A stretch of 64,000 bases of DNA from positions 868,001 through 932,000 of the forward strand of contig NZ_CP098415.1 in NCBI RefSeq assembly GCF_023702125.1, written 5' to 3'. The notes beneath the pieces were generated by a model. That model was not told the DNA's origin and ran no database searches. It saw only the letters and a list, made by a program, of their open reading frames with translations. A program made the translations under genes and the position numbers. Below are positions 1-64,000 of this stretch, one piece after another (positions within the stretch are counted from its first letter, which is position 1; each line of letters opens with the position of its first letter). Source of the DNA: Halorubrum hochsteinianum. Its GTDB lineage: Archaea; Halobacteriota; Halobacteria; Halobacteriales; Haloferacaceae.

Positions 1-790
1 AGGAGGCGTCGTCGGTCGACCCGCCGGAAGCCTCGGTCGCCTCGTCGGGATCGGCCGCGAACATGCCCTCCGTGTCGATGTCGCCGTAGATCTGGTCGAT
101 GACGTCCATGTCGAACTCGTCGCGGTAGCCGTCGAACACCTTCTGCCCGTCGCGGAGGCCGGTGAACCGCTCGCCGAACTTCCGGGCGAGGTTCACCTGA
201 TGGAGGCTGATGACGGCCGTCAGGTCGCGCTTGCGGGCGGCGGTGCGGAGGTATCCCATCACCTGCTGGGAGGAGCCGGGGTCAAGGCTGGCGACCGGCT
301 CGTCGGCGAGCAGGATCGTCGGGTCCTGAACCAGCGCCCGGGCGATGCCGACCCGCTGTTGCTGCCCCCCGGACATGCGCTTCGCGCTCTGTTGGGCCTC
401 GTCGAGCAGTCCCACGGTGTTGAGCGCCTCCAGCGCCTGGAGCTTGTCGCTCTCGTCTTGCAGCTGGAGCAGCGAGCCGATGAAGGAGTTGCGGTTGAGC
501 GACCCGGTGAGCGCGTTGGAGTACGCGGTCATCTGGTCGATGATGTTGTGCTGTTGGAAGATCATCGCGATGTCGTCGCGGGGACTGGTGACGGGGTCGT
601 CGCCCACTCTGATCTCCCCCTCTGTGGGGGTTTCGAGCGCGTTCATACACCGAAGCAGCGTCGACTTCCCCGAGCCGGAGACGCCGAGCACGATGACGAA
701 CTCGCCCTGCGGGATCTCGAACGAGACGTCGTCGAGCGCGACGGTGTCGCCGAACCGCTTTGTCACCCCATCGACTGTGATGCGACTCAT
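1..790 (-). CDS. phnC: Phosphonate/phosphate ABC transporter ATP-binding protein PhnC (3' end outside window)
   Basis: This is the cytoplasmic ATPase that powers uptake of phosphonates or phosphate with PhnD (upstream) and a PhnE permease, presumably beyond the left edge. About 263 residues are visible with no stop codon before base 1. The Walker A motif GVSGSGKST lies at residues 36-44, the ABC signature MSGGQQQR near 139-146, and Walker B with LLADEP follows near 155-165, in the usual ABC order. The ATG is 28 bases after the phnD stop, so the two genes probably form one operon. The C-terminal tail past the core is acidic and rich in Ser, Thr and Ala, as expected for a halophile. The assignment to PhnC rather than another ABC ATPase rests on the PhnD neighbour and the PhnC-like motifs. 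Confidence 0.9.
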   Translation of the reverse strand, partial: MSRITVDGVTKRFGDTVALDDVSFEIPQGEFVIVLGVSGSGKSTLLRCMNALETPTEGEIRVGDDPVTSPRDDIAMIFQQHNIIDQMTAYSNALTGSLNRNSFIGSLLQLQDESDKLQALEALNTVGLLDEAQQSAKRMSGGQQQRVGIARALVQDPTILLADEPVASLDPGSSQQVMGYLRTAARKRDLTAVISLHQVNLARKFGERFTGLRDGQKVFDGYRDEFDMDVIDQIYGDIDTEGMFAADPDEATEASGGSTDDAS

Positions 791-817
791 TAGCTATAAA
801 GAAAGGTTGTAGAGGGG

Positions 818-1819
818 TTACGAAAGGTCTTCGAACTCCAGACCGAGCTGGTCGAGGACCCGCTGGATCGGCTGGTAGTCGTCGATGCTCCCCTCCTGAA
901 CGCCGGTGAACCAGAGCGGCTCTCCGTCGTAGTCGTCGCCGTGGCTGAGGTCGTCCTCGCTCACGTTCAGGATCGCCTCCTCCAACTCGGCTTTGACCGG
1001 GCTGTCCCAGTTGGACCGGGTCGCGAGCGGTGCGCGCGGGATCGGGTCGGAGACGGCGAGCAGCTGGAGCTCGGTTCCGGACGACTCGATCTCGTCGCCG
1101 GCACCCTCGTACTCCGCCGAGATGTCGACGAAGTCCTGCGACATCTCCTCGAACTGCTCCTGCGGGACGTAGGGCGCGGAGGAGAACGCGCCGGTCGTCG
1201 CCGCCATCACGTCGTCGCGCTGGACCATCTGCTCGCGCGCGGTGGTGTGGTCCGAGAACTCGGCCTCGAAGTTGCCCGGATCGCCGTTGGGGGCGTTACC
1301 GACGTCGAGACCCGCGTCCTGAAGGATCGTGAGCGGGACGAGCGTCCCCGAGACCGAGAGGATGTCGCCCATGTAGACGAGCTCGCCTTCGAGGTCGGAG
1401 AGCGACTCGATGCCGCTGTCGGGCGTCGTCGTGATCGTCGAGAAGTACCGCGCCGCGCCGTACGCGACCCGGACGCCGACGATGTCGAGGATGTCCTCCC
1501 CGGCGATGACCGCCGACGGGGAGATGTCCGCAATCTCTCCCTGATCGTTGCGCATCGACTGGAGCGTCGCGGTGTAGCTCTCCGCGCGGTCGGCCTCGAT
1601 CTCGACTTCGACCTCGGACTCGAGGTACTCGAACATCGGCTGGTACTGCTGTGTGATCTCGACGTCGGCCTCGGCGGGGTTCAGGATGAACTGCGCCGTC
1701 GGAGTGCCGTCCGTCTCCCCGGAGGTGCCGCCGTTACATCCCGCGAGGGCGACCGCACCGGCCGCGCCGGCTGTCTTGACAAACGTTCGCCGATTCGCCG
1801 ACCACCTGTTGTCGGACAT
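818..1819 (-). CDS. phnD: Phosphonate/phosphate ABC transporter substrate-binding lipoprotein PhnD
   Basis: This is the 333-residue extracytoplasmic binding protein that delivers phosphonate or phosphate to the PhnCE transporter. The N-terminus carries a twin-arginine signal (NRRTF, residues 9-13), a short hydrophobic stretch and a lipobox LAGC with Cys28, so the protein should be Tat-exported and lipid-anchored. The remainder looks like a periplasmic phosphonate-binding domain of normal length. It is the first gene of the visible phnD-phnC operon. The upstream region (1850-1876) has a TATA-like box and a direct octamer repeat that could be an operator. No C-P lyase or phosphonatase gene is in the window, so the true ligand (phosphonate, phosphite or phosphate) cannot be read from context. 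Confidence 0.9.
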   Translation of the reverse strand: MSDNRWSANRRTFVKTAGAAGAVALAGCNGGTSGETDGTPTAQFILNPAEADVEITQQYQPMFEYLESEVEVEIEADRAESYTATLQSMRNDQGEIADISPSAVIAGEDILDIVGVRVAYGAARYFSTITTTPDSGIESLSDLEGELVYMGDILSVSGTLVPLTILQDAGLDVGNAPNGDPGNFEAEFSDHTTAREQMVQRDDVMAATTGAFSSAPYVPQEQFEEMSQDFVDISAEYEGAGDEIESSGTELQLLAVSDPIPRAPLATRSNWDSPVKAELEEAILNVSEDDLSHGDDYDGEPLWFTGVQEGSIDDYQPIQRVLDQLGLEFEDLS

Positions 1820-1849
1820 ACACAGGGAGATTCCGCTGGCGTGACTAAT

Positions 1850-1876
1850 CGTTTTCTATGTTTTCTATATAGATAC
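1850..1876 (-). promoter_or_regulatory. phnD promoter with direct octamer repeat
   Basis: On the strand of phnD a TATATAG-like box A lies about 50 bases before the ATG. Next to it the octamer ttttctat (plus strand) occurs twice, at 1852-1859 and 1861-1868, with a 9-base period. The repeat beside box A looks like a regulator site, perhaps phosphate-responsive, but I do not recognise the regulator. Confidence 0.45.
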
Positions 1877-1915
1877 TGAACGACCGTCGGCGGCGAGCGC
1901 CGTCGACCCGGCGGA

Positions 1916-2545
1916 TCAGAACTCGCCGAGCCGCGACTGCCCGTCCCCCCCACCGTCGCGGTCGCCGACGCCGCTCAGTTCGGCCGCCCGCGCGATCGTC
2001 TCGAAGAAGCCGTCGCGCTGGCTCCGGTCGTACAGAGTCGCGGCCGGATGGACGGACAGCAGGACGCGCCGCGACGCCCCGGCGAGCCTGGCGTCGACCA
2101 CGTCGCCGGACTCCGAGGTGATCGCAACCGACCGATCGAGGAGGTGCTCGCTCGGCACCTTCCCGAGGGTCACGATCAGCTCCGGAGCGAGCCGCCCGAC
2201 CTCGCTTTCGAGGTACCCCCGGCAGTTCGCTAACTCCTCGGTCGTGGGGTCCCGGTTGTCCGGCGGTCGACACCGCACGCAGTTCGTGATCCGCACGTCG
2301 GCGCGGGCGAGCCCCGCGTCCCGCAGCGCCTCGTCCAGCACGTCGCCCGAGCGCCCCACGAAGGGTTCGCCCTCCTCGTCTTCGGTGGCACCGGGCCCCT
2401 CGCCGACGAACAGTAGGTCCGCGTCGGTCGGCCCGACGCCGTCGACGATCCGACTCCGGGACTCGACCAGCGCCGGACACCGCTCGCAGGCCGGAACGCA
2501 CAGGTTCTCGTCGAGGACGGAGTCGTCGCCGCCGTGTTCGCTCAT
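1916..2545 (-). CDS. Family 4 (iron-sulfur) uracil-DNA glycosylase
   Basis: This 209-residue enzyme removes uracil from DNA, the first step in repairing deaminated cytosine. It has the family 4 layout: an N-terminal Cys pair (CERC, residues 20-23) and a later NCVRC motif that together can ligate a 4Fe-4S cluster, the motif GEGPG and following acidic stretch of the active-site loop, and SVHPA near the C-terminus in place of the family 1 leucine loop. It is the last gene of a three-gene run: DUF5786 and DUF99 overlap by 4 bases, and only 24 bases separate DUF99 from this ATG. This suggests co-transcription with a possible second nucleic-acid enzyme. Confidence 0.9.
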   Translation of the reverse strand: MSEHGGDDSVLDENLCVPACERCPALVESRSRIVDGVGPTDADLLFVGEGPGATEDEEGEPFVGRSGDVLDEALRDAGLARADVRITNCVRCRPPDNRDPTTEELANCRGYLESEVGRLAPELIVTLGKVPSEHLLDRSVAITSESGDVVDARLAGASRRVLLSVHPAATLYDRSQRDGFFETIARAAELSGVGDRDGGGDGQSRLGEF

Positions 2546-2569
2546 GGAAACGGCTCCGGGCGCGGGCGT

Positions 2570-3202
2570 CTAAGTAGCGTCGGTCGCCGTCGCCTCGCGG
2601 TGGGCGCTCGCGGCGAGCGCCGCGATCCGGAGCGGCTCGCAGCGCCGGAACCCGTCGCGGGTGAGCGCGCGGACCGCCGCCGCGGCGCGCCCGGGGTCGA
2701 CGCCGACGGCGCGGACGAACCGCGGGTCGCGGTCGTCGGCGCCGTCGGTCGCGTCGCCGTCCGCCCGCTCGCTCACCTCGCCGTCACCCCCGACTGCCGA
2801 GGCGACCGGAACGCGCGGCGGGAGCGACCGGTAGACGGCGAGCCGGTCGGCGAGCGAGTCGCCGTCGAACGCCTCGCGCAGGGCCGGTTCGAGGCCGGGG
2901 CTGGCCTCGTAGCTCACGGCGTAGACCGGCCGGTCGATCGCCGCTGCGAGTCGGTCGAGGTCGAGGAGGTTGAACCACGCGGGCGCGACGCCGGCGCAGG
3001 CGACGTGGCGGACGTCCTCGCGGCCGAGCGCGCGCCAGCAGTCGATCACGGCGTCGGTCGCGTCCGTCCCGCCGACGGTACACTCGGCGAACGCGAAGCC
3101 GTCGGGCGTCCCGTCGGCGCGGACGACGACGCCGGCCGCGCGGCTGGCGTCGCGGTCGTCGGAGAAGGCGACGCCGAGCGTGCGGCTCGGCGGGGTCCTC
3201 AC
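2570..3202 (-). CDS. DUF99 (UPF0215) family protein
   Basis: A 210-residue archaeal DUF99 protein of unknown function. The start is the GTG at 3202, which shares GTGA with the stop of the upstream DUF5786 gene, giving N-terminus MRTPPSRTLGVAFSDD; this overlap fixes the start well inside a longer open frame. The sequence contains the family features near the N-terminus (LGVAFSDD, then VRADG) and a central run around ACAGVAPAWFN. DUF99 has, as I recall, been linked to the RNase H/endonuclease V-like fold, which I cannot verify here. The family 4 uracil glycosylase follows after 24 bases, so a role in handling deaminated bases is a fair but unproven inference. Confidence 0.85.
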   Translation of the reverse strand: MRTPPSRTLGVAFSDDRDASRAAGVVVRADGTPDGFAFAECTVGGTDATDAVIDCWRALGREDVRHVACAGVAPAWFNLLDLDRLAAAIDRPVYAVSYEASPGLEPALREAFDGDSLADRLAVYRSLPPRVPVASAVGGDGEVSERADGDATDGADDRDPRFVRAVGVDPGRAAAAVRALTRDGFRRCEPLRIAALAASAHREATATDAT

Positions 3203-3381
3203 GTCTCTTCGGACTTGATCTCCTGAAGTCGGTCGAGGAGTTCGTCGTTGGACGCGCCGGGCTCGTAGTCGACGGACCCCTCGTGGGTTTCTTGGGCAGC
3301 CTGAACGCCGTCTTCGTCGTCGAAGTCCGCGTCCAGGTCCTGATTCTCCTGTTCGGACTCGTCGTAGCTGCCAAAGCCCAT
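3199..3381 (-). CDS. DUF5786 family small acidic protein
   Basis: A 60-residue very acidic protein starting MGFGSYDESEQENQ, which I recognise as the haloarchaeal DUF5786 family; its function is unknown. A TTTATG box lies about 30 bases upstream of the ATG (plus-strand 3411-3416), so the transcript is probably leaderless or nearly so. It heads the run into DUF99 (4-base overlap) and the uracil-DNA glycosylase. There are no membrane segments or cysteines. The extreme Asp/Glu content and the KSEET tail suggest a soluble, possibly disordered partner protein. Confidence 0.8.
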   Translation of the reverse strand: MGFGSYDESEQENQDLDADFDDEDGVQAAQETHEGSVDYEPGASNDELLDRLQEIKSEET

Positions 3382-3493
3382 TTGTGTGTGAAACTAACAG
3401 GGGGCGAGGCATAAATCCACGGGCGAGAACGACCTCGACCGGCGGGTTCGAGCGCGACTGTACCCTTTTGTCCCTCGGCGAGCGAGTACGGGT

Positions 3494-4135
3494 ATGGAAC
3501 CGATCGCCGTCACCGCGGACGCGGAGGAGTTCACCTGTAACGCGTACCTCGTCGCCGGGGAGAGGACGACGCTCGTCGACGCGGGCACGATGCCGGGCGT
3601 GGGGGACGTGGTCGCCGAAGCGCTCTCCGGGGCCGACGCCGACGGACTCGACCGCGTCGTGATCACGCACCAGCACCGCGACCACGTGGGCGAACTCGAC
3701 GCGGTGGTCGACCGCTTCGAGCCGGAGGTGCTCGCGTACGCGGACCACCCGCACCGCGACGCGGCGCTCGAAGCCGGCGACGAGGTGCTGGTCGGCGACG
3801 AGGCCTGCGAGGTCGTCTACACCCCGGGCCACGCGGACGACCACGTCTCGCTCGTCGGCGACGAGCGGCTCTACTCGGGCGACGTCGTCGTCTACAACGA
3901 CGGCGCGTTCTCGGACGGATCGTTCGGTCGGACCGATATGGCCGGCCAGTCGCGCGAGCGCCTGATCGAGAGCCTTCACGACATCCTCGACCGCCTGCCC
4001 GACACCGCCGCCGCGATGTTCCCCGGCCACGGCGACGTCTACCGCGCCGCGGACGGCCCGGACACGGTCCGCGAGGTGATCGAGCGCGCGACGGAGCGCG
4101 CCGAGCGCCGCGAGCCGAAGTACCCCGACGAGTGA
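3494..4135 (+). CDS. Metallo-beta-lactamase-fold hydrolase (glyoxalase II-like)
   Basis: A 213-residue MBL-fold protein. The zinc motif THQHRDH places His59, His61, Asp63 and His64 as metal ligands; a further TPGHADDHVSL motif near residue 115 and PGHGDVY near 180 provide the downstream histidines, and the Asp in YSGDVV can bridge the metals. The length and motif spacing match the small hydroxyacylglutathione-hydrolase-like group that acts on thioesters or related substrates in the cytoplasm. It is transcribed divergently from DUF5786 with about 110 bases between. The substrate cannot be deduced from sequence. Confidence 0.85.
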   Translation: MEPIAVTADAEEFTCNAYLVAGERTTLVDAGTMPGVGDVVAEALSGADADGLDRVVITHQHRDHVGELDAVVDRFEPEVLAYADHPHRDAALEAGDEVLVGDEACEVVYTPGHADDHVSLVGDERLYSGDVVVYNDGAFSDGSFGRTDMAGQSRERLIESLHDILDRLPDTAAAMFPGHGDVYRAADGPDTVREVIERATERAERREPKYPDE

Positions 4136-4309
4136 GGGCGGTCGGGGTTTGAAGCCGGGGACGGCGACCGCCGGGCGTCGGCCCGGCCCCGCCCGCACCG
4201 GGCCGTCCGCCGGGGCTGGGGAGGTGCGAGGCGCACGCGCGGCTGGCCATCGGATCAAAAATTCGGGAGAAGGGCCGAAATCGACCGCGGGCCGGTCCGA
4301 AACGGTCGG

Positions 4310-4459
4310 TTACGCCGCGCGGCGCTCGGTCGCCTTCGGACGGAGCTTGGTGTAGCCGCACTTGCGGCAGCGCTCGGCCTCGGAGGCGTTGCGGGCGTTA
4401 CAGCGCATACAGATCTGTCGGTCGAGCATCCGGCGTTCGGCGGCGTCGAAGCTGGCCAT
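4310..4459 (-). CDS. rpl40e: Large ribosomal subunit protein L40e
   Basis: A 49-residue zinc-ribbon ribosomal protein, too short to stand out by length. The product starts [20 protein letters not shown] and has two Cys pairs, CMRC and CRKC, separated by about a dozen residues, then a basic tail [12 protein letters not shown]. That is the complete archaeal L40e. It is basic in a window of acidic proteins, as expected of a ribosomal protein. On its coding strand an AT-rich CCTTTTACAG lies about 25 bases before the start, consistent with its own promoter. Confidence 0.95.
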
Positions 4460-4521
4460 ACGCCTACTGAGCGAGCGGTGCTGTAAAAGGTTGCGAGACG
4501 CCGCTGCGCGGGGCGGGCCGC

Positions 4522-4791
4522 TCAGGCCCCGGCTTCGGTGAGCGCGGCCTCGATGTCCTCGCGCTGGGTGACGCCGACGAAGCGGTCGACGACGCCGTCG
4601 TCGTTCTCGACGATGAGGGTGGGGAGCGAGCGGACCTGGTACTGGTTCGCCACGTCCTGCTCCTCGTCGACGTCGACCTTCTGGAGCTCGAACGCGTCGC
4701 CGAGGTCCTCCTGAATCTCCTCTAGGATGGGGTCTTGCGTCTTACACGGGCCGCACCACTCGGCGTGGAAATCCAGCAGTCGAACGGTCAT
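4522..4791 (-). CDS. Small thioredoxin-fold protein
   Basis: An 89-residue cytoplasmic thioredoxin-like protein starting [17 protein letters not shown]; the redox pair is Cys13-Cys16 in CGPC, and the cis-proline motif is SLPT. A TTG codon 12 bases upstream is in frame, but the ATG at 4791 gives the family's usual N-terminus. The protein is shorter than bacterial thioredoxin (about 105 residues) because the first strand and helix are trimmed, as is common for archaeal small thioredoxins. Likely role: dithiol-disulfide exchange with unknown partners. Confidence 0.9.
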
Positions 4792-4964
4792 AGTCTGGCT
4801 CAACTACCGCCGGCCCGCGCATAAGGGTTTCCCACTCGTGTGCGGGACTCACGAAACCTCGAGAAGGCGCGGGTGAACGGCGGGTCCGGGGGCGGGGACC
4901 GGAGACCGCGTCGACGGGCGCGGCGAACGAAACGTTTAGAACGCGGCGACGCGCAGGAACGGGT

Positions 4965-5126
4965 ATGAGTGGTTCCAACTCCGGCGGGCTGATGTCCAGC
5001 GCGGGACTGGTCCGCTACTTCGAGAACGAGGACCGGAACGCCATCTCGATCGACCCCAAGACGGTGGTCGCGTTCTGCGTCCTCTTCGGCGTGTTCGTCC
5101 AGATCCTCTCGCTGACGGTCGCGTAG
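4965..5126 (+). CDS. secG: Preprotein translocase subunit Sec61-beta (SecG)
   Basis: A 53-residue tail-anchored membrane protein, the smallest subunit of the archaeal SecYE-beta protein-conducting channel. It begins [19 protein letters not shown], contains the conserved SAGLVRYF and an Ile-Asp-Pro turn, and ends in one transmembrane helix (about residues 32-52) with almost nothing after it, which is the classic Sec61-beta layout. A TTTAGA box lies about 28 bases before the ATG, so it probably has its own leaderless transcript. It is shorter than most annotation length cut-offs. Confidence 0.95.
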
Positions 5127-5209
5127 GCTCCCCCGTCGTTCTCGTTTCCCGATCCGTTCCCCGGTCGCGTAGCGCGCCCTTTTTCCACGCGCCCGCCCCA
5201 TCGATCCGT

Positions 5210-5803
5210 ATGAAAGCAGGCGTCATCGCCGTTCAGGGCGACGTGGCCGAACACGCCGCCGCCGTCCGCAACGCCGCGGCCGCCCACGACGAGACCGCGG
5301 AGGTCGTCGAGGTCCGGGACGCGGGGATCGTGCCCGACTGCGACGTCCTCCTCATGCCGGGCGGGGAGTCGACGACCATCTCGCGGCTGATCCACCGGGA
5401 GGGGATCGCCGCGGAGATCCGCGACCACGTCGCGGCCGGCAAGCCCGTCCTCGCCACCTGCGCCGGGCTCATCGTCTGCTCGACCGACGCGAAGGACGAC
5501 CGGGTCGACCCGCTTGGGCTGGTCGACGTCTCGGTCGACCGCAACGCGTTCGGGCGACAGAAGGACTCCTTCGAGGCGAAGATCCCGGTCACCGGACTCG
5601 ACGACCCCTTCCACGCCGTGTTCATCCGCGCGCCGGCCATCGACGACGTCGGCGACGGCGTCGAGACGCTGGCGACGGTCGACGGTCGTCCGGTCGCGGT
5701 GCGCGACGGGCCGGTCGTCGCCACCGCGTTCCACCCCGAACTCACCGACGACCCGCGGGTCCACGACCTCGCCTTCTTCCCCGAGAGCGAGGTGGTCGCG
5801 TGA
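5210..5803 (+). CDS. pdxT: Pyridoxal 5'-phosphate synthase glutaminase subunit PdxT
   Basis: A 197-residue class I glutamine amidotransferase that releases ammonia from glutamine for the PdxS subunit, making vitamin B6 (PLP) directly from ribose 5-phosphate, glyceraldehyde 3-phosphate and glutamine. It shows GVIAVQGDV at the N-terminus, MPGGESTTISRLI for the oxyanion region, a nucleophile Cys in ATCAGLIV, and a C-terminal FHPELTDD with the catalytic His and Glu. PdxS is not in the window. The stop overlaps the GTG of hisE by 4 bases, so translation of the two is coupled although their pathways differ. Confidence 0.95.
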   Translation: MKAGVIAVQGDVAEHAAAVRNAAAAHDETAEVVEVRDAGIVPDCDVLLMPGGESTTISRLIHREGIAAEIRDHVAAGKPVLATCAGLIVCSTDAKDDRVDPLGLVDVSVDRNAFGRQKDSFEAKIPVTGLDDPFHAVFIRAPAIDDVGDGVETLATVDGRPVAVRDGPVVATAFHPELTDDPRVHDLAFFPESEVVA

Positions 5804-6153
5804 GCGATCCCGACGCGACCGGAGACGCCGCGGAGGGCGCGACGGGAGCCGAGGCGGCCGACGCCCCGCCGGCGGCCGTCCTCGACGAGCTGTTCGCCAC
5901 CATCGAGTCGCGGAAGGAAGAGCTGCCGGAGGGGTCGTACACGGCCTCGCTTTTCACCCACGAGAAGGGCGAGAACGCCGTCTTGGAGAAGGTCGGCGAG
6001 GAATCGACGGAGGCGATCCTCGCGGCGAAGGACGACGACCTCGACGACCTCACCGCCGAGAGCGCCGACCTCGTCTATCACCTGCTGGTGTTACTCGCGA
6101 TGAAGGACCTCGACCTCAACGACCTGCGCGACGAACTCCGAGACCGGTTCTGA
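5800..6153 (+). CDS. hisE: Phosphoribosyl-ATP pyrophosphatase HisE
   Basis: A 117-residue MazG-fold enzyme that hydrolyses phosphoribosyl-ATP to phosphoribosyl-AMP, the second step of histidine synthesis. Conserved features include SYTASLF, KVGEES and a second acidic helix around ESADLVYHLLVLL, which carry the metal-binding Glu and Asp residues. The GTG start overlaps the pdxT stop as GTGA. The N-terminal 25 residues are Ala-Asp rich and precede the fold. No other his gene is next to it, so the histidine pathway is scattered in this genome. Confidence 0.93.
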   Translation: MSDPDATGDAAEGATGAEAADAPPAAVLDELFATIESRKEELPEGSYTASLFTHEKGENAVLEKVGEESTEAILAAKDDDLDDLTAESADLVYHLLVLLAMKDLDLNDLRDELRDRF

Positions 6154-6160
6154 CCGCGCC

Positions 6161-6550
6161 TCACCGCTCCCGTGCGAGCTCGCGGTCGATGTCGTCTCTC
6201 TCCTCCGTCTCCAGTTCGTCCGCGATCCGGCGCTCGAACTCCGCCTCGCTGATCTGCCCCTCGACGTACTGTCGCCGGAGCCGGTCCTGCCGGCTGTCCG
6301 CGGCGTCGACCGAGGTCGACGAGGAGGACCCGACCGCGTCGATCGACGGGGAGTCGTCGTCGCCGAGCAGCCACGAGCCGGCCTTGTACGCGACGTAGAC
6401 CAGTCCCGCCAGCACGGCGAGCGTGACGATGCCGGAGACGACCGCGGTCGCGAGACCGATTATCGCCGAGACCACGGAGAGCACGACGCTGACGCCGACG
6501 AGGATCGCGACGGCGATCGCGCCGTAGTAGAGGGCCTTCTTCCCGTCCAT
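6161..6550 (-). CDS. SHOCT-domain membrane protein
   Basis: A 129-residue protein with a hydrophobic N-terminal half (residues 8-60) forming about two transmembrane helices, an acidic Ser-rich linker, and a C-terminal SHOCT motif around LRRQYVEGQISEAEFERRI. SHOCT is a short helical module found at protein ends in many archaeal and bacterial membrane proteins, thought to aid oligomerisation; its function here is unknown. The start ATG at 6550 lies close to the divergent glycerophosphodiesterase gene. It ends 7 bases after hisE in convergent orientation. Confidence 0.8.
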   Translation of the reverse strand: MDGKKALYYGAIAVAILVGVSVVLSVVSAIIGLATAVVSGIVTLAVLAGLVYVAYKAGSWLLGDDDSPSIDAVGSSSSTSVDAADSRQDRLRRQYVEGQISEAEFERRIADELETEERDDIDRELARER

Positions 6551-6620
6551 GTCCCGAAGTCGGGCGGCCGGCCGCAAATACCTTCTCCCGCGCCGCCGAA
6601 CGGTTCGCACGGGAACCGCC

Positions 6621-7541
6621 GTGAACGACGCCGAATCGTCCGGATCCGACGGGTACAGCCGATCGACCCGCAGAGCGGCGCTGCGACGAGGGGGGTCGCT
6701 CGGGGTCGGCGCGCTCGCGACGACTGCCGGCTGCGTCGGTCGCGAGGGAGAGGCGGGCGAGGCCCACGGCCAGCGCGACGGGTCGGACCCGCCGCTGATC
6801 GCGCACCGCGGCTTCGCGGCCGAGAACCCGGAGAACACGGTCGCGGCCGTCGAGGCGGCGACGGCGGCCGTCGACCGGGTCGAACTCGACGTGCGGCGCT
6901 GCGGCACCGGAGAGCTCGTCGCCTTCCACGACGCGACGCTCGGGCGGGTGACGGACGCGACCGGGCGGGTCGAGGAGACCGCCTACGACCGGCTCGCGGG
7001 GCTCTCCGTCGAGGACTCTGGCGAACCGGTGGCGACGCTGGCGGCGGCGCTCGACGCCGTGCCGGCCGACGCGTGGGTGATGCTCGACCTGAAAGAGCGG
7101 GGGATCGCCGCGGACGCGCTCGCGGTCGCCGCGGACCGCGACCACGATCTCGCCGTCGCCGCGGACGACCCCGCGGTGCTCGAAGCGGTCCGAGCGGCCG
7201 ATCCGACGGTCGCGACCGTCTACGGCGTCCGCGAGTCCGTCCCGGCGCGAGTTCTGCGGCCCCTGGTCTCGGGGCGGCTCGGCGGAGCGGGGCTGCCGCG
7301 GTGGGCGTACCCGCCGCAGGACGCCGCGGGGGCGGTCGAGACGGCGACCGCGCTGGGCTGTGCGGCGGTATCGCCGCGATACGAACTGTGCCTGCGGACG
7401 GACCTCGTCCCGCGGGCGAGGGACGCCGACCTCCGGGTGTTTCCGTGGACGATCGGGTCGGAGCGGGAGTACGAGGCGGTGGCGGGCGCGGGAGTCGACG
7501 CAGTCGTGTCGGACGTTGCCCGCGGACCGTCAGAGAAATGA
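6621..7541 (+). CDS. Glycerophosphodiester phosphodiesterase, Tat lipoprotein
   Basis: A 306-residue GDPD-family enzyme that cleaves glycerophosphodiesters to glycerol 3-phosphate and an alcohol. I chose the GTG at 6621, because a twin-arginine signal (STRRAALRR) and lipobox TAGC follow directly; longer in-frame starts would put unrelated residues before the signal. The catalytic core has AHRGFAAENPENT, ELDV and AFHDATLGRVTD, giving the His-Arg-Gly, Glu/Asp and His-Asp metal and acid-base residues of the family. The protein is probably anchored outside the membrane and could feed on lipid headgroups. Its stop codon is also the first TGA of a 19-base tandem repeat. Confidence 0.85.
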   Translation: MNDAESSGSDGYSRSTRRAALRRGGSLGVGALATTAGCVGREGEAGEAHGQRDGSDPPLIAHRGFAAENPENTVAAVEAATAAVDRVELDVRRCGTGELVAFHDATLGRVTDATGRVEETAYDRLAGLSVEDSGEPVATLAAALDAVPADAWVMLDLKERGIAADALAVAADRDHDLAVAADDPAVLEAVRAADPTVATVYGVRESVPARVLRPLVSGRLGGAGLPRWAYPPQDAAGAVETATALGCAAVSPRYELCLRTDLVPRARDADLRVFPWTIGSEREYEAVAGAGVDAVVSDVARGPSEK

Positions 7542-7689
7542 GACGACGCCGGAGAAGTGAGACGATGCCGGAGAAGTGAGACGATGCCGGAGAAGTGAGA
7601 CGATGCCGGAGAAGTGAGACGATGCCGGAGAAGTGAGACGATGCCGGAGAAGTGAGACGATGCCGGAGAAGTGAGACGACACCGGGGGG
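7538..7689. repeat. 19-bp tandem repeat array after the glycerophosphodiesterase gene
   Basis: Seven contiguous copies of gtgagacgatgccggagaa run from 7538 to 7670, and an eighth, degenerate copy reaches 7689. Copy 1 begins within the stop codon of the upstream gene and differs at two bases; copies 2-7 look identical. Nineteen is not a multiple of three and each unit carries a TGA, so the array is unlikely to be coding. Near-perfect identity suggests recent expansion by slippage (a VNTR). Confidence 0.9.
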
Positions 7690-7755
7690 AGAGCCGAGAG
7701 CCGGGAGGCGCGGGCGGCAGAAGCGTTATTCGTCCGGGTCACGTCGCCCGAGCAA

Positions 7756-10017
7756 ATGGATCGGGACTCGGAGAACGGCGGAGACGAGCGCCTGACCGGC
7801 CGGGACGGGGACGGCGAGCCCGGCGGACCGGTCGACCGACGGACGGTGCTCGGCGCTGTCGCGGGGGCCGGGAGCGCCGCGGTCGCCGGCTGCGCCGGCT
7901 CGGAGCCGGACGACGCGTCGACGACCGGGCTGGACCCAGAGCGCTTGGAAGGGCTCGCGGCCCGGTTCGCGCCGACGCTGTACTTCGACGCCGCCGAGCC
8001 GTGGTTCCCGACCGACCCCCGCCCGTACGCGAGCGAGGAGGACGGCGAGACGGTCGTCGACGGGTTCGCCGCGTTCGACGGCTACCACGAGCGGTACGAC
8101 GAGGCGGGCGAGCCGCCGGACCCGACCGTCTTCTACAACGGGATGCGCTACGAGGACTCGCCGCTCGCGGTGGTCCAGTTCTGGATCTACTCCGCGTTCG
8201 ACCAGTTCACGGCGAACTTCCACTGGCACGACTGGGAGGCGCTCCACGTCTTCGTCGACCTCGACACGGGCGACCCGCAGCTGTACGTCGCCAGCTCGCA
8301 CTCCCGGAGCGTCCCGAACAACGAGTTCCTCGACCCGGATCCGGACCGAGTCCCCCGGATCCTCACCGAGCTCGGCTCCCACTCCAGCGCGCTGTCCGTC
8401 AACGAGGTCCCCGACGGCTTCCGGCGCGTGGGCGAGGGAGGGCTGCTCGCGGACATCACGAACGCGGCGATAGACACCGTCGAGGACCTCCTCGGGATCC
8501 CGCTCGCGTACGGCCTCCCCCGCGACGAGGGGGCGCGGCTCCCCTTCGTCGTGCCCGAGTACGAGGGCGAGCCGATCTACGACCACCCGGACCTCCCTTC
8601 GGTGACCGCCGACTCGCTCGTCGACGGGGCGCTCACCGTCCGGTCGCTCGACGCGCTCTCGTCGCCGCCGACCGATCTCCCGGCGCGGGAGACGGGCGTC
8701 GCCTTCCGCCACCGCGAGCGGGACGACCCCGAGGCCGCCGAGACCGCCGAGACGGTCGTCGAGTACGACCTCGTTCCGAGCGCCGAACTGGAGCACATCG
8801 ACGAGTTCGCCGGCCCGCAGCTCAGCTTCGAGTTCGCCGTCCCCCAGGCGGTCGAGGACGCCGTCGCTGGCCACATCACGACCACCGGCGTCCCGTGGGA
8901 GCAGCCCCGGTACGAGAACCCGGCGCTCGACGTCAGCGCCGGGAACCACCGGTCCGAACTCGCCGACCGGTACGACGCCATCGCCGACGACCCGTCGTTC
9001 GGCGACGGCGCTGCCGGCGCGCTCGACGCCGTCGTCGCCCGCGTCACCGAGGCGACCGAGACCGACGACGCGCCCGACGGCGAGGGGCTGACGACGACGG
9101 AGACGAGCGTCGAGTCGTTCGTCCTGATCGAGAGCGACCCCGAGGCGGTCCCGACGTTCGCCGGCGGCGTCGCGGTCGCGAACGGCGTCCCCGAGGGCGA
9201 CCACCGGCTCACGGTCAACGGTGCCGGGCAGGCCCCGCACAGCGAGCGGCTGACCGTCGCGGCCGAGGAGTCGGTCACCGCGGCCGGCGTCGACGGCGAG
9301 ATCCCGCTCGTCGCCCGCGAGAGCGCGCGGAAGGTGGAGGTCGACGACGCCGAGAGCGACGTCGACGTGACGCGGACCGCGATCGAGGACGACTTCGCCG
9401 GGCGGATCTACGACTCCGCGGTCGACGGGAGCGACGCGACCTACGTCCACGCCGGCGGCGCGTACACGACGGAGGTCCGCGACGCCGACGACGAGGTCGG
9501 CGCGTACCGCGTCAACCCGGACCCGCCGGGAGCGGGGAGCGACGACGACGACGGAGACGACGGGGACTCGGACGACGGGGACGCCGCCGGTCCGGGGGAG
9601 GCCGACCCGATCCGGATCGACCGCCCGGAGACCGGCGCGGCCTCCCTCGCCGGCTACGTCGCCGACGTGGCAGAGGAGACGCGCGCCGCGGTCGCGGAGG
9701 TCGCCGACGACGACGGCGATGACGACGACGGCTCCGGCGGCTCCGACGGGGGGACCGACGGCTCCGGAAGCGGCCCGTCGAACGCGGTGAACGGGCTCGA
9801 ACGGGCGCTCGCGGCCGCGGTCGATCAGGCGGAGCGGGCCGAGGAGCGCGCCCGCGAGGGCGACGCCGAGGGGACGGACCGCCAGCTTTCGAACGTCCTC
9901 GACCGGATCGCTCGGATCGAGGATCGACTCGCCGCCGCGCGCGAGGGGCTCCCGCCTGGGCTCGCGAACGCGACCGGGAAGCGGGTCGAGCAGGCGCGGG
10001 GCGCGGGGAAGCTGTAG
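7756..10017 (+). CDS. Large Tat lipoprotein with Vps62/DUF946-like domain
   Basis: A 753-residue secreted lipoprotein of uncertain function. Arg28-Arg29 in a Tat signal precede a hydrophobic Ala/Gly stretch and lipobox VAGC with Cys46. Residues about 65-330 contain FAPTLYFDAAEPWFPTD, then HWHDWEALHVFVDLD and YVASSHSRS, a pattern resembling the Vps62/DUF946 family of eukaryotes and bacteria; this is my own pattern match. A beta-rich middle follows, then two Asp/Gly-rich linkers (about 595-620 and 655-685) and a C-terminal charged helical segment (about 690-740) rich in Ala, Glu and Arg. A 23-bp duplication spans the stop codon. The gene is preceded by the 19-bp repeat array and stands alone. 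It could be a surface hydrolase or binding protein; no catalytic motif is certain. Confidence 0.7.
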   Translation: MDRDSENGGDERLTGRDGDGEPGGPVDRRTVLGAVAGAGSAAVAGCAGSEPDDASTTGLDPERLEGLAARFAPTLYFDAAEPWFPTDPRPYASEEDGETVVDGFAAFDGYHERYDEAGEPPDPTVFYNGMRYEDSPLAVVQFWIYSAFDQFTANFHWHDWEALHVFVDLDTGDPQLYVASSHSRSVPNNEFLDPDPDRVPRILTELGSHSSALSVNEVPDGFRRVGEGGLLADITNAAIDTVEDLLGIPLAYGLPRDEGARLPFVVPEYEGEPIYDHPDLPSVTADSLVDGALTVRSLDALSSPPTDLPARETGVAFRHRERDDPEAAETAETVVEYDLVPSAELEHIDEFAGPQLSFEFAVPQAVEDAVAGHITTTGVPWEQPRYENPALDVSAGNHRSELADRYDAIADDPSFGDGAAGALDAVVARVTEATETDDAPDGEGLTTTETSVESFVLIESDPEAVPTFAGGVAVANGVPEGDHRLTVNGAGQAPHSERLTVAAEESVTAAGVDGEIPLVARESARKVEVDDAESDVDVTRTAIEDDFAGRIYDSAVDGSDATYVHAGGAYTTEVRDADDEVGAYRVNPDPPGAGSDDDDGDDGDSDDGDAAGPGEADPIRIDRPETGAASLAGYVADVAEETRAAVAEVADDDGDDDDGSGGSDGGTDGSGSGPSNAVNGLERALAAAVDQAERAEERAREGDAEGTDRQLSNVLDRIARIEDRLAAAREGLPPGLANATGKRVEQARGAGKL

Positions 10018-10046
10018 GCCGGAGCGCGGGGAAGCTGTAGGCCGGA
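10001..10046. repeat. 23-bp direct duplication across a stop codon
   Basis: Two exact tandem copies of a 23-base unit (10001-10023 and 10024-10046). The first copy encodes the last residues and the stop (tag, 10015-10017) of the Vps62-like lipoprotein gene, and the second lies wholly downstream. It is the second tandem duplication at the 3' end of neighbouring lipoprotein genes. Confidence 0.9.
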
Positions 10047-10061
10047 GCGCGTCGGTCCCGG

Positions 10062-10841
10062 CTACTCCGCGAGGTCGTCGACGAGGAGACAGATGTCCGA
10101 GACGGCGGCCTCGACGAGCGCCTCCCCCTTGTCGGCGGTCGCGACGGTCGGATCGCCGATGTTCCCGGAGGGCGTCAGTTCGTCCATGTCCCGCGCCGTC
10201 AGCGACCAGCCGACCTTGTTCTCGCCGAGCGCGTCGTAGTCGGTCAGCGGGGGCGACTCCGCGGGCGGGTCGACGCGCTCGGCCCGGTCCATGTGGACCA
10301 GTTCGGGGAGCAGCGCCAGCATGATGCTGGTCTCGAACTCCGAGGCGTGGAAGGAGACCTCGCCCGTGCGGATCTCCTCGGCGACGTCGGCGAAGACGTT
10401 GACGAGCGGGACGTGGAACGCGGTGAGGTCCGCCTCCGAGCGGAGCCGTCGAACCACGATCTCCAGTTCGGGGTCCTGCGCGAGGTAGTGGCCGTTGAGG
10501 AGGAGCACGTTCTCGATCCCCCACTCGCCCGCGGAGGCGCAGATCTCGAAGAGGTACCGCTGGAACGTCTCCGTCGAGACGGTGAACGTCCCGGGCTTGA
10601 ACGTGTGGTGCGGGCTCACGCCGTACCAGACCGGCGGCGCGAGCAGCGCCGGGCTCCGCTCGGTCACGCGCTCGCCGATCGCCTCCGGCATGTACGCGTC
10701 GACGCCGAGCGGCAGGTGGCGGCCGTGCTGTTCGGTGCTCCCGACCGGGACCAACAGGGTCCGGGTCTCCTCCAAGGCGGTCTCGATCTCCGGCCACGTC
10801 AGCTCCGCGACCCGACCGGATCCCGCCGGCGCGTCGGACAT
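10062..10841 (-). CDS. Creatininase-family amidohydrolase
   Basis: A 259-residue protein of the creatininase superfamily (creatinine amidohydrolase, MftE and the archaeal FAPy deformylase ArfB belong here). The metal-binding motif STEQHGRHLPLGVDAY near residues 33-48 supplies the canonical Glu, His and Asp; SFHASEFET near 175 supplies a further His and Glu. The usual glycine-rich NGHGGN loop is replaced by NGHYLAQD, so substrate specificity may differ from classical creatininase. The start ATG at 10841 sits about 125 bases from the divergent leuS. A role in a deazaflavin or riboflavin-related pathway (ArfB-like) is possible, but context does not decide it. Confidence 0.85.
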   Translation of the reverse strand: MSDAPAGSGRVAELTWPEIETALEETRTLLVPVGSTEQHGRHLPLGVDAYMPEAIGERVTERSPALLAPPVWYGVSPHHTFKPGTFTVSTETFQRYLFEICASAGEWGIENVLLLNGHYLAQDPELEIVVRRLRSEADLTAFHVPLVNVFADVAEEIRTGEVSFHASEFETSIMLALLPELVHMDRAERVDPPAESPPLTDYDALGENKVGWSLTARDMDELTPSGNIGDPTVATADKGEALVEAAVSDICLLVDDLAE

Positions 10842-10967
10842 GGGTCGGGGTCGTCGGCCGAGGATAAAAGAACGCGGTACTCCGATCGGCGGCGTCCCCG
10901 CCGTGCCACCGCGCACCAACGGATGGAAAGCTATAGGACGCCGAATCGACCACGCGTATATAAGCAG

Positions 10968-13652
10968 ATGTCTCAGGAGGGATACGACCACGCGACGGTG
11001 GAGAAACGCTGGCAGGAGGCGTGGGACGACGCCTCCGTCTACCACGTCCCGGACGACGCGGACGACCCGACGTACGTCCTCGGGATGTACCCGTACCCGT
11101 CCGGGAAGCTCCACATGGGCCACGTCCGCAACTACACGATCACCGACGCGTACGCCCGCTACCGCCGCATGCGCGGCGACGACGTGCTCCACCCGATGGG
11201 GTGGGACGCGTTCGGGCTGCCCGCCGAGAACGCTGCCAAGGAGCGCGACACCAACCCCCGCGACTGGACGTTCGACTGCATCGACACGATGCGCGGCCAG
11301 ATGAAGTCGATGGGGTTCGGCTACGACTGGGACCGCGAGGTCACCACCTGTACCCCCGAGTACTACCGCTGGAACCAGTGGCTGTTCCGCCGGTTCCACG
11401 AGGCCGGCCTCGTCGAGCGGCGCGACGCCGAGGTGAACTGGTGTCCCTCCTGCGAGACCGTCCTCGCCGACGAGCAGGTCGAGGGCGACGCGGAGCTGTG
11501 CTGGCGCTGTGACACCCCCGTCGAGACCCGCGAGCTGGACCAGTGGTTCCTGAAGATTACCGAGTACGCCGACGAGCTGTTGGAGGCCATCGACGGGCTG
11601 GAGGGGTGGCCCGACTCCGTGCGCCAGATGCAGCGCAACTGGATCGGCCGGCAGTACGGGGCGGAAGTCGATTTCTCGGTCGAAGGCCACGGCGCGGTCA
11701 CCGCCTTCACCACCCGGATCGACACGATCCACGGCGCGACGTTCTTCGCCATCGCCCCCGACCATCCGATAAGCGAGGAACTGGCCGAGGAGGACGCCGA
11801 GGTCCGTCGCTTCATCGAGGAGGAGGCCGACCCGGACGGCGACGAGCCGAACGGCGTCGCGACCGACCTCACCGCCACCAACCCGGTCACCGGCGAGGAG
11901 ATACCCGTCTTCGTCGCGGACTTCGTCCTCTCCGACGTGGGGACGGGCGCGCTGATGGCGGTGCCCGGCCACGACGAGCGCGACCACGCGTTCGCGGAGA
12001 AGATGGGCGTCGAGATCCGGCCCGTGATCGCGCCGGAGCCGGACGACTGGGACGGCGAGACCGTCCCGGACGCGCCGGACGTGAGCGACGCGGCGTTCAC
12101 CGACGACGGGGTCGTGATCGACTCCGGCGAGTACACCGGCCTCGACAGCGAGACCGCGCGCGAGCGGATTACGGCCGACACCGACGGCGCGGCGGAGACG
12201 ACCCAGTACCGCCTGCGCGACTGGGGCATCTCCCGCCAGCGCTACTGGGGGACGCCGATCCCGATCGTCCACTGCGACGACTGCGGCGCGGTGCCGGTGC
12301 CCGACGAGGACCTGCCCGTCGAGCTGCCGGAGTTCATCAACACGACCGGGAACCCGCTGGACGCCGCCGACGAGTGGCAGGAGACGACCTGCCCGGACTG
12401 CGGCGCGCCCGCGACCCGCGAGACGGACACGATGGACACGTTCGTCGACTCCTCGTGGTACTTCCTGCGGTACGTCTCGCCGGACCTCGACGACGCCCCG
12501 TTCGACCTCGACCGCGCGAACGACTGGATGCCGGTCGACCAGTACGTCGGCGGCATCGAGCACGCCGTGATGCACCTGCTGTACTCGCGGTTCTTCACCA
12601 AGGTGCTGGCCGACGAGGAGGGGTTAGAGGAGCGCGAGCCGTTCACGAACCTGCTGGCGCAGGGGATGGTCCAGCTGGAGGGCGAGAAGATGTCCAAGTC
12701 GAAGGGGAACGTCGTCTCGCCCCAGCGCATCGTCGACGATTACGGGGCCGACACCGCGCGGCTGTTCATGATGGAGGCCGCCCAGCCGGAGCGCGACTTC
12801 GACTGGTCGGAGGAGGGCGTCAGGTCCACCCACCGCTTCCTCACCCGACTGAACAGCCTCGTCGAGGACTACGCCGCGGGCGACGTGGCGCTCGCCGGGG
12901 ACGGTGACGGCGACGCCGCCGAGCGCGGCGAGATTGACGACTACGTCGCCGACGAGACCGACGCCGCGGTCGCCATCGCCGGCGCGGAGTACGACGACCT
13001 GACCTTCAACGTCGCGCTCCGCGAGGCGCAGGAGCTGGTCCGCACGCTCCGGAGCTACCGGGAGTACGCCGACCCGCACCCCGAGGTCTTCGAGCGCGGC
13101 GTCGACGTCGCGGTCCGGCTGCTCGCGCCGGTCGCGCCCCACCTCGCCGAGGAGCTGTGGGAGACGCTCGGGCGCGACGGGTTCGTCGCCGAGGCCGAGT
13201 GGCCGACCGCGAGCGTCGACCGCGACACCGTCGAGCGCCGCCGCCGGCTCGTCGCGAACACCCGGGAGGACGTGCGCGACATCGTCGAGGTCGCCGGGAT
13301 CGACGACCCCGAGCGGATCGACGTCGTCGTCGCGCCCGACTGGAAGTACGACGCGCTGTCGATCGCGATCGACAGCGACGCCGACAACCTCATCTCGGAG
13401 CTGATGGCCGAGAGCCACATCCGCGAGCGCGGAGACGCGGCCGCCTCCTACGGCCAGGACCTCCAGGCGAACCGCGAGGCGCTCCGGGAGACGCTCGGCG
13501 GCGACGCCGAGTACGACGCGCTGCGCGCGGCCGCGTGGCTGATCGAACGCGAGTTCGACGCGCCGGTCCGGGTCGATCGCGCCGCCGACGCCGACGAGAG
13601 CGTGGTCAGTAAGGCTGAGCCGGGCCGCCCCGCCATCGACATCGTCGAGTAG
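10968..13652 (+). CDS. leuS: Leucyl-tRNA synthetase
   Basis: An 894-residue class I aminoacyl-tRNA synthetase that charges tRNA-Leu. The HIGH signature appears as KLHMGHVRN near residue 47, the KMSKS loop as KMSKSKG from Lys574, and the editing (CP1) insertion contains the TRIDTIHGATF-type threonine-rich motif. A zinc-type module with WCPSC and CWRCD is present near residues 155-185. The start ATG gives MSQEGYDHATVEKRW, the normal N-terminus. This is the bacterial-like LeuRS form that I associate with haloarchaea. A TATATAA lies only 7 bases before the ATG and is too close to be the box A of this start. Confidence 0.97.
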   Translation: MSQEGYDHATVEKRWQEAWDDASVYHVPDDADDPTYVLGMYPYPSGKLHMGHVRNYTITDAYARYRRMRGDDVLHPMGWDAFGLPAENAAKERDTNPRDWTFDCIDTMRGQMKSMGFGYDWDREVTTCTPEYYRWNQWLFRRFHEAGLVERRDAEVNWCPSCETVLADEQVEGDAELCWRCDTPVETRELDQWFLKITEYADELLEAIDGLEGWPDSVRQMQRNWIGRQYGAEVDFSVEGHGAVTAFTTRIDTIHGATFFAIAPDHPISEELAEEDAEVRRFIEEEADPDGDEPNGVATDLTATNPVTGEEIPVFVADFVLSDVGTGALMAVPGHDERDHAFAEKMGVEIRPVIAPEPDDWDGETVPDAPDVSDAAFTDDGVVIDSGEYTGLDSETARERITADTDGAAETTQYRLRDWGISRQRYWGTPIPIVHCDDCGAVPVPDEDLPVELPEFINTTGNPLDAADEWQETTCPDCGAPATRETDTMDTFVDSSWYFLRYVSPDLDDAPFDLDRANDWMPVDQYVGGIEHAVMHLLYSRFFTKVLADEEGLEEREPFTNLLAQGMVQLEGEKMSKSKGNVVSPQRIVDDYGADTARLFMMEAAQPERDFDWSEEGVRSTHRFLTRLNSLVEDYAAGDVALAGDGDGDAAERGEIDDYVADETDAAVAIAGAEYDDLTFNVALREAQELVRTLRSYREYADPHPEVFERGVDVAVRLLAPVAPHLAEELWETLGRDGFVAEAEWPTASVDRDTVERRRRLVANTREDVRDIVEVAGIDDPERIDVVVAPDWKYDALSIAIDSDADNLISELMAESHIRERGDAAASYGQDLQANREALRETLGGDAEYDALRAAAWLIEREFDAPVRVDRAADADESVVSKAEPGRPAIDIVE

Positions 13653-13724
13653 CGCTCGCTCGGCTCTCCTGCTATTCTCGCCCGACGCCGGAAACGCTTA
13701 GTCGCCGGCGCGGTCCCTTCGCGT

Positions 13725-15155
13725 ATGGACGACCCGTACGCCCCCGCGCGGAACGCGCTCGCCGGCAAGGGGCTCGGCGGCGCGGACGGCGGGACGGCGG
13801 CCAGCGACGCCGCCGCCGACCCCGCGGTGCTCGCCGCCCGGCTCGACGACGCGGACCCGCTCTCCGGGTTCGCGGACCGGTATCACGTCCCCGACGGCGT
13901 GCTGTACATGGACGGCAACTCGCTCGGCCCCGCGAGCGACGCCGCCCTCGCGAGCCTCGACCGCGTCGTCGACGAGTGGCGCGACCTGCTGATCGCCGGC
14001 TGGACCGACGCCGACCCGCCCTGGTTCGAGGTCGGCGAGCGGCTCGGCGACGCGCTCGCGCCGCTCGTGGGTGCCGACCCCGACGAGGTCGTCGTCGGCA
14101 ACTCGATCACGGTGAACCTCCACACGCTCGTCGGCACCTTCCTCGACGAGCTGCTGGCCGGGAACGCCCCCGACCGCGAGGGGTTCGAACGCGCCGACGG
14201 GACGTGGGCACCGAACGGAGAGCCCGACATCGACCCCGCGGTCCTCGTCAACGAGTTGGACTTCCCCTCCGACCACTACGCGATCCGGGCGCAGCTCCGC
14301 CAGCGCGGGATCGATCCGGACGAGAAGCTCCGGGTCGTCCCGAGCCGGGACGGCCGAACGATCGATCCCCGAGATATCGAGGCCGCGCTCGACGCGCACG
14401 AGGACGTCGGGATCGTCTGGATGCCGACCGCGCTGTACCGGTCCGGCCAGCTGTTCGACGCGGCGCGGATCACCGAGGCGGCCCACGAGGCAGGCGCGTA
14501 CGCCGGGTTCGACGCGGCCCACTCCGCGGGCGCGGTGCCCCACGCGTTCGACGAGGCGGGCGTCGACTTCGCGGTCTGGTGCACGTACAAGTACCTCAAC
14601 GCCGGGCCGGGGTCGATCGGCGCGCTGTACGTCGCGGAGCGCCACCACGGGCTCACGCCCGCGCTGGCGGGGTGGTGGGGTCACGAGAAGGCGACGCAGT
14701 TCGAGATGAACATGACGTACACCCCCGCCGACTCCGCGGGCGCGTGGCAGATCGGAACGCCGCCGCTTTTCGCGGCCGCACCGCTCGAAGGGTCGCTCGA
14801 ACTCCTGCGGGAAGCGGGGATCGACCGGCTGCGCGAGAAGTCGCTCGCGCTGACCGACTTCCTCATCGCCCTCGTCGACGACCGGCTTCCCGAGATCGCG
14901 GTCGGAACCCCCCGCGAACACGCCGCCCGCGGCGGCCACGTCGCCTTGGAACACCCGGACGCCGAGCGGCTGAGCGAGGCCTTGAAAGACCGCGGCGTGG
15001 TCGTCGACTTCCGCCCCCCGAACGTGGTCCGCGTCTGTCCCGCGGCCCCCTACACCGCCTTCGCCGACGTGCTGGAGGTCGTCGACGAGATCGAGGCGAT
15101 CCTCGAATCCGGCGCGCACGAGTCCTACGCGACGAGCGACGGGGGCGTGACGTAG
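13725..15155 (+). CDS. kynU: Kynureninase
   Basis: A 476-residue PLP enzyme that cleaves kynurenine to anthranilate and alanine in tryptophan breakdown. Conserved signatures include YMDGNSLGP near the start of the fold, the PLP-contact region around FDAAHSAGA, and the cofactor Lys289 in WCTYKYLNAGPGS; the substrate-binding GWWGHEK and the aromatic loop TYTPADSAGAWQIGTPP follow in family order. The first 35 residues are a Gly/Ala/Asp-rich extension before the fold. No tryptophan dioxygenase or kynurenine formamidase gene is adjacent, so the rest of the pathway, if present, lies elsewhere. Confidence 0.93.
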   Translation: MDDPYAPARNALAGKGLGGADGGTAASDAAADPAVLAARLDDADPLSGFADRYHVPDGVLYMDGNSLGPASDAALASLDRVVDEWRDLLIAGWTDADPPWFEVGERLGDALAPLVGADPDEVVVGNSITVNLHTLVGTFLDELLAGNAPDREGFERADGTWAPNGEPDIDPAVLVNELDFPSDHYAIRAQLRQRGIDPDEKLRVVPSRDGRTIDPRDIEAALDAHEDVGIVWMPTALYRSGQLFDAARITEAAHEAGAYAGFDAAHSAGAVPHAFDEAGVDFAVWCTYKYLNAGPGSIGALYVAERHHGLTPALAGWWGHEKATQFEMNMTYTPADSAGAWQIGTPPLFAAAPLEGSLELLREAGIDRLREKSLALTDFLIALVDDRLPEIAVGTPREHAARGGHVALEHPDAERLSEALKDRGVVVDFRPPNVVRVCPAAPYTAFADVLEVVDEIEAILESGAHESYATSDGGVT

Positions 15156-15248
15156 GTCGGGCGGCCGGAGTCGCGCGGGAGTGTCGATCCGCCGCGGGAG
15201 GCACCTACAGTATTATGAGCCGCCCCGGCCTACACAAATGTAAGACAG

Positions 15249-17885
15249 ATGGGAATGGATCCACAGCCAACCGACGACGCCGATCGGTCCAAAGCGGACG
15301 GCGACGAGGTGAGCAACGCCTACGAGGCGATGTTTCGCGAGGCGGACGACGCGATTTTCCTCGTCGACGTCGCGGAGACGGACGGCGAGTACGAGTTCAC
15401 GTTCAAACAGAACAACGCCGCACACCAACGACAGACCGGCCTAGCGGAAGACGAGATGTTCGGGCAGACGCCCCGGGAGCTCCTCGGCGAGGAACAGGGG
15501 GCCGCGGTCGAGGCGAACTACCGCCGGTGCGTCGAACGAGAGACGACGATCGAGTACGAGGAGCGACTCGACTTCCCGGGCGGGACCTCCGACTGGCAGA
15601 CGAAGCTGACGCCGGTGACGGACGACGGGAAGGTGACGCAGATCATCGGCGTCGCCCGAGACATCACGGAACAGAAGGCGCGGGAGCGGGAACACCGGCG
15701 AACGTACCGCCGGTTTCAGACCGTGCTGGAGACGATGTCGGCGGCGGTGTTCCTGAAGGACGCCGACGGGCGGTACCTCCTGATGAACCAGGCGTGTCGG
15801 GACCTGTTAGACATCGACGAGGACCCCGTCGGAACGACCGACGAGGATCTCTTCCCGGAGGCGGTCGCGGCGCGGGCCCGGGCGGACGACCGGCGGGTGA
15901 TCGAGGACGGCGAACGGATCGAGATCGAGGAGACGATCCCGACCCCGTCGGGAGAGAGCGTTCGGCTGACTTGGAAGTCGCCCGTGTACGACGACTCGGG
16001 AGAGATACGGGGAGTCTGCGGCGTCTCGACCGACATCACCGAGCAGACGGAGCGGGAGCGAGCGCTCGAACGGCTCAAAGACCGGCTCGAACTCGCGGTC
16101 GAGGGCGCACAGATCGGCGTCTGGGACTGGGACATGACCACCGACGAGGTCGAGTTCAACGACCAGTGGGCGGAGATGCTGGGCCACTCGGTCGACGAGA
16201 TCGAGCCGCACCTCGACGCGTGGGAGCGGCGCGTTCACCCCGACGACCTCGGGCCGGCCGAGGACGCCCTCTCGGCCCACGTCGCGGGCGAGACGGAGTT
16301 CTACGAGGCCGAACACCGGATGCGCACCGCGGCGGGCGGGTGGAAGTGGATCCGCACCGTCGGGAAGGTCGTGGAGCGCGACGAGAGCGGAGCGCCGGTC
16401 CGAGCGGTCGGAATCCACCTCGACATCGACGACCAGAAGCGACGCGAAGAGGAGCTGATACGGACGCGACAGCTGATCGAGCGGACGCAGGAGAGCGCGT
16501 CGATCGGCTGGTGGGAGCTCGACCTGGTCGACGAGTCGATCACGTGGAGCGACGAGGTGTACCGGATCCACGGCGTGCCGACCGACGAGTCGGTCGAACT
16601 GGAGGAGGGACTGGACTTCTATCACCCGGGCGACCGCGACACCATCGAGGAGGCGCTCGACCGGCTGAGGGAAGCGGGCGAGTCGTACGACCACGAACTG
16701 CGGATCGTCACGAGATCGGGACAGACCCGGTGGGTCAGGGCGATCGGCGACCCGAAGTTCGAGGACGGGTCGGTCACCGGGGCGCTCGGACTGTTCCAGG
16801 ACATCACCGAGCGAAAGCGGTACGAGCTGGCCCTCGAATCGACCCGGGAGGAGCTGCGGAAGATCATCGACCTCGTGCCGGACCTGGTGTTCGTGAAGAA
16901 CCGCGAGGGCGAGTACCTCCTGGCGAACGAGGCGACCGCGGCGGCGTACGGGCTGTCGCCGGAGGACGTCGAGGGGCGATCCGAAGGGGAGATCATCCCG
17001 GACGCCGACGACTCCGCCGAGTTCCGACAGGACGACTTGGAGGTGATCGAGTCCGGGGAACCGAAGGACATCGGGGAGGAGACGCTGACCACGGCCGACG
17101 GGGAGACGCGGGTTCTCCAGACGACGAAGATACCGTACAAGGCCCCCGACACCGGCGAGGACGCCGTCTTGGGCTACGCCCGCGACATCACCGACCTCAA
17201 GCGGTACGAGCAGACGCTCGAAGAGCAGCGGGACACCCTCATGCTGCTCAACCAGGTCGTGCGCCACGACATCCGGAATCAGCTGATGGTGGTCGAGTCG
17301 TACACCGAACTGCTCGAGGACTCGCTGCCGGACGACCAAAGCCGGAGGTACGCGCGGACGGTCATCGAGGCGGCGAAGCAGGCCGCCGACATCACGGAGA
17401 CCGCGAGAGACGTCAGCGACGTGCTGTTACAGGTCGGCTCCGAGCGAACGCCGATGAGCCTCCGCGCCAAGCTCAACGGGCAGATCGAACAGCTCCGGTC
17501 GGACAAAGACCGGGCGACGGTCTCCGTCGACGGACCGATCCCGGAGGTGATGGTGTTGGCGGACGACTTACTGGAGGCGGTGTTCCGGAACCTGCTGACG
17601 AACGCGGCCGTCCACAACGACAAGGAGCTGGCCGAGATCACGGTGTCGACCAGCGTGTCGGACGAGACGGTGCGCGTGTCGATCGCGGACAACGGCCCCG
17701 GGATCGACGACGATCACAAAGAGCAGATCTTCCAGGAGGGCGAGAAGGGCCTCGAAAGCAGGGGGACCGGGATCGGGCTGTACCTCGTCAAGACGCTCGT
17801 CGACAGGTACGGCGGCGACGTGTGGGTCGAGGACAACGAGCCGGTCGGGAGCGTGTTCACCGTCGAACTGCCGCTCGCCGAGTGA
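15249..17885 (+). CDS. Soluble multi-PAS sensor histidine kinase
   Basis: An 878-residue kinase with five consecutive PAS/PAC sensor modules (about residues 22-140, 150-265, 275-395, 400-520 and 530-650), then a dimerisation/phosphoacceptor helix with His673 in VVRHDIRNQL and a C-terminal HATPase domain showing NLLTNAAVHN, DNGPGIDDD and GTGIGLYLVK. No transmembrane segment or signal peptide is visible, so it senses a cytoplasmic cue such as redox, light or a small ligand. No response regulator or output domain is adjacent, so it is an orphan kinase. A TATTATG-like box lies about 35 bases before the ATG. The PAS modules differ clearly from each other, so they are not recent duplications. Confidence 0.9.
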   Translation: MGMDPQPTDDADRSKADGDEVSNAYEAMFREADDAIFLVDVAETDGEYEFTFKQNNAAHQRQTGLAEDEMFGQTPRELLGEEQGAAVEANYRRCVERETTIEYEERLDFPGGTSDWQTKLTPVTDDGKVTQIIGVARDITEQKAREREHRRTYRRFQTVLETMSAAVFLKDADGRYLLMNQACRDLLDIDEDPVGTTDEDLFPEAVAARARADDRRVIEDGERIEIEETIPTPSGESVRLTWKSPVYDDSGEIRGVCGVSTDITEQTERERALERLKDRLELAVEGAQIGVWDWDMTTDEVEFNDQWAEMLGHSVDEIEPHLDAWERRVHPDDLGPAEDALSAHVAGETEFYEAEHRMRTAAGGWKWIRTVGKVVERDESGAPVRAVGIHLDIDDQKRREEELIRTRQLIERTQESASIGWWELDLVDESITWSDEVYRIHGVPTDESVELEEGLDFYHPGDRDTIEEALDRLREAGESYDHELRIVTRSGQTRWVRAIGDPKFEDGSVTGALGLFQDITERKRYELALESTREELRKIIDLVPDLVFVKNREGEYLLANEATAAAYGLSPEDVEGRSEGEIIPDADDSAEFRQDDLEVIESGEPKDIGEETLTTADGETRVLQTTKIPYKAPDTGEDAVLGYARDITDLKRYEQTLEEQRDTLMLLNQVVRHDIRNQLMVVESYTELLEDSLPDDQSRRYARTVIEAAKQAADITETARDVSDVLLQVGSERTPMSLRAKLNGQIEQLRSDKDRATVSVDGPIPEVMVLADDLLEAVFRNLLTNAAVHNDKELAEITVSTSVSDETVRVSIADNGPGIDDDHKEQIFQEGEKGLESRGTGIGLYLVKTLVDRYGGDVWVEDNEPVGSVFTVELPLAE

Positions 17886-17972
17886 CCGGCACCGGAGGCC
17901 GCCGCCGAGGGGTCGATCGGTCGCGTCCCGAACGGCGACGGCCTTAATCGCTCGAATCCCCAACCCCGAGTG

Positions 17973-20918
17973 ATGGCAGAGTCGTCGGGGATGGACGCGT
18001 TCGCACACCTCGGGAGCGAGATCCGGGAGGCGCTCTCGGACCGGGGGTTCACCACGCCGACAGAGCCCCAACGCGAAGCGATCCCACCGCTCGCCGACGG
18101 GAAGAACGCGCTCGTCCTCGCCCCCACGGGGACCGGGAAGACGGAGACCGCGATGCTCCCCGTCTTCGACGCGCTCGTCGAGGCCCGGAACGCGCCCGGC
18201 GACCCGCCGAACGAGGGCATCTCCGCGCTGTACATCACCCCGCTGCGCGCGCTCAACCGCGACATGATGGACCGGCTGGAGTGGTGGGGCGACCGCCTCG
18301 ACGTCGAGGTCGCGGTGCGGCACGGCGACACCACGCAGTACGAGCGGAGCAAACAGGCCGACGACCCGCCGGACGTGCTGATCACGACGCCGGAGAGCCT
18401 TCAGGCGATCCTCACCGGCTCGAAGATGCGCGTCGCGCTCGAATCGGTCGGACACGTCGTGATAGACGAGGTCCACGAGCTCGCCTCCGCGAAGCGGGGC
18501 GCGCAGCTCACGGTCGGGCTCGAACGGCTCCGCCGGCTGTCCGGCCCGTTCCAGCGGGTCGGCCTCTCCGCGACGGTCGGCGACCCCGAGGAGGTCGGGA
18601 AGTTCCTCGTCGGCACGGGGACGCGCGACCCCGACCGGCCCGGCGACCGCGGATTCGAGACGGTCGAGGTCGCGGCGGGAACGCGGACCGACGTGCGCGT
18701 GCTCGATCCCGAGATCACCGACCGCGACACGACGCTCGCGGGCAAGCTGGCGGTCGACGAGACGACGGCGAGCCACGTCCGGACGATCCGCGAGATCGTC
18801 GCCGAGAACGACTCCACGCTGATCTTCGTCAACACGCGACAAACCGCGGAGGCGCTCGGGTCGCGGTTCAAGACGCTCGCCGAGAACGAACGCGAGGCGG
18901 CCGAACGCGGCGACGGCGATGCCGGTGCGGACCCGGACGAAATCACCGAGATCGAACTCCATCACGGCTCGCTGTCGAAGGACGTGCGGATCGACGTGGA
19001 GGACCGGTTCAAGTCGGGCGAGCTCGACGGCCTCGTCTGTACCTCCTCGATGGAGCTCGGCATCGACGTGGGGCGCGTCGACCACGTGGTCCAGTACGGG
19101 AGCCCCCGCGAGGTCGCCCGCCTGCTCCAGCGCGTCGGGCGCGCGGGCCACCGCCGCGACCTGGTCTCCGAGGGGACCGTCGTGACGCAGGGCGGCGACG
19201 ACACGCTCGAAGCGTTGGCCATCGCCCGCCGCGCCGGCGAGGAGCTCGTCGAGCCGGCGAACATCCACCACGGCAGCCTCGACACGGTGGCGAACCAGAT
19301 CGTCGGGGCGGTGATGGACGAGGGGGAGATTCACGCCCGCGAGGCGTATCAGACGGTCACGAACGCCTACCCGTTCAGGGACCTCTCGGAGCCGGCGTTC
19401 CAGGAGGTCGTCCGCGAGCTGGACGGCAACCGGCTGCTGTGGCTCGACGAGGAGACGGACACCCTAGAGAAGTCGGGGGGCACGTGGCAGTACTTCTACG
19501 CGAACCTCTCGATGATCCCCGACGAGTCCACCTACGAGGTGTACGACATGTCCTCCAGACGCGGCATCGGAACCTTGGACGAGCAGTTCGTCGTCAACTT
19601 CGCCGGGCCGGGCGAGACGTTCGTCCAGCGCGGCGAGATGTGGCGGATCACGGAGGTCGACGAGGAGGAGGAGCGCGTGAACGTCACGCCGATCCCGGAT
19701 CCCACCGGCGAGGTCCCCTCGTGGGTGGGCCAGGAGATCCCCGTCCCGAAGCCCGTCGCCGAGGAGGTCGGCCGGATCCGCGGCGAGGCCGCGGCCGCGC
19801 TCGACGCCGGGTCGACCCCGGAGGCGGTCGCGGCCGATCTCGCCGAGCGGTATCCCACCGACGAGGAGACGGTCGTCGCGGCGCTGAACTCCGTCGTCGA
19901 TCACGTCGACGCCGGTCACCCCGTGCCGACGGACGACCGGATCGTGATCGAGGGGAGCGCGCGCACCGTCGCGGTCAACGCCGCCTTCGGCCACGAGGTC
20001 AACGAGACGCTCGCGCGGCTGCTCGCGGCGCTCGTCGGCCAGCGCGCCGGCTCGTCGGTGGGGATGGACGTGGACCCGTACCGGATCGAGTTCGAGGTCC
20101 CCCACGGCGTCGACCCCGGAACCTTCCGCGAGGTGCTGGAGACGACCGACCCCGAGCGGCTGGAGGCGTACCTCGAACTCGCCGTCAAGAAGTCGGACGC
20201 GCTGAAGTTCACGCTCGCGCAGGTCGCCGCGAAGTTCGGCGCGGTCAAGCGGTACAAGGAGGGCAGGGGGCGGTTCGGCGGCGACCGCCTGCTCGCCGCC
20301 CTAGAGGACACGCCCGTCTACGACGAAGCGCTCCGCGAGGTGTTCCACGCCGACCTCGCGGTCCCGGAGACGGCCGATCTGCTGGCGGGCGTCCAGCGCG
20401 GGTCGATCGACCTCGCGATCGCCCGCGAGCGCACCCCGCTCGGCACCGCCGGCCGCTCGGCGGGCACGGAGTTCCTCGTCCCCGACAACGCCGACGCCGA
20501 CGTGATCGAGACGGTCAGAGAGCGGATTCAGGACGATCGGGTGATCCTCTTCTGTCTCCACTGTACGGACTGGAAACACACGACGAAGGTCAGGCGCGTC
20601 CGCGACCAGCCGGAGTGCCCCGACTGCGGCTCGACTCGGATCGCGGCGCTCAACCCGTGGGACGACGAGACGGTCGCGGCGGTGCGCGCGGCCGAGAAGG
20701 ACGACGAGCAGGAGCGCCGCACCGAGCGCGCCCACCGCGCCGCGAGCCTCGTCCAGACCCACGGGAAGCGGGCGGTGATCGCCCTCGCGGCGCGCGGCGT
20801 CGGGCCGCACAACGCCGCGCGGATCATCAACAAGCTCCGCGAGGACGAAGACGAGTTCTACCGCGACGTGCTCAGACAGGAGCGCGAGTACGCCCGCACG
20901 CAGTCGTTCTGGGACTGA
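17973..20918 (+). CDS. lhr: Lhr-family DEAD/DEAH ATP-dependent helicase
   Basis: A 981-residue superfamily 2 helicase related to Lhr, which unwinds DNA with 3'-5' polarity and is linked to repair. Walker A is APTGTGKT (residues 50-57), Walker B is IDEVHELAS near 165-172, and SATVGDPEEV and QRVGRAGHR supply motifs III and VI. The RecA domains are followed by a winged-helix region and the Lhr-specific C-terminal region. Near residue 861 a four-Cys zinc motif begins (CLHC ... CPDC), which I take as typical of the archaeal Lhr1-type branch. The preceding GTG is in frame; I prefer the ATG at 17973. The final 70 residues form a charged helical tail. Confidence 0.92.
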   Translation: MAESSGMDAFAHLGSEIREALSDRGFTTPTEPQREAIPPLADGKNALVLAPTGTGKTETAMLPVFDALVEARNAPGDPPNEGISALYITPLRALNRDMMDRLEWWGDRLDVEVAVRHGDTTQYERSKQADDPPDVLITTPESLQAILTGSKMRVALESVGHVVIDEVHELASAKRGAQLTVGLERLRRLSGPFQRVGLSATVGDPEEVGKFLVGTGTRDPDRPGDRGFETVEVAAGTRTDVRVLDPEITDRDTTLAGKLAVDETTASHVRTIREIVAENDSTLIFVNTRQTAEALGSRFKTLAENEREAAERGDGDAGADPDEITEIELHHGSLSKDVRIDVEDRFKSGELDGLVCTSSMELGIDVGRVDHVVQYGSPREVARLLQRVGRAGHRRDLVSEGTVVTQGGDDTLEALAIARRAGEELVEPANIHHGSLDTVANQIVGAVMDEGEIHAREAYQTVTNAYPFRDLSEPAFQEVVRELDGNRLLWLDEETDTLEKSGGTWQYFYANLSMIPDESTYEVYDMSSRRGIGTLDEQFVVNFAGPGETFVQRGEMWRITEVDEEEERVNVTPIPDPTGEVPSWVGQEIPVPKPVAEEVGRIRGEAAAALDAGSTPEAVAADLAERYPTDEETVVAALNSVVDHVDAGHPVPTDDRIVIEGSARTVAVNAAFGHEVNETLARLLAALVGQRAGSSVGMDVDPYRIEFEVPHGVDPGTFREVLETTDPERLEAYLELAVKKSDALKFTLAQVAAKFGAVKRYKEGRGRFGGDRLLAALEDTPVYDEALREVFHADLAVPETADLLAGVQRGSIDLAIARERTPLGTAGRSAGTEFLVPDNADADVIETVRERIQDDRVILFCLHCTDWKHTTKVRRVRDQPECPDCGSTRIAALNPWDDETVAAVRAAEKDDEQERRTERAHRAASLVQTHGKRAVIALAARGVGPHNAARIINKLREDEDEFYRDVLRQEREYARTQSFWD

Positions 20919-20995
20919 CGCGCGCCGGTCGGCGCTCGCGGGTCCCGCCCGTCGACACGCTCGTTTTTAAGTGCCGGACGAACGAACCGGACGAC

Positions 20996-22501
20996 ATGGA
21001 CCTCTCCGCCGCCGTCACGGCAACGACAGCGACCCTCCGCCGACGCCCCGCCGACCTCCTCCCCTTCTACCTCCTCGGGACCGCCGTCCCCGTGATCGCC
21101 CGTCTCGGCACGTTCGCCGCGCTCGCGGGCATCTTCGCGTACCTCGAGGTCACCGGGCGGCTCGCGGCGGCCCGCGACGCGCTGGCCGGCGTCGAACCGC
21201 CGCCGGAGACGCAGGATCCGGAGGCGCTTCAGGCGTGGGCCGAGGGGCTGGCCCCCGCGTTCGAGCCGCTGGTGACGCCGACCGTCGGAGCCCTCTTCGC
21301 CGCCGGCGTGCTCGTCACGGTCCTCCTCGCGATTTTCTCGTACGCGGTCGTCTCGGCGGGTCAGCTCTCCGCCGTGATCGCCAGCCTCCGCGACGAGCGA
21401 GGACTCGTCGGGGGGATCGCGGGCGCGCGGTCCCGCTGGCTCACGTTCCTCGGCCTGTACGTCGCCGAACTGCTCCTGTGGGCCGGGGTGATCGGGCTCG
21501 GGTCGGTCGCGGTCGGCGCGGCGTTCCTCGCGAACCCGCTCCTCGGGGCGGCGGTGGCGGTCGGCGCGCTGCTCGCCGGCTTCGTCGCGCTCGCGCTCGT
21601 CCGCATCCTCTTCGCGTTCGCGCCCGTCGCCGTCGTCGTCGACGACGCAGGCGTGGTCGGGGCGGTCGAGGGCGCGGGCGGCTTCGTGCGGTCGAACCCG
21701 GTCGACGCCGCCGCGTACCTCGTCGTCGCGGTCGGCACGCTGGTCGCCGTCGCGTCGGTCGCCTCCGGGGTCGCGTTCCTCGGCGGCGGTCCCGTCGTCG
21801 CGCTCGCCAGCGCGGTCGTCGTCGCGCCCGCGCTCGACCTGCTGAAGACCGTCCTCTACGGCGACCACCGCGGGACGGTCGACCCCGTCTCGCCGCCCGA
21901 AGTCGGCATCCGCACGCAGTTCGTCGGCGGACTCCGCCGCGGGTGGCGCGAACTGACCGCCTTCGTCCGGTCGACGCCGGGCCACCACGCGCTCGCGGTC
22001 GCGGTCGCGGTCGGCTTCGGCGCGGTCGGCTGGCTGGCCGCCGACCCGTTCGTCGGGATGGTCCCGACCTCGATCGAGACGCGGATCGCCGGACAGATCC
22101 CGCCCGTGGCGGCGCTGACGTACTTCGGCAACAACTGGGGGGTCGCGATCGCCACCGGCTTCTCCGGGGTCGGGCTCGCCGTCCCCGCGCTGTCGTCGCT
22201 CGCGTTCAACGGCGTCGCGCTCGGGGCCACCGCCGCCTTAGAGGAGAACATCCCGGCGCTCGTCGCGTTCGTGGTCCCTCACGGGATCTTCGAGATCCCC
22301 GCGCTCGTCGTCTCGGGGGCGCTCGGCGTCCACCTCGGCGTCGTCTCGTGGCGGACGTTCCGGGGCCGCGCGAGCCGCGAGCGGTTCGCCGACGCCTTGG
22401 AGACCGCTTTCTGGGTGACGGTCGGCCTCGGGATACTCCTCGCCGTCGCCGGCCTGATCGAGGGGTTCGTCAGCCCGTACTACTGGCGGCCGTTCCTGTG
22501 A
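20996..22501 (+). CDS. Polytopic membrane protein with C-terminal SpoIIM-type domain
   Basis: A 501-residue integral membrane protein with about ten or more predicted helices in two halves. The N-terminal half (to about 330) resembles the haloarchaeal DUF7847-like membrane domain with long Ala/Val/Leu stretches. The C-terminal half (about 345-500) carries the stage II sporulation protein M signature, including YFGNNWGVAI, FNGVALG and VPHGIFEIPALV. In archaea such proteins have no role in sporulation; a part in membrane transport or remodelling is assumed but unproven. The start gives MDLSAAVTATTATLRRRP. A TTTTTAAG box lies about 30 bases upstream, so it is probably transcribed on its own. Confidence 0.8.
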   Translation: MDLSAAVTATTATLRRRPADLLPFYLLGTAVPVIARLGTFAALAGIFAYLEVTGRLAAARDALAGVEPPPETQDPEALQAWAEGLAPAFEPLVTPTVGALFAAGVLVTVLLAIFSYAVVSAGQLSAVIASLRDERGLVGGIAGARSRWLTFLGLYVAELLLWAGVIGLGSVAVGAAFLANPLLGAAVAVGALLAGFVALALVRILFAFAPVAVVVDDAGVVGAVEGAGGFVRSNPVDAAAYLVVAVGTLVAVASVASGVAFLGGGPVVALASAVVVAPALDLLKTVLYGDHRGTVDPVSPPEVGIRTQFVGGLRRGWRELTAFVRSTPGHHALAVAVAVGFGAVGWLAADPFVGMVPTSIETRIAGQIPPVAALTYFGNNWGVAIATGFSGVGLAVPALSSLAFNGVALGATAALEENIPALVAFVVPHGIFEIPALVVSGALGVHLGVVSWRTFRGRASRERFADALETAFWVTVGLGILLAVAGLIEGFVSPYYWRPFL

Positions 22502-22586
22502 GCGGAGCGAGAGCCCGGGTACGTCGCCGCCCGAGCGCGGCCGCGACCCGCCCGCAGCCTTATTAGCGCGGGCTCGAAGCGACGGT

Positions 22587-22934
22587 ATGCAGCCCCTCGT
22601 CGCCGCCATCCTCGTCGGCGTCCCGCTCGCGTGGCTCGTCGGCTTCGCGGCCTACGCCTACGTCGACGCCCCGAAACACGGAATGAACCCGCGCAAGTGG
22701 GCGGTCATCGCCTTCGTCGTCCCGCTGTTCGGCTTCCTCGCGTACGTCTTCGAGCGCGACGAACAGGGGTACGACCCCGAGACCGACCCGTACGCCGAGG
22801 GGAGCGAGGAGCGGACCGGCGGGTTCGCCGTCCACGAGTCCCGGCAGGGCGAGAAGCGCCTCGGGCCGGCCGGAACAGAGGCCGAGGGGGACGAGGACGA
22901 CGAGTGGAACGACCCGGACGGCGTCGACCTCTGA
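22587..22934 (+). CDS. Small two-helix membrane protein, function unknown
   Basis: A 115-residue protein with two membrane helices (about residues 4-26 and 38-56) joined by a short basic loop KHGMNPRKW, followed by an acidic cytoplasmic tail of about 55 residues ending WNDPDGVDL. The layout resembles small phospholipase-D-nuclease-N-like or TM2-type proteins, but I see no decisive motif. It ends one base before the convergent stop of the DUF6276-like gene. Confidence 0.7.
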   Translation: MQPLVAAILVGVPLAWLVGFAAYAYVDAPKHGMNPRKWAVIAFVVPLFGFLAYVFERDEQGYDPETDPYAEGSEERTGGFAVHESRQGEKRLGPAGTEAEGDEDDEWNDPDGVDL

Positions 22935-22935
22935 C

Positions 22936-23325
22936 TCAGAGCGCGTCGATCAGCGCCGCGCGGCGGCGGTCGAGGTCGAACGCGGCGTCGGCCGCGTCGA
23001 GGCGGCCGAGGAACGCGAAGACGTCAGCGCCCGCCCGCTCGGCGTGACCGATCAGCGCCTCGATCGATTCGCGGTTCAGCGCGAACGACTCCAGTTTGCC
23101 ACAACAGAGCGCCAAGGCGATCCCCGCCTCGCCAGAGGGAAACGCCGGATCGACCGCGGAGAGGTCCGGGTCGGCGGTCGGGTCGCCGTCGACGCCCGCC
23201 TCGCTCGCGGGGACGACGCGCAGACGCCGGGTACAGATCGCGGCCGCGTCCGCGGGCGCGTGCTCGCGGAGCGCCGCCGGCACCGCGAACGCGACGACGG
23301 CGCTCTCGCAGTGAGGACAGGGCAC
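22936..23325 (-). CDS. DUF6276-like protein with N-terminal zinc-binding pair
   Basis: A 129-residue soluble protein of unknown function, which I match to DUF6276 with moderate confidence. I place the start at the GTG at 23325, giving MPCPHCESAVVAFAVP, because a TTTTTATG box A lies 26 bases upstream, the normal spacing for a leaderless haloarchaeal transcript. The ATG at 23352 would lie inside that box. A CxxC pair near the N-terminus and single Cys residues further on (ICTRR, LCCGK) could bind zinc. The rest is helical and Ala-rich. Confidence 0.7.
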   Translation of the reverse strand: MPCPHCESAVVAFAVPAALREHAPADAAAICTRRLRVVPASEAGVDGDPTADPDLSAVDPAFPSGEAGIALALCCGKLESFALNRESIEALIGHAERAGADVFAFLGRLDAADAAFDLDRRRAALIDAL

Positions 23326-23465
23326 GACCGACGGTAAGCACCGCGAAAACATAAAAACGGTCGTCGGGAACGGATAGACGACGCGGCGAACGGAGCCCAG
23401 TACGGAAACGAAGCCGACGAGGACGGATATCGCAGAGAGAGAGAAGGGCCGACGCGCGGGCGTCG

Positions 23466-24167
23466 TCAGTCGGCGGGTTCGGGCTCTTCGGTCTCCGCGG
23501 CCGCCGCCTCCGCGGCCGCCTCGGCCGCTTCGGCGGCCTCCTCTTCCTCCTTTTTGTCCTTGATCTTCTTCATGCGGAAGATCTCCTCGCGCTCCTGCTC
23601 TTCGAGCTTCTGCTCGATGTACTCCTGGTTCTCGTACAGGCCGGGGAGCAGCGTGAACTCCAGGGCGTTCACGCGGCGCTTCGTGGTCTCGATCTCCGTG
23701 AGCATCTTCTTCATCGCCGTCTCGACCTCCGCGGCGAGGATGATCGACTCAAGTAGCTGCTCGTAGGCGTCGGCCGCCTCGTCGATCCGCGCCGAGGAGC
23801 CGAGCAAGCCGTACCCCCGCTCGTCGAGGCTCTTCTGGACCTTCGAGGACTCGATCTGCGGGACGACGACGCCCATGATGTTCTTCGACTGGGTCGTGAT
23901 CTCCGGGTGCTCTTTCAGCGCCGCGGCCGCGCCGCGGACGGCCACGTCGCCCTCCATCGCCCGGGCCATGTCGATCTTGCGCTGGGCCGTCTCGTAGTTC
24001 TCGGAGACCTCCGACCGGACGTCCTGCGCCTGGTCGAGGATGTCCATGAACTCCATGATGAGCCCGTCACGCTTCTGTTCGAGCGTGTCGTGACCGCGCT
24101 CGGAGAGCTCGATGCGGTCCTCGATCGCCATCAGGTTCTTGCGCGTCGGTTTGACGTCCTCGGCCAT
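23466..24167 (-). CDS. atpD: A-type ATP synthase subunit D
   Basis: A 233-residue central-stalk subunit that couples rotation of the A1 head to the membrane rotor. It begins [19 protein letters not shown] and shows the long antiparallel coiled coil of the family, with [23 protein letters not shown] as its conserved second helix; the C-terminal 35 residues are an Ala/Glu tail. It is the last gene of the ATP synthase cluster but is separated from atpB by 188 bases. That gap contains a GAATTAACC box about 30 bases before this ATG, so atpD may also have its own promoter. Confidence 0.95.
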
Positions 24168-24355
24168 CTTGGGGGTAGCTTCCGCCCAGAGGCGGTTAAT
24201 TCTTTTCAGACGCGGCGGATCGGCGGCTCGGCAGAGCCCGAGCGTTCGCCCGTGACCGCGGCCGTTCGGCCGTTGGGAGCCGCCGGTCGCCGGAGCCGCC
24301 GCTGGCGGAGCGGGCGTCGGTGCGGCGAAAAGTGAGTCGAGGCGAAACCGAGGCC
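24168..24355 (-). promoter_or_regulatory. atpB-atpD intergenic gap with possible secondary promoter
   Basis: There is no ATG-initiated frame of note on the coding strand. An AAAGAATTAACCG stretch on that strand lies about 30 bases before atpD and fits a box A. The rest is GC-rich with short inverted repeats such as cggccgttcggccg. The gap is far longer than any other between the catalytic genes of the cluster. Confidence 0.4.
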
Positions 24356-25780
24356 TCAGTCGGCCGCTTCGACGACTTCGCGCTCGGCGTCGTCCTCGCG
24401 GTAGTACTCCTCGATGAACTCCTCGTCGATCCGGTTGAGGGCGTCCTTCGGGAGCATCGAGAGGAGGTCCCAGCCGATCGAGAGCGTCTCCTCGATGTCG
24501 CGGTTCTGGTCGAAGCCCTGGTCGATGAACTCCGACTCGAACGCGTCCGCGAAGTCGAGGTACTTGTTGTCGAGCTCGGAGAGCGCCTCGCGGCCGACGA
24601 TGTTCACGAGGTCGCGCAGGTCCTCGCCCTCCGCGTACGCCGCGAACATCTGGTCTTTCACGTCGGCGTGGTCCTTGCGGGTGAGCCCCTCGCCGATCCC
24701 GTCGTCCATCAGCCGCGACAGGCTGGGGAGGACGTTGATCGGGGGCTGGAGGCCCTGACTGTTGAGGTCGGGGTCGACGTAGATCTGGCCCTCCGTGATG
24801 TACCCGGTCAGGTCCGGGATCGGGTGGGTGTCGTCGTCGCCCGGCATCGTGAGGATCGGGATCTGCGTGACGGAGCCCTCGCGGCCCTTGATCCGGCCCG
24901 CGCGCTCGTACAGCTGCGCCAGGTCGGTGTACATGTACCCGGGGTACCCGCGGCGTCCGGGCACCTCCTCGCGGGCCGCGCCGATCTCGCGGAGCGCCTC
25001 GCAGTAGTTGGTCATGTCCGTCAGGATGACGAGGACGTGGTAGTCCTTCTCGAAGGCGAGGTACTCGGCCGTCGTCAGGACCATCCGCGGCGTGACCGTC
25101 CGCTCGACGGCGGGGTCGTCCGCGAGGTTCATGAAGACGACGGAGCGTTCGAGCGCGCCGGTGCGCTCGAAGTCCTCCATGAACTCGTTGGCCTCCTCCT
25201 GGGTGATCCCCATCGCGCCGAAGATGACTGCGAACTCGGAGCCGTCCTCGTCCTCGTCGCCCTCCTCCTCTTCGGGCACGCTGGCCTGCCGCGCGATCTG
25301 CATCGCCAGTTCGCTGTGCGGCTGGCCGGAGCTGGAGAAGATCGGGAGCTTCTGTCCGCGGACGAGAGTGTTCATGCCGTCGATGGCGGAGACGCCCGTC
25401 TCGATGAACTCCTCGGGGTACTCCCGGGAGTACGGGTTGATCGCCGCGCCGACGATGTCCTGTCGGTCCTCGGGGACGATCTCCGGGCCGTCGTCGATCG
25501 GTCGGCCGGAGCCGTCGAGCACCCGCCCGAGGAGATCCTCGGTGACGGGCATCTTCATCGTCTCGCCGAGGAAGCGGACGGACGCGTCCCTGTCGATACC
25601 GCTCGTCCCCTCGAAGACCTGGATCGCGACCACGTCTTCCGAGGATTCGAGCACCTGTCCGCGCAGCGTCTCGCCCTGTGCCGTCTCGATCTCGACGATC
25701 TCGTCGTAGCCGATCGCCTCGTCGACCTCGGCGTACACGAGGGGACCGCTGATCTCGGTGATGGTTTGGTACTCTTTCAT
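24356..25780 (-). CDS. atpB: A-type ATP synthase subunit B
   Basis: A 474-residue regulatory, non-catalytic nucleotide-binding subunit of the A1 head. It starts [20 protein letters not shown] and keeps the family landmarks: the degenerate P-loop region around [34 protein letters not shown] in the C-terminal domain, and the nucleotide-side [10 protein letters not shown]-type segment ([15 protein letters not shown]). It lacks the GKT lysine-threonine of a catalytic P-loop, as it should. One base separates it from the atpA stop, so translation is tightly coupled. Confidence 0.97.
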
Positions 25781-25781
25781 G

Positions 25782-27557
25782 TTAGTAGAGGCTCCGGAGT
25801 TCCTCGGTGATGTCCGCTTTGAGCTCCTCGATGTACTCCTCGTAGTCCTCCTGGACGCCGATCCGGTTGATCCGGGGGGCGGCCTCCGTGTCGACGATCT
25901 CCTCGACCGGAACGCCCGCGTCGAGCGCGTCGAACGCCTCGTCGCTGAACGTCTGGATCGTCGTCAGCATGAGGTACGTCTTCTCCGGCGGACAGAACGT
26001 GTCGACCGGGTGGAACGCGTTCTGCTGGAGGTACGCCTCGCGCAGGTAGCGCGCGACCTCGAGGGTGAGCTGCTGGTCGTCGGGGAGGGCGTCCTTCCCG
26101 ACGAGCTGAACGATCTCCTGTAGCTCCGTCTCCTCGTCGAGCACGTCGACCGCCCACTGACGCTTCTCCGCCCAGTCGTCGGCGACCTCGTCTTCGAACC
26201 ACGGGTCCAGCTGGTCTTTGTACAGCGAGTACGACTCGTTCCAGTTGATCGACGGGAAGTGGCGGCGCTCCGCCAGGTCCGCGTCGAGCGCCCAGAACGT
26301 CTTCACGATGCGCAGGGTGTTCTGGGTGACCGGCTCCGAGAAGTCGCCGCCGGGCGGCGACACCGCGCCGATCGCGGAGACCGACCCCTCGGTCCCGTTG
26401 ACGTTCTCGAAGTAGCCGGCCCGCTCGTAGAACTGCGCCAGGCGGGCGGCGAGGTACGCGGGGTACCCCTCCTCGCCGGGCATCTCCTCCAGCCGGGAGG
26501 AGATCTCGCGCATGGCCTCCGCCCACCGCGAGGTGGAGTCGGCCATCAGCGCCACGTCGTACCCCATGTCGCGGTAGTACTCCGCGATCGTGATCCCCGT
26601 GTAGATACAGGACTCACGCGCCGCGACGGGCATGTTCGACGTGTTGGCGATGAGCGAGGTCCGGGCCATCAGCGGGTTGCCGTTGGCCGGGTCCTCCAGT
26701 TCGGGGAAGTCCTCGATGACCTCGGTCATCTCGTTGCCGCGCTCGCCGCAGCCGACGTAGATGATGATGTCCGCGTCGGCGTACTTCGCGAGCTGGTGCT
26801 GCGTGACCGTCTTCCCGGAGCCGAACGGGCCCGGGATCGCGGCCGTCCCGCCCTTCGCGATGGGGAACAGGCCGTCGAGGATGCGCTGGCCGGACACCAG
26901 CGGCGTCCGGGGCGTCTTCTTGTTCGCGGAGGGGCGCGCCTCGCGGACGGGCCACTCCTGGTGCATCGAGACGTCCGTCCCGTTGGCGAGTTCGACCACC
27001 GTCTCGGTGACGTCGAACGAACCCGACTCGACGGCGGTGACCTCGGTGGTCTCGCCCTCGTCGAGCGCGTCCGGCGGCACCATCACCTTGTGGTCGATGG
27101 TGACCGTCTCCTCGACGATGCCGACCACGTCGCCGCGGCCGACCTCGTCGCCGACCTCGACGGAGGGCTCGAACTCCCACTCCTTCTCGAGGTCGATGCC
27201 GGGGGCGTCGACCCCGCGGTCGAGGTACGGGCTCCCCATCTTGCCCTCCAGCACGTCCAGGGGGCGCTGAACGCCGTCGTAGATGGCGTCCAGCACGCCC
27301 GGACCCAGGTCGACCGACAGCGGCTCGCCCGTGTTCTCGACGGGTTCGCCGGGGCCGACGCCGGAGGTCTCCTCGTACACCTGAACGGTCGTGAGGTCGC
27401 CCTCGATCTCGATCACTTCCCCCATGAGCCCTTCGTCGCCGACGTAGACGACGTCGTTCATGCGGGCGTCGAGATCGCGGGCGGTCACGACCGGACCGCT
27501 CACGCTCTGAATGACGCCGTCGTCGGAGACGGCGTCGGTTGTGTCTGCTTTGCTCAT
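25782..27557 (-). CDS. atpA: A-type ATP synthase catalytic subunit A
   Basis: A 591-residue catalytic subunit that makes or hydrolyses ATP in the A1 head. The P-loop is [11 protein letters not shown], preceded by [12 protein letters not shown], and the family-specific non-homologous insertion near residues 120-190 is present. The conserved [14 protein letters not shown] and [16 protein letters not shown] motifs are intact. The length is that of an intein-free subunit: the P-loop is not interrupted, unlike some archaeal atpA genes. It sits between atpF and atpB with one or two bases between genes. Confidence 0.97.
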
Positions 27558-27558
27558 A

Positions 27559-27888
27559 TTAGTCGTCTTCCTCCATCAGGTCGATGCCGATGGCGCGTTT
27601 GATCTGGTCGCGCAGCCCGCCGCTGCCGGCTCCGGAGCCGCCGAGCGTCACGAGCACCGGCTCGATGCTCCCCTCGACCGCCTCGCGGGTCCCCCGCGAG
27701 AGGTGGTCGAGGTCGTCGTCGTGCATCACGATGATGCCGACGCCCTCGTCGTCGAGCGTCCGCTCGACCGCGTCGTCGAGCTTCTCGTCCTTCTCGTCGT
27801 CCGGCACGTTCTCGAACGCCCGGACGCCGGCGAGACGGAACCCGGTCGTGAACTCCGGGCTGCCGACGACCGCTATCTCCTGGCTCAT
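27559..27888 (-). CDS. atpF: A-type ATP synthase subunit F
   Basis: A 109-residue central-stalk subunit that helps couple the rotor to the head. It starts [21 protein letters not shown] and has the Rossmann-like [10 protein letters not shown] and [12 protein letters not shown] segments of the family. Its ATG overlaps the atpC stop (ATGA), and its stop lies one base before atpA, consistent with one polycistronic message. Confidence 0.94.
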
Positions 27889-28931
27889 GTTATCACCAGC
27901 TCCGATTCGATCTCGTCGGGCGAGAGTCCCGCTTCCTTCCCGCGGGCGATCGCCCGGATGTTCTCCGTCTCGCGCTCCTTCGCGAGGATGTACGAGATGA
28001 CCGGGGTGACCGACACGGGGTGGATCGTGCCGAGCCGGTCGCCGTACGCCAACAGCGCGGCGTCGATCGCGTGTTCGAACGCGATGAGGCTGTCGGCCTC
28101 CTCGAGCTCGCGGAGCGCGGGACCGAGCTCGTCGCCGTACTGGCTGTCGCCGATGTACTCGACCAGTTCGTCGATGTTCTGCGCCAGCCGCGCGAGCGAC
28201 GAGCGGGTGAACAGGTCGCCACCCTCGATGAAGTAGGCGGCGGGGTCGATGTCCGCGCCCGAACGGGCGAGCCGGAGCGCGTTCGTCGCGTTCCGGAAGT
28301 CGACCTCCGCCTTGAGGAACGCCTCGTACTGCCGGGTCGGCTCGTCGACGCCCAGCCCGGAGAGGAGCCGCTCGTAGAACGCGCGGTCGACCGCGTTCTC
28401 CAGCGGCACCAGCACGCCCGTCTCCTCGAACTCGGCGTACGCCTCCCGGAGCGGCTCCCCGTAGATCGTGTCTTCGAGGACCTCGATCACGCCGTCGATC
28501 GAGTCCGCCTCCAGCAGCCGGCGGATCCGGCGGTCGTCGAACTCGCCGGCGCGGATCAGGTCGACCTCGACGGCCTCCTGCTCCGCGTCGGTGTAGACGC
28601 CGCGGATGATCGTCTTCACGTTCCACGCGTCGAACTTCCGGAGGTACCGGGCGATCAGGTCGTACAGCGACCCCTCGCTCCAGTCGAGGATCGCGTCGAA
28701 CTGCTCGGCGAGGTTGCGGTTCAGCGCGTACTCGATCAGGTCCACGCCGCCGTGGCGGCTGCCGAGCGCGTTGATCTCCGCGCCGTAGCTCGACTCCTCC
28801 ATGAACCGAGCGATCTCGGCCGGACCCATCCGGGTGAGCTTGCGGTACTCTTCGTCCCCGAAGAGGCTGCCGCGGCGGGCACGAACCCGCGCGACGACGT
28901 ACTCGGGGTTCGGGCTGCCGGCGGCGCTCAT
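27885..28931 (-). CDS. atpC: A-type ATP synthase subunit C
   Basis: A 348-residue funnel-shaped subunit that seats the central stalk on the membrane rotor ring. It is Ala/Leu/Glu-rich and wholly helical, made of three similar repeats, each with the family's Tyr-containing turn (YLRKFDAWNVKTIIRG, RKALRLARSG-type segments). Overlaps of four bases with atpE upstream and atpF downstream show translational coupling. Confidence 0.94.
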   Translation of the reverse strand: MSAAGSPNPEYVVARVRARRGSLFGDEEYRKLTRMGPAEIARFMEESSYGAEINALGSRHGGVDLIEYALNRNLAEQFDAILDWSEGSLYDLIARYLRKFDAWNVKTIIRGVYTDAEQEAVEVDLIRAGEFDDRRIRRLLEADSIDGVIEVLEDTIYGEPLREAYAEFEETGVLVPLENAVDRAFYERLLSGLGVDEPTRQYEAFLKAEVDFRNATNALRLARSGADIDPAAYFIEGGDLFTRSSLARLAQNIDELVEYIGDSQYGDELGPALRELEEADSLIAFEHAIDAALLAYGDRLGTIHPVSVTPVISYILAKERETENIRAIARGKEAGLSPDEIESELVIT

Positions 28932-29506
28932 TGGTCGAACAGCCGCTCCGAGATGTTCTTCAACTCGTCGTCCCAGACGGACTCCAAGACCGAGTCGAAC
29001 GTGTTGTTCACGCGAACGCGGGAGGTGTCGCTCTCCGCGACGACGCCGCCGAGGCAGTCGATCTCCCCGTCGACCTCGGCGTTGCGGTCCGCGACGAGGT
29101 CCTCGAGCAGGTCGACATCCTCGGCGCGGGTGTAGACGGCGACGCTCTCGTCGTCGTCGAACTCCGCGAGGCTCGCGTCCAGCAGGGCCTCCGTGAGCTC
29201 GCGACGGTCGTCGCCGTCGAGACCGGAAATCGCCGCTTCAACGTCGTCGCGAACGTCCTCTAGGACGTCGCGGCGAGCACCGAGCCGCTCCTGTTTGGCC
29301 TCGAGCTTCGCCGAAGAGAGCGTCTGTTCGCGCTCCTGGTCGATCTGGTCGTCGACCTCGGCGAGCCGCTCCTCGCGGATGCGCTCCGCGTCGGCCTCCG
29401 CCTCGGCGACGATCTCGTCGGCCTCGGCGTCGGCCTGTTCGCGGATCTCCTCCGCACGCGCGCGGGCTTCGTCTCGAACGTCCTCAACGACGGTTTCCAA
29501 ACTCAT
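28928..29506 (-). CDS. atpE: A-type ATP synthase subunit E
   Basis: A 192-residue peripheral-stalk subunit forming a heterodimer with subunit H. The first half (residues 1-95) is a long coiled coil rich in Glu, Ala and Arg, with EADAERIREERLAEVDDQ; the second half is the globular domain that binds the A1 head. It overlaps atpC by four bases. It lies 21 bases after the atpK stop, linking the rotor and stator parts of the operon. Confidence 0.94.
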   Translation of the reverse strand: MSLETVVEDVRDEARARAEEIREQADAEADEIVAEAEADAERIREERLAEVDDQIDQEREQTLSSAKLEAKQERLGARRDVLEDVRDDVEAAISGLDGDDRRELTEALLDASLAEFDDDESVAVYTRAEDVDLLEDLVADRNAEVDGEIDCLGGVVAESDTSRVRVNNTFDSVLESVWDDELKNISERLFDQ

Positions 29507-29527
29507 TGGTTGAAAAACGCTGGAGAG

Positions 29528-29782
29528 TTACCCGACGATGAAGACGACGACGAGCGCGAGGATGACGATCGTCTCGGGAAGGACCGTCAGGATGAGCCCG
29601 TTGACGAAGAGGTCGTCGTCCTCGGCCATCGCGCCGACGGCGGCCGACCCGATACCGCGCTCCGCGTAGCCCGCCCCGAGCGCCGCGAGCCCGACGGCGA
29701 GGGCCGCCGCGGCGTTGGGATCAGTCAGCGTTCCACCGGTCGACAGTACGAGGTTCCCGAGTTCGTTGGTAGCTTCAAACAT
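29528..29782 (-). CDS. atpK: A-type ATP synthase rotor (c/K) subunit
   Basis: An 84-residue proteolipid forming the membrane rotor ring. Two transmembrane helices are clear: one Ala/Gly-rich (about residues 24-45) and one near the C-terminus (about 60-83) with LTVLPETIVILALVVV, where the Glu after Pro is the ion-carrying carboxylate. The single-hairpin form, not the duplicated V-type, is usual in haloarchaea. The 191-base gap from atpI contains a TTTATG box about 60 bases upstream, suggesting an extra promoter for this high-copy subunit. Confidence 0.95.
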   Translation of the reverse strand: MFEATNELGNLVLSTGGTLTDPNAAAALAVGLAALGAGYAERGIGSAAVGAMAEDDDLFVNGLILTVLPETIVILALVVVFIVG

Positions 29783-29838
29783 TGGTAGTAGTTGCTGTTG
29801 CTCGTCTCCGAACGGTTGCTATTTGCCCCTACAGGAGT

Positions 29839-29845
29839 CATAAAG
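29839..29845 (-). promoter_or_regulatory. Candidate internal promoter for atpK
   Basis: CTTTATG on the coding strand, inside the 191-base atpI-atpK gap, is a fair box A. It predicts a start site near 29816 and a leader of about 35 bases before the atpK ATG. The rotor subunit is needed in many copies per complex, so a separate promoter would make sense, but expression is not shown by sequence. Confidence 0.4.
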
Positions 29846-29973
29846 CTTCCCAAAACGACCGAACGGAACGGCGGAAAACGGAGGTGAGCGCAGCGGCTAA
29901 CGCGGTCTCGAACCGGGTCGCGGGACCGGGTTCGTCGGACGAACGCCAGGAGAGCCGAGCGGTCGGCCGGCCG

Positions 29974-32184
29974 TCACTCCTCGCGGGTGTACTTCCGGTC
30001 GCGGCCGAACGGCAGGTACTCGCGGCCGCCGCCCTCGTAGAAGTTCCCGAAGAACTCCACGTACTCGAGGCGCACGGCCTGAATGCCGGCGGACGTGACG
30101 CCGAGCAGGAGCACGACGATGTGGCCGACGACGGCCACCACGATCCCGCCGACGAGCGCGACGACGCCGACCGCACCGATCGAGGCCGGGTCGAACGCGG
30201 TGGTGATCCCCGCGAAGACCAGCTCGTAATCCTCCGGGTGGCTCCGAACGTATTCGAGGTAGTCGGCGCTGAAGATGAAGTGGAAGCTCCCGTCGCCGCC
30301 GTCGTCGATGTACGCGCCGAACGCGAGCAGGTTGACCGCGAGCGCCATCCCGCCCTTCGCGAGCAGGACGGCCATGAGCCGGGCGTACGAGATGACGTTG
30401 ACGACGGGCGAGAGGAACTCGGCCAGCTCCGGCGGCTCGCCGATGCCGAGCAGGACGAGCCCGAGCAGCGCGGCGGCCGCGCCGGCCCAGCCGACCGCGG
30501 TCGGGAACCCGCCGAACGAGACCGCGCCGAACGTCAGCACCGAGACCGCCTCGAACAGGAAGTCGGGCTTCGAGTTCGGGAAGACGCTGCTGAAGATCCA
30601 GATCCACGCACCGTTGAGGATCAGCAGCCACGAGCCGGCCTCGTAGACGGCGTGCTTGAAGTCGTGCTGCTTGAGCGTGCTCACGAACGAGAGGACGTGG
30701 CCGACGTTCAGGTGAAGGATGCCGAACACGACGCTCACGACGAGGAACGAGAGGCCCCAGTCGAGGTCGGCGGGCGAGAGGCCCTTGCCCTCGACCGGCC
30801 AGTGGATGTCCCCCGGCAGCAGCTGGTAGGCGTGGTAGCCGAACAGGTCGATGCCGTAGTAGATGCCGAACAGTATCGTGAACGCCCCGGCCCACATCGC
30901 GACGGAGCCGAGCTCGCGGAACGCGCCGTCGAACTTGGTGTACATGAACGCCCCGATGGCGGCGTATAAGACGCCGTACCCCACGTCGCCGATCATGAAC
31001 CCGAACATCGCCGGGAACGTGAGGAACACCAGAAGCGTCGGGTCGAACTCCGAGTACTTCGGCCGCCCGAACGCCTGCACGAGCAGTTCGAACGGACCCG
31101 CCGCGCCGCCGTTGTCCTGGACGACCGGCGGGTCGTCCGTGCCGTGCGCCGCGTGGCCGCCGTCGGTGGCGACCGCCTCCTCGGTCTCGGCGTCGCCGGA
31201 CGGCGAGGTCGACGCCGCGCCGCCAGCCTCGTCGTCGACGGACTCGGTGTGGTGGTCGCCGTCCGGCGTGAACGAGGCGCGTTCCAGCTCCTCGACCTCG
31301 GCGTGGTCGCCCACCGCGTCGGCGATGGCCGCCTCGAAGTCGGGGAAGGTCTCGGTCGGCACCCACCCCTCGGCGACGAAGGCGTTCTCCGTCGTCGCGA
31401 ACGAGAGCGGGGCCTCCTTCTTCTCGGCCTCGATGGTGAGCTGCTCCTCGGCGCGCAGGAGGAAGCCGGCGGCCTCCTCTTTCACCGACTCGAGCTCGGT
31501 CTGGACCGCGTCGAGCTCGTCGCGGAGGTCGGCCTGTTCGGCCTCGAGCTCCGCGACGTACTCGTCGGGGCTGGCGTCGGCGTCCGGCACGTCGAGCAGC
31601 GCGATGTCGACGCCGACCAGCGCGTCCTGAACGACGCCCTCGGCGTCGGGATCGGTCGGTTTCGCGACGATGGCGAGCACGTCGCCGCCGACGAACACGT
31701 CGAAGGCGTCTATCGTCTCGGCGTCTTCGAGCGCCGCCTCGACGGGGCCGGGCTTGGCCTCGCCGACGACGACCTCGACGGAGTCGTAGCCGCGCAGGTA
31801 CTCCAGGTCGATCCCCAGCTCGGCGAACGGCTCCATCCGGTCGATCTCCTCCTGCCGGTCGCGGATCGCGTTCTGGAGCTCGTCGCGCTGGTCGTTGAGG
31901 TCGTTGACCCGGTCGCGGACGCGTTCGAGCTCCGCTTCGAGCTCGTCGTCGTCCAGCGGTCGCGCGACCTCGGCGTCGTCCTCGTCGACATCAAGGATGC
32001 TTTCGAGCGACCGCACCGTCACGAGCCGCTCGTTCAGCGTCTCGGCCCCCTCGAGCGAGGTCCCGGGCTCGAACCCCTCGTACCGCTCGTCGTAGTCGGT
32101 GACGTGCAGGGAGTGGTGGGAGTACGCCGCCTCGATGACGTCGTCGATGACGCGCTTCGAGCCCGTCACCGACACCCGGCTCAT
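29974..32184 (-). CDS. atpI: A-type ATP synthase membrane subunit I (a-subunit)
   Basis: A 736-residue subunit forming the ion half-channels and stator anchor. The N-terminal half is soluble and coiled-coil-rich; the linker between about residues 310 and 370 is very acidic and Gly/Ala-rich, longer than I expect for the family. The C-terminal half from about 375 has some seven or eight transmembrane helices with the functional region near SPVVNVISYARLMAVLLAKGGMALAVNLL, including the essential Arg. I start at the ATG at 32184 (MSRVSVTGSK), five bases after the atpH stop; an ATG 18 bases further up overlaps atpH. Confidence 0.95.
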   Translation of the reverse strand: MSRVSVTGSKRVIDDVIEAAYSHHSLHVTDYDERYEGFEPGTSLEGAETLNERLVTVRSLESILDVDEDDAEVARPLDDDELEAELERVRDRVNDLNDQRDELQNAIRDRQEEIDRMEPFAELGIDLEYLRGYDSVEVVVGEAKPGPVEAALEDAETIDAFDVFVGGDVLAIVAKPTDPDAEGVVQDALVGVDIALLDVPDADASPDEYVAELEAEQADLRDELDAVQTELESVKEEAAGFLLRAEEQLTIEAEKKEAPLSFATTENAFVAEGWVPTETFPDFEAAIADAVGDHAEVEELERASFTPDGDHHTESVDDEAGGAASTSPSGDAETEEAVATDGGHAAHGTDDPPVVQDNGGAAGPFELLVQAFGRPKYSEFDPTLLVFLTFPAMFGFMIGDVGYGVLYAAIGAFMYTKFDGAFRELGSVAMWAGAFTILFGIYYGIDLFGYHAYQLLPGDIHWPVEGKGLSPADLDWGLSFLVVSVVFGILHLNVGHVLSFVSTLKQHDFKHAVYEAGSWLLILNGAWIWIFSSVFPNSKPDFLFEAVSVLTFGAVSFGGFPTAVGWAGAAAALLGLVLLGIGEPPELAEFLSPVVNVISYARLMAVLLAKGGMALAVNLLAFGAYIDDGGDGSFHFIFSADYLEYVRSHPEDYELVFAGITTAFDPASIGAVGVVALVGGIVVAVVGHIVVLLLGVTSAGIQAVRLEYVEFFGNFYEGGGREYLPFGRDRKYTREE

Positions 32185-32188
32185 CCGC

Positions 32189-32545
32189 TCAGGCCTGAGC
32201 ATCCACCGCCTCCTCGGCCTCCTCGTGAACCGCCGCCTCGAACCGTTCGACGGCGTAGTCGACGGCCGATTCCACACGGTCGCGGGCCTCGCGTTCGAGC
32301 TCGTCGCGGTCCGAACGCCCCGATTCGAGGATCTCCTCGCGCCGCTCCTCGATCTCCTCTCGGGCCGTTTCGAGCCGCTCTTGGGCCTCGGAGTCAGCCT
32401 CCTCCTCGGCCTCGGCGCGGATCTCGTCCGCGCGGTTACGAGCCTCGGCGAGGCGCTCTTCGGCGTCCGATTCAGCGTCCGCGATGATCTCGTCCGCCTC
32501 CCGTTCGGCCTCCTTGATCGAGTTGAGCACCTCTGGTCTCGCCAT
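32189..32545 (-). CDS. atpH: A-type ATP synthase peripheral-stalk subunit H
   Basis: A 118-residue, almost entirely coiled-coil protein (heptad-like Glu, Ala, Arg pattern from residue 8 to 105) that pairs with subunit E in the peripheral stalk. It is the first gene of the operon: MARPEVLNSIKEAEREADEI. A CCTTATAC box at 32577-32584 lies about 35 bases upstream, giving a short leader. The divergent MinD4-type gene starts 177 bases away. Confidence 0.93.
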   Translation of the reverse strand: MARPEVLNSIKEAEREADEIIADAESDAEERLAEARNRADEIRAEAEEEADSEAQERLETAREEIEERREEILESGRSDRDELEREARDRVESAVDYAVERFEAAVHEEAEEAVDAQA

Positions 32546-32576
32546 GCTACTAATCGCCTGAAACTCTACAAGCGAC

Positions 32577-32584
32577 GTATAAGG
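32577..32584 (-). promoter_or_regulatory. Main promoter of the ATP synthase operon
   Basis: CCTTATAC on the operon strand fits the haloarchaeal box A. Initiation about 25 bases on would leave a leader of roughly 10 bases before atpH. It shares the 177-base divergent region with the MinD4-type gene. Confidence 0.55.
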
Positions 32585-32692
32585 TGTTTGCGAAAGCCCG
32601 CGGGGTTTCGCGCGGATTCCGGGGCGATTCCGGGCGGATATCGGACGGAACTCGGCGGACGCGCCAGCCGAGTCCGGGCGTCGCCGCCTACA

Positions 32693-32698
32693 TTTAAG
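32693..32698 (+). promoter_or_regulatory. Box A of the MinD4-type gene
   Basis: TTTAAG centred about 27 bases before the ATG at 32723, the spacing expected for a leaderless transcript. Confidence 0.5.
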
Positions 32699-32722
32699 TA
32701 GCAGTCGCCGGACCGTCACCGT

Positions 32723-34384
32723 ATGGCAACGGTGTATGCGGTCGCGTCGGCGAAAGGTGGGGTCGGAAAGACCACCACGACCGCCGCGCTGGCGACGATC
32801 CTGGCGGAGTCGGGGGCCGACGTCGTCGCGATCGACGCCGACCTCGGCATGGCGAACCTCGCGAGCGCCGTCGGGGTCACGCCCGGCGAGACCACGGTTC
32901 ACGACGTGCTCGCGGGCGAGGCCGAGCCCGCCGCGGCGGTCCGCGAGGGCCCGTCCGGGCTCCGGGTCGTGCCGGGCGCGACGCACCTCGACGCGTACGC
33001 GGCCGCGGACCCGTCGGGACTTCGTCAGGTTGTCGAGGCGTTCGACGACGCCGATTTCGTGTTCGTCGACGCCGGCGCGGGGCTGTCGCACGACTCCACG
33101 CTCCCGCTGGCGATCGCCGACGAGACGCTGCTCGTCTCGACGCCGGAGCGGAGCGCCCTCGGCGACACCGAGAAGACGCGACAGCTGACCGAGCGCCTCG
33201 GCGGGACGGTCGCCGGTGCCGCGATCACCCGCGTGACCGACGACACGGACGAGGTCGTCACCGCCCTGCTCGACGCTCCCGTTCTCGGTCGGATCCCGGA
33301 CGACGAGGCCGTGGGGCGGGCCGCGGCCGCGAACCGCCCCCTGTCAGCCGTCGCGGCCGACGCGCCGGCGACGCGGGCGTACCGCGACTTGGCCCGGGCG
33401 CTGACCGGCGTCGACGTCGCCGGGGCCGGACTCGACGGCCCCGCGGCCGAGGCGGCGAGCGGGGCGCGTTCCGGTGACGGCGTAGACGACGGCGACGGGA
33501 GCGGAATCGACGGGGAAAGCGGAGACGGCGACGGGAGCGACGACGACGAGGAGCGCGCGGTCGAGGACGAGACCGCCGACGAAACGGACGCGACGGACGG
33601 CGACGCGGACGACGACGGTCCGGTGACCGACGACGCGGTGATCGTCGACGACGAACCGGAGCCGGCGGCCGGCGACGAGGGAGGAGAGCCCTCTGAGGGG
33701 GACGAGGGGACGCCCGCTCCCGACGACGACCGACCGGCGGACGAGGACGACATCATCGTCGCGGACCCCGATGCGACTGGGGTGACGGAGCCGGGCGACG
33801 GCGACGACATCATCGTCGCGAGCGAGGACGAGGCCGACGCCGATGCGGTGGACGACGATGTTACGGACGCGGGCGACGCCGAAGCGGCCGGGGCGGGCCA
33901 CGCCGAAGCGGCCGAGGCCGAGTCCGCCGACGCCGATCCGACCAACGCCGAGTCCGCCGATGTCGAACCGACCGACGCCGACGAGGCCACGGACACCGGT
34001 CGCGACGAGGACGACGCCGAGAGCGTGACAGAGGACCGCGGGAGCGTCGGCGACGAGGACGCCGAGACCGGAGCGGACGCTGGCACCGAGACCGGCGAGG
34101 ACGACGACTCCGACGCGATCCCGGACGCGGACGAGACCGCGCGGGCGACGGCGGCCGAGCGGACCGAGTCGGACGACGACATCGAGGACGAACTGGCCGG
34201 CAGCATTCCGTTCCGCGACGACGACACCGGGACGATGAACACCGTGCTGTCGGAGGAGGCGGAGGGCGGCGACGACCCCGACGGGAGCGCGGACGACGAC
34301 GGCGACGGGACGACGGCGGACGACGACGAGGACGACGGAGACGGGGAGGACGGCGGGTTCTTCAGCCGGCTACTCGGTCGGTAG
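32723..34384 (+). CDS. minD4: MinD4-type ParA/MinD ATPase with long acidic C-terminal extension
   Basis: A 553-residue protein: residues 1-235 are a MinD-type ATPase with deviant Walker A KGGVGKTT (about 11-18) and IDADLGMANL, while residues about 240-540 form a very long Asp/Glu-rich low-complexity extension, ending in a short hydrophobic/basic GGFFSRLLGR. In Haloferax volcanii a MinD homologue with such an extension (MinD4) oscillates and positions archaella and chemosensory arrays, and, as I recall, its gene lies close to the ATP synthase operon, as here. The aromatic tail could be an amphipathic membrane-targeting helix. The motif DDIIVA occurs twice in the extension. The name rests on architecture and neighbourhood, so it is likely but not certain. 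Confidence 0.75.
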   Translation: MATVYAVASAKGGVGKTTTTAALATILAESGADVVAIDADLGMANLASAVGVTPGETTVHDVLAGEAEPAAAVREGPSGLRVVPGATHLDAYAAADPSGLRQVVEAFDDADFVFVDAGAGLSHDSTLPLAIADETLLVSTPERSALGDTEKTRQLTERLGGTVAGAAITRVTDDTDEVVTALLDAPVLGRIPDDEAVGRAAAANRPLSAVAADAPATRAYRDLARALTGVDVAGAGLDGPAAEAASGARSGDGVDDGDGSGIDGESGDGDGSDDDEERAVEDETADETDATDGDADDDGPVTDDAVIVDDEPEPAAGDEGGEPSEGDEGTPAPDDDRPADEDDIIVADPDATGVTEPGDGDDIIVASEDEADADAVDDDVTDAGDAEAAGAGHAEAAEAESADADPTNAESADVEPTDADEATDTGRDEDDAESVTEDRGSVGDEDAETGADAGTETGEDDDSDAIPDADETARATAAERTESDDDIEDELAGSIPFRDDDTGTMNTVLSEEAEGGDDPDGSADDDGDGTTADDDEDDGDGEDGGFFSRLLGR

Positions 34385-34477
34385 AAACGGGGGAGGCGTC
34401 TCCGTCGTCGCGGAGAACGGGCGGAGAATGGGCGGAAACGAGCGGGACGGAAGGCGAGCGCGGAACCGCGCTGCGGA

Positions 34478-35449
34478 TCAGGCCTCCGACGGCGCGCGGG
34501 CGCGGTCGCGGATCAGCTCGCGGATCTCCTCGGGGTCGGTGACGTCGGCGAGTTCCTCGCAGGAGACGAGGGCCGTTCCGTCGACCGACTCGCGCTTCTC
34601 GTCCTCCTCGGTGAAGTACACCGAGCGGGTCTGGGCCACCTCGCCGATGGAGGACATGATCCGGGCGCGCTTCTCGGCCGCGGCGGTGAACGCCGAGTGG
34701 CCGGTGAGCACGCGCGTCTCGGGGCTGTCGTCGTCCTCGGAGACCGCCTTGAACGGCGCGCGGGCGGTCGGGTGGACGGTGAAGCCGGCGCTCGTGAGCA
34801 CGTGGAGGACGTGTTCGTCGTCGGGGTCCGCCTCGGGCGCGGACGGCGTCGGCTCTGCGTCGCGGACATCGTCCGCGCCCTCCAGCACGTCGACCGGGCT
34901 GGAGAACGGCTGATCGAACAGCTCTTCTAACTGGATCGCCACCTCGATGGAGGCGTTCATCCCGTCCTCGTACTTCGAGACGGTGCGTCGGGAGACGCCG
35001 AGTTCGGTCGCGAGGCGGCCGAGCGACCAGCCGCGCTCCTCGCGCTCGTCCGCGAGGAGGTCGCCGTCGAGGCTGACGTACAGGCCGCCGGGGGCCGCGT
35101 AGATGAGCGGCGGCATCCCCTCGACGAACAGGTCGTAGGCGGTGTCCGGGTTGATCACCGGCACGCCGTGTCTGAAGTAGACGACGCCGGGCTTCAGCTC
35201 CTCGTCGCGGGTGCGGACCCCGATCACCATCGGCGTTCCCCTGAGGTACTCGCCGAGCCGGCGCATCTCCGCGCCGGTCTCCGCGTCGAGCGCGTCGACG
35301 TTGCCGAGTATCTTCAACAGGAGGAGGTCCTCGTCGCGCCGGGCCGCCACGTCGAAGCTCTTGGGCCGGACCGCACACCGGTCGCTGACGAGGAACCCTG
35401 CGTCCTCCAGCATCGCGGTGACGTTCCCGATGAGCGCAGTCCGGGACAT
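34478..35449 (-). CDS. Conserved archaeal HTH-type transcriptional regulator (Cro/C1 family)
   Basis: A 323-residue protein of the putative HTH transcriptional regulators conserved across archaea. It starts [19 protein letters not shown]. The N-terminal domain (1-120) looks like a nuclease-like or ligand-binding fold ([19 protein letters not shown]). The HTH lies at about residues 135-190 with [30 protein letters not shown]-terminal domain of about 110 residues follows an acidic linker. GCATATATAC at 35471-35480, about 26 bases before the ATG, is a strong box A for a leaderless transcript. It converges on the MinD4-type gene. Confidence 0.85.
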
Positions 35450-35470
35450 AGCCGGAACAAGCGGCTCGGC

Positions 35471-35480
35471 GTATATATGC
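35471..35480 (-). promoter_or_regulatory. Box A of the HTH regulator gene
   Basis: GCATATATAC on the coding strand, centred 26 bases before the ATG at 35449; one of the clearest TATA boxes in the window. Confidence 0.6.
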
Positions 35481-35648
35481 GTTGTGTCGTCCGCCTCCCG
35501 ACGAAACCACCGCCCGCCTGCGATTTTCCCCGTTCGGGCCGGGAAACGGTTAAATACTCCGTGAGTGCTGGTTAGCGGTTCGGCGGAGGGAGAAGGCGAC
35601 CCACCCGGCCTCGAAAGGGGCTTGACCCGCCGCCGCGAACGTCGTCGC

Positions 35649-37046
35649 ATGCCGATCGTCGCCGTCGACGACACCGACTCCCGCGAGCGCGGGATGTGCA
35701 CGACGTACGTGGCGACGCGGATCGCGGAGCGGCTCGCGGCCGCCGGCGGCCGGGTCCGGCGACGCCTCCTCGTCCGCCTGAACCCGGCCGTGAAACACAA
35801 GACCCGGGGGAACGCCGCGGTCGCGCTCCACGTCACCGGCGTCGAGGCGGAGCGGGCCGCGGCGGTGGCCGTCGAGGCGGTCGACGAGTTCGCCGCCGCG
35901 TCGGACCCGCGGACCTCCCCGGGCGTGGTCGTCGCCGACCGCGGCGTCGCGGGCGACCCCTTCGGCCCGACCGGCTCGCCGATTCCGGACGCGGTCGCCG
36001 AGTTCGCCCGGCGGGCGCTCCGCGAGCGCCTCTCCGTCGCGGAGGCGGTCGAGCTGGCAGACGAACACGACTTCCGGCACGCCGCGGTCGGGTCCGCGGG
36101 CGGCGCGGGCGAGGGCGAGTCGGTCGCCGGCCGGGGGCGGGTCGGCGCGCTGGCCGCGGTGGGCGCGCCCGCCGCGTTCGACGACTGGACGGTCGAGCGG
36201 ATCTCCTACCGCGAACTCGACCGCTGCGGGACGCCCCGCGACGTCGACGTCGAGAGCGTCTTCGCCGCCGCCGAGGAGGGGTATCCGACCGTCTGGGACA
36301 CCGTCGACCGGGAGACCGGCGCTGCCGTCTGCGTCCCAAACGCCCCCGGCCCGATCCTCCACGGGATCCGGGGCGACGACGCCGACGCGTGCCGGGCGGT
36401 CGCGGCCGCGATCGACGGCGAGGCGGTCGACCGCGCCGCGACGTTCCTGACGAACCAGGGGACCGACGCCCACCTCGCGCCGGGGCGGATCGGCGACCTG
36501 CGCGACGGCGCGGGCTACCGCGTCGCGGGCGTCGTCGCGGGGGCGCCGGAGACGAGACGGGGGGGTCACGTCCACGTCGCGGTCGCGGACGACCGGGGCG
36601 GAGGCGACCGTGGACGGGAGGGCGACGGGGCGGACACCGACGCCCTCCGCGCCGTCGCGTTCGCGCCCACCGGCCGGTTCCGCGACCGGGTCCGGTCGCT
36701 GCGCCCCGGCGACCGCGTCACCCTCTGCGGCGAACACGAGGTGCGGGCGGACGCCGACGGACCGGCGAGCACCCTGAAACTGGAGAAGTTCGCCGTCCGC
36801 GACCTCGTTCGGACCGAGCCCGCCGTGCCGACCTGTCCCGACTGCGGGCGCTCGATGTCCTCGGCGGGGCGGGATCAGGGGTACCGGTGTCGGGACTGCG
36901 GGACGCGCGCGGCGGGGAAAGTCGAGACGCCGGTCGACCGCGACCTCGACCCGGGCTGGTACGAGGTGCCGCCGAGCGCGCGCCGCCACGTCGCGAAGCC
37001 GCTCGTCCGCGGCGGGTTCGACGCGCCGACGCACCCGGAGCGGTGA
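35649..37046 (+). CDS. tiaS: tRNA(Ile2) 2-agmatinylcytidine synthetase TiaS
   Basis: A 465-residue enzyme that attaches agmatine to C34 of the CAU anticodon of tRNA-Ile2 using ATP, so that it reads AUA. It starts [20 protein letters not shown], the conserved N-terminus with the DDTDS catalytic stretch, followed by the DUF1743-like middle region. Near the C-terminus an OB-type segment ([17 protein letters not shown]) precedes a zinc ribbon CPDC ... CRDC (about residues 395-420). The in-frame sequence upstream of 35649 is Arg-rich and unlikely to be translated. Archaea need this enzyme, so the gene should be essential. Confidence 0.93.
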
Positions 37047-37077
37047 CGGGGCCGTCGAGCCCGACTCGCCCGGAGCG

Positions 37078-37461
37078 ATGAAGTGGTCCGCGCGAGAGCG
37101 GACGGACGTGACCGGAATCGTCTTCCACGCGACGGAGCGACGCGACGCGGTCGTCGAGTTCTACCGCGACCGGCTGACCGCGACGGTGCGGCTCGAACAG
37201 CCGGACTGTACGATACTGGAGTTCGACGGCTTCCTGTTCGGCTTCTGCGAGCGCGCCGAGGCCGACGACTGCGGCATCCTCACCTTCGTCTACCCCGACC
37301 GAGACGGGGTGGACGCCGCACGGGACCGGCTCGGCGACGCGGTCGTGGAGGAGCCGCGGGAGAACGAGACGTACGACATTTACCAGTGTTTCGCCCGGGA
37401 CCCCGAGGGCCGGACCGTCGAGTGTCAGGCGTTCCTCGACGACGCCGTCGACATCGAGTAG
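37078..37461 (+). CDS. VOC-superfamily (glyoxalase/bleomycin-resistance-like) protein
   Basis: A 127-residue protein with a single vicinal-oxygen-chelate module: the beta-alpha-beta-beta-beta pattern begins VTGIVFHATERRDAVVEFYRDRL and closes with CFARDPEGRTVECQAF, whose final Glu is the usual metal or substrate residue. Such small proteins are often dimeric. It lies 31 bases after tiaS and could share its transcript. The substrate is unknown. Confidence 0.8.
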   Translation: MKWSARERTDVTGIVFHATERRDAVVEFYRDRLTATVRLEQPDCTILEFDGFLFGFCERAEADDCGILTFVYPDRDGVDAARDRLGDAVVEEPRENETYDIYQCFARDPEGRTVECQAFLDDAVDIE

Positions 37462-37494
37462 GCGGCGATCGGCGGGCCGGGGGACCGCGCCCGC

Positions 37495-37725
37495 TCACTC
37501 GTCGAGGTCGTGGGCGTCGCGCCACGCGGCCGCCCGCTCCGCGGCCGCCTCGGCGTCGTCGAACCGCTCGCGCTCGTAGGCCGACTCGTCGGCCGCCTGC
37601 TCCATCACGTCGAGGCGGACGACGAAGCCGCCGTCCGCGCGCTCGCGCAGTCTGACCGTCGCGTAGCCGTCCGACCGCTCCCACTCGGTGACCGTGCCGT
37701 CCTCGCGCTCCAGCGACCAGCTCAT
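37495..37725 (-). CDS. Small haloarchaeal protein (DUF7543-like), function unknown
   Basis: A 76-residue soluble, acidic protein starting MSWSLEREDGTVTEWERSDG. It has a beta-rich N-terminal part (YATVRLRERADGGFVVRLDV) and a C-terminal helix (AEAAAERAAAWRDAHDL). I tentatively link it to DUF7543. There are no cysteines or membrane segments. Confidence 0.7.
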   Translation of the reverse strand: MSWSLEREDGTVTEWERSDGYATVRLRERADGGFVVRLDVMEQAADESAYERERFDDAEAAAERAAAWRDAHDLDE

Positions 37726-37800
37726 ACCCCGCCGGACGCGCCCCGCGGCTAAAGCGGTGGGGTTCCGCGGTCGGACGGGGGACGGGATTCCGCGGTCGGG

Positions 37801-37977
37801 TCAGTCGCCCGCGCTCGGCGAGCGGTCCACACCCGGCGTCTCCGCCGCCTCCGGCGTGGCGGCGTACCCGCACACCGGGCAGACGACGTAGCCGAGCGAG
37901 TCGTACGGGACCGACGTCGAGGGGGCGGTCACGTCGCACTCGGGGCAGTCGAACGTCGCGGCGTTGTCGGTCGACAT
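37801..37977 (-). CDS. Small zinc-ribbon protein
   Basis: A 58-residue protein starting MSTDNAATFDCPECDVTAP with two CxxC knuckles, CPEC and CPVC, spaced by about 20 residues: a typical mini zinc ribbon. The C-terminal 20 residues are Pro/Ala/Asp-rich and look disordered. Such proteins may bind nucleic acid or act as adaptors, but no specific role is known. It is too short to be caught by most gene callers. Confidence 0.75.
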   Translation of the reverse strand: MSTDNAATFDCPECDVTAPSTSVPYDSLGYVVCPVCGYAATPEAAETPGVDRSPSAGD

Positions 37978-38044
37978 GCGAACACATACCGGTCGATCGC
38001 CCCTAGTTATGCGCCGCTTGCTGTCGCGTCAACGCCACCCTACT

Positions 38045-38050
38045 TATATA
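38045..38050 (+). promoter_or_regulatory. Box A of the M24 peptidase gene
   Basis: TTATATA about 24 bases before the GTG at 38071 supports that GTG as a leaderless start. Confidence 0.5.
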
Positions 38051-38070
38051 CCGAGTCCGAATCCCGTCGC

Positions 38071-39279
38071 GTGACCGACGACGCACACGCGGGCGGGTCG
38101 ACGGCGGGAGAGACGACGGCGGAAGGGACGACCGGACCGTACGAGCGGCGGCGCGAGCGGGCCGCGCGGCGGCTCGACGCGGTCGACGCCGCGGGGCTGG
38201 TGGCGTTCCCGAGCCGGAACCTCCAGTACCTCACCGGCTTCGCCGAGGAGCCGGGCGAGCGGCACTTCTTCCTCGTGGTTCCGGCGGCGAGCGCCGCGGA
38301 CCCGAGCCCGGCGCTGCTCGTGCCGGCGCTGTACGAGACGCAGGTCCGGGAGGCGACGGACGTCGCCGAGGTCCGGACGTGGAGCGACGGCGACGACCCG
38401 GTCGCGGCGACCCGCGACCTGCTCGCCGACCGGGGGCTCGACGGCGGGCGGCTCCTCGTCGACGACACGATGTGGGCGCGGTTCTCGCAGGACCTCCGCG
38501 CGGCGGCCCCCGGCGCGACGTGGGGGCTGGCGAGCGAGGCGCTCGCGGACCTCCGGGTCAGGAAGGACGAGGCCGAACTGGCGGCGCTGCGCGAGGCAGC
38601 GGCGGTCGCAGACGCCGTCGTCGAGGACCTCCGCGAACTGGGCGCGGACGCGGTCGGGATGACCGAAGCCGAACTCGCCGACCGGATCGCGGACCGGCTG
38701 GCCGCACGCGGGGGGCGCGGGGTCAGCTTCGAGACGGTCGTCGCGGCCGGCGAGAACGGCGCGAAGCCGCACCACGGCCACGGCGACCGCGAGGTCCGGG
38801 CGGGCGAGCCGGTCGTCCTCGACTTCGGGACGCGCGTCGACGGCTACCCCTCCGACCAGACCCGAACGCTCGTCTTCGGCGGGGAGCCGCCCGAGGAGTA
38901 CCGGGAGGTCCACGAGGTCGTGCGCGAGGCGCAGGCCGCCGGGGTCGAGGCGGTCGAACCCGGCGTTCCCGCGTCCGCCGTCGACCGCGCCGCACGCGAG
39001 GTGATCGAGGCGGCGGGGTACGGCGACGCGTTCGTTCACCGGACCGGCCACGGGGTGGGGCTGGAGGTCCACGAGGAGCCGTACCTCGTCGCCGGCAACG
39101 ACCGCCGGCTGGAGCCGGGGATGGTGTGCTCCGTCGAGCCGGGGATCTACCTCGACGGGCGGTTCGGCTGCCGGATCGAGGACCTCGTCGTCGTCACGGA
39201 GGACGGCTGCGAGCGGCTGAACCGGACCGACCGCGGCTGGGAGACGGGCGGCGAGAGCGGCGGCTCGTCGGCGCGGTGA
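38071..39279 (+). CDS. M24-family aminopeptidase P-like (Xaa-Pro) peptidase
   Basis: A 402-residue pita-bread metallopeptidase. The N-terminal creatinase-type domain (about 25-160) precedes the catalytic domain, which has all five metal ligands: the two Asp in LDFGTRVDGYPSDQTRT, His in HRTGHGVGLEVHE, and the two Glu in SVEPGIYLDGRFGCRIED. Probable substrates are peptides with proline in the second position. The GTG start has a well-placed TATA box. A second, more diverged M24 gene lies at 56.2-57.6 kb. Confidence 0.9.
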   Translation: MTDDAHAGGSTAGETTAEGTTGPYERRRERAARRLDAVDAAGLVAFPSRNLQYLTGFAEEPGERHFFLVVPAASAADPSPALLVPALYETQVREATDVAEVRTWSDGDDPVAATRDLLADRGLDGGRLLVDDTMWARFSQDLRAAAPGATWGLASEALADLRVRKDEAELAALREAAAVADAVVEDLRELGADAVGMTEAELADRIADRLAARGGRGVSFETVVAAGENGAKPHHGHGDREVRAGEPVVLDFGTRVDGYPSDQTRTLVFGGEPPEEYREVHEVVREAQAAGVEAVEPGVPASAVDRAAREVIEAAGYGDAFVHRTGHGVGLEVHEEPYLVAGNDRRLEPGMVCSVEPGIYLDGRFGCRIEDLVVVTEDGCERLNRTDRGWETGGESGGSSAR

Positions 39280-39557
39280 CGAGCGAGGCCGCGAGGGAGG
39301 CCGCAACGGGAGAGCGAGACGTGAGAACGAAACGCGAGAACGCGACGCGAAAGCGCGGAGACCGGCGTGCCGAGCGTCGGCACGCGGATTCGGGAGTCGT
39401 GTGCCTGCGCCCCCAAGCGGGGATTACCGCCGGATATTATAACAGTATTACCGTATTATTTCGGGTAGGTTCCCGCGGTCGTATCGGAGCCGCGGGCGCT
39501 CACGGAGCCGCGGGCGGCATCGAAACCATTAGTGTCGCCCGAGCGGAACCGCGACGC
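39280..39557 (+). promoter_or_regulatory. Intergenic region with AT-rich promoter of the DUF5789 gene
   Basis: This stretch of about 280 bases contains no convincing gene. Its middle (39432-39470) is unusually AT-rich, with several TATTA and TTATAA-type words, and a further CATTAGT lies about 30 bases before the next ATG. At least one of these should be the promoter of the downstream gene. Confidence 0.45.
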
Positions 39558-39860
39558 ATGAGTGACACCGATGCGGACGAGGGTGACGACGAGGCCGAGG
39601 CGGAGCCGGCCGTCGAACTCGGCGAGGGACCGGACGTTGCCGGCGAGCCGGTCGCCCGCGTCGCGTCGCGGCTCACCTGGCCCGCGACGCGCAGCGACGT
39701 CCGGGAACAGGAGGGCGACGCCGAGATCCGGACGCCCGACGGCCCCCGCGGGCTCGACGACGTGCTCGCCGACAGCGAGGTCCCGCTGTTCGAGAGCCGG
39801 AGCGAGTTCGTCCGGGCGGTGGAGGACGTCGTCGGTCGCAGTCCGGTCGCGACCGAGTAG
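39558..39860 (+). CDS. DUF5789 family protein
   Basis: A 100-residue acidic haloarchaeal protein of unknown function, recognised by VARVASRLTWPATRSDV and EIRTPDGPRGLDDVL. The first 35 residues are a Glu/Asp/Ala-rich tail. The family is confined, as far as I know, to haloarchaea. It is 55 bases upstream of the DUF302 gene, with which it might be co-transcribed. Confidence 0.75.
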   Translation: MSDTDADEGDDEAEAEPAVELGEGPDVAGEPVARVASRLTWPATRSDVREQEGDAEIRTPDGPRGLDDVLADSEVPLFESRSEFVRAVEDVVGRSPVATE

Positions 39861-39915
39861 GTCGAGCGCGTCGCCCCGCCGCGGACTTTTTACTCGGGCG
39901 ACACGGAGTCGAAGC

Positions 39916-40368
39916 ATGGCGATTCCGTTCGATCCGCACGAGCTGGACCCCGAGGAGTACGGCGAGACCAAGACGACGCTCCAAACCGACCACGAGTCGG
40001 CGATAGAGCGCGTCCGCGAGGTGTGTACCGACGCCGGGTTCGGCGTGCCCGTGGAGTTCTCCCCCTCCGAACTGCTCAACGAGAAGGTGGACGCCGACCG
40101 CGACCCGTACTACGTCCTCGGCGCGTGTAACCCCCGGATGGCGGACCGCGCGCTCGACGCCACCGACGGGCGGATCGGCGGGCTGTTCCCCTGTAACATG
40201 ATCGTCCGCGAGGTCGAACCCGGCACGCAGGAGGTGTACCACGTCTCGATCATGAAGATCGCGCGCCTGCTCGGGCTCCCCGTCGACGACGACGAGATGG
40301 ACGCGATCATCGACGACACCGGCGAGATGGTCGACGCCGTGTTCGCGGAACTGGACGACGGCGCGTAG
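39916..40368 (+). CDS. DUF302 domain protein
   Basis: A 150-residue cytoplasmic protein with one DUF302 domain: TTLQTDHESAIERVREVCTDAGFGV near the N-terminus, then YYVLGACNPRMADRAL and a GLFPCNMIVREVEPG strand carrying a conserved Cys. DUF302 proteins may bind heme or small sulfur species, but none is proven here. It is transcribed in the same direction as DUF5789. Confidence 0.85.
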   Translation: MAIPFDPHELDPEEYGETKTTLQTDHESAIERVREVCTDAGFGVPVEFSPSELLNEKVDADRDPYYVLGACNPRMADRALDATDGRIGGLFPCNMIVREVEPGTQEVYHVSIMKIARLLGLPVDDDEMDAIIDDTGEMVDAVFAELDDGA

Positions 40369-40557
40369 GTCGCGACCCGCTGCCCGGCGCAGGCCGGTCG
40401 GTCCGTCCGCGGTCGTCCGACTCTCGCTCGTGTTCCGGTGTGTCGTCGGGTGTGTTCGGGGACGGACGCCGGTGGTCGTGTGTACTTGTATTGAATTTGA
40501 ATAGGGAGCCGCACCCGCTGGCGTTCTCGTGCCGTCGTGACCGATGTTTCGACCGAG

Positions 40558-42450
40558 CTACAGCCCCCAGATGGCCGCCACACCGACCGTGGTGACGACC
40601 GCAAGCAGTACCTGTAGCGGTGCCCCGACCTTCAGAAAGTCGCTGAACCGGTAGCCGCCGGGACCGTACACCATCAGGTTCGTCTGGTAGCCGATGGGCG
40701 TCATGAACGACGTGGCCGAGGCGAACATCACGATCAGCAAGAACGAGAACTGGTCGGCCCCGAGCTGCTGGGCGGCGTCGACAGCCACCGGGATCATCAG
40801 GACGACCGTCGCCACCGGCGTGATGACGTTCGCCATAAGCCCCGTCAGCAGCGACGTGAGCAGCAGCACACCGATCAGCGGGAGCACCGCCTCGGCCGAA
40901 ACGAGCGCTTCAGCGATGACCGCGGCCCCGCCGGTCGATTCCATCGCCTGTCCCAACGGGATCACGCCCGCGAGCAGGAAGATGACGTTCCAAGACACCG
41001 CGTCATAGGCGTCGGCGGAACTGAGACACCCCGTGACGACCATCCCGAACACCCCCGCGAAGGCCGCGATCACGATGGGAACGACGTCGAGCGACGCCGC
41101 GGCGATGACGCCGGCCATGATCGCGACGGCGATCGGCGTCCGCGGCGACAGCGGTGCGGCCTCCTCGACGTCGGCCTCGACCAGTCGGTCGTAGGCGCGC
41201 TCGTCCGCGACGTAGAGGTCGCCCGTCTCGTTGAAGTACTCGATCGACTCCACGGGCATCCGGGCCAACAGCAGGTCGCCGACCTGTAGCGTCACCTCGT
41301 CTAACTCCGTCCGGATGAGAGTGCCCTCACGGCGGATCGCCAAGACGGTCGTCCGCTGGAACTCCTCGATTCTGGCCTCGGCGATCGTCTCACCGACGTA
41401 TTTCGAGTTCTCTCCGACGACGGCCTTCACGAGCGCGAAGTCAGTCGGCGGGTCTTCGAAGGTCGTTTCTGTGATCTCCTCGGGGGTACGGTTCCGGAGG
41501 CCGTTCGCCTCCCGGAACTGGTTGATCGCCTGTATCGTCCCGTTGACGATCAGCGCGTCTCCCGCTTCGATTGGGATGTCGGTGTACGGTGCGGGGTAGA
41601 CCTCGCCGTCGCGGCGCAGTTGGAGGATCGTCACCCCGGTTTCATCCGAATCTAATTCGGCAACGGCCGTTCCGACCAACGGCGAGTCGTCGCTGATTTC
41701 GACCCGCGCGAGGTGGTCCTCGAGGTCGAACTCCTCGACGAGATCGGCACCGACGGGAATCCGCGCGGGGACGAGTCGCCGCCCGATCGTCAGCAAGTAC
41801 GCGAGGCCCACGACGAGGATTACCACTCCGAGGGGAGCGAATTCGAACATCCCGATGCCGCTCCGGCCGTCGATGAGCAGGCGGGCGGAGTCGCTCGCGA
41901 GCAGGTTCGTCGACGTGCCGATCAGCGTCAGCGTCCCGCCGAGGATGGCGGCATACGACAGCGGCAACAGGAGTTTCGACGGCGAGATGTTGCTCTGTTC
42001 GGCGAGATCCGAGATCATCGGGATGAACACGGCGACCACCGGGGTGTTGTTGATGAACCCAGCGATCGGTCCGGTAGTCCCGACCGTCGCCGCGAGAGCG
42101 CGGAACTCGCTGCCTTGTGTCAGGTCTGCGAGGTAGACACCCAACCGCTGAACCAGACCGGTCTGTTGGATGCCAGCACTCAACATGTACATTCCGACGA
42201 TAGTGATCGTCGCGGGGTTGGAGAATCCGGAGATCGCGTTCCGCGGGGTGATCCCGATATCAATTCCCAACAACGGCTCGATCGAGGCGAGGGCCACGAT
42301 GACTCCGATCGCAGTCACGTCGTTGGGGATGACCTCAGAGACGAACAGTGCCAGCGCGACGCCGATGAGTCCGAAGACGAGCAGCGCTGGCGTCGTCAGT
42401 CCGAGGAGAGCCATGCCATCCGATAGTGAAGCCGACATATAGTCCTTCAT
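40558..42450 (-). CDS. SLC13-family anion/solute permease with two RCK_C (TrkA-C) domains
   Basis: A 630-residue transporter of the divalent anion:sodium symporter family (sulfate, dicarboxylate or phosphate). Membrane helices flank a cytoplasmic insert (about 235-420) of two TrkA-C modules (ISDDSPLVGTAVAELDSDE and VVGENSKYVGETIAEARIEEF). Typical permease signatures include NNTPVVAVFIPM, PLSYAAILGGTLTLIGTSTN and ANVITPVATVVLMIP with ATSFMTPIGYQTNLMVYGPG. A second ATG at 42438 (MSASLSDG) is an alternative start. By eye its third codon positions are less GC-biased than its neighbours, and its 3' flank is AT-rich, hinting at acquisition. The substrate cannot be told from sequence. Confidence 0.88.
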   Translation of the reverse strand: MKDYMSASLSDGMALLGLTTPALLVFGLIGVALALFVSEVIPNDVTAIGVIVALASIEPLLGIDIGITPRNAISGFSNPATITIVGMYMLSAGIQQTGLVQRLGVYLADLTQGSEFRALAATVGTTGPIAGFINNTPVVAVFIPMISDLAEQSNISPSKLLLPLSYAAILGGTLTLIGTSTNLLASDSARLLIDGRSGIGMFEFAPLGVVILVVGLAYLLTIGRRLVPARIPVGADLVEEFDLEDHLARVEISDDSPLVGTAVAELDSDETGVTILQLRRDGEVYPAPYTDIPIEAGDALIVNGTIQAINQFREANGLRNRTPEEITETTFEDPPTDFALVKAVVGENSKYVGETIAEARIEEFQRTTVLAIRREGTLIRTELDEVTLQVGDLLLARMPVESIEYFNETGDLYVADERAYDRLVEADVEEAAPLSPRTPIAVAIMAGVIAAASLDVVPIVIAAFAGVFGMVVTGCLSSADAYDAVSWNVIFLLAGVIPLGQAMESTGGAAVIAEALVSAEAVLPLIGVLLLTSLLTGLMANVITPVATVVLMIPVAVDAAQQLGADQFSFLLIVMFASATSFMTPIGYQTNLMVYGPGGYRFSDFLKVGAPLQVLLAVVTTVGVAAIWGL

Positions 42451-42558
42451 AGACGTGAACAGCGACGTACAGCCGAGTCGCTGAGGCTTCGGTGGCGTTC
42501 CCGTCGCTCAGTATGTTGTAAACGGCCGCAAATTCGGAGCGACCGCTGCGCCGCCGGG

Positions 42559-43794
42559 CTACCTCGCCGCTCCGGCGTCGCTGCTGTCGGTCGGGTCCAG
42601 CCACGAGGTCACGAGCGACTCGAACGGCGCGGAGTACCCCATCAGCGTCGTCCCAAGCACCGCCATCACGAGGACGTAGCCGACCGCGAAGGCGTTGATC
42701 GTCCCCACCAGCGCCGGGTCGAACGTCCCCGCGTTCGCGCCGGTGACCGCGACCGTGGCGATGATCAGCGAGAACTCCCCGCGGGTGGTCATCCCGAGCG
42801 CGACCCGGGTCGACCGGCGGGCGTCGAGGTCGAACGCGCGCCCGGCGAGGTACCCGGTTACCAGCTTCGTCGGCGTCGTCACGACCACCGCGAGCGCGAC
42901 GAGCGCCGCGACGTCCCCGAACAGCGACGGGTCGGTGACGAGTCCGATCCAGAAGAAGAACACCGCCGCGAAGGTGTCGCGGACCGGCTCCAACAGCGTC
43001 TCGATCTCGTGGGCGTAGTCGGTCGACGAGAACGCCATCCCGACGAAGAAGGCCGCGACCGCCTCGCTGACGCCGAGCGCGAGCGAGACGCCGGCGACCA
43101 ACACAACCGTCGCGATCGACCGCAGCGCGACGAACTCCTTGTTGTCCGTCGCGACCAGCCGATCGAACGCCGGGGTTCCGAACCGGACCAGCGCGAGCAG
43201 CGCGAAAATGAACCCGATCGCGGTCCCGACGTCAGTCGCGGCCGCGGCGACGTCGCCGCCGCCCGACACCAGGGCGGACGCGACCGCGAGGTAGACCGCG
43301 ATGAACAGGTCCTCGTAGACGAGCGTGCCCAGCATCGGCTCGGCCTCGTCGTTGGCGATCCAGCCGAGGTCGATGAGCGATTTCGTGATCACCGCCGACG
43401 AGGAGATGTAGACGATCCCCGCGATCAGAAACGCCGGGAGGAACGCGCCGAAGACGAGCCAGCCGAGCACGAGCCCCGCGCCGAAGTTCGCGAGGTCGAT
43501 CGTCCCCGCCGTCCCGATCGGATGCCACCGGGCGATCAGGCGGTCGAGGTTGAACTCCAGCCCGAGGAAAAAGAGGAGGAAGACGATCCCCAGCTCCGCG
43601 CCCAGCGAGATGAACTCCGTCTCGGGGACGTAGACGGTCCCGAGCGCGGGCAGCGAGACGCGCCCGAGGACGAACTCGCCGAGCGCCATCCCGGTGAGGA
43701 TGTAGAAGGGGATCACCGACTGACCCAGTCGGTTCGCGACCATGCCGGCGACCGCGACCGCGGCGAACATGATCCCCACGTCGAGCAGCGCCAC
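42559..43794 (-). CDS. CPA2/Kef-type cation:proton antiporter (KhtU-like)
   Basis: A 411-residue integral membrane antiporter with about 12 helices, exchanging K+ or Na+ for H+. The GTG start at 43794 shares its first G with the stop of the small ORF upstream, giving MALLDVGIMFAAVAVAGMVANRLGQSVIPFYILTGMALGE. The fold is marked by LGLEFNLDRL and VYISSSAVITKSLIDLGW (the unwound-helix region). There is no C-terminal RCK domain; regulation is supplied by the separate KhtT-like protein encoded upstream, as in the KhtTU system of Bacillus. It ends in a short cytoplasmic tail. Confidence 0.87.
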   Translation of the reverse strand: MALLDVGIMFAAVAVAGMVANRLGQSVIPFYILTGMALGEFVLGRVSLPALGTVYVPETEFISLGAELGIVFLLFFLGLEFNLDRLIARWHPIGTAGTIDLANFGAGLVLGWLVFGAFLPAFLIAGIVYISSSAVITKSLIDLGWIANDEAEPMLGTLVYEDLFIAVYLAVASALVSGGGDVAAAATDVGTAIGFIFALLALVRFGTPAFDRLVATDNKEFVALRSIATVVLVAGVSLALGVSEAVAAFFVGMAFSSTDYAHEIETLLEPVRDTFAAVFFFWIGLVTDPSLFGDVAALVALAVVVTTPTKLVTGYLAGRAFDLDARRSTRVALGMTTRGEFSLIIATVAVTGANAGTFDPALVGTINAFAVGYVLVMAVLGTTLMGYSAPFESLVTSWLDPTDSSDAGAAR

Positions 43795-43946
43795 TACCGG
43801 GCACCTCCGAGCGGGACGCGGGAGGTGGTGGGACCGGGCGGAGCAACGGGGACGTCGAGGGAGACGAGGGCGGCGAGGGAGACGAGGGCGGCGAGGGAGA
43901 CGAGGGGGACGAGAGCCGAGGCGGCCCCGTGAGGGCGGCCGCTCAT
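43794..43946 (-). CDS. Candidate 50-residue membrane peptide inside the antiporter operon
   Basis: A 50-codon ORF starting at the ATG overlapping the KhtT-like stop (ATGA) and ending in a TAG whose G is the first base of the antiporter GTG (TAGTG), exactly filling the gap. The peptide (MSGRPHGAASALVPLVSLAA...) has one hydrophobic stretch (about residues 8-30) built from an in-frame 18-bp repeat encoding LVSLAA, followed by a Pro-rich tail VPVAPPGPTTSRVPLGG. Both overlaps are what a translated, coupled gene would have. Against it: the frame is repeat-derived, and no homologue can be recalled. Confidence 0.45.
   Translation of the reverse strand: MSGRPHGAASALVPLVSLAALVSLAALVSLDVPVAPPGPTTSRVPLGGAR
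43857..43904. repeat. 18-bp tandem repeat in the antiporter operon
   Basis: The unit gagggagacgagggcggc is present about 2.7 times (43857-43874, 43875-43892, and twelve bases to 43904). Its period is a multiple of three, keeping the wedged ORF in frame; on the minus strand it encodes LVSLAA. Confidence 0.85.
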
Positions 43947-44422
43947 CCGGTGAGGAGTTCCTCGAACGCGGCGCAGTTCTCGGGCGTGCCGACGCCGATC
44001 AGGGTGTCGCCCTCGCGGAGGGTGGTCTCGGCCCCGGGGCTGTCGATCACGCCCTCGTCGCGCTGGATGGCGACCACCGCGAGCCCGGTGCGGTTCCCGA
44101 TGTCGGCGCTCTCCAGCGTCTCGCCGACGAGCGGGGAGCCCGGCGGGAGCTCGTACCACTCCAAGAGGATGCCGCCCGGCAGCGTGGTCTCCTGCGTGTC
44201 CGGCTCGACCGGCTGGAAGTACGCCCCCTCGATGATCGACCCGATCTTCCGCGCGAGGTCGTCGTCGAACGCGAACACCTTTTCGGAGTCCGCGTCCGGG
44301 TCGCGGCGGCGGAACACCTCTCGTTTGCCCGTGTTGTGGATCACCACGACCATCTCCTCGTCGCCGAGGTCGATGGTGAACTTTTTCCCGACGCCCGGGA
44401 GGTCGGATTCGCTGATCGTCAT
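43943..44422 (-). CDS. KhtT-like potassium/proton antiporter regulator (TrkA-C domain)
   Basis: A 159-residue cytoplasmic protein with an N-terminal regulatory region (MTISESDLPGVGKKFTIDLGDEE) and a C-terminal RCK_C/TrkA-C domain (about 75-159) around PGSPLVGETLESADIGNRTGLAVVAI and GDTLIGVGTPENCAAFEELL. This order matches KhtT, which gates the KhtU antiporter in response to nucleotide or pH. A CTATTAGG-type box A about 24 bases before the ATG supports a leaderless start. It heads the khtT-small ORF-antiporter unit. Confidence 0.85.
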   Translation of the reverse strand: MTISESDLPGVGKKFTIDLGDEEMVVVIHNTGKREVFRRRDPDADSEKVFAFDDDLARKIGSIIEGAYFQPVEPDTQETTLPGGILLEWYELPPGSPLVGETLESADIGNRTGLAVVAIQRDEGVIDSPGAETTLREGDTLIGVGTPENCAAFEELLTG

Positions 44423-44506
44423 ACCCGAGGGTGCGACCCGACCCTAATAGTCGTGTGCGTTCGCCGCGTACCAAACGCTAAGTGCGGTCGGTTCGAGGGG
44501 ACGCGT

Positions 44507-44938
44507 ATGTGGGGCTCCCGCGGGGGTCGGGACCGACGAACGGTGGTCTGTATCGCGTGCGGGGACTCGGTGTTGCGGGAGGACGCCCGCGAGTACGACA
44601 AGGAGGGCGACCGGTGGAACCGCCGCGACAAGGAGTTCGAGTACCTCTGTGCCGACTGCGACGACGACCTCTCTCACCAGCCGCGCGACGGGCTCGAATC
44701 GCTGATCTGTTCCATCGAGGCGGACGGGCTCACCACCGAGGAGTTCCTCGGCCGCTACGTCGACGCCGTGACGGGCGACGACGACGCGACCGAGGCGGGC
44801 GATCGGCGGAACCGCTCGGACCACACCGACCGCGGCCGCTCCGACCGCTCCGACCACACCGACCGCGGCCGCTCCGACCGCTCCGACCACACCGACCGCG
44901 ACCGCTCCGACCGCGACCGATTCGATCCCGACCGATAG
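44507..44938 (+). CDS. Small zinc-binding protein with repetitive charged tail (DUF7562-like)
   Basis: A 143-residue haloarchaeal protein. The N-terminal 80 residues have VVCIACGDSV and YLCADCDDDL, a CxxC pair each, so a treble-clef or zinc-ribbon domain is likely; I link this to DUF7562 with low certainty. The tail from about residue 103 has three copies of an 11-residue unit RSDHTDRGRSD, encoded by a 33-bp DNA repeat, followed by DRFDPDR. The tail is highly charged and probably disordered. Function unknown. Confidence 0.7.
   Translation: MWGSRGGRDRRTVVCIACGDSVLREDAREYDKEGDRWNRRDKEFEYLCADCDDDLSHQPRDGLESLICSIEADGLTTEEFLGRYVDAVTGDDDATEAGDRRNRSDHTDRGRSDRSDHTDRGRSDRSDHTDRDRSDRDRFDPDR
44813..44911. 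repeat. 33-bp in-frame coding repeat
   Basis: Three tandem copies (44813-44845, 44846-44878, 44879-44911) encode an 11-residue charged unit in the tail of the zinc-binding protein. Copies are nearly identical, suggesting recent duplication. Confidence 0.8.
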
Positions 44939-44974
44939 TTCTACCCGTCGCGGCCCGGTACCGCGGTCGTACGT

Positions 44975-45808
44975 ATGAGAGCCCTCCACGACGTAGCCGC
45001 CGCTTCCGGCCACGTGCCGGCCGCGCTGAGCACGATCGACCCAGTACCGACCGTTATCGGTGCCGCCGCACTAGTCGTCGGACTCGCGTCCCTCGCGTAC
45101 GGGGCGGCCGGCGGCCGCGACGCGGTCCGGATCCTCCGGGCGACCGCGACCGACCCGCGCGGGCTCGACGGCACGGAGCGTCGGGTCCGGATTACCGGGC
45201 GGGCGGCCGCGGTCGACGGCGAGACGCTCCCGTCGCCGTTCGGGGGCGACCCGTGCCTCTGCGTCGGCTACGACGTCTCGGAGTTCCGCAGTCAGGGGAA
45301 GGGGCAGTCGTGGGTCACGATCGACGGGGGCGAGGCCGGCGTCCCCTTCCGGGTCGAGGACGGCGGGACCGGCGTCCGGGTCGACCCCGCCGCCGCGACG
45401 TTCTCCTTCGACGTCGACGCGAAGATCAAGGTCGACGCGGACGAGGAGCCGCCGGAGCGCGTCCGGGAGTTCGTCGACACGGTCGACGAGGTCGAGAGCA
45501 CGGAGACCGGCTACGAGGTGGGGCCGCTCACGATCGGCGACGACCCGCGTCGCAGGTACCTCCAGCGCGTGCTCCGGCCGGGCGACGAGGTGACCGTCGT
45601 CGGCGACGCGGCGGCGTTCCCGGACGCGCCCGTCGGCGAGGTGAAATCGCGGATCGCGGACGGCTCGCCGTTCGTGGTCTCAGACGCGGGCGCGCGCCGG
45701 ACCGCGCTGCGACAGATGGGCCGGTCGGCGGTGCCGGTCGTCTTCGGCGCGGTCGCGCTCGCGGTGGCCGGAGTGGCGCTGTCGCCCGCGCTCGCCGCGC
45801 TCGCGTGA
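44975..45808 (+). CDS. GIDE-like membrane protein
   Basis: A 277-residue protein with an N-terminal transmembrane helix (about 26-48), a beta-rich soluble region (about 60-245) and a C-terminal helix (about 253-276). The soluble part has the GIDE-like pattern: TERRVRITGRAAAV, then PSPFGGDPCLCVGYDV and VPFRVEDGGTGVRVDP. GIDE was named from the mitochondrial E3 ligase MUL1, but archaeal and bacterial versions lack the RING finger, as here. It may sense or modify the membrane surface; function unknown. Confidence 0.7.
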   Translation: MRALHDVAAASGHVPAALSTIDPVPTVIGAAALVVGLASLAYGAAGGRDAVRILRATATDPRGLDGTERRVRITGRAAAVDGETLPSPFGGDPCLCVGYDVSEFRSQGKGQSWVTIDGGEAGVPFRVEDGGTGVRVDPAAATFSFDVDAKIKVDADEEPPERVREFVDTVDEVESTETGYEVGPLTIGDDPRRRYLQRVLRPGDEVTVVGDAAAFPDAPVGEVKSRIADGSPFVVSDAGARRTALRQMGRSAVPVVFGAVALAVAGVALSPALAALA

Positions 45809-45876
45809 GCGGGCCGCGAGGACGCCCGTCTCTCCCGCCCGACAGGCCTTTCTAACGGACCCGCGTTGGTGGAGGT

Positions 45877-47178
45877 ATGTCAGACGACGAGCCGAAGCCC
45901 GGGTCCGCCGAGGACCAAGGGCCCGTGACGATCACGCCGGAGCTGGCGGACCGACTCGCGGAGAAGCGTCAGGAGCTGTTCGAGGAGTTCGAGATCCGCG
46001 ACGAGTTCCCGAGCGAGGTGCTCCGGGAGGCCGAGGCGCGGACCGAGGGCGTCTACGAGGAGATCGAGGCGGAGATCGACGAGCGCGAGGACCTCCGCGA
46101 TCTGACGACGTGGACTACCGACCCAGTCGACGCGCAGGACTTCGACGACGCCATCTCCATCAAACGCGAGGAGGACGCCTACCGGCTGTGGGTCCACATC
46201 GCCGACGTGACCCACTACGTCACGCCCGACACGGCGATGTGGGAGGAGGCGGTCGAGCGCGCTAACACGGTCTACCTGCCCGACTACACGATCCACATGC
46301 TGCCGCCGGTGCTGGCCGAGACCGTCTGCTCGCTCGTCCCCAACGAGGACCGGCTCGCGCACACCGTCGAGATGGAGATCGACGACGAGACGCTCTCGTT
46401 CGAGGACATCGACATCTACAAGTCCGTCATCAACTCCGACGAGCGGCTCACCTACAAGGAGTGCGAGAACCGCCTCGAAGACCCCGATCTCCCGCTCAGC
46501 GAGGAGAACCAGCTCGCCTTCGAGCTGGCCGACCGCATGCACGAACAGCGCAAGGCGGACGGCTCGCTCGTCTTGAACCCGCGGCGCGACCGCGCGCACA
46601 CCATCATCGAGGAGTCGATGCTGAAGGCGAACAAGGCGGTGACGCACACCCTGATGTGGGACCGCGGCGTCGAGGCGATGTACCGCGTCCACCCGCAGCC
46701 GACCCCCGACCAGTGGAACGAGGCCTTAAAAGAGATCCAGGAGCTGAACGGCGTCTCCATCCCCGGCGACGCGTGGGGCGACGACCCGCGGAAGGCGGTC
46801 AACGCGGCCTTGGAGGAGTCGCCGGAGCGCCAGCTCAACAAGATCCAGCGCGCCGTGCTGAAGGTGATGCCCCGCGCGAAGTACATGAACGACCCGTTCG
46901 GCGGCCACCACGCGCTCAACTTCGACATCTACGGCCACTTCACCTCCCCCATCCGCCGGCTCTCCGACACGATCAACCACTGGATCGTCCACGAGAACGA
47001 CGTGCCCGAGACCCTCGTCGAGCTCTGCGACCGCGCCAGCGACAAACAGAAGGACGGGGAGACGGCGGAGCGGCTCTACAAGCAGTTCCTCGAAGAGCAG
47101 GGGCTCGACCCCTACGCCGTCAACAACCGCGGCGTGGAGGTCGTCGAAGACCCCGAAGAAGCGAAACACGGGGCGTGA
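45877..47178 (+). CDS. rnr: RNase R-type exoribonuclease (RNB domain only)
   Basis: A 433-residue enzyme that degrades RNA 3' to 5'. The catalytic motif DPVDAQDFDDAISI lies at about residues 82-95, with the magnesium-binding Asp residues, and further RNB motifs include HIADVTHYV and HFTSPIRRLSDTINH. There is no cold-shock or S1 domain, consistent with the short RNB-only RNase R reported for haloarchaea. These organisms lack the archaeal exosome, so this is probably the main exoribonuclease and essential. It starts MSDDEPKPGSAEDQG and ends in a charged tail. Confidence 0.9.
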   Translation: MSDDEPKPGSAEDQGPVTITPELADRLAEKRQELFEEFEIRDEFPSEVLREAEARTEGVYEEIEAEIDEREDLRDLTTWTTDPVDAQDFDDAISIKREEDAYRLWVHIADVTHYVTPDTAMWEEAVERANTVYLPDYTIHMLPPVLAETVCSLVPNEDRLAHTVEMEIDDETLSFEDIDIYKSVINSDERLTYKECENRLEDPDLPLSEENQLAFELADRMHEQRKADGSLVLNPRRDRAHTIIEESMLKANKAVTHTLMWDRGVEAMYRVHPQPTPDQWNEALKEIQELNGVSIPGDAWGDDPRKAVNAALEESPERQLNKIQRAVLKVMPRAKYMNDPFGGHHALNFDIYGHFTSPIRRLSDTINHWIVHENDVPETLVELCDRASDKQKDGETAERLYKQFLEEQGLDPYAVNNRGVEVVEDPEEAKHGA

Positions 47179-47216
47179 GGCGGGGGATATAGGCCGCTGT
47201 GGCCACAAAGGTTGGT

Positions 47217-47672
47217 ATGGACGCCCACGAACACGACGACGCGGACGGACGCGCGGCAGACCCGATCGAACCGACCGGCGACCCCGAGCGCGACGCCGAG
47301 CGCGCGGCGACGGTCGGCGGCTTCACCGGGGCGGTCCTCGGTGCCCGGGGCGGACCGATCGGGGCCAGCATCGGCGCGTTCCTCGGCGGCTCGACCGGCT
47401 ACGCGGTCGGCTACGCCCTGAGCGAACTGGAGGCGGCCGCCGACGAGGCCGCCGATCGCCGCGACGAGATCGACGGCCGGGCGGCCGAAGGGAGTGAGGC
47501 CGACGACGGGCCGATAACGATCGAGGTCGAATCCGAGAGCGACGACCGCGCGGGCGGCGGGGACGCGGACGAGACCGACGAGCACGCGGGCGGCGAGGAA
47601 GTAGACGGGGCCGGCGAACACGTGAACGACGACCACGCGGACGGAACTGCGGACGCGGACGACGAGGCGTAG
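47217..47672 (+). CDS. Glycine-zipper-like acidic protein
   Basis: A 151-residue protein with a central Gly/Ala-rich zipper (GGFTGAVLGARGGPIGASIGAFLGGSTGYAVGYAL at about residues 34-68) between acidic, low-complexity ends. Gly zippers pack helices in membranes, so it may be membrane-associated or oligomeric; no signal peptide is seen. I prefer the ATG at 47217 (MDAHEHDDADG) over an in-frame GTG 18 bases upstream. Function unknown; it follows the RNase gene by 38 bases. Confidence 0.65.
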   Translation: MDAHEHDDADGRAADPIEPTGDPERDAERAATVGGFTGAVLGARGGPIGASIGAFLGGSTGYAVGYALSELEAAADEAADRRDEIDGRAAEGSEADDGPITIEVESESDDRAGGGDADETDEHAGGEEVDGAGEHVNDDHADGTADADDEA

Positions 47673-47744
47673 TCGGTCGCTCCGTGCGTGCGGGACCCGA
47701 GGCGCGACCGACCGGTACCGGTCAGCCGACGGGTGCCGGGCCGA

Positions 47745-47873
47745 CTAGATCGAGGAGGTGTACAGCAGCATGCCGACGGCGACGATCGAGACGAGCAGGA
47801 TCCACCCGACCATGATGGCCCCCATCTGGCGGTGCGTGAGGTTCTGCCCCTCAAGGAACTCGGAAATGCCCAT
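47745..47873 (-). CDS. 42-residue single-helix membrane protein
   Basis: The product is MGISEFLEGQNLTHRQMGAI followed by a transmembrane helix (about residues 18-38, MVGWILLVSIVAVGMLLYT) and SSI. The start is supported by CTTATATATC at 47894-47903, centred 26 bases upstream, one of the best promoters in the window. The clean helix and strong promoter make it a convincing small gene despite its length. I do not recognise the family; it could be a small accessory subunit or a regulator of a membrane complex. Confidence 0.75.
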   Translation of the reverse strand: MGISEFLEGQNLTHRQMGAIMVGWILLVSIVAVGMLLYTSSI

Positions 47874-47893
47874 GTTCGGCTCAACTGACTCGT

Positions 47894-47903
47894 GATATAT
47901 AAG
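47894..47903 (-). promoter_or_regulatory. Box A of the 42-residue membrane protein gene
   Basis: CTTATATATC on the coding strand, centred 26 bases before the ATG, giving a leaderless transcript. Confidence 0.6.
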
Positions 47904-48064
47904 CGGCGTGGGTCTATCGAGGAACCCGAAAAACGCCGTTTACAGTCGTTCAGAACGGGTATTCGGTGAGAAAATGGGAGATCCGGGGGGACTCACCGGG
48001 ATCCAGCGAACCTCAACGAACGGGAGACGACGGAACGACTGATCGAGCGGAGTGAGCGAAGAAG

Positions 48065-48136
48065 TGGACTCGCGGGGATTTGAACCCCGGGCCTCTTCCT
48101 TGCGAAGGAAGCGATCTGCCACTGATCTACGAGCCC
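48065..48136 (-). tRNA. tRNA-Ala (anticodon CGC)
   Basis: A 72-base cloverleaf on the minus strand. The acceptor stem GGGCTCG pairs with CGAGTCC and includes G3:U70, the identity element for alanine; the discriminator is A. The anticodon arm CTTCC-TTCGCAA-GGAAG gives anticodon CGC, which reads GCG. The T arm is CGGGG-TTCAAAT-CCCCG, and CCA is not encoded. There is no intron. Confidence 0.96.
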
Positions 48137-48394
48137 TCATCACGAGACAATCCCTGTTCGTATTTGTACCTTACCTTTCGACGACCCGTGCGAGAGTGGC
48201 TCTCACCCGTGGACCGAACCGGTTCGGGAGACCGTCCGAAACGCCGCGAGGCCGGCCGGCACCGACGGGATTACGTGTACGGCGGAAGTACGTGTACGTC
48301 AGGCGGTTGCTGGGCGTTTCGGGAACCAATTAACACTTCTGAGACGCATCCCATATTCGTTACCCTTTTGCCCGCGGACGACCGACCGTGAGGT
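48137..48394 (+). promoter_or_regulatory. tRNA-rbkR intergenic region with direct repeat
   Basis: About 260 bases with no convincing gene. The decamer tacgtgtacg occurs at 48272-48281 and 48289-48298, 17 bases apart, and would be a candidate operator. Beyond it an AT-rich stretch (48329-48368) probably contains the rbkR promoter; the ATG is at 48395. Confidence 0.4.
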
Positions 48395-49153
48395 ATGTCA
48401 GACGCGACGGCGACCGACGCGGACACCGACGTGGACCCGGCCGCGCTCGCGGCCCTCAAACACGTCGGGCTCGTCGGCGGCCTCTCCGAGACGAAGGTGT
48501 CGTGCGCGGCGCTCGGCGACCGGCTCGACGCCTCCACGCAGACCGCTTCCCGACGCCTCCAGACGCTCGAATCCGCGGGCTACGTCGATCGCGACGTGGT
48601 CAGCGACGGGCAGTGGGTCCGGGTGACGGACGCGGGCGAGGCCGCGCTCCGGGCGGAGTACGCCGACTACCGCCGGCTGTTCGAGTCGGACGTCGAACTC
48701 GCTCTCCGCGGCGCGATCACCGGCGGGATGGGCGAGGGACGCCACTACATCACGCTGCCGGGGTACGCCGAGCAGTTCCGCGAGCGACTCGGCTACGACC
48801 CGTTCCCGGGCACGCTCAACGTGAACCTCACGGAGGAGAGCGTCCGCCGCCGCGGCGAGATGGCCGGCATCGACGCCGTCCCCATCGACGCGTGGGAGGG
48901 CGAGGACCGCACCTACGGGGCCGCCACCTGCTACGGGGTCACCCTCGTCGCGGGCGACGAGCGCTACGAGGCGGTCCACGCCATCGTCCCCGACCGCACC
49001 CACCACGACGACGACCAGCTCGAACTGATCGCGCCGGACCGCCTGCGCGACGCGCTCGACCTCGCTGACGGCGACAGCGTGGAGGTCCGCGTCGAGCCGA
49101 CGAGCCGGGCGGACGAGCCGGAGTCGAGCGCGGTCGAGACGGAGGCCGCCTGA
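48395..49153 (+). CDS. rbkR: CTP-dependent riboflavin kinase/transcriptional regulator RbkR
   Basis: A 252-residue archaeal bifunctional protein: residues 15-90 form a winged-helix DNA-binding domain ([29 protein letters not shown]), and about 100-235 form the DUF120/RibK kinase that makes FMN from riboflavin using CTP (motifs [17 protein letters not shown] and [11 protein letters not shown]). The family has been shown to regulate riboflavin genes in archaea, so it may control its own operon. The last base of its stop is the first base of the ribB ATG (TGATG), so translation is coupled. Confidence 0.9.
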
Positions 49154-49893
49154 TGCGGGCCGACGTCGACGCCGACCCCGAGGCGAGCGGGGGCGCGGCG
49201 GAGTCCGACGCCGCCGACGCCGCGGGCGAGACCGACCGGGTCGAGCGCGCGCTCGACGCCTTCCGCGCCGGCGACCCCGTCTGCGTCCACGACTTCGCGG
49301 ACCGCGAGGGCGAGACGGACATCGTCTACCCGGCCGCCGCGGTCGACGAGGCCGCGGTCGCGCACATGCGCAACGACGCCGGCGGACTGATCTGCGTGGC
49401 CGTGAGCGACGCGGTCGGCGACGCGTTCGACCTGCCGTTCCTCGCGGACGCGCTCGACCACCCCGCGGTCGACGACGACCCCGACTACGACGACCGCTCC
49501 TCGTTCTCGCTGCCGGTGAACCACCGCGACACGTTCACCGGGATCACCGACGCGGACCGCGCGCTGACCATCGTCGAGGTGGCGAAGGCGGCCGCCCGGG
49601 TCAGCGAGGACCCGACCGGCTACGGTCCGGAGGACTTCGCCGCGGAGTTCCGCGCGCCCGGCCACGTCCACGTGCTCCGGGGCGACCGCGACGGTCTCGC
49701 CGGGCGGACCGGCCACACCGAACTCGGCCTCGCGATGGCCGAGGCCGTGGGGACCGCGCCCGCCGCCGTGGTCTGTGAAATGCTCGACGACGAGACCGGC
49801 GACGCGCTCTCGCCCGCGGACGCCGCGGCCTACGCGACCCGGCGCGACATCCCCTACGTCGAGGGCGCGGCCCTCGTCGAGGCGCTGCGCTGA
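49153..49893 (+). CDS. ribB: 3,4-dihydroxy-2-butanone 4-phosphate synthase RibB
   Basis: A 246-residue magnesium enzyme that converts ribulose 5-phosphate to 3,4-dihydroxy-2-butanone 4-phosphate, the four-carbon precursor of lumazine and riboflavin. It carries DPVCVHDFADREGETDIVYPA with the catalytic acidic loop (EGETD) and NDAGGLICVAV, and ends in the substrate-closing region. The first 35 residues are an acidic extension. The TGATG overlap with rbkR places it under the RbkR-riboflavin switch. There is no GTP cyclohydrolase fusion. Confidence 0.93.
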   Translation: MRADVDADPEASGGAAESDAADAAGETDRVERALDAFRAGDPVCVHDFADREGETDIVYPAAAVDEAAVAHMRNDAGGLICVAVSDAVGDAFDLPFLADALDHPAVDDDPDYDDRSSFSLPVNHRDTFTGITDADRALTIVEVAKAAARVSEDPTGYGPEDFAAEFRAPGHVHVLRGDRDGLAGRTGHTELGLAMAEAVGTAPAAVVCEMLDDETGDALSPADAAAYATRRDIPYVEGAALVEALR

Positions 49894-50006
49894 CGGCGGG
49901 GAAACGCCACGCGGCCGACCGATTTCCGCCACGAAATCATCCCTGACCAGCCGGTCCGGCGCGCGCCTCCGAGGCCGCACCGCGGCCGAGGAGTGCGTGC
50001 GAGGGA

Positions 50007-50193
50007 GTCGCTGGCGGCCAGAGCGGAGCGACGGCCGCCAGCGACGAGGCTGGGGAGGCGTGAGGTGCTGTGCGGTGCTGGGTGGGACTCAAAGGGGCAG
50101 CCGCGAGGCCGTCGTAGGCGATGTAAGCACCACAGGGAGCGAGTGAAGCGAGCGACCGAGGAGCGCAGCGAGCGTACGACGGCCTCGCGGCTG
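50007..50193. ncRNA. Candidate structured RNA or dispersed hairpin element
   Basis: Two perfect inverted repeats: 13 bp (50007-50019 with 50033-50045, loop 13 bases) and 19 bp (50098-50116 with 50175-50193, loop 58 bases). The large hairpin is flanked by aaaggggc and ggggctttgg, which extend pairing across an internal loop. The loop carries purine-rich gagcga words in both halves. I have the impression that similar elements recur between genes of other haloarchaeal genomes, but that is unverified. It could be a REP-like element or a structured RNA; the strand of any transcript is unknown. Confidence 0.5.
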
Positions 50194-50274
50194 GGGCTTT
50201 GGCGGTGTTCACCGTCGATCCCTCAGCGGAGTCTGACTCGCCCCCTCGCGGCAGTCCCCGGCCGGTTGTTACAG

Positions 50275-50281
50275 TTTTAAG
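50275..50281 (+). promoter_or_regulatory. Box A of ilvE
   Basis: TTTTAAG about 28 bases before the ATG at 50305, giving a leaderless ilvE transcript downstream of the hairpin element. Confidence 0.5.
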
Positions 50282-50304
50282 CCCGCCGACCGCAACGTCG
50301 TACT

Positions 50305-51234
50305 ATGGGATTCGACGAGATGGACGTCGACACGATCTGGAAGAACGGGGAGTTCCTCGACTGGGAGGACGCGACGACGCACGTCCTCACCCACGCGCTT
50401 CACTACGGGAGCGGCGTGTTCGAGGGCGTCCGCTGTTACGACACCGAGCGGGGCCCCGCCGTCTTCCGCTGGGACGAACACCTCGACCGGCTGTTCGACT
50501 CCGCGAAGATGTACGACATGGACATCGAGCACTCCCGCGAGGAGATCACCGAGGCCACCCTCGAACTGCTCGACCGGCAGGATCTTGAGTCCTGTTACAT
50601 CCGGCCGATCGCCTACTACGGGTACGACACGCTGGGGGTCTCGCCGAAGGACTGCCCGACCGACCTCGTCCTCGCGGCGTGGCCGTGGGGCGCGTACCTC
50701 GGCGAGGAGGCGCTCGAAGAGGGCGTCGACGTGATGGTCTCCTCGTGGCGGAAGCACGCCTCCTCGCAGGTCCCGACGAACGTGAAGACGACCGGCCTGT
50801 ACGTCAACTCCATGCTCGCGGGCGAGGAGGCGCGCCGGAACGGCTACGTCGAGGCGATCGTCCTCAACAAGGAGGGCAACGTCGCGGAGGGGCCGGGCGA
50901 GAACATCTTCATGGTGAACGACGGGGAGATCTACACCACCGGCCCCGCGCAGTCCATCCTCGAAGGGATCACCCGCGACACCGTGATCACCCTCGCGGAG
51001 GAGCGCGGCTACGAGGTCCACGACGAGGCCGTCATCTCTCGGGGTCAGCTGTACACCGCCGACGAGCTGTTCTTCACCGGCTCCGCCGCGGAGGTCACCC
51101 CGATCCGCTCGGTCGACGACACCGAGATCGGCGCGGGCACCCGCGGGCCGGTGACCGAGGAGCTCCAGCAGGCCTTCTTCGATCTCGTCGAGCGGCGGAC
51201 GGACGACCACGACGAGTGGTTCACGTACCTCTAA
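50305..51234 (+). CDS. ilvE: Branched-chain amino acid aminotransferase IlvE
   Basis: A 309-residue fold-type IV PLP enzyme that interconverts leucine, isoleucine and valine with their keto acids, the last step of their synthesis. It starts MGFDEMDVDTIWKNGEFLDW and shows ALHYGSGVFEGVRCY, the phosphate-cup EGPGENIFMV and the turn YTADELFFTGSAAEVTPI; the PLP lysine lies in the KTTGLYVNSM region. The length is normal. A well-placed TTTTAAG suggests its own leaderless promoter immediately after the paired-hairpin element. Confidence 0.95.
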   Translation: MGFDEMDVDTIWKNGEFLDWEDATTHVLTHALHYGSGVFEGVRCYDTERGPAVFRWDEHLDRLFDSAKMYDMDIEHSREEITEATLELLDRQDLESCYIRPIAYYGYDTLGVSPKDCPTDLVLAAWPWGAYLGEEALEEGVDVMVSSWRKHASSQVPTNVKTTGLYVNSMLAGEEARRNGYVEAIVLNKEGNVAEGPGENIFMVNDGEIYTTGPAQSILEGITRDTVITLAEERGYEVHDEAVISRGQLYTADELFFTGSAAEVTPIRSVDDTEIGAGTRGPVTEELQQAFFDLVERRTDDHDEWFTYL

Positions 51235-51297
51235 AATCGGACCGCTGACCGCGGACGCGGTCGCCGTCGGGCCGCGTCGGCCGCGCGAAACGGCTTC

Positions 51298-52011
51298 TCA
51301 GTTCTCGGTCGACCCGCTCCCGTCTGTCGCGGACTCGCCGCCGCCGGGCGTCCCGTCGGTCCGAACGTGTCCGTAGCCGTCGGGGGAACCGGTGCCGTCG
51401 CCCTCGGGGGGTTCCTCCTCGTGGACGGGGACCTGGTGGGCCGACTCCGCGAAGCCGGCGGAGAGGACGCGCGTCATCCCTTCTTCGACGGTCTCGCCGG
51501 TCTCCTCGATGCGCTCCGGTTCGACCTCGATGACGAAGCCGGTGGTGATGTTCGGCGCGGTCGGCATGAACAGGACGATCTTCCCGTCGCGGGTCTTCTT
51601 CCCGGTCCGGAAGGCGGTCATCCGGATCCCCGGCCACGTCTCGATGTACACCGGGCTCTGCAGCTCGTCGGTGCCGGAGATGGCCGTCTCGATGGCGAGC
51701 TTCGACGCGTTGTACACCACCCGGAGCGCGGGGATCCGGTTTATCGTGTCGTCCACGGCCGACTCCGCCAACCGGCCGAGCGTCGTCCGCATGAAGTACC
51801 CGACCGCGAGCACGACGGTCGCGAACACCGCGAACGCGATGACGACCCGGGAGACGGGCTCTAAGGGGGCCGGAATGATGTTGGGCTGGAGGCCGGCGAT
51901 GAGCGGGATCGACGCGATGTACTGGTAGATCCACCGGAGGACGAGGAGTAAAACGAGGAGCGGGGCCAGCACGATGAGGCCGCTGGCGAAGTCGCGTTTC
52001 CACGTGGACAT
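51298..52011 (-). CDS. DUF502 family membrane protein
   Basis: A 237-residue protein with two transmembrane helices: one near residues 8-30 (SGLIVLAPLLVLLLVLRWIYQ) and one near 52-75. The following domain of about 110 residues has the family's RIPALRVVYNASKLAIETAI, QSPVYIETWPGIRMTAFRTG and KIVLFMPTAPNITTG, followed by a disordered Gly/Pro/Glu-rich C-terminus of about 65 residues. DUF502 proteins are found in bacteria and haloarchaea, but their role is not established. They are likely anchored at the membrane with the soluble part in the cytoplasm. Confidence 0.85.
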   Translation of the reverse strand: MSTWKRDFASGLIVLAPLLVLLLVLRWIYQYIASIPLIAGLQPNIIPAPLEPVSRVVIAFAVFATVVLAVGYFMRTTLGRLAESAVDDTINRIPALRVVYNASKLAIETAISGTDELQSPVYIETWPGIRMTAFRTGKKTRDGKIVLFMPTAPNITTGFVIEVEPERIEETGETVEEGMTRVLSAGFAESAHQVPVHEEEPPEGDGTGSPDGYGHVRTDGTPGGGESATDGSGSTEN

Positions 52012-52122
52012 CTATCGGATCGGTATGCGTGGGCAATCCTTAAGAGGGCTTCCACGCGGCGGCCGAGGCGGAAGCGCACCCCCGAAGACGGGGGGAGCGG
52101 GACCGGAGACGCGGACCGTCGG

Positions 52123-52962
52123 CTACCGTCCCAGCACCGCCCGCGCCGCGAACGTCAGGTTCTCCTTGCGCTCGCGGACCCGCCGGTAGAAGTACGAGAG
52201 CCACTTGTCGCCGTACGGCGCGTACTGGTACACGTCGACGCCCTGCGCGGCGAGGTCGCGCTGCGCGTCCTCGCGGACGCCCATCAGCATCTGGACCTCG
52301 TACTCCGTCCCGTGTTCGCGCGCGAGACGGTCCGCGAGCGAGATCATCTCGGGGTCGTGGCTGCCGACCGCGACGCCGCGGTCGCGGCGCTCGAAGAGGA
52401 GTCGGAGGTCGTCGCGGTACGCCGCGTCGACGTCCGCCTTGTCGGTGTAGGCGATCGACGAGCCCTCGTCGTACGCGCCCTTCACCAGCCGGAGCTTGCC
52501 GGGCACGTCGACGAGGCGGTCGAGGTCGTCGGCGGTGCGTTTCAGGTTCGACTGGACGCACTGCCCGACGCTCCACGGGTAGTCCGCGGCGATGGACTCG
52601 AAGGCGTCGAGCGTGGCGTCGGTGGTGTCGGCGTCCTCCATGTCGCACCAGACGAACGCGTCGAGTTCGTCGGCGCGGGCGACGATCTCGCGGTAGTGCT
52701 CCTCGAACAGGTCGGCCGAGACGTCCATCCCGATCTGTGACGGCTTCACCGAGACGCAGGCGTCGAGGCCGCTGTCGGCGATGTCGTCGAGCAGCGCGAG
52801 GTATGCGTCGGTGTCGGCGCGGGCGTCCGCGCGGTCGTCGTAGTGTTCGCCGAGCAGGTTCAGGATGACCGCGATGTCGTCCTCGTTCGCGGCGCGAGCG
52901 TGATCGAGGGCCGCCGGAACGCTCTCGCCGGCGACGAACCGCCGAGCGATCGGGGGGATCAT
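52123..52962 (-). CDS. putA: Proline dehydrogenase (monofunctional)
   Basis: A 279-residue flavoprotein that oxidises proline to pyrroline-5-carboxylate, the first step of proline catabolism. It begins [22 protein letters not shown] and shows the TIM-barrel FAD and substrate residues in [31 protein letters not shown] and [11 protein letters not shown], with a final [19 protein letters not shown] containing the basic substrate contacts. The length is that of the single-domain enzyme without an aldehyde dehydrogenase. P5C dehydrogenase is not in the window. Confidence 0.92.
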
Positions 52963-53074
52963 GCTAGTGATTCCGGACGGCGCGAACTTTACCTTTGTCG
53001 AGTCGGCGGCGGTGGCCGCAAGCCGCGGCGCGTCGGAACCGCGCCGGGCCGAGCCGCCCGCGACGGATCCAGGG

Positions 53075-53080
53075 TTTATA
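53075..53080 (+). promoter_or_regulatory. Box A of carS
   Basis: TTTATA about 30 bases before the ATG at 53107. Confidence 0.5.
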
Positions 53081-53106
53081 ACACCCCGGACGCCGCCCGT
53101 GGAGAC

Positions 53107-53649
53107 ATGATCGGTTCGCTCGTCGCGACCGCGTTCTGGGCGATGCTCCCGGCGTACGTGCCGAACAACGCCGCGGTGCTGGCCGGCGGCGGTCGCCCCA
53201 TCGACGGCGGCCGCGAGTGGCGCGGCGCGCGGCTGCTCGGCGACGGGAAGACGTGGCGGGGGACCACCGTCGGCACGCTGGTCGGCGTCTGCCTCGCGGT
53301 CGCGCTCAACGCGCTCGCCGAACCGGCGAGCGCCGCGGTCGGCGTCGACCTCCCGACGTTCGCGCTCCCGGCCGCGTTCGCGCTCGCGTTCGGCGCGATG
53401 TGCGGCGACATCGGTGCCTCGTTCCTCAAGCGGCGGTCCGGCCGCGAGCGCGGTGCCGCGTTCCCCGGCCTGGACCAGCTCGACTTCGTCGTCGGCGCGC
53501 TGGCGCTCGCGTTCGTGGTCGACACCGACTGGGCGGTCGCCGTCTTCACGCCCCGCGTCCTCGCGGTCGTCCTCGTGATGACCCCCGTCCTCCACGTCGT
53601 CACGAACGTCGGGGCCTACCGGCTCGGGCTGAAGGACGAGCCGTGGTGA
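53107..53649 (+). CDS. carS: CDP-2,3-bis-(O-geranylgeranyl)-sn-glycerol synthase CarS
   Basis: A 180-residue integral membrane enzyme that activates the archaeal lipid backbone with CTP to make CDP-archaeol, the precursor of all polar lipids. It has about four membrane helices. The loop [24 protein letters not shown] carries the conserved polar residues, and [21 protein letters not shown] the second acidic/basic motif. It is the archaeal CarS/DUF46 family and should be essential. GGGP synthase, an earlier step of the same pathway, lies 7 kb away. Confidence 0.94.
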
Positions 53650-53782
53650 ACGGGCCGTAGCGAACGGCCCGGAATCCGGTTCGAGACGTGATTTACTCAG
53701 AAACGGGGGCTATTTTCGAAACGACGACGAGAGTCGATCGTTCGTCCACGTAATTCGCGGCGATGAGAACGTGAGAAAGACA

Positions 53783-53788
53783 TATATA
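53783..53788 (+). promoter_or_regulatory. Box A of the HVO_0416-type zinc finger gene
   Basis: TATATA centred about 27 bases before the ATG at 53813, so this ATG fits a leaderless transcript better than the ATG at 53804. Confidence 0.55.
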
Positions 53789-53812
53789 CTGGTGTGACAT
53801 ACCATGGCACGC

Positions 53813-53992
53813 ATGTCTAGTGGCGCACCCGACTCGGACGACGTGTTCGACGAGTTCCTGTCCGACCGCGGCCACGAAACGGAGATCGTACGCTGGGAGC
53901 GGTCGTATAACAAGCTCCAGTGTCCGGAGTGCGGTGCGCTTCACGAGGAGGGAACGGCGCGGTGTTCGGTCTGCGACTGGCGACCGAACTGA
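53813..53992 (+). CDS. HVO_0416-family zinc finger protein
   Basis: A 59-residue protein with N-terminus MSSGAPDSDDVFDEFLSDRG, a central basic/aromatic stretch VRWERSYNKLQ, then CPEC and CSVC, a two-knuckle zinc ribbon ending in DWRPN. I recognise it as the haloarchaeal HVO_0416 type. Start: an ATG nine bases upstream (53804) is in frame, but box A at 53783 favours 53813. Likely role is nucleic-acid or protein binding; no partner is known. Confidence 0.8.
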   Translation: MSSGAPDSDDVFDEFLSDRGHETEIVRWERSYNKLQCPECGALHEEGTARCSVCDWRPN

Positions 53993-54074
53993 CTGACGCG
54001 ACGGCGGCCCGCGGCGTTTTCTTTCGTTCAAACTCCCCGGTAGTATTATGTGGAATTACTCGATAGTGATGAAC

Positions 54075-54233
54075 ATGCCGACCTGTCAGAACTGCGGTTC
54101 GTTCGTCACGACAGATTACGTTCGGGTGTTCACCCCGAACGAGGTCGATCGGCCCCGCGTCTGCCCGGCCTGCGAGGACCTGGTCCGCGACGGTGCCGAG
54201 GTCCGCGAAGCGCGCGCGACGCGGAGCACCTGA
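54075..54233 (+). CDS. DUF7563 family zinc-binding protein
   Basis: A 52-residue protein starting MPTCQNCGSFVTTDYVRVF with Cys pairs CQNC and CPAC, a compact zinc finger typical of haloarchaea. Three in-frame ATGs (54048, 54069, 54075) compete; the TATTAT at 54042-54047 points to 54069 or 54075 as leaderless starts, and 54075 gives the family's usual N-terminus. Function unknown. It is followed after 134 bases by the UvrD-type helicase gene. Confidence 0.8.
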   Translation: MPTCQNCGSFVTTDYVRVFTPNEVDRPRVCPACEDLVRDGAEVREARATRST

Positions 54234-54367
54234 GCCGGCGGGAGCGCGACGACGCGCCGTGGCGACGGCCGCGCGACGGCGCGCCGGTCCGCCGCGGTCG
54301 AACCGAGACGCGCCTCGGCGGCGGGCGAGCCACGGCGTTTAAGGAGAACCGGAATCTGGACGTAACA

Positions 54368-56212
54368 ATGACCGATACCACGGTGACGCGGCTGTTTGGG
54401 GGGCCGGGCAGCGGGAAGACGACCGCGCTCTTGGACCGCGTCGAGGAGATACTGGAGACCGAGGACGCCGACGTCCGGGACGTGCTGGTCGTCTCGTACA
54501 CGCGCGCGGCCGCCGCCGAGATCCGAGAGCGGCTCGCCGAGCGGCTCGACATCTCGCCGCGCAGCCTCCAGGGGAACGTGAGCACGATGCACGCGAAGGC
54601 GTACGAGCTGCTCGACCTCTCGCGGGGCGACGTGGTCGGCGAGGACGACAAGGAGGCGTTCTGCGAGGAGTACGGCATCGAGTTCGAGGACCAGAACGGC
54701 GGCGCGGGCCGCCGGACCGCGCGGTCGACGACCATCGGGAACAAGATCATCGCCACCTCCCAGTGGCTCCAACGCACCGAGCGCGACGTGGCCGACTGGT
54801 ACGACGTGCCCTTCCAGTGGAACGTCGAGGAGGTCCGGCTCCCGCCCGAGGAGGACCCGAACGCCCAGGAGGGCAACAAGTACACCCCGACGTGGCCCTC
54901 CGACGATGAGCGGATCGACATCCCGGAGACGATTCGGGCGTGGCGCGCGTACAAGGGCGACAACGACCTCGTCGGCTTCGCTGACATGCTCGAACGGGTC
55001 GCGCAGCGCTCGCTCGTCCCGAACGTCGATTACCTGATCATCGACGAGTTCCAGGACATCACGACGCTCCAGTACAACGTCTTCGAGGAGTGGCGGCCCC
55101 ACATGGAGAAGGTGCTCATCGCCGGCGACGACGACCAGGTCGTCTACGCGTGGCAGGGAGCCGACCCCGACCTCCTCCTCGACACCGACGTCGACGAGGA
55201 CGTGGTGCTCCCGAACTCCTACCGGCTCCCCTCGGAGATCCTCAACGTCGTCAACGCGGAGATCCGCCACATCGACAAGCGGCAGGAGAAGGACCTCCAC
55301 CCGCGCAAGGAGGGCGGGACCGTCGAGGCGATCGAGTCGCCGTCGATGATCGAGCTCGTCCGCAACGTCCGGTACACCGTCGAGGACGACGAGGGCGACG
55401 TGATGTGTCTGTTCCGCGCCCGCTACCAGATGTTCGACTTCATCGACGAGTTCATCGACCACGGGATCCCCTTCTCGATGCTCACTGACGGGCGGATGTG
55501 GACCGACAGGGTCCAAGACTACGTCAGCGCCGTCGAGAAGGCCGAGGCGGGCGACCCGGTCAACGGGCTGGAGGCCCGGCGGCTTGCCGACATGCTCCAG
55601 GAGTCCGCGTTCGGGACCCACGACCGCGAGGAGTTCTACGACTACCTCGACGACCGCGAGGAGGCGGCCGACGCCGACGACGTCTCCCTGATCGACGTCT
55701 CGGCCGACACGCTCGACGAGTACATCCCGTTCATGCCGGACGCCGCGAGCGCCGACGACATGGTCCGGAAGGTGACGAGCTTCCAGCGGAAGTCGATGGG
55801 CGCGTACTTCGACGGCGAGTATCAGGGGATGGACCCGACCCGCGTCCGCGTCGGCACCATCCACTCCGCGAAGGGCCGCGAGGCCGACCACGTGTTCGTC
55901 GGCACCGACCTCACCGAGAAGGTGGTCGAGCAGATGGCCGCCTCCATCGACGACCCGACGGACGTCGACGGCGTCGAGGAGTTCACCAAGTCGACCAGCC
56001 CCGTTCCCCTGCTCACCGACAACGAGCGCCGCGTCTTCTACGTCGGGATGTCCCGCGCCCGCGAGCGGCTCGTGATCATGGAGAGCCTGATCAGCGGCGC
56101 GCCGACGCTCCCGATAAGCGTCCTGCTGTTCGACGAGCTCCGCGAGGAGCCGGCACAGGAGCTCGTCGAGGAGGTTCAGGCGGAGCTGGCGGTCCCCGAA
56201 CCGGAGCCGTGA
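54368..56212 (+). CDS. UvrD/Rep-type superfamily 1 helicase
   Basis: A 614-residue DNA helicase. Walker A is FGGPGSGKTTALLD (about residues 10-23), motif Ia is VVSYTRAAAAEIRERL, Walker B is LIIDEFQDIT near 222-231, and motif III is GDDDQVVYAWQGAD; motifs V/VI are GTIHSAKGREADHV and YVGMSRARERLVI. The protein lacks a nuclease domain, so it is a helicase rather than AddA or RecB. It is shorter than bacterial UvrD (about 720), mainly in subdomain 2B. The last base of its stop shares GTGA with the M24 peptidase start. Confidence 0.92.
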   Translation: MTDTTVTRLFGGPGSGKTTALLDRVEEILETEDADVRDVLVVSYTRAAAAEIRERLAERLDISPRSLQGNVSTMHAKAYELLDLSRGDVVGEDDKEAFCEEYGIEFEDQNGGAGRRTARSTTIGNKIIATSQWLQRTERDVADWYDVPFQWNVEEVRLPPEEDPNAQEGNKYTPTWPSDDERIDIPETIRAWRAYKGDNDLVGFADMLERVAQRSLVPNVDYLIIDEFQDITTLQYNVFEEWRPHMEKVLIAGDDDQVVYAWQGADPDLLLDTDVDEDVVLPNSYRLPSEILNVVNAEIRHIDKRQEKDLHPRKEGGTVEAIESPSMIELVRNVRYTVEDDEGDVMCLFRARYQMFDFIDEFIDHGIPFSMLTDGRMWTDRVQDYVSAVEKAEAGDPVNGLEARRLADMLQESAFGTHDREEFYDYLDDREEAADADDVSLIDVSADTLDEYIPFMPDAASADDMVRKVTSFQRKSMGAYFDGEYQGMDPTRVRVGTIHSAKGREADHVFVGTDLTEKVVEQMAASIDDPTDVDGVEEFTKSTSPVPLLTDNERRVFYVGMSRARERLVIMESLISGAPTLPISVLLFDELREEPAQELVEEVQAELAVPEPEP

Positions 56213-57594
56213 GCGGGGACCGCCCGGAGTCGGACCGCCACGCTCCCGCGGAATCCGCCGGAGGGCTCCGACCGCTGCGGACCGACCTCGCTCCCGTCGT
56301 CGAGGCGGTCCGCGCGGCCGGCGCGAGCGCGTTCGTCGCCGTCGGCGACCGCTTCGACGACGGCCTACGCTACCTCACGCGCTTTTCCGGTCCGGACCGA
56401 CCGTACGCGCTGGTCGTGGTGCCGAGCGGCGACGAGGCGGCCGAGCGCGTCGGCCGGGCCGTCCTCTGTGCCCCCGCGCTGTTCCGCGAGCAGGCGGAGC
56501 GAGAGTTCGTCGACGCCGCGCGCGATCCGGACGCGGACACGGCGGCGGGCGGCGGCGCGCGGTTCCACGACGGGGTCGGCCGCGAGGTCAGGACCGAGGG
56601 GCTCGGCGACCACGCCGGCGAGCGCGCGGCCGCGGTCGTCGAGGACATCGTCGGCGGAGCGGAGAACGGTGGAGGAAGCGAGACCGAAGCCGGGAATCGG
56701 ACCGTCCTCACCCCGGCGTCGATAGCGCACGACGCCGCGGTGTACCTCGAACGCGCGGGCAACGACCTGTCGTCGACGGACGCGGTCGAGACCGTCAGAG
56801 CGCGCAAGACGCCGGCGGAGGTCGATCGGATCCGACGCGTCCAGCGCGCGACGCTCGACGGGATCGCCCGGGCCGAGGCGGTGCTCGCGGAGAGCGAGGT
56901 CGTCGACGGCGGAGCGGACGCCGACCCCGCCGGCGGCGACCGTCGACCGCCGCTCCGCTGGCAGGGCGAACCGCTGACCACGGAGCGGCTCCGCCGCGAG
57001 GTGAACCGGGTCCTCGCCGCGGGGGGCGTCCGCGACGCCGGCAACACGGTGATCGGAGCCGGCCCCTCGGCGGCCGACCTCCACTACGTCGGCGACGACC
57101 CGATCCGTCCCGGCGAGACGGTGTTGCTGGACGTCTCCCCGCGCGGTCCGGCCGGCTACTACGGCGACGCCACGCGGACGTTCGTCGTCGACGGCGACGG
57201 GGGGTGGGAGCGGCGCGCGTACGTCGCGGTCGAGGCCGCCCGCGAGGCCGCGCTCGACGAGGTGGAGCCGGGCGTCCCGGCCAAGACCGTCCACGGCGAG
57301 GCGGCCGCGGAGCTCACCGCCTACGGCTTCGACCCGAACGCGGACGAGGACGAGGCGGGCTTCACGCACGGCACCGGCCACGGGGTCGGGGTAAGCCTCC
57401 ACGAGTCGCCGTCGCTGTCGGGGGCCGGCGAGCTGCGTCCGGGCCACGTCGTCACCGTCGAACCCGGCGTGTACGACCCCGAAGTGGGGGGCGTCAGGCT
57501 GGAGGATCTGATCCTCGTCACCGACGACGGGTACGAGGTGCTCGCCGAGTACCCGTTCGGTATCGTGCCGACCGCGCGCGGCGACCGCGGGTAG
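56209..57594 (+). CDS. Diverged M24-family peptidase (aminopeptidase P-like)
   Basis: A 461-residue protein starting with a GTG overlapping the helicase stop (GTGA). The catalytic fold has HGTGHGVGVSLHE and VTVEPGVYDPEVGGVRLEDL, giving the His and two Glu ligands; the Asp pair lies in LLDVSPRGPAGYYGDATRTF, where the usual spacing is kept but the surrounding residues differ from the first M24 protein. The N-terminal part (about 20-170) has a long acidic insertion between the creatinase-type strands. It may not be a true Xaa-Pro peptidase. Confidence 0.85.
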   Translation: MSGDRPESDRHAPAESAGGLRPLRTDLAPVVEAVRAAGASAFVAVGDRFDDGLRYLTRFSGPDRPYALVVVPSGDEAAERVGRAVLCAPALFREQAEREFVDAARDPDADTAAGGGARFHDGVGREVRTEGLGDHAGERAAAVVEDIVGGAENGGGSETEAGNRTVLTPASIAHDAAVYLERAGNDLSSTDAVETVRARKTPAEVDRIRRVQRATLDGIARAEAVLAESEVVDGGADADPAGGDRRPPLRWQGEPLTTERLRREVNRVLAAGGVRDAGNTVIGAGPSAADLHYVGDDPIRPGETVLLDVSPRGPAGYYGDATRTFVVDGDGGWERRAYVAVEAAREAALDEVEPGVPAKTVHGEAAAELTAYGFDPNADEDEAGFTHGTGHGVGVSLHESPSLSGAGELRPGHVVTVEPGVYDPEVGGVRLEDLILVTDDGYEVLAEYPFGIVPTARGDRG

Positions 57595-57654
57595 CTACGA
57601 CCGCCGTTTGAGCCACCGGAACGGTTTTTGTACACCGTTCGACCGTCGAATTGT

Positions 57655-58674
57655 ATGTCGTCAGAGCCCTCCGACGGAGGCGGCGCGGCCGACGAGGTCG
57701 GGCCGCTCGGACGCATCGAGGCGAAGGCACTCCCGGTCGGCGCGGCGCTCCTCGCGGCCGCGGTGGCGGTCGCCGGACTGTCGCTCGTCGGGGCCGGAGC
57801 GGTCGCCGCCGACGGGTCCGCCGAGTTGGAGACGGGTATCGCCACCGTGAGCGAGAACGGGACCGCCCAGATCGACGTTCGGACCGACGGTGCCGACCCG
57901 TTCGAGATCGCGATCGGCGACGAGGAGGCGGCCGGATACGTCCTCCGCGCGACGGTGACGCCGAGCGACGGCGGCGTCACGACGCTCGTCTTCGACCACG
58001 GCGAGACCGGCGGAGGCGGGACGCCCCTGGCCGCCGAGGGCGAAGCGGAGGTCGACGTCGACCGCGAGACGGCCCTCGGCGAACCGATCGATCCTGCCGA
58101 ATACGACGTCGAACTGTTCGCCGACGGTGACGACGAAGTCACCGACATCGGAACGCTCGTCGTCGACGTCGGTAATGAGACCGACGACGGCGGCGAAGAG
58201 GCCGAAAGCGACGCGGACGGGGAGAGCGGCGACGGCACCGAGAGCGAGCGGTCGGCCGAGCCGAGGACCGTCACCGACTCCGACGTCGAGGCGGCCGACG
58301 TCGTCGTCGAACCGGCCGAGGCCGAGGTCTCCGTTCCGGTGTCCCTCGGCGACGGCGAGACCGTCGATCTGCGGCTCCGATCGGCCGGGAACGCGAGCAC
58401 TCCCTTCGTTATGACCGAGGAGACGACCGTCGAGGGCGGGTCGGCGAATGCGACGTTCGACCTGAGCCGAGCGACGCACGGCGACCGCGCGACGCTCCGC
58501 GTCATGGACGAGGAAGCCGACCGACTGAACGAGTTCGACGTGCTGGTGGTCGACGAGGGGGTCGGCGTCGAGCGGAGCGGCGACGCCTCGGGGGTCGAGT
58601 CCCCCGGATTCGGTGTCGTCGCAGCCGGCCTCGCGCTCCTGCTCGCCTCGTTCGTCGCCCGGCGGCGGACCTGA
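57655..58674 (+). CDS. Surface protein with PGF-CTERM-like tail
   Basis: A 339-residue secreted protein: an N-terminal hydrophobic segment (about residues 25-52) serves as signal or anchor, the middle is acidic and Thr/Val-rich with two beta-sandwich-like parts, and the C-terminus has ESPGFGVVAAGLALLLASFVARRR, a hydrophobic helix after an S-P-G-F motif with a basic end, like the PGF-CTERM signal processed by archaeosortase A. This would attach it to lipid. Likely S-layer-associated or adhesive; the repeated DVVVEPAEAEVSV strands resemble haloarchaeal surface domains. The exact family is unknown. Confidence 0.8.
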   Translation: MSSEPSDGGGAADEVGPLGRIEAKALPVGAALLAAAVAVAGLSLVGAGAVAADGSAELETGIATVSENGTAQIDVRTDGADPFEIAIGDEEAAGYVLRATVTPSDGGVTTLVFDHGETGGGGTPLAAEGEAEVDVDRETALGEPIDPAEYDVELFADGDDEVTDIGTLVVDVGNETDDGGEEAESDADGESGDGTESERSAEPRTVTDSDVEAADVVVEPAEAEVSVPVSLGDGETVDLRLRSAGNASTPFVMTEETTVEGGSANATFDLSRATHGDRATLRVMDEEADRLNEFDVLVVDEGVGVERSGDASGVESPGFGVVAAGLALLLASFVARRRT

Positions 58675-58698
58675 CGGCGGTCGCGGCGGTCGCCGGGG

Positions 58699-58974
58699 TC
58701 AGCGCTCCGCGGAGTCACCCTCGGAGTCCGCCGCGGCGGGCTCGTCCCCGCTCCGGAGCTGCCGGGGCAACAGCCCGGCGAGGAGCCGCCGGAGGATCCG
58801 CGCCGGGTCGAGGAAGTACTGCGGGAGGACGACCATCGCGACGGCGACGACAAGCAGCCCCGCGCCGAGCGCGACCTCTCCCGCGAACAGCCGGACGACG
58901 GCGTAGTTCGCGAGCGGCAGCGCGAACACGAGCGACGCCGCCAACCCGATCATGTCCAGCAGTCCGAGTCGCAT
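58699..58974 (-). CDS. Small membrane protein (DUF7533-like)
   Basis: A 91-residue protein starting MRLGLLDMIGLAASLVFALP with two or three hydrophobic helices (about 5-25, 33-55) and a basic stretch ILRRLLAGLLPRQLR before an acidic tail. I tentatively match DUF7533; function unknown. It converges on the surface-protein gene, and about 130 bases separate it from the divergent ribE. Confidence 0.7.
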   Translation of the reverse strand: MRLGLLDMIGLAASLVFALPLANYAVVRLFAGEVALGAGLLVVAVAMVVLPQYFLDPARILRRLLAGLLPRQLRSGDEPAAADSEGDSAER

Positions 58975-59104
58975 TGACGCCTCGTTGGCCGCCGGGGGCC
59001 AAAAGGAACGCGACGGCGGGGCGGGCGGTCTCGTCGCGTCGGGAGACCGGTCTCTCGGCGGGCGGACCCAGAACCGATATCCGTCGCCCGCCCCCAGTTC
59101 CGGT

Positions 59105-59752
59105 ATGTTCACCGGCATCGTCGAGGGCACCGGCGCGGTCCGCGCGCGGAACGAGACCGACGACGGCCTCCGGCTTCGGGTCGGGGTCGACGGCGTCGAG
59201 GGGTTCGACGACCTCCGCCACGGCCAGTCGATAAGCGTGAGCGGCGTCTGTCTGACCGTCGAGGAGTTCGGCGTCGGCGACGGCGCGCCCGGCGACGACG
59301 ACCCGACCAGCGGCGGGGAATCCGGCTGGTTCGAGGTGTTCCTCGCGAGCGAGACGGTCGCGAAGACGTACCTCGGCGACGTGCGCGAGGGCGACGCGGT
59401 CAACGTCGAGCGCGCGATGCCCGCCGACGGCCGGTTCGACGGCCACGTCGTTCAGGGCCACGTCGACACCGTCGCGGAGGTGACGGGGATCGAGCGCGTC
59501 GGCGAGGACTGGCGGTTCACGTTCGCGATCCCCGAGGGGCACGGCGACTACCTCGTCGACAAGGGGTCGGTAACGCTCGACGGGATCTCGCTGACCGTCG
59601 CCGAGAAGCGCGACGGCGAGTTCGACGTCGCGGTCATCCCGACGACGTACGGGCTGACGACGCTCTCCGAGAAATCGGTCGGGGACCCGGTCCACCTCGA
59701 AGTGGACGTGATCGCGAAGTACGTCGAGAACATGGTCGGCGCGGACGACTGA
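59105..59752 (+). CDS. ribE: Riboflavin synthase, alpha chain type
   Basis: A 215-residue enzyme that converts two 6,7-dimethyl-8-ribityllumazine molecules to riboflavin. It starts MFTGIVEGTGAVRARNE and has two similar lumazine-binding beta-barrel domains, each with the GHVDTV or SVSGVCLTV-type motif (QGHVDTVAEV and VTLDGISLTVAEK). It is the bacterial-type (RibE) enzyme, not the archaeal RibC, as is normal for haloarchaea. An acidic loop (residues 59-75) expands domain 1. It lies about 9 kb from rbkR-ribB, so the pathway is split. Confidence 0.94.
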   Translation: MFTGIVEGTGAVRARNETDDGLRLRVGVDGVEGFDDLRHGQSISVSGVCLTVEEFGVGDGAPGDDDPTSGGESGWFEVFLASETVAKTYLGDVREGDAVNVERAMPADGRFDGHVVQGHVDTVAEVTGIERVGEDWRFTFAIPEGHGDYLVDKGSVTLDGISLTVAEKRDGEFDVAVIPTTYGLTTLSEKSVGDPVHLEVDVIAKYVENMVGADD

Positions 59753-59857
59753 GCGCCGCGGCGGGCGGCCGCCCGCCGTCCCTCTGGACAGCGGTTCGGC
59801 CCGTCGCGGGTCCCGGAGGACGTGATTTAAGTGCGTGATGGGCGAGTCGGTCGACGG

Positions 59858-60223
59858 ATGCCCTCCAACGAACACACCGGTCTCGTGGCGGCACTGGCCG
59901 CGATCGGCGTCGTGGTCCCGCTGTACGCGTTCGTCCTTCAACGGCAGTTCCTCCCGGGCTTGGGCGTCGGGCTGTCGGCGCTCGTCGTCGCGGCGCTCGT
60001 GTATCGCGACGGCACGGGCCGGCGGACGCTCGCTCGGGGGACCATCGTCGTGACGGTCCTCTACGGCGCGTTCACCTTCCAGTTGCCCGTCGCGGTGGTC
60101 GCGGCCTGCGCGGTCTACCTCTCCGCGTGGCTCACGGGACCCGACAGTCCGCTCGGCGCTCCTGACACGGAGATCGTCCCGGTCGAACCGGGGGTCACCG
60201 AAGACGCCGGGACCGAGGAGTAG
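59858..60223 (+). CDS. Small membrane protein, function unknown
   Basis: A 121-residue protein with four likely membrane helices (about 8-28, 33-50, 57-74 and 77-92), starting MPSNEHTGLVAALAAIGVVV and ending in an acidic cytoplasmic tail (VPVEPGVTEDAGTEE). No family motif is evident. A TTTAAG lies about 35 bases upstream. It converges on the GGGP synthase gene 31 bases away. Confidence 0.7.
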   Translation: MPSNEHTGLVAALAAIGVVVPLYAFVLQRQFLPGLGVGLSALVVAALVYRDGTGRRTLARGTIVVTVLYGAFTFQLPVAVVAACAVYLSAWLTGPDSPLGAPDTEIVPVEPGVTEDAGTEE

Positions 60224-60253
60224 GTCGTCGGACGGCGGGGCGGGCGCTGTCGT

Positions 60254-60952
60254 TCAGGCGTCCTTCGCGCCCTTCACCGTCTCGCGGACGGCGTCGACGC
60301 CCTCGTCGTGGAGCAGGTCGCCGACGACGATCACGTCGCTGTGGGCGGCCATCTCGTTGGCCGACTCGTAGTCGTGGATGCCGCCGCCGTAGAAGAGGGT
60401 GGCGTCGTCAAGCGCGTCGCCGGCGGCCGCGACCTTCTCCGTGTCCCCGAACGTGCCGGAGTACTCGACGTAGACGATCTCCTGGCCGAACATGCGCTCT
60501 GCGACCTTCGCGTACGCCCCCACGTCGTCGGCGGTGAGGTCGCAGTCGGCCTCGGTCAGCTGGGCGACCGACGCGTCGGGGTTCAGCACGATGTACGCCT
60601 CGGTGTGGGTCCGGCTCCAGTCGAGGTCGTCGATGCGGACCCACTCCTTGTGCGCGCCGGTGATCCAGAAGGGGCCGCCCGCGTTGAACACGGTCGGGAT
60701 CAGGTAGCCGTCGAGGGCGGGCGAGTCGATCACGACGCCCGGGTTCGACGGCTCCTGGTACAGCGGCACGTCGTACTCCGCGGCGGCGTCGACGACGCGG
60801 CTCATCTTCTCCGCGGTGACGTCGAGGGTCCCGCCGATCTCGATCGCGTCCGTCCCGGTCCGGCAGACGTCCTCGAAGGTCTCGCCCGGCCGGAGGTCCT
60901 TGTCGGGGTCGACCTTCAGCACGTGGTCCCAGTCGTCCCACGGGTTGGTCAT
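60254..60952 (-). CDS. Geranylgeranylglyceryl phosphate synthase (GGGPS)
   Basis: A 232-residue TIM-barrel prenyltransferase that joins geranylgeranyl diphosphate to sn-glycerol 1-phosphate, the first ether-forming step of archaeal lipids. It begins [19 protein letters not shown] and shows [13 protein letters not shown], the phosphate-binding [10 protein letters not shown] and [13 protein letters not shown], and a [11 protein letters not shown] loop. It is the haloarchaeal PcrB-like group. CarS, encoded 7 kb away, acts later in the same pathway. Confidence 0.94.
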
Positions 60953-61052
60953 CGGGCGAGACTCCACCGGGCGTGAACAAAAAGGTGCGGAACCTGTCTC
61001 GCCGGCCGGAACGCGCTCGACGACGGACGAGTCCACCGTCCGCGGCGCGACA

Positions 61053-62132
61053 TCACAGCAGGTCGTCTATCTCGTCGTTCTCGAACGCGGCCGCGGGGTC
61101 CGGCTTCTCCTCGCGCTCGTCGCGGACCGCCTGCCGGGCGCGCTCTAAGAACGCCTCGACGCGCTGAGACCGCTCGACGCCAGCGAGGAGGACGAGGGCC
61201 GCGATCCGGTCGGAGTCGAGCGGGAAGTCGCCGCCCCGTACCTGCATCGACCCGGTCTCCTCTTGGAGCCACTTGCGGGCCTTCTCCGCGCCCTTCCGCG
61301 AGATACGGTCCGGGTCGCCGGCGACCGCGACGAGCGCGGCGTCGGCGTCGGTTGCGCTCGGCAGGGAGAGTCCGGTCATCACCGCGCTGCGCACCGCGCT
61401 CGTCACGGTGGTGACGTTCTCCTGCGGGTCCTCGGCCGCGGGCGCGGACGCGAAGCCGACCGCCGCCATCCCGCCCGCGCGGAGGGTGTTTATCACCTCG
61501 CTGGTGTCGACGACGGACTCCGCGACCCCCTCGACCGCCTCGCCGGCGGCGAGGAGGAGCCCGATCCGCTTCGCCATCGAGGCGTTGATCGCCTCGTAGC
61601 CGCCCTCGACGGACTCGCCAGCAGACCGCCACGCGTCGTTGTCGAGCAGGATCGTCGCGTCCGCCTCGCGGACCAGCGTCTTCAGCGACCGCCCGGCGTT
61701 CACCTGGTACATCGTCCCCTCGTCGCGGCCCGGGAGGATTCCGATCGCGTAGACGGGGACGTCGTACACCCGGTTCAGCTCCCGGACGAGGACCGGCGCG
61801 CCGCCCGACCCCGTCCCGCCACCGAGGCCGGCGGCGACGAACACGGCCTCCGCCTCCGCGGTGACCTTCGGCGCGAGCGCGTCGAGCACCTCGACGGCGT
61901 CCTCATCCATCACCTCCGCGCCGAGTTCGTTGTCGCCGCCGACGCCGTGGCCGTTGACGCGCGACTGGCCGACGAGGACCGTTTCGAGCGGGAGGGGATC
62001 GAGGTCGGCGGCAGCGGTGTTGACGGCGAGCGCGTCGAGGACCGCGCCGTAGCCGGCGTCGGCGTCGAACTCGGCGAGGGCGGTCGTAAGTTTGCCACCC
62101 GCCTGTCCGACGCCGAGGAGGACTGCTTTCAT
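61053..62132 (-). CDS. cetZ: CetZ-family tubulin-like GTPase, divergent T7 loop
   Basis: A 359-residue member of the haloarchaeal CetZ group, related to tubulin and FtsZ, involved in cell shape and motility. It starts [20 protein letters not shown]; the GTP-binding T4 loop is GGGTGSG (residues 104-110), and [19 protein letters not shown] is the CetZ hallmark. The T7 loop, which normally holds an acidic residue for GTP hydrolysis, reads [10 protein letters not shown] (182-191) with no Asp or Glu at the usual place, so it may not hydrolyse GTP. A leaderless promoter lies about 27 bases upstream (62154-62163). FtsZ1, FtsZ2 and CetZ1 are not in the window. Confidence 0.85.
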
Positions 62133-62153
62133 GTCCCAACGTACCGTTCCCCG

Positions 62154-62163
62154 CGATAATACT
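62154..62163 (-). promoter_or_regulatory. Box A of the CetZ-family gene
   Basis: CAGTATTATC on the gene strand, centred about 27 bases before the ATG, suggesting a leaderless transcript; it is divergent to the coiled-coil gene. Confidence 0.5.
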
Positions 62164-62175
62164 GTTTCCCCGACG

Positions 62176-62181
62176 TTTAAG
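62176..62181 (+). promoter_or_regulatory. Box A of the coiled-coil/pilus-like cluster
   Basis: TTTAAG about 28 bases before the ATG at 62207; probably starts the operon that runs off the right edge. Confidence 0.45.
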
Positions 62182-62206
62182 AACGAAAGCGCGGCCAACC
62201 GGCCGC

Positions 62207-62761
62207 ATGACGGATCACGCAGGGGACGCCGCCTCCCCCACGGCGGGAACGGAATCGGCTTCGGCGGGAGCGAGCGCCCCGGACGATCGGATCGAGTCCC
62301 GGCTCCGCGCCGTCGAGCGCGCGGTGACCGGGAACGACGCGCGCCCGGCAGATGTCGCCGACGGCGCGACGGCGACCGCCGAGCGCGAGCGCCTCGAATC
62401 GCGGCTCGACGACCTCGAGGAGCGCGTCGCGGAGCTGGAGGCGGCGACGCAGGCGGTCCGCGGGTACGTCGGGTCGGTCAGGGCCGTCAACCGCGAGGTG
62501 GAGCGCCGGGCCGACCTCGCGCTGTCGCGGGCGACGGCGGCGGAACGCGGGGACGACGCGGACGGGGCCGTGCCCTCCGAGAGCGCGCTGGACGCCGCGC
62601 TCCCGGACGACCGCCCCTCGTCGGGAGACCGGGGCAACGGCGACGACGGAGCCGGCCGCAGCGACGGGCGAGACAGCCGCGGCGGAAGCGGGGGCGACGG
62701 CGGCGGGGACGGCGGCGCGTGGGCGGAGGACGCGCTGAGCCGACTCCGGGAGTCGCTGTGA
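62207..62761 (+). CDS. Coiled-coil protein (DUF7310-like) of a pilus-like cluster
   Basis: A 184-residue acidic protein with a clear coiled coil at about residues 60-110 (ERERLESRLDDLEERVAELE) between Gly/Asp-rich linkers and a final AWAEDALSRLRESL. I match DUF7310, which in haloarchaea, as I recall, precedes a DUF7311 gene and a secretion ATPase, just as here. It is probably a scaffold or assembly factor. The name is tentative. Confidence 0.7.
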   Translation: MTDHAGDAASPTAGTESASAGASAPDDRIESRLRAVERAVTGNDARPADVADGATATAERERLESRLDDLEERVAELEAATQAVRGYVGSVRAVNREVERRADLALSRATAAERGDDADGAVPSESALDAALPDDRPSSGDRGNGDDGAGRSDGRDSRGGSGGDGGGDGGAWAEDALSRLRESL

Positions 62762-62768
62762 CCGAGCC

Positions 62769-63233
62769 GTGATCCGCGTGGTGCTCACCGTCCTCGTTGC
62801 GGTCGCGCTGCTAGCCGCGTCGATGCCCGCGGTCGAGACGGCCAGGACCGCGACGACGGCGGAGCGGATCGGTACGGAGGCCGATCGGCTGGAGCGCGCG
62901 CTCGGCGACGTGGTCGCCGGGTCGACGCCCGTGAGCGACCCCGCGACCGCGGCGCGGACGACCGTGCTCGTCCGCGCGCCGAGCGGGTTCGCCGCGGCGG
63001 ACCTCGACCGGGTCGCGCTCGTCGAGCCGGCGGACCGACCCGACGGCGTCGCGCTCGCGTATCGGGTCGACGGCGGGCCGGAGCGCGCGTTCCGGATCGG
63101 GACGGGCCCCGTCCCGGCGGCCGTCCACCTCGTCGACGCGCCGATCGAACTCCGGCCGGGCGGAACGAGCCGCGTTCGCCTCCGCTACGTCGACGACGAC
63201 GGGCCGACCGTCCGGGTCGATCGGATCGGTTGA
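62769..63233 (+). CDS. DUF7311-like protein with N-terminal membrane segment
   Basis: A 154-residue protein starting at a GTG seven bases after the upstream stop: MIRVVLTVLVAVALLAASMP is a signal-anchor helix, and the rest (about 30-154) is a beta-rich extracytoplasmic domain ending in VRLRYVDDDGPTVRVDRIG. I match DUF7311 by position and pattern. It is probably a minor pilin-like or accessory component of the cluster. Confidence 0.7.
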   Translation: MIRVVLTVLVAVALLAASMPAVETARTATTAERIGTEADRLERALGDVVAGSTPVSDPATAARTTVLVRAPSGFAAADLDRVALVEPADRPDGVALAYRVDGGPERAFRIGTGPVPAAVHLVDAPIELRPGGTSRVRLRYVDDDGPTVRVDRIG

Positions 63234-63307
63234 GGCGGCGCGCGGAAGCGGGGGCCGGGCGACGGGGCGAGCGATCGTTTATAAGTGATGCCGCGGCCAC
63301 GCCCGGC

Positions 63308-64000
63308 ATGAACTTCGGCCTCACCGCGCGGGTCGCCGACGCTGCCGGAGAGACGCCGCTGCGGGCGCTTCCGTGGGTCGACGAGGACGCCGACGAGTGT
63401 CGCTGCGAGCCGACGTTTCGCGAACCGGTCGGGACGGGCGTGAAGGACCGGGTGGTCCTCGACGTCGATGCGGACGACTGTCCCGGGCGAGGCGACCTGG
63501 CCGCGAGTCCGGCCTGTCTCGCGGCCGTCGTCGAGGCGCTGACCGACCGCGACGCCGACGTGATACGGACCCGTTTTCGGGGACGAGAACGGTCCTACGC
63601 GGACGCTGCGGCGGATCTCTTGGTCGCGGCGGGACGGTTCCGGGAGCGGATCGGGTTCCACGAGGAGCGGCTCGCCGACCGCGTGGCCCGGGACCCGCTC
63701 GGCGCGGCGAGGGAGGCGGCGGGGCGCGCGGGGGCCGCGAAGCGGATCGCGGCCGAGACGGGGCTGTCGGCGGCGGCCGAGGCGCTCGCGGGAGATGCCG
63801 TCGAGTCCGGCGAGGGTCCCCGCCTAGAGAACGTCCTCCGCGCGCACGTCGGACCGACGGCCGCGACCGCGCGCGTCGCGGCCGCGCCGCCGCCGGGCGC
63901 GACGCTGGTCGACAGGTGGACCGTCCCGACCGGGGCGACGATCCGACGCTACGAGGGCGACGACGCGCTCGACACCTATCACCTCACGCCCCCGACCGTC
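63308..64000 (+). CDS. Type II/IV secretion (pilus) ATPase, N-terminal part
   Basis: This is the start of a PilB/GspE-type ATPase (3' end outside the window): 231 codons are visible, all from the N-terminal domain. It shows ECRCEPTFREPVG, DDCPGRGDLAASPACLAAVV, the Ala-rich helical region and, at the edge, LENVLRAHVGPTAATARVAA then TIRRYEGDDALDTYHLTPPT, which is the family's conserved N-terminal block preceding the catalytic core. The Walker motifs lie outside. It is the likely engine of the pilus-like cluster that starts at 62207. A TTTATAAG lies about 30 bases before the ATG. Confidence 0.8.
   Translation, partial: MNFGLTARVADAAGETPLRALPWVDEDADECRCEPTFREPVGTGVKDRVVLDVDADDCPGRGDLAASPACLAAVVEALTDRDADVIRTRFRGRERSYADAAADLLVAAGRFRERIGFHEERLADRVARDPLGAAREAAGRAGAAKRIAAETGLSAAAEALAGDAVESGEGPRLENVLRAHVGPTAATARVAAAPPPGATLVDRWTVPTGATIRRYEGDDALDTYHLTPPTV

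Follow-up and report, generated by a model that had tools for sequence, protein, structure and literature searches.

What are the two strong hairpins that lie between a pair of metabolic genes in Halorubrum hochsteinianum, and do they serve those genes or something of their own? The window, which is the whole stretch of DNA that was analysed, comprises 64 000 nt of the chromosome (NZ_CP098415.1), and the coordinates of the element are window positions. The upstream gene stops at 49893 and the downstream gene begins at 50305; their names, ribB and ilvE, respectively, are the putative labels of an initial annotation that was made from the letters of the window. This annotation had described two perfect inverted repeats of 13 and 19 bp, and both are present (13 bp arms at 50007-50019 and 50033-50045; 19 bp stem at 50098-50116 and 50175-50193). 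The 19 bp stem sits within a 30 nt pair with 87% complementarity (50090-50119 and 50172-50201), and its outer pairing does run on past a purine loop as had been suggested, with CAAAG (50090-50094) facing CTTTG (50197-50201) across a GGG/GGG internal loop. When the window was tiled in 300-base pieces, the longest perfect stem was a 16 bp piece of the 19 bp stem, in the tile starting at 50101, and the second longest (13 bp) was tied among three tiles. Relative to shuffled sequences, the folding energy gave z = -6.4 (+ strand) and -5.9 (- strand) as RNA, and -4.6 (+ strand) and -4.9 (- strand) as DNA.

The extent originally proposed stood only in part: both hairpins are real, but the match to the covariance model described below covers 49958-50201 and adds another hairpin, 5' of these two, at 49958-50000. 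The element is thus a + strand unit of ~244 nt in which three hairpins are joined by conserved G-rich linkers (Table 1). Within the linker between stem B and domain C (50046-50089), CGAGGCTGGGGAGG is invariant in 64 copies. Copies in other genera of the family correspond to domain C. The GCGGTGTTCACCG tail opens, in other copies, a tandem repeat unit of ~57 bp with a TATA-like motif, which the window copy lacks. At L065, L067, L013 and L009 such ~57 bp units downstream are repeats of the element's 3' end, often with the TATA-like motif; they are similar within one locus and differ between loci. Comparable 3' units of another period were seen at L322, L332 and L339.

Table 1. Parts of the element in the window, in 5' to 3' order.
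Feature	Window positions	Strand	Description
5' edge	49952-49957	+	Consensus TGCGGT, just outside stem A; conserved (position frequencies in 119 full-length copies)
Stem A	49958-50000	+	Outer helix GGCGCGCGCCTCC / GGAGTGCGTGC, then a tandem G.A step, then the inner hairpin GGCCGC-ACC-GCGGCC
Linker GAGGGA	50001-50006	+	Unpaired; conserved, near-invariant across 64 aligned copies
Stem B	50007-50045	+	13 bp hairpin, loop AGAGCGGAGCGAC; helix 3, 6/6 counted pairs changed on both sides
G-rich linker GAGGCTGGGGAGGCGTGAGG...GGGTGGGACT	50046-50089	+	G tracts at 50080-50082 and 50084-50086
Domain C	50090-50201	+	Basal helix CAAAG/CTTTG, GGG/GGG internal loop (50095-50097 / 50194-50196), 19 bp stem; helices 5 and 6
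Inner arm of domain C	50117-50174	+	Short G-C steps, tandem G.A mismatches, short terminal loop; helices 7-10
3' tail GCGGTGTTCACCG	50202-50214	+	Conserved

The initial annotation had the impression that similar elements recur in haloarchaeal genomes, and this is amply borne out. A BLAST search of the genome with 50000-50200 returned 40 scored matches of 79-100% identity. With a covariance model built from 64 copies, and loci counted at E <= 1e-5, the genome, far from lacking a second copy, holds 124 distinct chromosomal loci; by rough arithmetic, about 1% of the chromosome consists of this one structured repeat. No locus was found with the model on the 101 kb second contig, a plasmid (4.2 expected, P = 0.014). 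Scores grade continuously from 235 down to 42 bits, a spread that copies of different ages would be expected to give. The element is matched in all 52 Halorubrum genomes. The genome G021 gives at least 150 covariance-model matches, and an exact 16-base pattern searched against GTDB contigs falls mostly in Halorubrum, with a few exceptions that are due to chance or to near relatives. Across the family the model matches 21 of 28 genera (110 of 148 genomes), and across the whole class 52 of 65 genera (141 of 194 genomes). The class-wide matches are mostly unverified, those in other families being model counts alone; the model is loose and its weak matches perhaps reflect any long hairpin. Inspection by eye of loci in 12 genomes from 12 other genera of the family verified 27 core copies in 11 of these genomes, i.e. 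in 11 other genera. With variations, they share the pattern GGG-N-GGGA-(~7 nt)-GGGG-stem-GACGCAAGCACCGCAGG-...-GAGGAGCGCAGCGAG-stem-GGGGCTTTC, and several of them lack domains A and B. The core occurs on few large plasmids, and neither DNA searches nor exact core patterns found it in phage records or IMG/VR.

The stems of these copies covary. The consensus structure of the 64 aligned copies has 63 pairs, 36 of which show changes on both sides. Here cells are copies counted, not independent events: 98.0% of the cells are paired (86.3 +/- 0.3% in shuffles), a percentage that is inflated by the choice of intact copies by pattern, and 461 cells carry double changes (139 in shuffles), a count that this choice leaves unaffected. 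The covariation score is 0.345, compared with 0.139 in the shuffled control, and in a second control, in which the partners were slid, pairing falls to 28-43%. Double changes are found in stem A (counted as helix 1, with 17 pairs, ten of them changed on both sides, and 97.8% of cells paired) and in the inner arm of domain C (12 of 14 pairs in helices 7-10). They are absent from two of the ten helices (columns 61-66/166-170 and 105-109/115-119), which are unsupported. In domain C, alignment columns 171 and 282 form G-C in 35 copies and A-T in 29, with G.T in none. Many copies with covarying stems were what the initial annotation had named as support for a family, as opposed to an isolated structure with no covariation among relatives; the former was decisively found, far above both controls. 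The letters vary freely between copies while the fold of one strand is kept.

The mismatches indicate which strand this is. In the 54 pairs of the supported helices, + strand mismatches are G.T in 99 cells and A.C in 15 (about six to one); counted by pair, the figures are 27 and 11 (P = 0.014). Read on the + strand, GNA triloops (30) also outnumber those of the reverse type (12). From both asymmetries the + strand appears to be the folding strand. The G.T excess argues against a cruciform or palindrome correction, both of which would treat the two strands equally.

Placement was surveyed at 37 loci in 744 kb of the same chromosome, with genes called by a simple codon model. All 37 are intergenic: 18 between co-directional genes (12 against and six with the gene direction), 12 between convergent genes, which are expected to make up 13% of gaps (P = 0.002), and seven between divergent genes. 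These counts indicate that copies avoid genes and probably steer clear of promoters, with little regard for gene direction. No special link to ribB or ilvE is supported, the orientation of neighbours being near random. The window copy does lie in the intergenic space ahead of the ilvE promoter, as had been noted, but this placement is incidental. Close pairs (<2.5 kb) mostly run + then -, with their 3' ends inward (8/9 in the own genome, G000, and, as we read its matches, 8/11 in G021). Those of G000 (contig C1) lie at ~126.6k, 698.5k, 1233.6k, 1370.8k, 1634.4k, 2503.9k, 2638.6k and 2818.3k (loci L352-L359). The pairs flank one or a few ordinary-looking metabolic genes, some common to both species, which from their sequences we take to include cysteinyl-tRNA synthetase, HisA and methionine sulfoxide reductase. 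Pairs flank hisA, cysS and a ThuA-like/thioredoxin-like stretch in both genomes. Composite transposons were considered for these inverted pairs and rejected, as the enclosed genes are ordinary and include no transposases.

Comparison with the relatives G024 and G045 shows that positions outlast sequences. Over aligned segments, DNA identity to the own genome is 91% for G045 and 88% for G024. Of 13 own loci whose flanks could be mapped, 12 carry the element in G045 as well, in equal orientation in 12/12; in the reverse comparison it is present in the own genome at 13 of 18 mapped loci of G045, and in G024 it is present at eight of 14 mapped own loci. At the ilvE site most of the relatives inspected have the element or a remnant and several have none. 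In another genome, G004, an IS1341-type TnpB gene replaces the element upstream of ilvE (L081). The flanks of orthologous copies can be aligned, although the copies themselves resemble each other no more than random ones: similarity is 0.705 for 17 orthologous pairs, 0.682 for non-orthologous copies and 0.688 for paralogues. Subfamilies are typical of genomes, the basal helix being CGAAG/CTTCG in nearly all own copies and CAAAG/CTTTG in the window copy and most G024 copies. As judged from these alignments, the same place without extra likeness, together with genome-typical subfamilies, indicates that the sequence at fixed positions is rewritten, by what would be concerted evolution or repeated replacement. 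The family offers a testable case of fixed positions at which the structure persists and the sequence turns over. Copies have been lost or gained between these species, as empty sites show, and the species are too diverged for exact ends or a target duplication to be read. At locus 106214 of G045 (joined stretch), where the element follows a stop codon, the gene ends in TTATAA; at the corresponding empty site of G024 it ends in CTGTAA. The filled site thus has a TATA-like motif at the usual distance before the element.

The explanation that we favour, and to which we would give about half of our confidence, is that the family consists of non-autonomous dispersed repeats that are spread or homogenised through a folded + strand. 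The + strand, once single, would fold into up to three hairpins, with domain C as the conserved core and four G tracts meeting at its base. A putative cellular enzyme would recognise this fold and either copy the element or convert one copy with another, the route being either that the folded strand transposes or that ectopic gene conversion is frequent. Old copies would be tolerated between genes. The fold would then serve the element's own spreading and homogenisation and would have no role for ribB or ilvE. The copy number on the chromosome, the absence from the plasmid, the intergenic placement, the presence or absence of copies between species, the genome-typical subfamilies, the low likeness of orthologous copies, the continuous grade of scores and the + strand bias all speak for this account. 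Against this stands the long retention of positions in constant orientation, which is more than expected for an active transposon, and the near-perfect pairing owes something to the choice of intact copies. The search for a driver also counts against it: no match to Y1_Tnp (PF01797, IS200/RAYT) was found in the own genome, whereas control genomes were positive, and no autonomous partner or partner gene emerged. The Y1 transposase was accordingly rejected as the driver; TnpB-type matches number four. In this respect the family is a lead to a putative enzyme with folded single strands as its substrate, in a genome where no Y1 transposase was detected.

The initial annotation knew of no named family, and none was found. 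No Rfam family matches the window copy, even with the threshold relaxed to E = 1, or any of seven loci from other genera at gathering scores. The only useful neighbours in the literature searched were the Haloquadratum repeats, the HF2 promoter repeats and papers on archaeal quadruplexes. The family, with its relatives in other haloarchaeal genera, appears to be undescribed in these sources, and differs from SMR-A and PATE as these are described. SMR-A of Haloquadratum walsbyi is a non-coding repeat of ~110 bp with inverted arms and up to 54 copies, commonly >95% alike within a type, that targets PATE/IS605 palindromes; no target duplications are reported, its mode of movement is unknown and it is absent from the large plasmid PL100 (PMC3119063). 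'SwitchRepeats', different repeats at an identical position, are listed in the same paper (PMC3119063). Our element is likewise short, non-coding, repeated many times with inverted arms and missing from a plasmid; in other genera its core copies measure ~115-130 nt and have inverted arms. It differs, on the same descriptive basis, in its ~244 nt full length, strong covariation, G-rich linkers and occurrence in most Halobacteria tested. PATE palindromes match those of IS605-type transposons (PMC3119063). The element shares with PATE a haloarchaeal, non-coding and palindromic nature, heterogeneous sequences and no clear terminal repeats; unlike PATE, it resides in a genome with only four TnpB-type matches and no Y1 transposase detected. 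A MITE would be marked by terminal inverted repeats like those of a transposon and by a target-site duplication, and the empty sites compared yielded no resolved duplication. REPs are single hairpins of 20-40 nt tied to the RAYT (Y1) enzyme. Numerous dispersed intergenic palindromes and inverted pairs recall REP/BIME, but the three-hairpin unit, its size and the missing RAYT do not, and the earlier label 'REP-like' is not supported in the sense of REP proper. Core copies at L340 and L351, in other genera, are paired head-to-head tens of bases apart, like BIMEs. In integron attC sites and IS200/IS605 ends structure outweighs sequence and one strand folds; the element seems analogous in both, and differs in having no linked integrase or Y1 gene found and many copies without cassettes. 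In behaviour, then, it resembles REP, PATE and SMR with demonstrated membership of none, and it may represent a novel kind of dispersed genetic element.

An RNA account, in which the copies form a cellular structured RNA family, are each transcribed from the + strand and act in cis or in trans, has an appreciable but minor chance of being the better one. A strand-specific fold with compensatory changes that tolerates G.T, and unpaired linkers that are invariant, would both be natural for RNA, and such a family would be among the most numerous structured RNAs of archaea. Other features point away from it. Hairpin loops in the 5' part comprise 83 triloops and 20 tetraloops, with no GNRA or UNCG among the latter, so that RNA-stable loops are avoided; GNA triloops are very stable in DNA. 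G.U makes up 3.0% of pairs in the element and 5.7% in tRNA stems of the same genomes. Loops and wobble thus lean towards single-stranded DNA, while leaving room for RNA. Orientation has no tie to neighbouring genes. On the side of an RNA, a TATA-like motif lies shortly 5' of the element in 52 of 119 copies, mostly at a single fixed distance. A -26 spacing is reported for haloarchaeal promoters (PMC8707807), and if it holds transcription would start inside stem A. No TATA-like motif occurs within 160 nt downstream of the 27 core copies of other genera. On these two grounds the motif was rejected as the promoter of the element.

It is rather unlikely, in our estimation, that the element is instead a maintained chromosomal site, in which G tracts and hairpins form a recombination or replication-pausing site that is itself a conversion hot spot; a quadruplex-duplex fold would form in molar potassium and be kept at fixed places. 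The haloarchaeal cytoplasm is rich in potassium. The four G tracts of the core are kept in Halorubrum and in other genera: the linker tracts GGGTGGG and the two facing GGGG of stem C are retained in copies, and both linker tracts have at least three G in 103 of 119 copies under a strict pattern. Meeting at one junction, the four tracts could stack as a quadruplex on two helices, although quadruplex formation is itself deduced from the letters. Haloferax volcanii has been reported to contain quadruplexes (PMC12873603). Retained position with replaced sequence and absence from the plasmid would also suit a maintained site, as would the element at one breakpoint of each of two inversions between G000 and G045 (own 681.8k and 848.7k); the element may give rise to inversions. 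Copies are more evenly spaced than random in one 744 kb region (P = 0.0002-0.0008) and across 0.2-1.78 Mb (P = 0.004), but their spacing is borderline over the whole chromosome (P = 0.055) and not clearly regular in a G045 region (CV ~0.83, a rough hand estimate). The many species-specific absences also speak against a maintained site. A bolder version, which we regard as doubtful, is that the element is older than the genus and is neither a transposon nor an RNA gene, but a strand-specific quadruplex-duplex fold at fixed sites, where ectopic gene conversion or replication restart would be concentrated; its own sequence would be rewritten repeatedly while place and shape stay.

Quasi-palindromes can be corrected by template switching of DNA polymerase during replication, and covariation could arise in this way by mutation alone, without selection. 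Triloop hairpins and near-perfect arms would fit. Such correction treats the strands alike, however, and is largely refuted by the asymmetry in G.T mismatches and GNA loops; with GGG/GGG and G.A mismatches kept and not corrected, and unpaired linkers invariant, we consider it very improbable. The intergenic position and strong hairpins would speak for an ordinary terminator, or an attenuator, lying between ribB and ilvE. This reading is hardly credible and as a general explanation is refuted by the near-random orientation of the ~124 copies (upstream gene co-oriented in only 18/37), there being also no T run after the stem and conserved linkers far beyond the need of a terminator.

Some copies show further features. 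Small hairpins (for example CCAGAGGGACC-TTC-GGTCCCTCGCTGG) are nested in stem A, B or C at L017, L022, L042, L044, L049, L077 and L153, and may represent a second family of hairpin repeats. At L060, L070 and L176 domain C carries its inner part in inverted orientation between the arms.
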